Positions 1-27,658 of a stretch of DNA of 27,658 nt are shown one piece after another; the first letter of the stretch is position 1; each line of letters starts with the position of its first letter. A program made the translations under genes and the position numbers. The stretch is from a virus: positions 1 through 27,658 of IMG/VR virus record IMGVR_UViG_3300037234_000920; one strand, given 5' to 3'. A model generated the notes under the pieces. It was given only the letters and a program-made list of their open reading frames with translations, was not told the DNA's origin and searched no databases.

Positions 1-92
1 GTCTTAAGGAAAAAGGTTTTGAACAATTTGCCCCCCCCTACCCTTAATAATTTTATCAGATAAATAATTTGTTCCTCAAAATTGGCACGGTG

Positions 93-317
93 TTAATCTC
101 TCTTCTTTTTTGTAGTCTTGACCTTGTAACCAACCTTGCGCCCAACCTTTTTCGATTGTATCACCGCGTCTTCTGGAATCAAATATGTTCCGTGTCCTGC
201 TGATGCTATCGCCTTGTATTCGAGGTTGTCATGTAGGCAAGCGTATCGAACTTGGCCCACAGTAAGCCCGTGAAGTTCAGCGTATGATTCCGTTGTATGG
301 TATTTAATGTCGCTCAT
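93..317 (-). CDS. Small HTH DNA-binding protein (excisionase/MerR-like)
   Basis: Protein of 74 residues. The central part (ESYAELHGLTVGQVRYAC, then an aromatic/proline segment LIPEDAV) looks like the short winged helix-turn-helix of excisionase or MerR-type proteins, and the C-terminus is very basic (KVKTTKKKRD). An ATG further upstream exists, but it lies inside the -35 box of a near-consensus promoter (TTGACA, 18 bp, TATACT). The ATG at 317 follows the -10 by only 6 bases, so it is the start chosen here, and the mRNA may be leaderless. It is divergent from the HNH gene. Seen: fold-like pattern and promoter. Inferred: a phage regulator or excisionase. The exact role is open. Confidence 0.6.
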   Translation of the reverse strand: MSDIKYHTTESYAELHGLTVGQVRYACLHDNLEYKAIASAGHGTYLIPEDAVIQSKKVGRKVGYKVKTTKKKRD

Positions 318-323
318 TCTATA

Positions 324-353
324 AGTATAGTTAATGTAAACACTCATTGTCAA
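324..353 (-). promoter_or_regulatory. Near-consensus sigma70-type promoter for the small HTH gene
   Basis: On the minus strand, TTGACA (353-348) and TATACT (329-324) are separated by 18 bp. The expected start point falls on or next to the ATG at 317, which suggests a leaderless transcript. The -35 region overlaps a 13-bp palindrome and a weaker plus-strand promoter. Confidence 0.65.
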
Positions 354-377
354 CATTGAATGTTAATGCTGTATATT
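347..377 (+). promoter_or_regulatory. Divergent promoter and 13-bp operator-like palindrome
   Basis: AACATTGAATGTT (352-364) is a perfect palindrome around a central G. On the plus strand, TTGTCA (347-352) and TGTATA (370-375), 17 bp apart, could drive the HNH gene. The palindrome sits between these boxes and beside the opposing -35, so one bound repressor could affect both directions. The promoter boxes are moderate matches only. Confidence 0.4.
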
Positions 378-439
378 ACTACTGAAGCGGAACACAACAA
401 ACGAACAGAGAACAACCACAAGAACAAGGACAGAACACG

Positions 440-820
440 ATGGCACGAAGAGCAAAAACAGTTTGTCGAAAATTGGGATGTAATACGTTGGTTGAAACTC
501 CTGGTCATTGCGAAGATCATCAGGATAAATCGGTGCAAGAAAAAGGATTTGAGAAACAGGATTATAATAAATCAATGGAAACGAAAAGGTTTTACTCTTC
601 TTATCGATGGACTAAAACGAGCCTGAGACACCGCGCGAAAGTTCCATTGTGTGAGGAGTGTCAAGAGAGCGGGATTGTGCAGATAGCAGAGATGGTTCAC
701 CACGAACCACCTCTTGAAGAACTACTGAAGAGAGGACTGAACGCCCACGATGAACAGTATCTGCACTCATTGTGCAACAACTGTCACCTTGGACACCTCA
801 GAGATAAGAAAAACCATTAG
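440..820 (+). CDS. HNH endonuclease (phage type)
   Basis: Protein of 126 residues with the phage HNH zinc-finger nuclease layout. CEEC (C71, C74) is followed by VHHEPP (H87, H88, E89), the ββα-metal first half. HSLCNNCHLGH (C112, C115, H116, H119) supplies the second cysteine pair and the metal-binding histidines. An extra cysteine/histidine cluster near the N-terminus (C9, C14, C24, H27) may form a second zinc knuckle. AAGGA lies 9 bases before the ATG. HNH proteins of this size often sit beside terminase genes in HK97-like phages and help terminase cut DNA at packaging. The terminase is not in this window, so that role is inferred. It is the only plus-strand gene among the left-end phage genes and converges on the 844 gene. 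Confidence 0.85.
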   Translation: MARRAKTVCRKLGCNTLVETPGHCEDHQDKSVQEKGFEKQDYNKSMETKRFYSSYRWTKTSLRHRAKVPLCEECQESGIVQIAEMVHHEPPLEELLKRGLNAHDEQYLHSLCNNCHLGHLRDKKNH

Positions 821-843
821 GGATCAAATGGCTTATTAATTCC

Positions 844-1398
844 TTAAAATGGAGATCTATAGTCAATGATAAACGAGGTAATGAAAGATGTTTCAGATAT
901 AGCGTCAACAACGAATGCTTCTAAATCTTGTTGTTGTTTATAAAAATTAATAGCACCTTCCCAAGTATCGTCTACAGTTGATAAAACAACGAGTTCCGCA
1001 ATCGTAAATACGTCTTTTTGCACCGGTGAACCTGGTATTGTCCAGTTATCTATTCTTACAAGTTCATTCCCTGTATTGTTTCGCGGTCTCACAATATCAG
1101 GAATACCAGTTCCAAGATAAATAGTAAGCGCACCGGTGCTTGTTGATATAAACGGCAAATTGTTTGCGCTAAATGAGAGCGTTACACTTTGCCCCGTTCG
1201 GTCAAATATCGCTTGCTGTGAAAGTGTGCTGCAGTCAACTCCGTTGGTTCTAATTATCGCATCAGAAACCGCAGCCTGAACGTCAAGGTTTTCTTTGAGC
1301 CAAAGCGTGTTTCCTTCAATACGATTAAAATCATCAGCGTCGACCCCCTCTTGAACGGCAGGGCTCCAATCTGTTTTTGGTGTTTCCCATTCTGACAT
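844..1398 (-). CDS. Small virion-associated protein, tail/fibre-like
   Basis: Protein of 184 residues. The N-terminus reads MSEWETPKTDWSPAV followed by a DADDFNRIEGN motif. The pattern W..P.TDW, then DFNRIE.N, is common at the N-termini of small phage tail, baseplate or fibre-associated proteins. The rest is beta-rich with Thr/Ser and no clear catalytic motif. Of two adjacent ATGs, the second (1398) is chosen because GGAGG lies 6 bases upstream; its A is shared with the TGA of the preceding gene (TGATG), a sign of translational coupling. It is far from the late operon, beside the replication-type gene, which is unusual for a virion protein unless the genome is circularly permuted around this end. 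Confidence 0.5.
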   Translation of the reverse strand: MSEWETPKTDWSPAVQEGVDADDFNRIEGNTLWLKENLDVQAAVSDAIIRTNGVDCSTLSQQAIFDRTGQSVTLSFSANNLPFISTSTGALTIYLGTGIPDIVRPRNNTGNELVRIDNWTIPGSPVQKDVFTIAELVVLSTVDDTWEGAINFYKQQQDLEAFVVDAISETSFITSFIIDYRSPF

Positions 1399-1619
1399 CA
1401 TTCACCTCCACGAAGAATGTTTATTTGTTTATCTGTTAATCCAATTTCAACCAATGCAGGAGTGGTCCACTTTTCGGCGAGAAAAACACTGGTTGTTTCC
1501 CACCAAGAAGCGCGCGTTTCTGAAGCTTCAAGAGCCTGCTCAAAAGCGGTGATTCCGCTTCTTAAACTTTCAGCGTGTAATTGATTATCTGATTTTTGTA
1601 ATGGTTCTTCTTTCTCCAA
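1398..1619 (-). CDS. Hypothetical protein, 73 residues, TTG start
   Basis: A short acidic protein that I do not recognise. It is helical in character, with QALEASETRASWWETTSVF in the middle and LTDKQINILRGGE at the end. The best start is a TTG preceded by AAGGA about 9 bases upstream. Its TGA overlaps the ATG of the virion-like gene, so the two are probably translated together. Position and size would fit a chaperone or partner of that protein, but no motif supports this. Confidence 0.55.
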   Translation of the reverse strand: MEKEEPLQKSDNQLHAESLRSGITAFEQALEASETRASWWETTSVFLAEKWTTPALVEIGLTDKQINILRGGE

Positions 1620-1640
1620 TTTTACCGATCCTTTTTGATA

Positions 1641-2168
1641 TTACCCGATGTTTTCAACAAAACATCTATCCACATAGAACTCTGTTTGATTGCATCGATA
1701 CGCCCAGAACGCTCTAAAAATAGTCTCTTTCGTAACGGTATCGAACAGGTTTTCATATTTTTCACAGAAATGAACCGCGATGTCATGTCGATTTGCGGAA
1801 TGTTTCCCTTCTCCCTCACTCATCCACATTGAGAACTTTTCAAGTGAATACTGTAAATCGTGACTCATCCAAACATCAGGGAACAAATCACGGAACGAAT
1901 ACCACCAGAAATGAGACCCTTCTGATTTTGATCTGAACACCTGAAGCCATAGGTGAATCGAGTTGTCTGTCTCTTCCAGAAAGAACTCAGTCACCGTTCG
2001 TTCTGCTCTCTGCTCATCAATTTGCCACACTAAAAGTATTTCCTCGAAATCATCGAACAGGCGGTTGCACCAATATTCATCGTGCGGTTTCACAATTGCC
2101 GTTGCTCTACCGAGATCTATCATCCCGATTGTGAAGTAGTCCACCGATAGAACAAGTCGGTTGTTCAT
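1641..2168 (-). CDS. Hypothetical protein coupled to the replication-type gene
   Basis: Protein of 175 residues, unusually rich in aromatics (many W, F and Y) and acidic residues; no family recognised. The segments GSHFWWYSFRDLFPDVW and FRAFWAYRCNQTEFYVDRC are typical of its composition. Its ATG overlaps the stop of the upstream winged-helix gene (TAATG), so both are in one early transcript. There is no signal peptide or clear membrane helix. It could be an accessory replication or host-takeover protein, but only its position suggests this. Confidence 0.65.
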   Translation of the reverse strand: MNNRLVLSVDYFTIGMIDLGRATAIVKPHDEYWCNRLFDDFEEILLVWQIDEQRAERTVTEFFLEETDNSIHLWLQVFRSKSEGSHFWWYSFRDLFPDVWMSHDLQYSLEKFSMWMSEGEGKHSANRHDIAVHFCEKYENLFDTVTKETIFRAFWAYRCNQTEFYVDRCFVENIG

Positions 2169-3022
2169 TATTTTGAATCTCTTTCCGCACCACTACCTGC
2201 TTTGATCATATCTCTAAAAGCTGCTTTTTTTTCTTCGTCGTCAGATTCCCATATTCTATCACCGAGTTCATCTGTTTCTTTCTTCTGGATAATTGCGGTT
2301 TTTTCAATTCGTTTCGTTTGAGTTGTCTTTGATTGAACATCTTTTGGATCTGGTTCTTTGTAGTTTTCAAGTCGTGATATAAGAACTCCAATTCCATCAA
2401 CAGTTTTATTTTCGATATCTTCTTTCGTCTTTAAGTAAATTGTTTTTACTGTTTGAGAAGATAGTTTTTTAGCAATAGAAACCAATCGTGAAGGTTCTTT
2501 ACAAAGGTTTAATGTTTTAGATAAGAAAAGAAAAACCTCCTCCTCCTCATTTGAAAGAGTCCCCGTTTTTTGGGGTAAGGGGGAGGACTCTCTTTGTTGA
2601 CTCTCTTTAAAATGACTATCTTCATGTACGATAGGTGAAAGTTGTGTGTGGGGAGGCGTAACTTTCACTTGTTGGCGAGATGTAGGTTTTACGTGTTCCG
2701 ATGCGTAATTTTTACTTGTACCGAGAATAGTAGACTCTAAGAAGTGGTATGAGTCATTTTCGTTTCTCATCCTGTTTCCTCTTTCAACCTCAATCAATTT
2801 GGTATTAACTAATAGTTTCAATGCTGCTTGAACGGAACTTAGTGAGATCCCAAGCTCATCGGCAAGTGTTTGCTGCATCGGATGACAAGAGCCGTTTTCA
2901 CCGCAATACCTCATCAATCGGCCATAAATAAGTTTTGAATTTGGAGTGAGTGGTTTATGCTTGCAAATTCCTTCAGGTATATAAATACCGTTGTATCTCT
3001 TGTATGGGTTAAAACGTGCCAT
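2168..3022 (-). CDS. Winged-helix phage replication initiator-like protein
   Basis: Protein of 284 residues. Residues about 10-95 form a helix-turn-helix domain of the type found in phage O-like or DnaD-type initiators: TPNSKLIYGRLMRYCGENG, then TLADELGISLSSVQAALKLL as the recognition part, then a wing with LIEVERGNRMRNEN. A Ser/Pro/Gln/Glu-rich linker follows, then a mostly helical C-terminal part. An in-frame ATG 9 codons upstream lacks a ribosome site; AAGGGG just before 3022 supports the later start. The family normally binds the phage origin and recruits helicase loader or helicase. Here that is inferred, and no iteron-like origin was seen inside the gene. A promoter with its -35 inside a palindrome lies upstream (3172-3201). 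Confidence 0.7.
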   Translation of the reverse strand: MARFNPYKRYNGIYIPEGICKHKPLTPNSKLIYGRLMRYCGENGSCHPMQQTLADELGISLSSVQAALKLLVNTKLIEVERGNRMRNENDSYHFLESTILGTSKNYASEHVKPTSRQQVKVTPPHTQLSPIVHEDSHFKESQQRESSPLPQKTGTLSNEEEEVFLFLSKTLNLCKEPSRLVSIAKKLSSQTVKTIYLKTKEDIENKTVDGIGVLISRLENYKEPDPKDVQSKTTQTKRIEKTAIIQKKETDELGDRIWESDDEEKKAAFRDMIKAGSGAERDSK

Positions 3023-3171
3023 ATTTCCCCTTAAAACAAAAATAGCCATTGAACGGTACTCACTTTAGCAGTCTTAATACCGGCAACCACATAAGCCGAT
3101 TTTAAGAAGTGAGCCGAACAACGGCATTGATTTTATTGTGGTTATGTTTTCGATGTGCTAACACCGTATAT

Positions 3172-3201
3172 AGTATACATTTTCCCACTACATAAAACCA
3201 A
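3172..3201 (-). promoter_or_regulatory. Candidate early promoter for the replication-type gene
   Basis: On the minus strand, TTGGTT (3201-3196), an 18-bp spacer and TATACT (3177-3172) form a plausible sigma70 promoter. It would give a leader of about 140 bases before 3022. The -35 lies inside the palindrome at 3197-3231, so a bound repressor would block it. Promoter boxes only; no experimental support. Confidence 0.5.
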
Positions 3202-3231
3202 ATAATATTGTATTGAATGATATTATTTGGT
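3197..3231. promoter_or_regulatory. 12-bp perfect inverted repeat, operator-like
   Basis: ACCAAATAATAT (3197-3208) is repeated inverted at 3220-3231 with an 11-base spacer. It overlaps the -35 of the leftward early promoter and lies upstream of the rightward cassette region. That is the expected place for a repressor controlling both. It has no T-run and is very AT-rich, so a terminator is less likely. Confidence 0.5.
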
Positions 3232-3356
3232 GAGAGGAAACACCAAAAACAAAGAAAAGTAAAATAAATGTGGCATTCTGAAAACCACAATCGTATATTT
3301 AGGGTGTTCGAGAGGTGACTGTCTCGGTATTGAAATGATCGTTTAAAAAAAATTAC

Positions 3357-3449
3357 GGCTCTTGTTCAAGAGTGGTTTGCTGCTTTAACGATCGGCACCG
3401 TGGGATTTGTCCCCCACACTAAACCACGAAACGAACAAGAGCCTTTTTT
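3357..3449 (+). ncRNA. Branched structured RNA ending in an intrinsic terminator
   Basis: GGCTCTTGTTC (3357-3367) pairs perfectly with 3433-3443 and is followed by six Ts. Inside, GTGGTTT (3372-3378) pairs with AAACCAC (3421-3427) and GTGGG (3400-3404) with CCCAC (3413-3417). The result is a multi-part structure far larger than a plain terminator. A further hairpin, CGAGA/TCTCG, lies upstream at 3309-3326. GCTTTAACGATC (3382-3393), outside these stems, is perfectly complementary to 3483-3494 in the next gene. It may be a small RNA, or a leader that attenuates the cassette region. No convincing promoter was found, though TATATT at 3294-3299 is a possible -10. Confidence 0.5.
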
Positions 3450-3468
3450 CGTTTAGGAGACAGACTGA

Positions 3469-3549
3469 ATGAGTTGGAATAAGATCGTTAAAGCCTACCG
3501 CAAGCCCACCGCCCCGAAACCACTTCCAGCGTGGTCAAATGTCAAATAA
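3469..3549 (+). CDS. 26-residue leader peptide ORF
   Basis: A very short ORF starting MSWNKIVKAYRKP and ending PLPAWSNVK. AGGAG lies 9 bases before the ATG, a better ribosome site than most genes in this region have. Its stop overlaps the start of the next ORF by 11 bases, which fits translational coupling. Codons 5-9 contain GATCGTTAAAGC, perfectly complementary to a segment of the structured RNA just upstream, so its translation may be regulated by that RNA. No function is recognisable; it is Pro/Lys-rich. Confidence 0.5.
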   Translation: MSWNKIVKAYRKPTAPKPLPAWSNVK

Positions 3550-3748
3550 TAAAATAAAACGCCCCTGTGTTCATTGTGGCGAAGGTGTCCGAGTTGAAAC
3601 AGAACGTAAACGTTCGAAAGTTTGGGACACTTCCAAGGAAACCAAAGACAACACAATCGGGTATTCAATGGAACTGAACGTGTTTTTTCTGTCAGAATGT
3701 TGTAACACAAAGTCATTCCTTCACGTGGAAATTGCAGAGAAAAAATAA
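3539..3748 (+). CDS. Small zinc-finger-like protein
   Basis: Protein of 69 residues with a CVHC knuckle near the N-terminus (PCVHCGEG) and a second cysteine pair later (SECCNTKSF), likely a small zinc-binding fold. It overlaps the 26-residue ORF by 11 bases and has only a weak ribosome site, so it is probably translated by coupling. It is followed within 10 bases by the parS palindrome and then the first attC-like repeat, so it behaves as the first gene of the cassette region. Its specific role is unknown. Confidence 0.55.
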   Translation: MSNNKIKRPCVHCGEGVRVETERKRSKVWDTSKETKDNTIGYSMELNVFFLSECCNTKSFLHVEIAEKK

Positions 3749-3756
3749 TATAGAGA

Positions 3757-3772
3757 TGTTTCACGTGAAACA
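3757..3772. promoter_or_regulatory. parS: parS centromere-like site (exact consensus)
   Basis: The 16 bases TGTTTCACGTGAAACA match exactly the widely conserved bacterial chromosomal parS bound by ParB, and the palindrome extends to 20 bp (3755-3774). No parA or parB gene is in this window, so the site would use host ParB or a phage ParB encoded elsewhere. It abuts the left end of the first attC-like repeat. A weaker site centred on CACGTG at 3722-3727 lies exactly 40 bp to the left. Confidence 0.8.
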
Positions 3773-3828
3773 TCAACAAACTGGTGTAGTGCTGAGGCAC
3801 GAAGACACCTACAACCAACTGGTTATGA
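3772..3828 (+). repeat. attC-like site 1
   Basis: Left core ATCAAC (3772-3777, degenerate) and right core GTTATGA (3822-3828). The inner arms TGGTGTAG (3782-3789) and CTACAACCA (3809-3817) pair with one unpaired base on the right arm. Confidence 0.65.
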
Positions 3829-3850
3829 TACCAGTGGAAATGAGTCAAAG

Positions 3851-4117
3851 ATGGGAATAGGAGCTTATCACGGTGGGGGTGAAGATTGTGAATCACCTTG
3901 TACAGATTGTACTAAAGTATACCCAACTAAGTTTAGTTTTACAAACAATATAAAGAGAATAAAGACACTGCCTAAAAACCACAATGGATCTTTTAAAGTG
4001 TGTCGAGAGTCTGGAGTAATTGACCTCATTAGAGTTGATTTGTATAAAGAATCAAGTGGCGAATCTTTTCATATAGCATACTGGGAAGCAGAAAAAACAT
4101 TGTTTATAGAACTATAA
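3851..4117 (+). CDS. Cassette ORF, hypothetical, cysteine-containing
   Basis: Protein of 88 residues. It has an N-terminal cysteine cluster (CESPCTDC) and a basic middle part (NNIKRIKTLPKN), then a predicted beta-rich C-terminal half. No family recognised. It lies between attC-like sites 1 and 2; the stop codon is immediately followed by the left core of site 2, the tight packing typical of integron cassettes. The ribosome site is weak (GGAA 11 bases upstream). A mini-ORF starting at the ATG in the site-1 core overlaps this start. Confidence 0.6.
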   Translation: MGIGAYHGGGEDCESPCTDCTKVYPTKFSFTNNIKRIKTLPKNHNGSFKVCRESGVIDLIRVDLYKESSGESFHIAYWEAEKTLFIEL

Positions 4118-4178
4118 TAACGCACCAGTGGGGTGCAACGAGGAACGAGGCAGTCATCCTCAACGGGATTGGTTATGC
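4115..4178 (+). repeat. attC-like site 2
   Basis: Left core TAATAAC (4115-4121) overlaps the stop of the preceding gene; right core GTTATGC (4172-4178). The inner arms pair imperfectly (CCAGTGGGGTG with CATCCTCAACGGG). Confidence 0.65.
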
Positions 4179-4197
4179 CCTTACAGAAAGAACGAAA

Positions 4198-4590
4198 ATG
4201 ATTTGTCCAAAATGTAAATCAACAAACATCAGAACTGAACGAAGCCCAATTGGTGAAGTAAAGTGCAATGATTGTGGTTTTGTACTTAAAGAGAGGGGTA
4301 GTAAAGAAAAACTATTACCTATTACTGAGCAAGATTACCCGATGCCCCCAGTGAAAGAGCCAATTAAAAACACGGTTATTTCGACACTATCAATCTCCGT
4401 TGGGTTTTCTGCAGAAAGTGCAACAACAGCAATACGTGAGATAGGTTTAATAGTTGGAAAGTATAGTATTTCAGACGAGGATGCAAAACAGATTTCAACA
4501 ATCATACAAGACACTTTGGTTGTAGTTCGAGAGCCTTTGAGTAGGGTTGAAAAGATTAAAAATAAACTGATGCCTAATTATCAGCAATAA
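4198..4590 (+). CDS. Cassette ORF with N-terminal zinc ribbon
   Basis: Protein of 130 residues. Residues 3-26 form a textbook zinc ribbon: CPKCKSTNI, then CNDCGFVL (C-x2-C, 16 residues, C-x2-C), as seen in TFIIB-like and many small phage or bacterial proteins. The remainder (about 45-130) is a soluble, helical region with no recognised domain. The start overlaps a mini-ORF stop as ATGA. It lies between attC-like sites 2 and 3. Nucleic-acid or protein binding is likely from the ribbon; nothing more specific can be said. Confidence 0.75.
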   Translation: MICPKCKSTNIRTERSPIGEVKCNDCGFVLKERGSKEKLLPITEQDYPMPPVKEPIKNTVISTLSISVGFSAESATTAIREIGLIVGKYSISDEDAKQISTIIQDTLVVVREPLSRVEKIKNKLMPNYQQ

Positions 4591-4652
4591 CCGTTACGTG
4601 GTGAGCAAACGTAGCGGAGCGAAGAGCAGACACACCAACGTGTTTGTTATAA
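4585..4652 (+). repeat. attC-like site 3
   Basis: Left core CAATAAC (4585-4591) and right core GTTATAA (4646-4652). Inner arms ACGTGGTG (4596-4603) and CACCAACGT (4633-4641) pair with one extrahelical base, the classic attC asymmetry. It is one of two sites lacking ATG in the right core. Confidence 0.7.
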
Positions 4653-4672
4653 CCTTTTCAGAAAGAACGAAG

Positions 4673-5002
4673 ATGGAATGTGGTATGGATATAAATACAA
4701 ATCCCGATTCAACGAAAGTTGCTTTGTGTTTTGAAAATGAAATTTATGTTGGTGAAGATCTTGATTCACTTATTGAAGAAGTTCGAGAAGCTACAGGATA
4801 CGACATTGAAACTATTGTAAGTATGCTACAAAGAGCAGTTCAATCTTTTGAAACTCTTGGAGAGGCTGCTTCTACACTAGAAAAGAATATGATTGAGTTT
4901 AAAAGACTTGTGAGCGAAGGGGAGGTTTATTTTCCAAATACTCATTTGGAGACAAATCATTTCTATGATCCAAAGCGAAGTAAGAAACGAAAACAGTGGT
5001 AA
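4673..5002 (+). CDS. Cassette ORF, hypothetical, acidic helical
   Basis: Protein of 109 residues. An in-frame ATG at 4598 lies inside the attC-like repeat, so the ATG at 4673, after AAAGAACGAAG, is preferred. The sequence is acidic and helical in the middle (DSLIEEVREATGYDIETIV, then LGEAASTLEKN) with a strongly basic tail (DPKRSKKRKQW). No family recognised. It is the cassette between sites 3 and 4. The basic tail on an acidic body could mark a nucleic-acid contact, but this is speculation. Confidence 0.65.
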   Translation: MECGMDINTNPDSTKVALCFENEIYVGEDLDSLIEEVREATGYDIETIVSMLQRAVQSFETLGEAASTLEKNMIEFKRLVSEGEVYFPNTHLETNHFYDPKRSKKRKQW

Positions 5003-5011
5003 ATTAATCAC

Positions 5012-5077
5012 ATATAATGCCAGCGTCGTTTGCAAACGACCGCAGGGAGAGCAGTCAAATGAACGCACTGGTTATGA
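5012..5077 (+). repeat. attC-like site 4
   Basis: Left core ATATAAT (5012-5018) and right core GTTATGA (5071-5077). Inner arms CGTCGTTTG (5024-5032) and CAAATGAACG (5056-5065) pair with an extra base on the right. Confidence 0.65.
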
Positions 5078-5098
5078 TGAACTTAAATAGGAGCACGA

Positions 5099-5476
5099 AT
5101 GACAAGAATTGAAAAAATAGAATTGCGGTTTGAAAAAGCATTTAAGGGTTATTCATATTCAAAAGATACTTGGAGATCTGAAGTTAGATTGGCTCTTATG
5201 AATATTGCTTGCGGTTACTATAATTGCCACTCAATTGTAGATGTTTTGGTGAGAGCAAAATTGATAACACCAAAGACTAGAAGAATGAATTCAGATGGTC
5301 AACTGTGCCTGTATTACTTCTTTGACATATTAGAGCAAGAAAAGAACGCTGAAATTGAAAAGTGTTACTCTGAAATCAAAGACAAAGAAGTAACTATAAA
5401 AAAATACTGGGATCGAAGCGAGAGATACCAAGACAAGTACATTAAACTTCTTAATGATATTGAAAACACTATATAA
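5099..5476 (+). CDS. Cassette ORF, hypothetical, C-terminal coiled coil
   Basis: Protein of 125 residues with AGGAG 8 bases before the ATG. The first two thirds are a mixed globular region (RLALMNIACGYYNCHSIVDV). The last 45 residues are highly charged and probably coiled coil (FFDILEQEKNAEIEKCYSE onward), ending LLNDIENTI. No family recognised. It fills the cassette between sites 4 and 5; the stop TAA lies inside the left core of site 5 (ATATAAC). Confidence 0.7.
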   Translation: MTRIEKIELRFEKAFKGYSYSKDTWRSEVRLALMNIACGYYNCHSIVDVLVRAKLITPKTRRMNSDGQLCLYYFFDILEQEKNAEIEKCYSEIKDKEVTIKKYWDRSERYQDKYIKLLNDIENTI

Positions 5477-5533
5477 CAGCTACGTGGTTTGCCGTAACGG
5501 AGTGAAGGACATAACCAACGTGAACGGTTATGT
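5471..5533 (+). repeat. attC-like site 5
   Basis: Left core ATATAAC (5471-5477) and right core GTTATGT (5527-5533). Inner arms ACGTGGTTTG (5482-5491) and CATAACCAACGT (5510-5521) pair with unpaired bases on the right arm. Confidence 0.7.
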
Positions 5534-5559
5534 ATAAACTTGATAGAGGAGTATTGCAA

Positions 5560-5772
5560 ATGAGTAATCCATACTATAAACTACAAAAATGTTCTTGTGG
5601 CGAATTCTATAACGCTTGGAGAGGGAATGTGTTTTTTCTTGATTTTGAAGTTTGTCCAAAATGTGGAACGAGCAAAAAAAAATTTGAGCCTGTTGTAGTG
5701 CGTTGGGTGAATGCGCCTGTTTGGTACAATCCACTAAAATGGTTTGATGGTTATTACGAAGAATCTAAATAA
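5560..5772 (+). CDS. Cassette ORF, small zinc-ribbon protein
   Basis: Protein of 70 residues. CSC (KCSCGEFY) and CPKC (VCPKCGTSK) form a probable zinc ribbon at residues 11-37, followed by a tryptophan-rich tail (VRWVNAPVWYNPLKWFDGYY). The upstream ATG at 5530 is in frame but lies in the attC core; AGAGGAG 8 bases before 5560 favours the later start. The reading is open from 5530, so a 10-residue extension is possible. No family recognised beyond the ribbon. Confidence 0.7.
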   Translation: MSNPYYKLQKCSCGEFYNAWRGNVFFLDFEVCPKCGTSKKKFEPVVVRWVNAPVWYNPLKWFDGYYEESK

Positions 5773-5819
5773 TGGTTTGGTGGTGTGCGGAACGCCATCA
5801 CCAACCAATTTGGTTATGA
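5768..5819 (+). repeat. attC-like site 6
   Basis: Short variant. Left core AATAAT region (5768-5773) overlaps the preceding stop; right core GTTATGA (5813-5819). Arms TTTGGTGGTG and CATCACCAACCAA pair with extra bases on the right. Confidence 0.65.
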
Positions 5820-5846
5820 AACAAACTTTAAAGAAAAGAGAATGTT

Positions 5847-6128
5847 ATGAGTGAAGAAATATCAACCTGTTGTTCTTGTGGATATTCGTGGAAAACTGGA
5901 ACTGATGGTTCACACAGTTGTTCTTCTGAATTACAAAAGACAAAAAAGAAAGCTATTGATTTTATAGTTGAGTGGGGTGGTGTTGATGGTGCACATCATA
6001 AAGATTGGACACTTGACCAAGTTGTAAGAATACTTGCAGGTGAGCAATATGACGAGATTGTTGCAGAAGCTAAAAAAGGTGAAGATGGAGACGAAACATA
6101 TTCTTGGGAATGTGGAATAGCTCCGTAG
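5847..6128 (+). CDS. Cassette ORF, Cys-cluster protein with conserved GIAP tail
   Basis: Protein of 93 residues. The N-terminus has a compact cysteine cluster (CCSCGYSW, then HSC) suggesting zinc binding. The C-terminal half, with VDGAHHKDWTLDQVVRILAG and ending ETYSWECGIAP, matches from memory a widespread small domain of unknown function. That domain has a G..G.HHK.W..DQ.VR.L.G core and a terminal W..GIAP, and it occurs often in phage and accessory genes. The function of the domain is not known to me. The start has AAAAGAGAATGTT upstream, shared almost exactly with the next cassette. It lies between sites 6 and 7. Confidence 0.75.
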   Translation: MSEEISTCCSCGYSWKTGTDGSHSCSSELQKTKKKAIDFIVEWGGVDGAHHKDWTLDQVVRILAGEQYDEIVAEAKKGEDGDETYSWECGIAP

Positions 6129-6139
6129 TAAATCAGAAC

Positions 6140-6195
6140 ATATAACGGTTTGTTGGTGGGTGCGTAGCATCATCACCAAACCAAAGTGGTTATGA
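6140..6195 (+). repeat. attC-like site 7
   Basis: Left core ATATAAC (6140-6146) and right core GTTATGA (6189-6195). Inner arms around TTGGTG and CACCAAACC pair imperfectly. Confidence 0.65.
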
Positions 6196-6221
6196 ATAAA
6201 TTTAAATGAAAAGAGAATGTT

Positions 6222-6650
6222 ATGAAATATCAATACGGAGTTAATCTTTGGGGTGGTTTTTTCAATGATGAGCACTACGAGATACACAAAAAAGAATCGG
6301 GCAATTTTGTTTTTGATTCAAAAGAAGACCGAGAAACCTTTATTTCAGACTTGAAAGCAATTGAAAAACGGCTGAATGCTAAAGTATTAATGACTAGCGA
6401 GTATGAGGGGTATCTATGCCACGAACCTATAATTCTTCATCGGATATCTAAATTTGATGGTGTCGAAGTACATACAACCAGAGAACTTTTTAGATGTGAA
6501 CCTTATTCAAGTTGCGAGTATATGCTTGAATACAAATGGTATCTCGGCTTTAATGATTACCCATTTGGCGAGGAATTTGATTATGAAAACAATGAAGTAG
6601 AATCCGTATCTTGGATTGAAGGACGATTCGAGTATAAATCAGACATATAA
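6222..6650 (+). CDS. Cassette ORF, hypothetical
   Basis: Protein of 142 residues, acidic and rich in aromatics. It contains SKEDRETFISDLKAIEKRL, a helix of a kind common in small accessory proteins, and a C-terminal acidic stretch (FGEEFDYENNEVESVSW). No catalytic motif and no family name can be given. The ATG is embedded in a second GTTATG, and the 17 bases before and across it are identical to those at the start of the previous cassette gene, so these two cassettes share their 5' ends. It lies between sites 7 and 8. Confidence 0.7.
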   Translation: MKYQYGVNLWGGFFNDEHYEIHKKESGNFVFDSKEDRETFISDLKAIEKRLNAKVLMTSEYEGYLCHEPIILHRISKFDGVEVHTTRELFRCEPYSSCEYMLEYKWYLGFNDYPFGEEFDYENNEVESVSWIEGRFEYKSDI

Positions 6651-6706
6651 CCACGGCGTGTGGTGCGGTGACGAAGGAGCGGTCATCCACAACGCGCTTG
6701 TTATGA
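6645..6706 (+). repeat. attC-like site 8
   Basis: Left core ATATAAC (6645-6651) and right core GTTATGA (6700-6706). Inner arms CGTGTGG (6657-6663) and CCACAACG (6687-6694) pair with one extrahelical base. Confidence 0.75.
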
Positions 6707-6728
6707 CAAACTTTAGAAAGGAACACAG

Positions 6729-7073
6729 ATGATAAAATTTGAAGAGTTGTTTAAAAATATTATGAGCAAAGTTGTAGCACGCCCTTTTGATGAAACTCGA
6801 ACAAAAGACGGCAATTGGAACTACATTCATCAAACAGATGTATCAAATGCTATGGTAGAAGTTAGGCGGGTATTTACTGAAATTGAGAATGCACAGAATG
6901 AGAGAACTGACGAAGAAACAATTGTGCAAACACTTCGTCGGGTACAACCTGCTGAACAGCGGGCTTTATTTCTTGAAGAATTAATGATTGAAATTTACAA
7001 CGAGAGTGATTCTGAGAAAATTTCAGATATTGCGGGTTTTGCAATACAGTCAAATGTATATATGAAATCTTAA
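6729..7073 (+). CDS. Cassette ORF, hypothetical, helical
   Basis: Protein of 114 residues, predicted mostly helical (VSNAMVEVRRVFTEIENAQ, then LRRVQPAEQRALFLEELMI). GAAAGG lies 7 bases before the ATG, and the start overlaps a mini-ORF stop (ATGA). No family recognised. The leader between the site-8 core and the start (ATGACAAACTTTA, then AAAGGAACA) is nearly identical to that of the next cassette. It lies between sites 8 and 9. Confidence 0.7.
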   Translation: MIKFEELFKNIMSKVVARPFDETRTKDGNWNYIHQTDVSNAMVEVRRVFTEIENAQNERTDEETIVQTLRRVQPAEQRALFLEELMIEIYNESDSEKISDIAGFAIQSNVYMKS

Positions 7074-7131
7074 TAACGTCTGCGTCGGGAGCAGCAGCTT
7101 TATCGCTGTCTGCTGGACGCGCATGTTATGA
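7071..7131 (+). repeat. attC-like site 9
   Basis: Left core TAATAAC (7071-7077) overlaps the preceding stop; right core GTTATGA (7125-7131). GCGTC pairs with GACGC, and an inner hairpin CAGC/GCTG closes the loop. Confidence 0.7.
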
Positions 7132-7153
7132 CAAACTTTAAAAAGGAACAATA

Positions 7154-7555
7154 ATGAGAACTTTACATTTGAATTTAAAGAAAAAATGGTTTGATCTAAT
7201 TTCATCTGGAGAAAAAACAGAAGAGTATAGAGTGATAAAAAAGTATTGGGTTGATAGACTTTTAGTGTTAACTGATGAAAAGTTTCCTGCTGACGAATTC
7301 CCTATGGATGAAATGTGTTTTGACTTGAAGAACCCAGGGAAAAGACATAGAGGTGTTGAAGATCTTTTTAATTACTTCGGTGTTGAGTCAACAATGCATT
7401 ATGATACTATTACTTTCAGAAACGGATTCAAGAAAAATGCACCAGAAGTGGTTGTTGAATTCAAAGGGTTTGAATTCAGAGGTGGAATTGAAAAATGGGG
7501 AGCGGTTCAAGGTGAATCTTACTTTGTTTTGCTAATTGGAAAAATTATTAAATAA
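7154..7555 (+). CDS. Cassette ORF, ASCH-domain protein
   Basis: Protein of 133 residues recognised as an ASCH-type domain. The N-terminal signature is MRTLHLNLKKKWFDLISSGE followed by KTEEYR. The later DTITFRNGFKKNAPEVVVEF and the terminal YFVLLIGKII also fit family members I know. ASCH/PUA-like proteins bind RNA, and one subgroup (YqfB) hydrolyses N4-acetylcytidine; the activity of this one is not shown by the sequence. AAGGAA lies before the ATG, and a mini-ORF stop overlaps it (TAATG). It is the best-identified gene in the array; ASCH proteins also occur in phages and integron cassettes. It lies between sites 9 and 10. Confidence 0.85.
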   Translation: MRTLHLNLKKKWFDLISSGEKTEEYRVIKKYWVDRLLVLTDEKFPADEFPMDEMCFDLKNPGKRHRGVEDLFNYFGVESTMHYDTITFRNGFKKNAPEVVVEFKGFEFRGGIEKWGAVQGESYFVLLIGKIIK

Positions 7556-7613
7556 CCACTGAAATGGTGGGCGGTGAGGAACGAACAGTCCTTACCAACC
7601 TGTTAGGTTATGA
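7550..7613 (+). repeat. attC-like site 10
   Basis: Left core AAATAAC (7550-7556) and right core GTTATGA (7607-7613). The arms GGTGAGG and CCTTACCAACC pair less regularly than at other sites. Confidence 0.6.
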
Positions 7614-7634
7614 CTCAAACAGAAAGAATTATAA

Positions 7635-7907
7635 ATGAGTAAAAAGATTTCTTTTCAATTACAAAAAAACATTGACCTACTCAAACCGCTAATTGGACAG
7701 GTGTGTGGTGAGTACCAAAACAAGAACTTCCACATAAGTCAAGTTAAGATGTTTGTGTATACCTTGATAGATAGTAAACAGCTTAAACTTATAAACTATT
7801 GCAAATCTTTAAGAGATTTTGAGTTTCTTAGGAAATACTTAGAGGGATATTCAGATATCAAGAAGAGTTGGCGGTTCAAAGGAGATTTAGTTTTCCCAAG
7901 TGAATAA
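7635..7907 (+). CDS. Cassette ORF, hypothetical, basic
   Basis: Protein of 90 residues, basic and probably helical (QLQKNIDLLKPLIGQVCGEY, then LRDFEFLRKYLEGYSDIKK). No family recognised. The start ATG at 7635 follows AGAAAGAATTATAA, a weak ribosome site, and a mini-ORF from the site-10 core overlaps it out of frame. It lies between sites 10 and 11. Confidence 0.65.
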   Translation: MSKKISFQLQKNIDLLKPLIGQVCGEYQNKNFHISQVKMFVYTLIDSKQLKLINYCKSLRDFEFLRKYLEGYSDIKKSWRFKGDLVFPSE

Positions 7908-7920
7908 ACAGTTAATCGCT

Positions 7921-7972
7921 ATATAACACCTGCGTGTGGGGCTGAAAGTCATCCACAACGCGCAGGTTATGA
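7921..7972 (+). repeat. attC-like site 11
   Basis: Left core ATATAAC (7921-7927) and right core GTTATGA (7966-7972). Inner arms GCGTGTGG (7932-7939) and CCACAACGC pair with one extrahelical base. Confidence 0.75.
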
Positions 7973-7993
7973 CTACACAAAAGGAATATTGAA

Positions 7994-8323
7994 ATGAATG
8001 ATTCAAATCTAATATCAGAAGATCTCAAAAAAGACATTGAGCGCGAAGCATCGGCAAAGAGTGGTATAAAATCACATCAGAAAAACTTAGATGGACACGA
8101 GCAGTACAGAGGAAAAGAAATAATTATTGTCGTAAATGAAAGCGAGTTATTCCAAAAGCTGAAACAGGGAATGTATTTCGACAAAGTAAATGTCCAACCG
8201 TCGTATTTTACGGGAAAAACAGTTGATAGAATAATTGACATACTAAATGAGCCAGACTTGAAACAGGTCGCAAGGTATGAAGAAGAGTTAGCTGAATTGA
8301 AAAAGAAATATCAAATCCTATAA
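7994..8323 (+). CDS. Cassette ORF, hypothetical, charged
   Basis: Protein of 109 residues, strongly charged, ending in a likely coiled coil (YEEELAELKKKYQIL). The middle contains KEIIIVVNESELFQKLKQGM and FTGKTVDRIIDILNEPDLKQ. No family recognised. AAAGGAA lies 7 bases before the ATG. It is the last gene of the first array; its stop merges with the left core of site 12. Confidence 0.7.
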   Translation: MNDSNLISEDLKKDIEREASAKSGIKSHQKNLDGHEQYRGKEIIIVVNESELFQKLKQGMYFDKVNVQPSYFTGKTVDRIIDILNEPDLKQVARYEEELAELKKKYQIL

Positions 8324-8372
8324 CAAGGGCGGTGGTGTGCCCCACGGGCCATCACCCACCTGCTTGTTATTA
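8318..8372 (+). repeat. attC-like site 12, end of first array
   Basis: Left core CTATAAC (8318-8324) and right core GTTATTA (8366-8372), without the usual ATG. Arms GGCGGTGGTG and CATCACCCACC pair. No plus-strand ORF follows; the integrase gene ends 41 bases further on, in the opposite direction. Confidence 0.7.
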
Positions 8373-8413
8373 TAAAGCCCTGCTTTCAAAATAATCAATA
8401 TGAATATACCTGT

Positions 8414-9592
8414 CTACAAATCTTTTGCTTTTTCTCGAAGAACGGTGTGGAAAGTGTTCATTGAAATACCGTTTTCTCGCATCTTTTCGATCATCCCTTC
8501 AACATCAGAACGAATGATCTCCTGTTGGTCCTGATTGTAACCACTCATTTCAGCAACTTCTTCAGCAGCAACATCATTGTACCAGTTCCACATTGAATCA
8601 GTAACGTGTCCCATTTGAGCCTTGATCACTTCTTTATCCCACCCCTCGCGGCGTTTCCTGATTGCGTATGAGTGCCGAATGTCGTGGATATTGAACTCTG
8701 AAAACTCGGTTCTTTTAACAACGTCGCGGAACATGTCATACACGGTGTTATAACTAAGAGCATTTTCAAGCGTAACACCGAACACGTGATCTTTGTTTTT
8801 CGCCCCTTTGCGGTTGTTTATTTCCTTGAGTGACACCAAGAGATCCAGCGCCTCTTTTTCAACACCTATCGTTCGCGTTTTGCCCTCTTTCACACGATCA
8901 GCGTCAAGAGTTATCACTCCTGCTTTTAAATCAACCTCGCACCACTTGAGATTGCGAACTTCCCCGATTCTCATACCCGTGTGCCATAATACCGTGATCA
9001 CCCCTTTTGCCCACCATCGTTGATCTTTGAACAAGTCGTTGAACTTGTTGAAATCTTCCTGAGAAAGTGATTTGTTCCGTTTGTTCTTCTTCTTGAACTG
9101 TTTGGTGAACCGGATCTCTTTGATTGGGTTAATCGCGATTATCTCCCGTTCAATGGCATAATTGAACACTCTCTTGAAATAGGTGAGATGTTTTTCAATC
9201 GTTGAAATCTCATATTTGTGGCCCTTTTGAGAAACGATTTCACCATCAAAGAACTTTTCGAAATAGATTCTCACTTCAGAAGTGGATATTTTTGAAAGAA
9301 TGTGATCACCAAACTCTCTTATGAGATTGTTCATATATGAAACGTTACCAGATGCTTTCCCTTTTGCTAAATGAGAATCGCGATACTGAACGGCAATTTG
9401 TTCGAATGTAAGAGTGGAAAACCGTTTTTGTATCAATGCGGTTTTGTTTTTATAATCAGCTTTCCGCGAATTGATATACTCTTCAGCGTCCTTTTTACGG
9501 GTGAACGGTGTTTTCCGCTCTCTCTTGGCTCCTGGTGACGGGTAGAAATCAACCCGCCACGTTCCATCTTCATTTTTCTTTGGAACAGACAT
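8414..9592 (-). CDS. int: Phage tyrosine integrase
   Basis: Protein of 392 residues. N-terminal residues 1-50 resemble an arm-binding AP2-like domain (DGTWRVDFY, then FTRKKDAEEYI). A core-binding helical domain follows, then the catalytic domain. Visible catalytic residues are R208 (HTGMRIGE), a likely beta-hairpin lysine at 235 or 238, H303 and R306 (HDIRH), H329 (MGH) and the nucleophile Y338 (NWY). Length and the arm-binding domain mark a lambda/P2-like phage integrase. The extra segment typical of integron IntI proteins is absent. The start overlaps the previous stop (TAATG). It should integrate the phage by attP x attB; no attP could be recognised. It lies between the two cassette arrays. 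Confidence 0.93.
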   Translation of the reverse strand: MSVPKKNEDGTWRVDFYPSPGAKRERKTPFTRKKDAEEYINSRKADYKNKTALIQKRFSTLTFEQIAVQYRDSHLAKGKASGNVSYMNNLIREFGDHILSKISTSEVRIYFEKFFDGEIVSQKGHKYEISTIEKHLTYFKRVFNYAIEREIIAINPIKEIRFTKQFKKKNKRNKSLSQEDFNKFNDLFKDQRWWAKGVITVLWHTGMRIGEVRNLKWCEVDLKAGVITLDADRVKEGKTRTIGVEKEALDLLVSLKEINNRKGAKNKDHVFGVTLENALSYNTVYDMFRDVVKRTEFSEFNIHDIRHSYAIRKRREGWDKEVIKAQMGHVTDSMWNWYNDVAAEEVAEMSGYNQDQQEIIRSDVEGMIEKMRENGISMNTFHTVLREKAKDL

Positions 9593-9909
9593 TATCTGTC
9601 ACTTCCTTCCTTCTGAACACCGAAAAGAGGATCACCGATCACCTCGAACCAACTGCAAGCCGTTGCAATCTGAGAGTAGAACTCTTTCCCCAGTATTGGA
9701 ACCTCAACGTGAGGCGCGGGAAACTGTACCAATCGAGTCACTTGAGCGCGAAACGAACAGACATCTTGTGTCTTACACGATTGACAAGAGATCACCACCG
9801 GTGAACGAACCTTCTTCACCTGTTCAGAAAGTGCCTGTCTAAGAAGTGACACCGGATCACCGCCGAGTTTTCGGATCTCTTCAGATATTTGTTGTAGTTC
9901 TGGATTCAT
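9592..9909 (-). CDS. Hypothetical protein with a cysteine knuckle, coupled to int
   Basis: Protein of 105 residues. CQSCKTQDVC near the middle suggests a metal-binding knuckle. The rest (LQQISEEIRKLGGDPVSLLR at the start, TACSWFEVIGDPLFGV later) matches no family I know. The ATG at 9909 has GGGGA 5 bases upstream and is preferred over one 4 codons earlier. Its stop overlaps the integrase ATG, so the two are translated together. It may be an integration accessory or superinfection protein; only context suggests it. Confidence 0.7.
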   Translation of the reverse strand: MNPELQQISEEIRKLGGDPVSLLRQALSEQVKKVRSPVVISCQSCKTQDVCSFRAQVTRLVQFPAPHVEVPILGKEFYSQIATACSWFEVIGDPLFGVQKEGSDR

Positions 9910-10105
9910 AATCGTCCCCATTTTTTACCAGTAAATAATAATAATCCTTCATATTCCCACACACCACCGATTCGTTTGGTTTAAGCGAAGGAAGAAGAAT
10001 TTGTTTTCGGCTATAAATTCTAAAAATAACATGGTGTTTACTCCATCGATCCCAAACATTAGAATTTGATTTTGTACGTTTTTTTTGGAATACCTTACGA
10101 CTCAT
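9881..10105 (-). CDS. Small basic hypothetical protein
   Basis: Protein of 74 residues, basic at the N-terminus (SRKVFQKKRTKSNSNVW) and tyrosine-rich near the end (MKDYYYLLVKNGDDYES). The ATG overlaps the stop of the upstream gene by 11 bases, and its own end overlaps the next gene by about 29 bases. The overlaps support a coupled operon, but the ORF is short and unrecognised, so it is less certain than its neighbours. Confidence 0.5.
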   Translation of the reverse strand: MSRKVFQKKRTKSNSNVWDRWSKHHVIFRIYSRKQILLPSLKPNESVVCGNMKDYYYLLVKNGDDYESRTTTNI

Positions 10106-10496
10106 TGATCACCGCCGCATTCCAGAACGATATAAATTGATCATCACCGTTCAAAATATAACAAAGATACTCCTCTGAATCCTGATTGCGAAGTTCCACC
10201 GATTCTTTCCATCCTGCGAGATCCGTTTTGTACGTTACCAGGTGAGCGGTCAATGTGAGATGTGAACCGTTGTGAATACACATCACCGATGCTTCAATGA
10301 ATATTTCTTTAGAAGTGTACGTGGTTTTCAGCAAAACAGGACCGAACTTTTCAGTGTTGACACTGCACCACTGATCACACTGGCATCGAAGACGCGATAA
10401 TTCGCGGTTCGCTTCCCACTCTGCAAACCGCTTGAACAGCATCGCGAAAACAAGACCAACACACACCCCAATAGCTGTAATTATTCCGGGAGTCAT
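10095..10496 (-). CDS. Hypothetical membrane-anchored protein
   Basis: Protein of 133 residues with one N-terminal membrane helix (residues about 3-22, PGIITAIGVCVGLVFAMLF) followed by a basic/charged junction and a soluble domain of about 105 residues with several cysteines (LRCQCDQWC). The ATG is shared with the previous stop (TGATG), with GGGAGG just upstream. A single-helix protein near int in a temperate phage could act in superinfection exclusion or in lysogen surface functions, but no family match is claimed. Confidence 0.65.
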   Translation of the reverse strand: MTPGIITAIGVCVGLVFAMLFKRFAEWEANRELSRLRCQCDQWCSVNTEKFGPVLLKTTYTSKEIFIEASVMCIHNGSHLTLTAHLVTYKTDLAGWKESVELRNQDSEEYLCYILNGDDQFISFWNAAVINES

Positions 10497-10912
10497 CAAA
10501 CCTCCCACAGATCGATAGTTGATCCCTCTTCAAGAAATGGAGTAATATTGTAGTTTAGGACTGTGTACATACGCCCTGTATCAAATGGTGAATCGGTATC
10601 GAGGAGTGTGAGAGAAGAAACTCCGTTAAGGGTGTTCCACAATTGAGGTTTTAGTTCCTTTGGTAATGGGAACATCTTTTTAATAGAACAAAGTATTGCA
10701 GATTTATACACCTCAAGATCAATCATTACCACTGAAAAATATGATCGTTGAAACTCCAATTTGTTCCCGTGTGATATTTGTTCGAACTCAATCTCTTTTC
10801 GTTCAGGTTTATCGGATAAAAGAACGCATTCCAAACCGCTTTTTGCGGTAAAAATGGTTCCTGATGGACAAAATGATAAATCTTCACACGTAATCTGAAC
10901 AATTTTACTCAT
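10496..10912 (-). CDS. Hypothetical protein, first gene of the int block
   Basis: Protein of 138 residues, not recognised. The N-terminal half is beta-rich (VQITCEDLSFCPSGTIFTAK, ECVLLSDKPERKEIEF) and the C-terminal half is mixed. GGGGAA lies before the ATG, and its TGA overlaps the next ATG. It leads the leftward operon that ends with the integrase. Upstream (10913-11020) is AT-rich, with weak promoter-like boxes and a tandem decamer repeat. Confidence 0.65.
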   Translation of the reverse strand: MSKIVQITCEDLSFCPSGTIFTAKSGLECVLLSDKPERKEIEFEQISHGNKLEFQRSYFSVVMIDLEVYKSAILCSIKKMFPLPKELKPQLWNTLNGVSSLTLLDTDSPFDTGRMYTVLNYNITPFLEEGSTIDLWEV

Positions 10913-11000
10913 AAACGTTCCCCGTTTTATGTTAATAACACTATTTTTTTTGCTTTAAATACCGCAAATCAACCTAATCAAACAAAATCACGGTTCGCTT

Positions 11001-11020
11001 TTTTGGTCATTTTTGGTCAT
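11001..11020. repeat. Tandem decamer TTTTGGTCAT x2
   Basis: Two perfect head-to-tail copies of TTTTGGTCAT lie about 90 bases upstream of the int-block operon start. They are one helical turn apart, so a regulator could bind both on the same DNA face. The function is unknown. Confidence 0.5.
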
Positions 11021-11141
11021 TCTCTGCCCTCTTTTAAAACGTAGACACCGCTAAAACACTACGACTACCCTTCAATATATAACAGGGTAAATAATCCTGT
11101 ATGTATTTTTTGATGAAGTTTTGAATTAAAGGGTGTATATT

Positions 11142-11273
11142 ATGTATGAAAGTGAGGTTCTTATGAATCAAAATTGTAGATGGATGAGCTATGAACACAC
11201 ACCGAAATACGATGTTCTCCGCGTTGTGAATAATCTTTGTGATAAGGTGCTGAAACTTATTGGGTGGTGTTAG
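11142..11273 (+). CDS. Short ORF, 43 residues
   Basis: Reads MYESEVLMNQNCRWMSYEHT and on to KLIGWC. A start at 11142 (AAAGGGTG upstream) or at the in-frame ATG 11163 (GTGAGG 5 bases upstream, 36 residues) is equally plausible. It precedes attC-like site 13 and follows a possible degenerate core (ATATAAC at 11077-11083), so it may be the first cassette of the second array. No function recognised. Confidence 0.4.
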   Translation: MYESEVLMNQNCRWMSYEHTPKYDVLRVVNNLCDKVLKLIGWC

Positions 11274-11294
11274 AACGGATTGAGTCGCAAACGA

Positions 11295-11358
11295 AGATAA
11301 CGCTTGAATCGTAAGCAAACGAGGTACGAGTGCAGTCTTATGAATGCACTGGTTATGA
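11295..11358 (+). repeat. attC-like site 13
   Basis: Left core AGATAAC (11295-11301) and right core GTTATGA (11352-11358). The right arm ATGCACTGG resembles that of site 4 (ACGCACTGG). Inner arms around CGTAAG and CTTATG pair. Confidence 0.55.
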
Positions 11359-11378
11359 CTTAAACAAAGGTAGATAAG

Positions 11379-11774
11379 ATGGGATATGGTGGAGATAGAA
11401 GAAGTAGTGTTGTAACTGCTTTGATTAATGGTGAAGTTGTTAATTATGATATGTGTTCTGAAAACCGACACGCTTATTCTGATGGAGGATGGCAAGAGCA
11501 CTATTATTTAGGTAAAGGTAAAATTCACACTATTGACGGGGTAAAGCAATCTAGATTTAACAACCACCATTTCTTTAAGTTTGGGAAGAAGTCCAAAGAA
11601 ATTGAGTCAATAACCGCTTTGCCTAAAAGATATAATTGCTCTGAGCATTATTCACATATTTACAAAAAAGATGTTGCAACTATGAGTGAAAACAAACACG
11701 GTAAATTTGTAAAAGTAGAAGATTATAACGCATTGCAAAAAGAGCTTGAAGAGATGCGAGAAAATCACATATAA
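11379..11774 (+). CDS. Cassette ORF, hypothetical
   Basis: Protein of 131 residues with AAAGGT 7 bases before the ATG. The N-terminal part contains GGDRRSSVVTALINGEVVNY and a histidine/tyrosine-rich middle (WQEHYYLGKGKIH); the C-terminus is a short likely coiled coil (YNALQKELEEMRENH). No family recognised. Its stop TAA lies in the left core of site 14. It is the central gene of the second cassette stretch. Confidence 0.65.
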   Translation: MGYGGDRRSSVVTALINGEVVNYDMCSENRHAYSDGGWQEHYYLGKGKIHTIDGVKQSRFNNHHFFKFGKKSKEIESITALPKRYNCSEHYSHIYKKDVATMSENKHGKFVKVEDYNALQKELEEMRENHI

Positions 11775-11829
11775 CAAACCGCGTCGTGTGCGGAACGGAG
11801 TGGAGACACCCGAACGCATACGGTTATGA
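11769..11829 (+). repeat. attC-like site 14
   Basis: Left core ATATAAC (11769-11775) and right core GTTATGA (11823-11829). Inner arms GCGTCGTGTG and CACCCGAACGC pair with an extra base on the right. Confidence 0.7.
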
Positions 11830-11858
11830 TAAATAAAACTAAAAGAGAAGAGAGTAAA

Positions 11859-12260
11859 ATGATTCAAAACGTAAAAAAGTTAATCGTTATAGTTGCCGTT
11901 TTTGTTAGCGTTGGATGTGCTGGTGAAGGGTTTGTTTTTGCAGAGGGTGGATATACCAACTATAAAGAGATTTCTCACACTCAGAAGTGCGTTTTTCTGA
12001 AAGATATGACACTCCGAAGAGGTGGTGTTGAAATTGTCGCTATGGAAGGTGATACTATTGATATTCCCGATGTAACAATACGATATGGATGTTATGATGA
12101 AAACGATCTCATTTTTGGGTATGCTCAAATAGACACGGGATCTGTTGATACTATCGACACTCTCACGCAACACTATCAGTTTTCAGAATTCTTTTCGGCA
12201 GATAGCACGTGGATCACGGTGTATCATTCAGGTGTAAGCACTGTTTCTGTTGAATGGTAA
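11859..12260 (+). CDS. Cassette ORF, exported or lipoprotein-like protein
   Basis: Protein of 133 residues. The N-terminus is a clear signal peptide: basic start (MIQNVKK), hydrophobic core (LIVIVAVFVSVG) and a cysteine at residue 19 (VGCAGEG), a loose lipobox. A signal peptidase I site (FVFA/EGG) is an alternative. The mature part is beta-rich and Thr/Asp/Tyr-rich, not recognised. GAGAG lies just before the ATG at 11859; an in-frame ATG at 11826 in the attC core would mask the signal peptide and is less likely. It is the only clearly exported cassette protein here, so surface change of a lysogen is a fair but unproven idea. Confidence 0.7.
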   Translation: MIQNVKKLIVIVAVFVSVGCAGEGFVFAEGGYTNYKEISHTQKCVFLKDMTLRRGGVEIVAMEGDTIDIPDVTIRYGCYDENDLIFGYAQIDTGSVDTIDTLTQHYQFSEFFSADSTWITVYHSGVSTVSVEW

Positions 12261-12281
12261 CAGTTTGTTATGTGACAAAAC

Positions 12282-12348
12282 AAAAAAGCCGCTACCAGGG
12301 GAACCAGCAGCGGCTTTTCGTCTATTAACAATCGAAGGAAATGTCGAC
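12282..12348 (-). ncRNA. Candidate small RNA of about 67 bases
   Basis: A near-consensus minus-strand promoter (12384-12355) would start RNA near 12348. The only downstream element before the terminator at 12318-12282 is about 30 bases with no ORF. The product would be a short RNA ending in a stable hairpin and U-tract. Promoter and terminator are visible; expression and target are unknown. Confidence 0.45.
12284..12318. terminator. Bidirectional intrinsic terminator
   Basis: AAAAGCCGCT (12284-12293) pairs perfectly with 12309-12318. Leftward transcripts get six Ts after the stem, rightward ones four. It closes the second cassette stretch (plus strand) and ends anything read leftward from the promoter at 12355-12384. 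Confidence 0.85.
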
Positions 12349-12354
12349 TGTGAT

Positions 12355-12384
12355 AATATAGGTTCTCACAATCGATAGTGTCAA
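12355..12384 (-). promoter_or_regulatory. Near-consensus leftward promoter after the late operon
   Basis: TTGACA (12384-12379) and TATATT (12360-12355) are 18 bp apart on the minus strand. The -35 begins just beyond the end of the late operon. Only the short stretch to the terminator lies downstream. Confidence 0.6.
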
Positions 12385-12387
12385 CAG

Positions 12388-13461
12388 TTAATCTTTATAT
12401 CCCAAATACAAATCATCCATATTCCCGTCAGATGAAGCGCTGTTTATACTATGAACCTCTCCGAGCATCAAAGGAGGTGTTCCGGCAACAATAACTATCG
12501 GAATATAATCCTCATCTTTAGAAAGCCGAACCTGAATAGTAACTTCAGTTGTGGCCCACACTTTGTAATTACGGTTTTCTAATATTTGCAAATCTTCTGC
12601 GGTGAAATCTTTCCCGCGTATCGTTTTGTCAATTGTCATGTTCTCTCCTTCTTGGCTCAGTAGCCATAAAATAATATCCGTTGTTTTTTGAAAAAGTATT
12701 CTCAGCCATACAGAGTTTGCATACAACTGCCACGATCCCACATCAGTATCCGGTGGACACACAACGTCAATCACTGTCACGAATTGCTCAACAGAGGGTG
12801 TAACCGGAAGAGTCGCGTGGTATACTGTCCAGTCGGTGAAGTGCGCGTCTAGTCCAGCCCACCACCACATATTGGGATTTGATAATACACCGTTGTACCC
12901 GTTTCCACTTGAGTCCAATAGGGAGCCGTTCCCGAATTGACCACTCATATTGTACACTACTTGATCACCAATACTAACGTGAGATATTTGACCAATAAAC
13001 TTCTCAGTGGTTTCTACGTTCGCCCCAATAATCATATTTGACGATCCGCTAGTAAATACACCATCATAGTTCGATTGGTGCACAACAGCACCATTCAGGT
13101 CAACGTCGTACCCGCCACCACTAACAGGCTCTGTTATGATAACAGTATTCCAACCATCTAAAAGATTAGCGTTCTCAGTTTCTACGACTTGAAGCGTACT
13201 GTCGTAAATGTAAACTCTTAGAGATGTCCCTTCCCGCCGTATCAAAAACCCTACTGATCCTTCCGACGTGTCTAATATATACCGCCTTGGTGTAGAGGTT
13301 ATCTCCTTCTCGTAAAAATCAACTCTAATAGGATTCCCACTAATTACAGGGACAGGAACAGATGTTACTTTAGTACTGCCGTCAAACTTCAAAACAGCAT
13401 CTCGACCCCGAAGTTTCGTCAACCCATCATTGGTAGACAAGCACACATTGTCTTCAGCCAT
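12388..13461 (-). CDS. Tail fibre-like protein with LamG-like domain
   Basis: Protein of 357 residues. Residues about 15-190 look like a LamG/concanavalin-type lectin fold: FDGSTKVTSVPVPV, then GWNTVIITEP, FIGQISHVSIGDQVVYN and LDSSGNGYNGVL. These are typical strands and the terminal DSSGNG motif of such domains. The C-terminal part is less defined. It is the last gene of the late operon and starts on the previous stop (TAATG). A sugar-binding virion appendage is the likely role; its distance from the main fibre gene, beyond the lysis genes, is unusual but seen in accessory fibres. Confidence 0.6.
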   Translation of the reverse strand: MAEDNVCLSTNDGLTKLRGRDAVLKFDGSTKVTSVPVPVISGNPIRVDFYEKEITSTPRRYILDTSEGSVGFLIRREGTSLRVYIYDSTLQVVETENANLLDGWNTVIITEPVSGGGYDVDLNGAVVHQSNYDGVFTSGSSNMIIGANVETTEKFIGQISHVSIGDQVVYNMSGQFGNGSLLDSSGNGYNGVLSNPNMWWWAGLDAHFTDWTVYHATLPVTPSVEQFVTVIDVVCPPDTDVGSWQLYANSVWLRILFQKTTDIILWLLSQEGENMTIDKTIRGKDFTAEDLQILENRNYKVWATTEVTIQVRLSKDEDYIPIVIVAGTPPLMLGEVHSINSASSDGNMDDLYLGYKD

Positions 13462-13823
13462 TACGCCACCCCTCTCGGTAAGCAGTCAGCGAACGTGATA
13501 ATAGGACACTCTTCTTCACTTGAACGACCTTTCACGTCAAAATACCCGAACACGGCAACGGGGAACATTGACCCGTCTTCAAGCTCGACTTCCTTAGTTG
13601 AATTTGGAAACTTCTTGCACAATGTCGCAAGATCAAGACAAATAGTATCGTCTGTGAGATCCACCTCTGTGAGTATCGCAGGATCAACTTTGCAAACAAT
13701 AAACATTTTTGAATCAATTGGGAACTCCGGAACAAGACCAGCAATAAATCCACGTTGCTGATTCTGTGGAACTCCGTTATCGTCACGGATAAATAGTGTA
13801 TACAAATATTTAATTTTCATCAT
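13461..13823 (-). CDS. Hypothetical late protein
   Basis: Protein of 120 residues, beta-rich, acidic (VDLTDDTICLDLATLCKKFP, VELEDGSMFPVAVFGYF). Not recognised. It overlaps both neighbours by a few bases, so it is made with the lysin candidate and the LamG-like protein; a fibre-associated or chaperone role is possible. Confidence 0.65.
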   Translation of the reverse strand: MMKIKYLYTLFIRDDNGVPQNQQRGFIAGLVPEFPIDSKMFIVCKVDPAILTEVDLTDDTICLDLATLCKKFPNSTKEVELEDGSMFPVAVFGYFDVKGRSSEEECPIITFADCLPRGVA

Positions 13824-14323
13824 TTCCCATCCTCAAAGTTCAACCGGGAACCGTGATGTATCGTCATTGTTCCTTTTACACCACACCCGTGATCACGAAT
13901 AGCCTTGATCATCTGTTTCAGTTTTGCTTTTGGCATTGTCAAGCATCCAGCAGAACCGCGCCACAATTTGTTGATTCTTCCAAGCGCACGATGAAAGAAT
14001 ACCTCAGTGATAATCTTTCTCATATTGTGATTTGGGTTTTTGTTTATCGATGGAATCGCGTGGCCACCGTTCACCAATATACAATCTCCGAACTTTCGGT
14101 GCTTCGGAATAATCTCTATCGGTTGAGTTGATGGAGCAACACAACCGTAAACCTCGAACCACTTTTCCCGCGTTCGAGGTTGATACCCATTGGGTGAAGC
14201 GGAACACATCTCTGCAAAGAGTATTTCACCGCCTGATTTCACCCGAACGAAATCAAAGAATCCCGTGGGCTTTTGTCCTGGAGTAAAATTCACAAATACA
14301 TCAATATGAAATGGTTTTTTCAT
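13820..14323 (-). CDS. Candidate endolysin, YkuD-like catalytic motif
   Basis: Protein of 167 residues. H111 followed 13 residues later by SAGC (S124, G126, C127) in the segment FFHRALGRINKLWRGSAGCL matches the H...[ST]xGC signature of L,D-transpeptidase/YkuD-like folds. The preceding CILVNGGHAIPSI is consistent with the same fold. Some phage peptidoglycan-acting enzymes use related folds, but family identity is from the motif only. It lies near a holin-like gene in the late operon, the usual place for a lysin. There is no signal peptide. It could instead be a non-lytic peptidoglycan-acting protein. Confidence 0.55.
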   Translation of the reverse strand: MKKPFHIDVFVNFTPGQKPTGFFDFVRVKSGGEILFAEMCSASPNGYQPRTREKWFEVYGCVAPSTQPIEIIPKHRKFGDCILVNGGHAIPSINKNPNHNMRKIITEVFFHRALGRINKLWRGSAGCLTMPKAKLKQMIKAIRDHGCGVKGTMTIHHGSRLNFEDGK

Positions 14324-14514
14324 AGCTTCTTCTTTCTTCTATCGTGTTCCAACCAAAAGAATTCAATTGCTTTATGGTCATAGTCGTAATTTTGTTTACC
14401 ACGAACTTTACACTTTGTACATTCAGCATAAAATGTTTTTGCAATTGTTTCGTGAGTCGTCACTTCGTGATCACACGGTGGTTTGTCTGTCTTTCGTCTC
14501 TGTTGATCACTCAT
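14320..14514 (-). CDS. Small zinc-binding-type protein
   Basis: Protein of 64 residues. C18, H20 and a CTKC pair (C36-C39) form a possible zinc site; the ends are very basic (EHDRRKKKL). GAGG lies 6 bases before the ATG at 14514, and the stop overlaps the candidate lysin start (ATGA). Role unknown. Confidence 0.6.
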   Translation of the reverse strand: MSDQQRRKTDKPPCDHEVTTHETIAKTFYAECTKCKVRGKQNYDYDHKAIEFFWLEHDRRKKKL

Positions 14515-15082
14515 TATAATCCTCAACTTTCAGGTGAACACGACCGAAATTCCAGTGCTTGTGAGGTTCTTTGCACCGTGCTTTCCTGCCGAACAGTCGA
14601 AGCATTGAGTATTGAATCCTCTGAGCTAATACCCGGCTTCCATCCCAAAGAAGAAAACAGGAATGAATACGATCAGCGGTTTTGCTGTCAACTTTAGTAG
14701 TAAAAAGCGCGTTCAAATCATCATGTACTTTGAACGCTCTCAGATTGTGCGGCGCGATTCGCTGAATGTGACCGATGTTCACCGGTGTAGAGTTCCCATC
14801 AACCAGAACCGCGTGAAATTGTTGAAGTTTGTATTTCTTCCCAAAGATCACCCAAATAATAGTCACACTGTCTTCAATCACAACGAGGTCTTTAGCCGAT
14901 GAATACGCCCGTGAACAGGCACGTTTGATATTTCCACCGGTCAACAGTTGTTGATTGCGCCCTGTGAGCTCGGTGAGGTTGTCAATCATATTCAAAGGTG
15001 TCACTTTCCCGTGACACTCCTCTTCGAGAACCTTGAACCCGTATTTTTTGAATAACTTGTGTTGTTTTTTGTTCAGCCGCAT
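14507..15082 (-). CDS. Hypothetical late protein
   Basis: Protein of 191 residues, basic, not recognised. Segments include FKKYGFKVLEEECHGKVTP at the start, SVTIIWVIFGKKYKLQQFH in the middle and EPHKHWNFGRVHLKVEDYNE at the end. It overlaps the holin-like gene by about 10 bases and the small zinc protein by 8. There is no membrane helix that would make it a holin, and no hydrolase motif. Confidence 0.65.
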   Translation of the reverse strand: MRLNKKQHKLFKKYGFKVLEEECHGKVTPLNMIDNLTELTGRNQQLLTGGNIKRACSRAYSSAKDLVVIEDSVTIIWVIFGKKYKLQQFHAVLVDGNSTPVNIGHIQRIAPHNLRAFKVHDDLNALFTTKVDSKTADRIHSCFLLWDGSRVLAQRIQYSMLRLFGRKARCKEPHKHWNFGRVHLKVEDYNE

Positions 15083-15399
15083 TTCAACTCCACAACAGAT
15101 TTGAGATGTTTCATATCAGATCTCACTTCTGCATCGGCTACCAATTGATATTCTGCCAAATCAAAGAGTTTACCAATGTTTTTTTCCAAGCGGCGATTCA
15201 TATCGCTCATAGTTGCTTTGATATTTGATTCTGATTTTTCCAAACTCTTTTCAAGTTGAACACGCATTTTTTCACGCATCTCTTCAGCGCGTTTATCATA
15301 TCCACGTTTTCGAGATTTCCAAATACCGAGAAGCGTTCCTGATATCGTAAGAATTGACACGATTATCGTTGTGGTTGTTGTGATTGTTTCCGGTTCCAT
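15073..15399 (-). CDS. Holin-like protein, one membrane helix plus coiled coil
   Basis: Protein of 108 residues. An N-terminal hydrophobic helix (residues 5-26, with TTTTIIVSILTISGTLLGIW) is followed by a basic stretch (KSRKRGYDKR) and a long charged coiled coil. This topology is seen in XhlA-type and other small phage holin-accessory proteins, and the position before the lysin candidate fits. AAGGAG lies 6 bases before the ATG. It could instead be a spanin-like or other membrane-anchored helper. Confidence 0.55.
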   Translation of the reverse strand: MEPETITTTTTIIVSILTISGTLLGIWKSRKRGYDKRAEEMREKMRVQLEKSLEKSESNIKATMSDMNRRLEKNIGKLFDLAEYQLVADAEVRSDMKHLKSVVELKCG

Positions 15400-15476
15400 T
15401 GATATCTCCTTTTATATGGTTTAAATACGTTCTTTCACTAATTGCGTAAATGTCCAGTAGTCTATAATCTTCTCTA

Positions 15477-15887
15477 TCATACTACCACCGACTCAGCGTC
15501 CTGTATGGTAATTGCTGTTGCAAGTTCAAGCTGTTTTGCTTCGAGTTCGCCCTTGATAGTTTGGCGTTGTTCTGCGAAATCATCGTCAAGAACTGATATT
15601 GCTCCAATCTTGGACTCTGCCGATTGAATAATCTGTTTCGCCTTACTATCTCGTACCTGTTCAAGTGTAGTTTCAAACGTGAGAATCATCGCATAAAATA
15701 CGCCTTCGATCTCCCATACGCCATTTTGCAAATCTCCATCTGTACCAATCCACAGAATGCCCGAAGGTAAATCTGAATCAGTGCTCTTAATAATCTTGTG
15801 GGTTTTGCTCACGGAAGTTTGCTCAACTGAACGGGTCTCTGTTCTTACTGTGTTGTCGCTGTTATACCCTGTTTTTAATACTGCCAT
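15477..15887 (-). CDS. Hypothetical protein downstream of the fibre gene
   Basis: Protein of 136 residues. The first half is beta-rich (ILWIGTDGDLQNGVWEIEGV), the second a charged helix (EQRQTIKGELEAKQLELATA). AGGGAG lies before the ATG. Fibre genes are often followed by a fibre assembly chaperone of about this size, but no family motif is visible. Confidence 0.6.
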   Translation of the reverse strand: MAVLKTGYNSDNTVRTETRSVEQTSVSKTHKIIKSTDSDLPSGILWIGTDGDLQNGVWEIEGVFYAMILTFETTLEQVRDSKAKQIIQSAESKIGAISVLDDDFAEQRQTIKGELEAKQLELATAITIQDAESVVV

Positions 15888-15899
15888 TTTTGTTCTCCC

Positions 15900-18443
15900 T
15901 TAGCTTACTGTTAATTTCGTTGGGTTCGAATTGCCAACACTTTTTACTGTTACTTCTACAACGCTTGTGGATGAAGAGTTTACCACTTGCATTCCTCCAC
16001 TAATCGTGTTGACTGATGCATCTATTGGGTTAGCCCCTGTCAATGAGTAGTGACTCTCTGTGTCCCCTGTTTTGAAAGATACCGTTCTCATAAGCGTTGT
16101 TGGGGTAGTTTCTCCCCCATTTGTACCCCTTGATAATGTAATGGTAGCAAAGCAGTCTGTACCTACACTTGTAGAGGTAATATTTGTGCTTGTGCTTGCC
16201 GGAACAGTAATCCGCAATTCTCCAAGATATCCTTTTGTGATTAGCACTTGGGCACTTGCAGAAGCGATGTCGTCGTTTGTCATTTCTGGCGCTGTTATTA
16301 CACCACTTGATACAGACATACTTGTTTTAAAAGTAACAACATCACCTATATTGGTCGGTATTGCAGAACCCTCGATAAAGGTGTAGCCTGTGGGGGACTG
16401 TGCAAATAGTGTGGGCTTAAACGTGTTTTGAGTGGCTTTCCAAGCCCCATCAAACTCCAACCCGTTCATCATAAGATACTGGTCTGATAATTTACCGGTG
16501 AGGATTCCGAGTCCCTGTTTTAGTTCTCCAGTATCAAGAATATCATTACCTCCTAAACCAATATCCCCATTGGCATCTCTAACAAAATCAGAATACCCTT
16601 GCAAATTACCATCAACATCAGCAACAGGTATCTGGTATTGTGTAGCGTTTACAATGTCGTTAAACTCGATGTCAGTTTCGCTGCTGTTCACTGTTGCAAC
16701 TTTCCCCGCTTGACCAACAAAAGAACTTGGCGTGTCTGATAATGCAAGGAACGAAGTAGCACCACCGCCGCCACCACCGCCACCGCCAGCAATATTGGAT
16801 GGGACTGTACCACGTAGGTCTTGGAAATCTCCACTATATGTTAGTGTCCCACCACTGACCTTGAATACAAAAGCACCAAGCAGTACCGCTTTGCTTTTGT
16901 ATTGAATAGGTATGGAATAATCAGCGTAATTGTTTTCATCTGCAAGAGCATCTGCACTACTTGTCAATCCTGCACTTGGCAAATTCAACGAAAGAAAACT
17001 AGGCTCACCTGTTTTGTTGGCAATCACCCAAACAACACCTTTTCCCCATTTGTTCGACCAGTTTGATCCATCGTTAAACTTTGAAATAGTATTGAGATTT
17101 GTAGTTTCAACAAATGCTACATCTGGATCATTTGCAATCATAATAGGTGATGCCGGCATCACTATAGAGTCAACCGTTTGGGGGTGTGCCTGTTCAACTA
17201 TTCCGCTTGTCATAGTCAGGTAGCCATTCCCACCAGTATCGTCAAGAGTTACTTCACAACCGTTACGCGGATCAATTGTTGCATACTGTTTCCTGATCCA
17301 CTCTGCAAGGTGTAAAACGTGCCCGTTGTCATCCTCTTTTTTTATGTGGTCGTTCCAATTTTGGTTCCCTCTTGCACCACTTTTAGCTTCAACATCTGAT
17401 GCGCTTTGGCAATCGATAACAGCGACTTTACAGTGTTCCGTTAATGGGAAGCCCGTTGTATTTGATGTTATCACCTTTGTGTCTTTGGGTATAAATACAT
17501 AATTAACCTGTGTAACTGAGTCTGTACCTGCTACCAAAACAATGTCTAAATCTGTTGTGATTGTATCTAATGTGAAAAAACCGCCCGAAAATAAACAAGT
17601 CAAGTTTTTCGCAGGGTCTACGTTTTTGAGCGTTCCTGTTATAACTCCACCATTAGCGTTGACTGTAAAATCAAAAGACTGTCTTATTGCTCCATCCCAC
17701 CCATCGTGGAAGGTTTCTTTATAGTCGCCTGTAATATTTACAAGTATATTACCATCTACTGCTGAGTTAATAGCACCACCAACAGATATGGAGTAGTCTG
17801 GAAATGCAGGTTCAACATCTGTGAATCCTCCCGCTACTGTAGCTGATAACCATATTTGAGCAGGTGCAGACACTCCTGACGTGTCAACTCCTCCAATTTG
17901 CCCTTTGGGAGCAATAAACCCAGTGCTACCAATAGGAATTATGCTTGTTGTTGCACCGGTTGTACCCTGTATTTTTTCCCAATCACTCGCATCTGTTTTT
18001 TCAAATGTCGCTAAATATTCTGAGCCTACAGTAATAACATTGACAAGGTGCATATATGTACCCGCCGCAAGCTCCACCCCCGTGTCGTTGTAGAACGGTA
18101 TAACATCATCATATGCGAGTTTTAATTTAGATCCGTTTGATGCCGTATAGACTACTAAATCAAAGTCTTCATTTTTCTCTAGCTTAAATCCGAGATCTTT
18201 AATAGTTTTTCCACCAGTACCGTCAAACCCGGCAACGTTTCCATCGGTAGATGCGACTGGGCCGATTACGTCCCCCATAAGCCGAGCTAACCCAGCCGCG
18301 TTTTTCCATACTATTTTTTGAAGATCGTTTGCCAATCCTAAAGAGAGAATCGGCATATCATCCAGAAGATCAGTATAACCGTAATTACGGAAATAATAGT
18401 TTATCGGTGTTGCACCGGGGATAATTATTTCATTTTCTGCCAT
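15900..18443 (-). CDS. Tail fibre / receptor-binding protein
   Basis: Protein of 847 residues. The N-terminus (GATPINYYFRNYGYTDLLDD) probably attaches to the tail. At about residues 551-560 a run of glycines forms a flexible linker (nucleotides near 16763-16790), followed by FLALSDTPSSFVGQAGKVA and VNSSETDIEF. That is a module found repeatedly in phage fibres. The C-terminal 180 residues are Ser/Thr-rich beta sequence. It starts on the stop of the hub protein (TAATG). The order tape measure, distal tail, hub, fibre supports a host-recognition role. Confidence 0.75.
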   Translation of the reverse strand: MAENEIIIPGATPINYYFRNYGYTDLLDDMPILSLGLANDLQKIVWKNAAGLARLMGDVIGPVASTDGNVAGFDGTGGKTIKDLGFKLEKNEDFDLVVYTASNGSKLKLAYDDVIPFYNDTGVELAAGTYMHLVNVITVGSEYLATFEKTDASDWEKIQGTTGATTSIIPIGSTGFIAPKGQIGGVDTSGVSAPAQIWLSATVAGGFTDVEPAFPDYSISVGGAINSAVDGNILVNITGDYKETFHDGWDGAIRQSFDFTVNANGGVITGTLKNVDPAKNLTCLFSGGFFTLDTITTDLDIVLVAGTDSVTQVNYVFIPKDTKVITSNTTGFPLTEHCKVAVIDCQSASDVEAKSGARGNQNWNDHIKKEDDNGHVLHLAEWIRKQYATIDPRNGCEVTLDDTGGNGYLTMTSGIVEQAHPQTVDSIVMPASPIMIANDPDVAFVETTNLNTISKFNDGSNWSNKWGKGVVWVIANKTGEPSFLSLNLPSAGLTSSADALADENNYADYSIPIQYKSKAVLLGAFVFKVSGGTLTYSGDFQDLRGTVPSNIAGGGGGGGGGATSFLALSDTPSSFVGQAGKVATVNSSETDIEFNDIVNATQYQIPVADVDGNLQGYSDFVRDANGDIGLGGNDILDTGELKQGLGILTGKLSDQYLMMNGLEFDGAWKATQNTFKPTLFAQSPTGYTFIEGSAIPTNIGDVVTFKTSMSVSSGVITAPEMTNDDIASASAQVLITKGYLGELRITVPASTSTNITSTSVGTDCFATITLSRGTNGGETTPTTLMRTVSFKTGDTESHYSLTGANPIDASVNTISGGMQVVNSSSTSVVEVTVKSVGNSNPTKLTVS

Positions 18444-20308
18444 TATTCAACTCCTGTATCTTGATATTTTTCAGAAGCACCGTCGGTGTCTTGCCACAAC
18501 ACAGCAGCGCCATCGGTGTCTTGAACCATTGTATATACTATTTCACTTGTATCTTCTTTTAATTTTCTCGCAGAAACGGCAATTCTCAGAGAACCATCGT
18601 AGTGAGTATTCAGCGATGTGATCGCAAAAACGCCACGTTTATCGATCCCGTTTTTCTGATATTCTGGGACACTAATCTGATTTGAAACTTCCAATGTAAT
18701 ATCTCCAAAAGTGTTCATCTCAATATTTCTATTTGTCACCTTGAACGAAGCCAAAAGAGAATCGGCAATTGTTTGAGCGTGTGATTCTGTCTGAATAAGA
18801 TCACTGCTATTGTAGCTGTAATCCATCACACCATACTCAACGATACTATCAGCGTCTTGAGCTAATGCGGGAAACTCCTCATCGATCCACTTTTCAGGAT
18901 CTTCAGGATCAATCTCGAATATTTTATATGTCGCGGTGATTGAGTTTGCCATACTCTCGGTATCAGCCGGTTGTTGTTTGTCGATGAAATCATCTTTCGT
19001 GATATCGATTGCGAGAGTTGCATCTGGATCTTCTGGAAACACCGTTTCAACTTTGAGTACTCTGAGCATATCTTTATTCAGTGGGCCGTTCGATTCGATC
19101 TCTTCTGCAGTGGGTAAATCCATAAAGGCATAGGCCAAACTCGCAGCGGCCAATTGTTTGATAACATCAAAGTATGATTTTTTCTTGAAAAATTCTGGTT
19201 CGAAGTGCGGGATAACAAACGAATCATCGAGATCCGATAGGTCGTAAAAGAAATCGTACATGTAATCGAACGCACTATCAAGGACAGCGGTGAACAGTGT
19301 TTTGATACTCACATCAGAGAGAATCTCTGTGAAAACAGTTTCCCACGGGAACTCTTTCTTTCGCAGTAATTCGAATCTATCGCGGGCGGTTGTTGATGCG
19401 CCGGTGCTGTTATCCGAAACCAACCAGTCACCAGACCAATAGAGTCCCATCGGAATATACTCACTCTCTCCATTTGAATATTGGAAACCCAAAGAAGGTT
19501 CTATTTTCCGATTTCGTTTTATCATTGTGTGTATGTTTGAATCGGTATTTTCAGAGAAAAATTGATCCGTTATATTCTGAAGAGTAAGGTCCATTTCATT
19601 ACAAGAGATGTTTCCTACCGGTAACGTTCCCTCTGAAGATTCAAATTCCTGCAGAATATTGAGCATCATTATATCATCAGATTCATAAATCTCGGTAATA
19701 TCAGAATAGAATTCAACGATCTTCACCGGTTTACCGGGAACGCTCCATTTTGATACTTCAAGCTGAAGTCGTGCTGCAGTAAAGTGAGGACTCAAGAAAT
19801 TAGTGGAAAACAGCATTTGTGTATTTCCGATAATTTCCATCGCTTCAATGGGAATATAATCACCACCCACCAAAAGATACACGGTTACTTTAAAATCAAC
19901 AGGGAACTCATTGAGAGCGTTGTCACCGGTTATGGTGAACCCTTCAACAAGGCGTTTCGTAAAATTAATCGTGAGCGTTGGTTTATTCGGATCAACGAAC
20001 TCACCACTCACACCAGAATTAGTAGTACCCCACCAACCCACTTGATATTTTCGCGCTTCTGCAAGCGTCGATGGCATTGGGTAAAACGTACCATCGAGAA
20101 TAACATCGGTATCATTGGTATGAAACCACTGTTTCGGAACATCGGTTACAAGATCGGCAACCTGTTCAGGAAATGAAACGCGGTTGTTCTCTGAAGTCTC
20201 CATATTGAGAGAAACATCGATCAGTGGATCAGTCCACGTCACCTTTACTTTTGCAAGCGGCCGGCGAACGGTTCTCTTTGATTCAGCTCTCAGTGTTTCA
20301 ATACTCAT
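18443..20308 (-). CDS. Tail hub / baseplate protein
   Basis: Protein of 621 residues, beta-rich throughout. It contains WWGTTNSGVSGEFVDPNKP and ALNEFPVDFKVTVYLLVGGDY near the N-terminus and a C-terminal tandem of near-identical repeats, MVQDTDGAAVLWQDTDG followed by ASEKYQDTG. It lies directly after the distal tail protein and before the fibre, with ATGA and TAATG overlaps, which fits the tail hub or tail-associated structural protein. No peptidase domain was seen. Assignment rests on position and composition. Confidence 0.6.
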   Translation of the reverse strand: MSIETLRAESKRTVRRPLAKVKVTWTDPLIDVSLNMETSENNRVSFPEQVADLVTDVPKQWFHTNDTDVILDGTFYPMPSTLAEARKYQVGWWGTTNSGVSGEFVDPNKPTLTINFTKRLVEGFTITGDNALNEFPVDFKVTVYLLVGGDYIPIEAMEIIGNTQMLFSTNFLSPHFTAARLQLEVSKWSVPGKPVKIVEFYSDITEIYESDDIMMLNILQEFESSEGTLPVGNISCNEMDLTLQNITDQFFSENTDSNIHTMIKRNRKIEPSLGFQYSNGESEYIPMGLYWSGDWLVSDNSTGASTTARDRFELLRKKEFPWETVFTEILSDVSIKTLFTAVLDSAFDYMYDFFYDLSDLDDSFVIPHFEPEFFKKKSYFDVIKQLAAASLAYAFMDLPTAEEIESNGPLNKDMLRVLKVETVFPEDPDATLAIDITKDDFIDKQQPADTESMANSITATYKIFEIDPEDPEKWIDEEFPALAQDADSIVEYGVMDYSYNSSDLIQTESHAQTIADSLLASFKVTNRNIEMNTFGDITLEVSNQISVPEYQKNGIDKRGVFAITSLNTHYDGSLRIAVSARKLKEDTSEIVYTMVQDTDGAAVLWQDTDGASEKYQDTGVE

Positions 20309-20676
20309 ACTTCTTCAAACTCCCCAACAACACCGGACCACATACCATCGTGAACAGCAAGAATCCGTTCTTTTGAAAACGGACTCATTAAAACGGTGTA
20401 TGTTTTTACAGTGAGCATATGAGTTACCTCAAGAACCAGTTCATCGTGAATCAGAAAGAGCTCTTCAAATCGATCAACCACATCTTGATCAGCCAATTCG
20501 TACGAAAGAGTGAATCCTTTTTTATCAGCAATAATATCCTCACGAAGTTTACCCGATGCGGCCCGTTCTCTTCTCGAAAGACCGGCCAAATATCGTTCAG
20601 AATATTTACGACCGAAAGCAGAAAGTTCTTGAAGATCTCCCACAATTCCGATTCTGATCAAATTAGGCTGTGACAC
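20305..20676 (-). CDS. Small distal tail protein
   Basis: Protein of 123 residues. The C-terminal part (HMLTVKTYTVLMSPFSKERI, then DGMWSGVVGEFEEV) is typical of small phage tail proteins that follow the tape measure. Start: GTG at 20676 has GGGGG 5 bases upstream. A GTG two codons earlier sits right on that ribosome site and is less likely. It overlaps the end of the tape measure and, by ATGA, the hub gene. Confidence 0.65.
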   Translation of the reverse strand: MSQPNLIRIGIVGDLQELSAFGRKYSERYLAGLSRRERAASGKLREDIIADKKGFTLSYELADQDVVDRFEELFLIHDELVLEVTHMLTVKTYTVLMSPFSKERILAVHDGMWSGVVGEFEEV

Positions 20677-23650
20677 TTCCACCCCCTGTTCGTTGAGCTT
20701 CTGCTACGTTGTATTTATTCACTTTTTTTGCAAACGTTTTGATACCAAAATCATCAGCGATAAGCGTTCCCACGTGGAAATGATTATGAACCTCTTTCAC
20801 AACCGATGTCTGTGGCGTTGCCACTGAACCGAACGATTGCATCTTACTGAATATATTTTTTGCCAGTTCAATCGCGCCCGTTTTCATTGGTAATACTATT
20901 TCATCTTGAGATCCCTCACCAATTTGAGCAAGAACACCACGCCCCGGATCAGACCGAATGAGCGCACCTTCAGCAAGAGGAAGAGGAGTTGCAGCGGCGG
21001 TGATAAATTCAGCGGCTCCGAGAGCTCCAACCACAACCGAAAGAGGAACGTTCGCCGATGCAAGTGCAGCAGATATACCAAGAGCTGTATTAAGCGCGAT
21101 CCCGAACAGTGTTGAAGCCTTTTGACGAACAGCATTCTCTTTTTCAAGAACCTTCTTTTTTGCATCGGCTTCAGCATCGATCAACGCGAGAGCTTCAGCT
21201 TTCTCCTCTTCACTCATCAATGAATTTTCAATTGCTTCTTTACGTCGTTCTGTTTCATTGTCGATTTCGGTGGTTCGTTTGTCCAGACTATCTTTCCAAA
21301 GTCCATCGAGTTTACTCACGAAACTACCAACGGTTTGAAATACCGATTTAACATCGTCGATTCGTTCTGCTCTCACGGTATCAGAGATTCGTATCTCTTG
21401 AACCGCCGCTTCTGCAATGATACGCCGTTCACGTGCGCGGTAAAGAGCCACAAGATCGGATGTGTCCAGCCCTTTCTCATTCGCGATTCTCACCGCTTCG
21501 TTCTTCTCCCATTCGTTATCAATGATCTTCTGATCTGTATTTGCGCGAAGTCGAGCCAGATCATCGTCAAGTAAAAGAGTTTGTTCTTTCGCCAGTTGAC
21601 GCGAGATGTCTAATTGTTCTTTTGCGGTCTTTCGTTCCAGTGCGATCTTTTTGTTTTGATAAAACTCTTCAACCGCTTCTTTATCGGCTCCAAGTCGTTC
21701 CGCTTCTGCAAGAGCAAGAGCGTGTTCATTCTCAAGAATCTCCATTCTGGTAGCTGATTGTTTGAAAAGTTCAGAGGTCCATTTTTCCTCAAATTTTTTA
21801 CGCGCCTCAGCAAGAACCCGCGCCGCTTCGATCTGTTCAAGAGATCGAACCTCTGCTTGAGCCGCTGCAAGTGTTGCCGCTTCTTCTTCTTCAGCGATTT
21901 GAATGATCCGTTGTTCGGCTGCTTCTTCAGCGGCGATGGCGGCTGCTTTTGCAACTTCGATTCCTTTGAGCCATTCAACTCTGAGAGCATCACGCGCGTC
22001 TGCTTCTGCTTTTGCCAGTTCAAGAGCGCGTTCCTGTCTCTCGATTATCTCATCAAGTGCCGAACCGATACCAGGTATAAATTGTGCAAGTCTTTGGAAC
22101 TGTTTAAGCGCGGCGATTATAAACGTTTTTATTTTAATCGTGATAAAATCGAGTATTCGTATCCAAGCGAATTTTTGAGCTTCAAGGAAGAATTCCGTTT
22201 TCTCTTTTACAATATCCCAGTTTTTATAAAGAGCAATTCCCGCCGCGATCAAAAGAGCAATTGCGGTAATGATCAACCCTATTGGGTTTGTTGCCATAAC
22301 CGCGTTCAAGGTGACTTGAGCGGCGGTGAGTGCTTTGTATAATCCCACTACTGTTTTTATCAGAGGTATGAACTTTACAAATAAAAGAAGCAGTGGTCCC
22401 ATTGTTGCAAGTGCGATCACGAACGATTCAACGAAAGAACGAAGGGCGGGATGCTCTTCAAACCATTCGAACATTGCCTTGATAGCACCAGTGAGTTTTT
22501 CTATTGCGGGAATAATGTGATCTCTGATAAGGGGAAGAAGTCGTTCAGAGAGTTCGATTCCAAGATCTTCGATCCCCCGTCGAGCAAGTCCCACTTGTTC
22601 CCAGAAACTTTCGAGCTGTTTTTGTGCCACCTCTTCAGTTGCTCCACCAGCTGAGAGAAGGCTCTCTTCATACTCTCTGATTGCATCGGAGGTTCCAAGG
22701 AGTGCGCTGGTTGCATCGATAGATTTGGAAGTGAAACCGAGCATAATGAGTTCAGAACGGCGTTGTTCATCTGACATTGTACCAAGTCTACCGGTGAGAC
22801 TTTCGACAATATCAGCGATGTGATTCATTTTACCATCAGCATCGAACACGGAAACACCAGCATCGTCAAACGCTTGTTTGTTGTTCACTGCTGCCATCTG
22901 TAAATCTCTTAAAACAATATTGAGTTGACTTCCCGCATCGGCTCCTTTTGCCAAACCTTTATCGGCGTACACCTGAAGAACGGCGAGCCCCTCAGACATA
23001 TCTTTTTTGAGCAATTGAAGAGCAACGCCGGCTTTATTCGTGAGCGCTTCGGAAAACTGTTCCGCTGATGCGTTCGCGTTTTTATTTGCTTCGATAAGCA
23101 TATCAGAAACGGCAACCATATTGTTCATGTGTGTGGCGGTATCTTCTGAGGCAAGTCCCAAAGCTGATTGAGTATCGGTGAGTAAATCGGTTGCTTTTGC
23201 GAGATCAAAGTTACCCGCTTTAGCGAATGCGGCCACGTTTGAAAGAGCGGCCATTGATTTTTCAGCATCCAGACCAGCAGAAGCCAAAAAGAAATACGCT
23301 TCTGCTACTGAATCAGCCGCGATATTGTAATCTTTCGCAACTTGTCGAGCGGTATCACCCATTTTTTCGCGCATTGAATCACTGACATCATCCATAATCG
23401 CCAGTGAATTGGTCATTGCCTTGTCGAAATCAGCACCGACTTTCACCGATGCTGTTGCCAATGCCAAAAGGGGAAGGGTGAGACTCTTCGTGATCGCCGT
23501 TCCCACTTTTTTCGCATCACGACCCATTTTGTTCAGTCGCTGATTTGTTGCGCGTATATCCTTCTGAAGTTGAGTGAGAGCGGTTTTATTCGCTCCCATT
23601 CCTTCAATTACAATTGTTCCAAATAGTTCAAACAGTTTACGTCTTGACAT
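20663..23650 (-). CDS. Tail tape measure protein
   Basis: Protein of 995 residues and the longest gene here. The N-terminal part (LQKDIRATNQRLNKMGRDAK, then VGADFDKAMTNSLAIMDDVS) is the classic TP901-type tape-measure start. Hydrophobic segments near residues 405-480 (LRSFVESFVIALATMGPLLL onward) are followed by long Ala/Glu/Arg-rich coiled coil. Tape measure length sets tail length, so a long flexible siphovirus tail is expected. The start overlaps the chaperone extension gene, and AGGA lies before the ATG. Confidence 0.93.
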   Translation of the reverse strand: MSRRKLFELFGTIVIEGMGANKTALTQLQKDIRATNQRLNKMGRDAKKVGTAITKSLTLPLLALATASVKVGADFDKAMTNSLAIMDDVSDSMREKMGDTARQVAKDYNIAADSVAEAYFFLASAGLDAEKSMAALSNVAAFAKAGNFDLAKATDLLTDTQSALGLASEDTATHMNNMVAVSDMLIEANKNANASAEQFSEALTNKAGVALQLLKKDMSEGLAVLQVYADKGLAKGADAGSQLNIVLRDLQMAAVNNKQAFDDAGVSVFDADGKMNHIADIVESLTGRLGTMSDEQRRSELIMLGFTSKSIDATSALLGTSDAIREYEESLLSAGGATEEVAQKQLESFWEQVGLARRGIEDLGIELSERLLPLIRDHIIPAIEKLTGAIKAMFEWFEEHPALRSFVESFVIALATMGPLLLLFVKFIPLIKTVVGLYKALTAAQVTLNAVMATNPIGLIITAIALLIAAGIALYKNWDIVKEKTEFFLEAQKFAWIRILDFITIKIKTFIIAALKQFQRLAQFIPGIGSALDEIIERQERALELAKAEADARDALRVEWLKGIEVAKAAAIAAEEAAEQRIIQIAEEEEAATLAAAQAEVRSLEQIEAARVLAEARKKFEEKWTSELFKQSATRMEILENEHALALAEAERLGADKEAVEEFYQNKKIALERKTAKEQLDISRQLAKEQTLLLDDDLARLRANTDQKIIDNEWEKNEAVRIANEKGLDTSDLVALYRARERRIIAEAAVQEIRISDTVRAERIDDVKSVFQTVGSFVSKLDGLWKDSLDKRTTEIDNETERRKEAIENSLMSEEEKAEALALIDAEADAKKKVLEKENAVRQKASTLFGIALNTALGISAALASANVPLSVVVGALGAAEFITAAATPLPLAEGALIRSDPGRGVLAQIGEGSQDEIVLPMKTGAIELAKNIFSKMQSFGSVATPQTSVVKEVHNHFHVGTLIADDFGIKTFAKKVNKYNVAEAQRTGGGSVTA

Positions 23651-23954
23651 TATTATTCCTGTTCAGAATTTCAATAATTGATACGGCTTCTTTTACCGAC
23701 TCTTCTTTTTCGCTTTTATCAACCTTTTGCGTTTCATCACTGCCAAGACCGAACGCCTTTTGGTACTCTTTCCAACTCTTCTTATATTGTCCACTAAATC
23801 GTGCATTTTGCCATTGACCGAAAGAGACCGCTTCGAGCTGATCTCTCTTTTTTGATACCTTCCTCGAACTCAGTTCTTCAGCCAGAAAAACAAAGTCATT
23901 ACAAGGAAGATTTAGGAATTGTTTTTCCCCTCCTCCGAGGTGGAAGCGAACCAC
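23637..23954 (-). CDS. Tail assembly chaperone extension (T), by frameshift
   Basis: The ORF is open in the -1 frame relative to the upstream chaperone and overlaps its last 43 bases. Its nominal GTG start has no ribosome site, so expression by frameshifting from the upstream gene is favoured. The fusion joins at GGGGAAAAAC (23930-23921) and continues EKQFLNLPCNDFVFLAEELS, then a Q/W/K-rich part (FGQWQNARFSGQYKKSWKEY) typical of T extensions. Fusion length would be about 260 residues. In lambda-like phages, G and GT load tail tube subunits onto the tape measure. Confidence 0.75.
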   Translation of the reverse strand: MVRFHLGGGEKQFLNLPCNDFVFLAEELSSRKVSKKRDQLEAVSFGQWQNARFSGQYKKSWKEYQKAFGLGSDETQKVDKSEKEESVKEAVSIIEILNRNNNVKT

Positions 23955-24427
23955 GCTTTGAGCATTCCGATAGGCTCGTCGAACAGTTCTGTCAACTTGG
24001 AACCCAGTGATTGCATTATAAAAAAACTTTCCGCTTCAGGAGATGTCCGTATCTGGTCAATGATAACAAGCGGTGTATCAATAGGCATCTCTTTGAAATC
24101 TTCAGGAGTCACGTTGATAAGATCAGCGAAGAACGCGATCACATCTGTTTTCCCAATTGTTGATACTTTTTTCAGTATTTCAACACCAATCGCTATCACC
24201 TGTTTACTCACTGTTTCATCGTCGGTTGATGGTTTGTTTTCGTCTTTGGATTGAACGGATGAAATCAAGCGCATCACCGAATCAATATTGAGTTCTTCCG
24301 CATACAGTTCAACCAGATCACTCATTCTTATGATGTCACTCACGGTAAGCGTCCGAACTTTGATATTACGTTTTTTTCTGAGCGTTTTTAATCGTTGTGA
24401 AGCTAAATAGTTTTTAAAGAGTTGCAT
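23912..24427 (-). CDS. Tail assembly chaperone (G-like)
   Basis: Protein of 171 residues between the major tail protein and the tape measure, the standard position for G. It is acidic and helical (MSDLVELYAEELNIDSVMRL, EDFKEMPIDTPLVIIDQI), with no enzyme motif. AGGAAAAACA precedes the ATG. It ends at 23912 just after a slippery-looking G4A5C run, from which ribosomes could shift into the T extension. A terminator and a tandem repeat lie upstream, so its transcript probably comes from readthrough or an unrecognised promoter. Confidence 0.8.
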   Translation of the reverse strand: MQLFKNYLASQRLKTLRKKRNIKVRTLTVSDIIRMSDLVELYAEELNIDSVMRLISSVQSKDENKPSTDDETVSKQVIAIGVEILKKVSTIGKTDVIAFFADLINVTPEDFKEMPIDTPLVIIDQIRTSPEAESFFIMQSLGSKLTELFDEPIGMLKAWFASTSEEGKNNS

Positions 24428-24479
24428 TGTTTTTCCTGTGGTTTATTGTTTTTGAAAGAGTCTTTTGTCATGTTCTTTT

Positions 24480-24504
24480 GTAAATCCCGTAAATCCCGTA
24501 AATC
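24480..24504. repeat. Short tandem repeat GTAAATCCC, about 2.8 copies
   Basis: Two full copies and a partial third copy of GTAAATCCC, between the major tail protein terminator and the chaperone gene. The function is unknown; it could be a protein-binding array or just slippage. Confidence 0.6.
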
Positions 24505-24540
24505 AAAAGGAAAATCGAGGTTCAAAGGTTGTTTCTAAAT

Positions 24541-24572
24541 AAAAAATGCGGAACTACGTGAATAGTTCCGCA
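24541..24572 (-). terminator. Intrinsic terminator after the major tail protein
   Basis: TGCGGAACTA and its exact complement (24547-24556 with 24563-24572) form a 10-bp stem followed on the minus strand by six Ts. It lies 19 bases beyond the end of the major tail protein gene. It would make that protein more abundant than the tail genes downstream, a common arrangement. Confidence 0.85.
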
Positions 24573-24590
24573 TTAGTAAATCAATCCCGC

Positions 24591-25376
24591 TTAAATCAGC
24601 GCGAAGTTTGCGGTAACAGTAATGTCAGCGGCAACAGCTAAATCTTTACGTGGGTTATCGGTTGAAGCATCAGACCAATCAATAAACTCGTAAGTATCAT
24701 CAGCAGAAGCGTACACTTCAGCACCATCAGCGCCATCATTCACGATTTGCGAAGCTGTACCGACAATATGCCCGTTAGCCCCTGCGATGTAGTTAAGGTT
24801 ATGAGTAACTACCGGAACCTCAAGAGGGTTAAAAATAGCCCACGGTTCAGTGTCAAGATCAGCTGGATCATAATGTCCAGTAACTTCAAGAGCAAACACC
24901 GCTTCAGCATCATCCGAAGCCGCAAGTTCAAACGATCCAAGGTGAAGAGCGTTGTAAATACTGAGAGCCAAAAGCTCTTCAGTGCCACTTTTCCGCACCA
25001 CAAGAGTGATGTTATCTGAATAACTTCCTTCTTGAATTTGACAGTCACGGGTGAACTTTGTGGTGTTCCCAACGGTTTCAGTATTTGCCGATGGAAGTAA
25101 AAGAAGAAGCGTTTCATCAGTGATCTCTCCGAGATTCACCGCAAGTTTCGGAACAATACGTGTATTCCGTTGTGATCCTTTAACAGCACCAGGAGCGCCA
25201 TCGAATATCATTTCACGAACTTCTGGTTCTACCGTGAAAGTATTACCCCCAACAGTAGCACCGAGAAGTGTTACGCCGGGAAGTCCCCAATCTTTATACA
25301 CCACGCCACCATCAAGTGCGAGTCGTTTAAACGTTTCGGCTGTAATACCAGTGCTTAATTTAATCCCATCAGCCAT
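24591..25376 (-). CDS. Major tail tube protein with C-terminal InlB-type repeat
   Basis: Protein of 261 residues. Residues 1-190 form a beta-rich domain (VVYKDWGLPGVTLLGATVGG, AVKGSQRNTRIVPKLAVNLG) in the position and size range of major tail proteins. Residues about 195-261 carry a GNG/GADG-type repeat (YIAGANGHIVGTASQIV, then YEFIDWSDASTDNPRKDL). This resembles InlB B-repeats or other bacterial surface-repeat modules often added to phage tail or capsid proteins as decoration. AAGGAGG 6 bases before the ATG is the strongest ribosome site here, fitting a high-copy protein. A terminator follows directly. Confidence 0.85.
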   Translation of the reverse strand: MADGIKLSTGITAETFKRLALDGGVVYKDWGLPGVTLLGATVGGNTFTVEPEVREMIFDGAPGAVKGSQRNTRIVPKLAVNLGEITDETLLLLLPSANTETVGNTTKFTRDCQIQEGSYSDNITLVVRKSGTEELLALSIYNALHLGSFELAASDDAEAVFALEVTGHYDPADLDTEPWAIFNPLEVPVVTHNLNYIAGANGHIVGTASQIVNDGADGAEVYASADDTYEFIDWSDASTDNPRKDLAVAADITVTANFALI

Positions 25377-25391
25377 TGAAGGCCTCCTTTT

Positions 25392-25823
25392 TTATTGTAA
25401 AGTTTCTTTCATCCAACCCGAATCAGTTGCGCGGGCGCTAAATTGCGTATTGTAGTGTATATCTCTCAGATCATTTTGATTTACATACCCAAATGATCCA
25501 CGTTTAATTCTAATTTCAGAATAGTCGTCTGTTTTCATAACGGTAAAATGAAGTAAGTTCTTCACCGCTTTTGCTGCAGTGTCAGACACCGCTCTCGAAT
25601 TACTGTAATCCCAATAATCAACCGAAATGATTGCTTCTTCAATAAGGCCTGAAGGTGTCGAGTTTCCATCGATGTTCACAGAAATATAAGGCATCACCGC
25701 ATCTTCAGGAACGGGAGCGCGAAAGATAGCCGGAACGGTTGTTTCTCCACACGGGAAATCTGTCACCGTATCGGTCACTGCAGAATCAGCGCGTAAACAG
25801 TCAATGAATTCTTTGTAAAACAA
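25392..25823 (-). CDS. Tail terminator / completion protein (gpU-like)
   Basis: Protein of 143 residues in the DUF3168-like mould: CLRADSAVTDTVTDFPCGE, then PYISVNIDGNSTPSG and a strand series ending LRDIHYNTQFSARAT. These proteins cap the tail tube and join it to the head completion proteins. The start is probably TTG (25823), with GGGGA just upstream inside the end of the previous gene. Order gp10-like, this gene, major tail protein is standard. Confidence 0.75.
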   Translation of the reverse strand: MFYKEFIDCLRADSAVTDTVTDFPCGETTVPAIFRAPVPEDAVMPYISVNIDGNSTPSGLIEEAIISVDYWDYSNSRAVSDTAAKAVKNLLHFTVMKTDDYSEIRIKRGSFGYVNQNDLRDIHYNTQFSARATDSGWMKETLQ

Positions 25824-25824
25824 T

Positions 25825-26220
25825 CTATCCCCAATCCGAAAGTATATCTATCAATTTCGTTTGTGACTCTCTAAAAGCTGGCATAAAATACGGTTTACCT
25901 TCAACCACTACTTTAGCATTTGGATTCTTTGGAGATTTCCCTTTCGGCAAAACAACCAAGTGACCAAGTTCAACCAGAAGAGCGTGAAACGCCGGTGCTG
26001 CCATTCCTACCAGTGAAGCGTTTTCAAAACTGGTACTGGAAACCCCTTTTAAAAGATTCCCCTCATCAACCAAACCGAGAGCTTTTATTTTTGCACGAAC
26101 TTTTCGCTTCAGTTCGGTCTCTGCTTTTTTGAGCGCTTTCTTTTTATCTTTGTTCAGCTCTTTCTCGACATCATCGAAAAAACTGTTGAGCGTGAACGTA
26201 TTGTTCCGACGCATTGCCAT
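25825..26220 (-). CDS. HK97 gp10-like neck/tail protein
   Basis: Protein of 131 residues. A basic helical N-terminus (KDKKKALKKAETELKRKVRA) precedes GLVDEGNLLKGVSSTSF, the G.L..GNL..S motif of HK97 gp10-like proteins, then GKPYFMPAFRESQTKLIDIL. Starts on the previous stop (TAATG). The family acts at the head-tail neck. Confidence 0.85.
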   Translation of the reverse strand: MAMRRNNTFTLNSFFDDVEKELNKDKKKALKKAETELKRKVRAKIKALGLVDEGNLLKGVSSTSFENASLVGMAAPAFHALLVELGHLVVLPKGKSPKNPNAKVVVEGKPYFMPAFRESQTKLIDILSDWG

Positions 26221-26588
26221 TACGCAAGCCGTTCTTTACAGAAGATCCAGTTCACTATCCCACGTTCTTGAATATCTTCAATAGAGAGTATTTCGTAGAT
26301 CTTTCCATCAGAAACGATTCTCTGTGTTGAAACAACGGGGATTTCAGCACGCATTTTTATAACGTGAGTAACCTCAGCATTGATTGATTCTTGTTCAAAT
26401 ACCTGAAGTGATGCTTTTGGTGTGATTCCCATCCAATGAGCGTTCGGGTGAGCGTTCTCCCAGCCATCTTCAAATCCACCAGTGCCATCTTTGTCTTTAA
26501 TATTCGTCTGAATAAATCCATAGTTTCGATTTTGAGTCGAAAGTGATTTTACTGATTTCCGTTTGAGGTTGTTTCCCTGTCTTCTCAT
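26220..26588 (-). CDS. Head closure / head-tail joining protein
   Basis: Protein of 122 residues of the phage head-tail joining type. Characteristic parts are the WMGITPKASLQVFEQESINA segment, ISTQR-like RIVSDGKIYEILSIEDI and the terminal WIFCKERLA. It closes the connector after DNA packaging. Overlaps the gp6-like gene by ATGA. Confidence 0.8.
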   Translation of the reverse strand: MRRQGNNLKRKSVKSLSTQNRNYGFIQTNIKDKDGTGGFEDGWENAHPNAHWMGITPKASLQVFEQESINAEVTHVIKMRAEIPVVSTQRIVSDGKIYEILSIEDIQERGIVNWIFCKERLA

Positions 26589-27163
26589 ACTGGCTTCTCA
26601 GTATAAATACGAGTAGGTTCCAGTAAGTTGAAAAACGATTGTGGTGTCATGTCGTCTTCCACGCCTCTATTATCATCGGCAAACGATGCGAATATAATTA
26701 TCGCGTGTTTGATATCTGCAGGAACGTTTTCTGGTTCCAGTCCATATCCAGCGGTGTATCTGATTCTGATACCACCGATATCCTGAAGCGTTACCGAAGG
26801 CCACGATGCGGTACTACGAAGAAGCATTCGAGCCGGTGTATTGTCAGTGAGAACGATGAAGTCTGAAACATCCATTGGAGTTTCGTCACCGTTAACATCG
26901 GTGATAACTACGGAGTCCAAAGTCTGAACAGGTCCACGTAAAAGGCAGATTTCACCAGAAGGGAACGAATCAAGAACGATGTCCCACCCTTGAGTGATAT
27001 ACGAACGCCCCTGAAAGTCTTCAGCGGCAACGCGCCCCGCTTTCAAATACGAAGTGAGAACATCGTCCTGTTCGTTGAAAGAGATATGAACACTCTTCTT
27101 GAACAGTTCGATATCAACCGGTTCTTTCACCGGTTCTACTGTTCTTTTGATACTCCAAGCCAT
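26585..27163 (-). CDS. gp6-like head-tail connector protein
   Basis: Protein of 192 residues of the HK97 gp6/phiE125 gp8 type. N-terminal helices (LFKKSVHISFNEQDDVLTSY, then AGRVAAEDFQGRSYITQGW) are followed by a beta part and GIRIRYTAGYGLEPENVPAD, the family's typical late motif, then helix IKHAIIIFASFADD. It forms the ring below the portal. Its ATG overlaps the previous stop. Confidence 0.9.
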   Translation of the reverse strand: MAWSIKRTVEPVKEPVDIELFKKSVHISFNEQDDVLTSYLKAGRVAAEDFQGRSYITQGWDIVLDSFPSGEICLLRGPVQTLDSVVITDVNGDETPMDVSDFIVLTDNTPARMLLRSTASWPSVTLQDIGGIRIRYTAGYGLEPENVPADIKHAIIIFASFADDNRGVEDDMTPQSFFNLLEPTRIYTEKPV

Positions 27164-27609
27164 TATTTAGCCGACTCTATGGTTTCAAGAGCAGCAACAA
27201 GAGCTTTCACTACGGTCATCTCTTTAGCGATTTTTATTGAAGAAACAAATCCAGCGAATGCAGAAGCAATCCGTTCAACCTCTTCATTTTGAGCAGTCAG
27301 TTCTTTCTCTTTTTTTGCGTATGCGGAATCGAGATTGTTGAATTGATCATCGAGATCATCGTATTTTTCAGTGAGCGTTTTGATCTCTTCGTTTTTTGAA
27401 ACGATAGTTTCAGCCGCTTCGTTCAGAGCGTTGTGAATCTCTTCAGAATCAGCGTCGAGTTTTACGGGGTGAGTTTTTCCTACTTTTACCGTTCCAACAT
27501 ATCCAAGCGAAATCAGTTTTGTTGCTCTGTTATCAGACACATCAATGATATCACCTTGTGTGTGTTGTCCGGTTTGATCACTAAATGATTTTAGTACTAC
27601 GTGGTTCAT
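27163..27609 (-). CDS. Coiled-coil phage structural-region protein
   Basis: Protein of 148 residues. The N-terminal part (KSFSDQTGQHTQGDIIDVSD, then KLISLGYVGTV) is a small domain I associate with proteins between the capsid and connector genes of HK97-like phages. The rest is a long coiled coil (EEIKTLTEKYDDLDDQFNNL). ATG 27609 is chosen for AAGGAG 7 bases upstream; 10 further codons upstream are open. The function in the virion is unknown; the genes to its right should include the capsid protein. Confidence 0.7.
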   Translation of the reverse strand: MNHVVLKSFSDQTGQHTQGDIIDVSDNRATKLISLGYVGTVKVGKTHPVKLDADSEEIHNALNEAAETIVSKNEEIKTLTEKYDDLDDQFNNLDSAYAKKEKELTAQNEEVERIASAFAGFVSSIKIAKEMTVVKALVAALETIESAK

Positions 27610-27658
27610 TGCGTATCTCCTTACGATTGCGGTTTTCACGGAACGGGTGTTTTGCGGT

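Follow-up and report, generated by a model that had tools for sequence, protein, structure and literature searches.

Antisense gene cassettes behind attC-type sites in a tailed phage genome whose record encodes no integron integrase

The window, which is the whole stretch of 27,658 nucleotides that was analysed (IMG/VR record IMGVR_UViG_3300037234_000920, positions 1 to 27,658), comes from the genome of a tailed (siphovirus-like) phage, and the record is possibly a fragment. It has two clusters of small plus-strand genes separated by attC-like sites. The features are given below, where R2 is a covariance model trained on 24 sites from five other phages, with the window left out, and R1 is a bacterial attC model.

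2168-3049, minus: replication gene
3539-3748, plus: ORF adjoining the array on the left
3770-3828, minus: attC-like site S1, R2 35.1 bits; extra base on the plus-strand right arm; the recombinogenic strand would be plus
3851-4117, plus: cassette gene 1, 88 aa, ORF; no Pfam or PHROG match
4115-4178, minus: attC-like site S2, R2 54.6 bits, E 4e-10
4198-4590, plus: cassette gene 2, 130 aa, TFIIB-like zinc ribbon at the N-terminus (PF08271, E 1.6e-6, 28.0 bits, slightly below the 29-bit cutoff)
4585-4652, minus: attC-like site S3, R2 34.9 bits
4673-5002, plus: cassette gene 3, 109 aa, ORF; RBS-like AGAAAGAACGAAG leader
5012-5077, minus: attC-like site S4, R2 44.1 bits
5099-5476, plus: cassette gene 4, 125 aa, 56% over 63 aa to positions 3289-3888 of the array-bearing phage L225; phrog_18088
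5471-5533, minus: attC-like site S5, R2 53.7 bits; common to phage L217 (90% over 79 nt including the leader)
5560-5772, plus: cassette gene 5, about 70 aa, Cys-rich ORF; phrog_13409
5767-5819, minus: attC-like site S6, R2 47.4 bits
5847-6128, plus: cassette gene 6, 93 aa, of a family that occurs widely on plasmids and phages and is present in the attC arrays of L021 and L059 as well
6140-6195, minus: attC-like site S7, R2 31.2 bits
6222-6650, plus: cassette gene 7, 142 aa, ORF; TAA end exactly at AA↓C
6645-6706, minus: attC-like site S8, R2 43.3 bits
6729-7073, plus: cassette gene 8, 114 aa, ORF
7071-7131, minus: attC-like site S9, R2 34.7 bits; R1 21.8 bits, the sole site that the bacterial model accepts
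7154-7555, plus: cassette gene 9, 133 aa, ASCH-like (phrog_625, E 3e-20; 37% to Polaribacter phage Leef_1)
7550-7613, minus: attC-like site S10, R2 43.2 bits
7635-7907, plus: cassette gene 10, 90 aa, ORF
7921-7972, minus: attC-like site S11, R2 51.4 bits
7994-8323, plus: cassette gene 11, 109 aa, ORF; TAA end at AA↓C
8318-8372, minus: attC-like site S12, R2 29.1 bits; right end of the array, most diverged
8414-9592, minus: phage-type tyrosine recombinase (not IntI), phrog_1 E 3e-57; 3' end abuts the array
11295-11358, minus: attC-like site S13, second cluster, R2 49.2 bits, E 6e-9; R1 11.1 bits on minus
11379-11774, plus: cassette gene 12, 131 aa, ORF flanked by S13 and S14
11769-11829, minus: attC-like site S14, R2 40.6 bits
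11826-12260, plus: cassette gene 13, 144 aa, lipoprotein-like N-terminus; ORF end at GGTAAC, possible remnant core at 12258-12271

In the window R2 matches 14 sites and no others below E 0.1, every one of them on the minus strand and with E values from 4e-10 to 2e-4; the next-best match (E=0.12) is the opposite strand of a known site. The original prediction had placed twelve sites at 3772-8372, which are all present and matched by R2, with bounds refined to 3770-8372, and it had overlooked the second cluster at 11295-11829. The 14 sites delimit 11 + 2 small ORFs; twelve of them lie within 4.6 kb, and every gap between adjacent sites of this first cluster holds a single plus-strand ORF, giving 11 genes. 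These genes had been described as opposed to the phage genes on both sides, which is correct for the replication gene and the recombinase; the ORF adjoining the array on the left is also on the plus strand. Among the cassette proteins no known defence function was found beyond a marginal E2 match. Cassette gene 6 has homologs on plasmids and in genomes, most of them outside attC arrays.

The sites are attC-type hairpins with compensatory base changes. In 44 sites of the family, 90.5% of pair cells are paired, vs 78.4±1.0% after shuffling, and both sides change in 57 cells vs 19±3 (each 0/500 shuffles). Read on the minus strand, the window sites have the imperfect hairpin, the paired R and L boxes, the unpaired spacers and the extrahelical base on L''. 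Core conservation and complementarity are limited to the inner 5 bp (ATAAC/GTTAT), and the outer two core bases are non-complementary. The cores ATATAAC/GTTATGA are one or two positions away from the strict RYYYAAC/GTTRRRY and recur in integrase-linked attC sites; GTTATGA, at first taken for a deviating core, is a normal one that is also present in integrase-linked Shewanella sites. Single-strand folding energies are moderate (z -0.7 to -3.4). R1, run with positive controls, gives S9 on the minus strand at E 0.0012 and two sites at E ~1. Six of the 11 ORFs terminate exactly at AA↓C of the core, each site stands directly before an RBS, and the leaders are alike from cassette to cassette. A DNA pattern taken from one window site (CAACGCGCNNGTTATGAC) returned chance matches only when used as a search query.

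All 14 window sites lie on the strand opposite the cassette genes, a relation that the original prediction had missed. The extra unpaired base that it had described on the right arm is genuine, and it is from this base that the polarity can be read. Read along the array, this base falls on the left ("L") in 21/21 integrase-adjacent bacterial sites and likewise in the true sites of two phage integrons. In the window sites it falls on the right ("R") when they are read along the genes, which on the minus strand is L'', the side that it occupies in real attC. The extra base is the attC extrahelical base and shows reversed polarity. The intervals of the window are called antisense in nine cases, sense in none and without a clear call in two, and the site family as a whole gives 28 antisense and 0 sense; the usual bacterial form, with the gene in attC sense and attC behind the gene, does not occur in the window. 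Complementarity between R'' of a site and R' of the preceding one, which defines the cassette in a Shewanella array, gives no polarity for the window sites, since their pairing is confined to the inner 5 bp.

The antisense layout, with the recombination site in front of the gene and not behind it, recurs in most of the other phage arrays that were detected. After deduplication, 68 of 91 cassettes on viral contigs are antisense and 23 sense (Fisher p 5e-23; 25 to 1 by contigs), whereas 70 of 72 callable cassettes in integrase-adjacent bacterial arrays are sense and 2 antisense, and four further intervals from a second bacterial phylum are all sense. The polarity could in principle be a trait of a bacterial lineage, the array having been copied en bloc from a host chromosomal integron. 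The bacterial controls come mainly from one class, with the four intervals of the second phylum, and the phage-like contig L021 of genome G003, which also has two intI genes, carries antisense cassettes. Such an origin is nevertheless unlikely, since phages whose site families are unrelated and whose GC differs widely have the same polarity, the integrase-adjacent arrays examined are sense, and the "reverse integron" of Treponema flips intI and not the relation of gene to attC (PMC3607928, PMC4909258). Run across 299 genomes from the phylum to which G003 belongs, R2 matched none and so indicated no host, which is a weak test with few candidates scored per genome.

The window sites belong to one folded attC-type family common to at least six phages. 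The family occurs with different cassette sets in at least five other phages (L215, L217, L221, L223 and L225), and the relatives that carry arrays are also of phage nature. A different phage pair shows what is exchanged: a unit of attC followed by leader and gene, which breaks at the R' core. L163 and L207 share a 5' attC and its gene, and their homology breaks at both CTAAC cores, which is where the antisense polarity predicts; this exchange joins the IntI-encoding contig L207 to a contig without IntI. Homology of L151 and L189 ends at the R' core, and flanks are conserved on the R'' side (111 vs 19 pairs). Exchange at cores is thus seen for L163/L207 of the wider phage set, and partially for the window, where S5 and L217 share attC and leader only. 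The similarity of 5' and 3' attC across homologous gene pairs was uninformative, the pairs being too few and too diverged. Searches by megablast and by patterns of the Int and tail proteins found no close whole-phage relative and one distant tape-measure relative; no two strains that differ by the presence of one of the window's own cassettes turned up, and a suspected relationship between window 9592-9921 and L225 8456-8767 could not be confirmed.

No integron integrase is encoded in this record, as originally proposed. Its sole tyrosine recombinase is phage-type and scores 35.9 bits against TIGR02249, vs a cutoff of 265, so the intI above this cutoff that defines a complete integron is lacking in the record. 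An intI gene is present in just 3 of the 38 viral records that carry arrays. Two other array phages have a true intI beside a phage integrase; in L190/G148, an IntI-encoding phage, all three callable cassettes are antisense, and cassettes, intI and phage int all read in the same direction.

It is improbable that the sites are acted on by the window's own recombinase (8414-9592) in a cassette system private to the phage and without relation to IntI. The array does abut the 3' end of this gene, a related Int of L225 (about 40% identity) also lies between window-type sites, and the arrays of L163 and L229 adjoin integrases as well; however, the window-type arrays of L217, L221, L215 and L223 adjoin SSB, methyltransferase, terminase or portal genes, with no relative of the window Int in the examined stretches, the site anatomy agrees with that of sites used by IntI, and cassette exchange connects IntI-encoding L207 with a contig without IntI. 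Least probable of all is that these hairpins, for all their position before an RBS and their similar leaders, serve ordinary small phage genes as 5' regulatory elements or terminators and not in recombination, since no T-run follows the hairpin, the structure includes the extrahelical base of attC, ORF stops fall at AA↓C, the site family is common to phages whose gene sets differ, and the exchange at cores in L163/L207 rejects a purely regulatory role.

The window most probably carries a phage-borne CALIN of 12 + 2 attC sites with antisense cassettes and IntI supplied in trans (probability about 0.8), because attC-type sites occur in a record without an integron integrase; a CALIN is recognised by at least two nearby attC sites with ORFs between them, and here there are 14. 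The first identification of an integron-type cassette array in a phage is upheld by the attC-like structure, the covariation, the core breakpoints in related arrays and the differing cassette sets. The putative IntI would come from the host or from a co-resident IntI-encoding phage and would cut the folded plus strand at AA↓C / G↓TT; in attC terms this is the bottom strand, which in the window is the coding strand as well. Cassettes could then be excised and inserted, so that accessory genes would be swapped among phages as well as with the host. Each cassette would read C-attC-GTTATGA-RBS leader-ORF-TAA, and with this order each gene would therefore bring its own 5' leader. Expression would need read-through from a phage promoter only, and no integron Pc promoter. 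It is proposed that the reversed polarity suits phage operons running towards the intI/int end, as in G148.

Integron theory assumes that a cassette is a promoterless gene in the attC sense that is read from Pc. A large antisense viral class implies a second route by which cassettes are built and expressed, with their own leader and no need of Pc, and bears on the question of how cassettes first arise. Phages become active in cassette exchange, beyond the passive carriage of captured integron pieces. Polarity, together with which attC accompanies the gene, offers a simple test for phage-type and bacterial-type cassettes in any metagenome. A broader and more tentative reading, for which the odds are somewhat below even, is that phages hold their own pool of attC-first (antisense) cassettes, largely apart from the bacterial one, in which the attC hairpin and RBS serve as 5' leader. 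Some temperate phages might maintain this pool via their own intI beside the phage integrase, CALIN phages might borrow that enzyme or the one of the host, and the polarity might have been selected to express any insert from phage operons and to let the coding strand double as the recombinogenic strand of attC.

Sedentary chromosomal integrons of the Shewanella, Vibrio and Xanthomonas types share with the window the R''-L''-L'-R' hairpins, the extrahelical base, one gene per site, the stop codon fused with the core and an RBS immediately past the core. Unlike them, the window has no intI, its genes run against attC polarity and its cores are reduced to ATAAC/GTTAT. The Treponema reverse integron also has an unusual relative orientation of integron parts, but there intI is reversed relative to attI and cassettes keep the gene-then-attC order, whereas in the window, without intI, the relation of gene and attC is itself reversed; on its published descriptions it is rejected as an explanation of the window polarity (PMC3607928, PMC4909258). 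The complete integrons of temperate phages (Va_90-11-286_p16, Shewanella M16-3) likewise place integron parts within a prophage, but these are host integron pieces with intI and sense cassettes. The closest likeness is in the phage CALINs described in 2023 (TJE1, P12002L, PH101, MW202573; Qi et al. 2023, PMC9892861), which are also intI-less attC clusters, whose cassettes comprise DNA methyltransferases and small genes of unknown function, and of whose tested attC sites IntI1 recombined 5/6 into attI1. The published examples are short (TJE1 has 3 sites) compared with the 12 + 2 of the window, and the polarity of gene and attC, not discussed there, is all antisense in the window; the TJE1 cassettes read sense in the present analysis. 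What is new in the window is the antisense polarity, phage-borne cassette arrays themselves being already known (PMC9892861).

The window, a linear IMG/VR virus record of 27,658 bases that is possibly a fragment, carries, among its minus-strand genes, ones for tape measure, major tail, head-tail adaptor and replication initiation proteins. From the replication gene to the recombinase, small plus-strand ORFs lie in a row and are separated by 52-68 bp sites. Sites of this look are found in five independent contigs (L215, L217, L221, L223 and L225), which come from other phages detected when the viral collection was scanned twice by DNA pattern. A covariance model (R2) trained on 24 sites of these phages, with the window sites left out, matches 14 sites in the window, with E values from 4e-10 to 2e-4 and no further match below E 0.1. 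All 12 sites of the original prediction, at 3772-8372, are recovered by this window-free model, and two more sites had been missed. The coordinates of the recombinase and of these two sites are:

8414-9592, minus strand, phage-type tyrosine recombinase
11295-11358, attC-like site of the second cluster, R2 match
11769-11829, attC-like site of the second cluster, R2 match

The second cassette cluster, at 11295-12271 and outside the predicted array, has two attC sites, two genes and, at 12258-12271, what may be the remnant of a third core. Just past it, a terminator-like element at 12284-12318 consists of a strong GC-rich inverted repeat and, after it, a T-rich stretch.

Across 44 sites of the family, base pairing is present in 90.5% of cells, against 78.4% in shuffled and 26-52% in slid alignments, and double changes number 57 against 19 in shuffles. 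Compensatory changes keep the site structure, and the window sites are real and belong to one family.

In genuine attC sites, an extra unpaired base sits on the R''-L'' arm. Read along the array, this is the arm that carries it in 21 of 21 sites beside bacterial intI, and the true sites of two phage integrons, one from Shewanella and one from Vibrio, show the same. The window sites, read along their genes, have the extra base on the opposite arm, and therefore they are ordinary attC on the minus strand, where they read TCATAAC...GTTG...GAC...GTTATAT. A second model (R1), built from 19 bacterial attC sites, recovers the known arrays of phages TJE1, M16-3 and p16, each on the strand where it was expected; its only significant match in the window is site S9, on the minus strand. 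The GTTATGA core, which had been regarded as deviating from the consensus, is common in an intI-linked Shewanella array.

Reversed cassette polarity is a general phage feature. Polarity was called with R1 matches as anchors, from the direction of the longest ORF between neighbouring sites relative to attC. In intI-linked arrays, 70 of the 72 cassettes that could be called have their gene in the attC sense, as do 4/4 cassettes of a second phylum; these bacterial controls are mainly of one class. Viral contigs give 79 antisense and 24 sense cassettes (68 and 23 after duplicate removal; 25 to 1 per contig; Fisher p 5e-23). The ORF rule is crude, and about a third of viral intervals, mostly in GC-rich contigs, were uncallable. 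The AT-rich subset, with GC below 0.45, agrees (24 antisense vs 2 sense), and the window's own site family has 28 antisense and no sense cassettes. A homolog of cassette gene 6 (5847-6128) is also present in antisense arrays of two more elements, L021 and L059. L021 (1-3331) is a small contig with phage-like genes and an antisense attC array, from a Thiobacillaceae MAG that also has two intI genes.

One cassette is common to contigs L163 and L207 at 82% identity; the homology runs from the core of the attC that precedes the gene to the core that follows it, and the sequences outside are unrelated. Homology between L151 and L189 ends at the R' core too. Site S5 and its leader are common to the window and phage L217 (90% over 79 nt), with leftward similarity ending at the core. 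When similar family sites are paired, the better-conserved flank is that of the R'' side 111 times and that of the R' side 19 times. From these breakpoints and the flank conservation, the phage cassette therefore consists of attC, then an RBS leader, then the ORF. In 6 of 11 window cassettes, the stop of the ORF coincides exactly with the crossover point, AA|C. Read from sequence comparison, the exchanged unit confirms the reversed polarity independently of any structure model.

The integron-integrase model gives the window recombinase 35.9 bits, below the cutoff of 265, and a true IntI 394. IntI is encoded in 3 of 38 array-bearing viral records. In the IntI-encoding L192/G150, cassettes are mostly sense. 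G148 (L229 4475-6642, IMGVR_UViG_3300029258_001000), a clear phage by its terminase, portal and tape measure, has a true intI directly before its own integrase and an adjoining antisense array; intI and the sites lie on opposite strands, and 3/3 callable cassettes are antisense. G149 (L231 10945-13951, IMGVR_UViG_3300042196_000135) has intI directly before a large serine integrase, and attC sites to its left. The presence of intI in other array-bearing viral records makes a helper IntI plausible for the window phage, and the enzyme may be supplied by the host or by another phage. In L225 (208-8053), the phage whose Int most resembles that of the window, window-type sites flank Int on both sides, in opposite orientation relative to Int and with a different cassette set.

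The cassette proteins of the window are small and mostly without known function; one is ASCH-like, two show motifs of zinc-ribbon-like or Cys-rich type, and one is a member of a plasmid-common family. DNA methyltransferases are carried in the related arrays of L221 and L225, and at L221 61-2223 two such genes occupy separate cassettes of a single phage array. The array is most likely an exchangeable accessory-gene set with a putative role in phage-host and phage-phage competition. In L217 (11244-13344), the stop codon of the SSB gene of the phage marks exactly where a six-site window-type array starts.

Antisense polarity of phage cassettes was not found described in the literature searched, which lies outside preprints and most subscription journals. 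A 2023 paper (PMC9892861) reported phage CALINs, which are attC clusters without an integron integrase, and the recombination of attC sites from phages by IntI1. The reverse integron of Treponema (PMC3607928, PMC4909258) is a different rearrangement from the reversed gene/attC polarity of the window.
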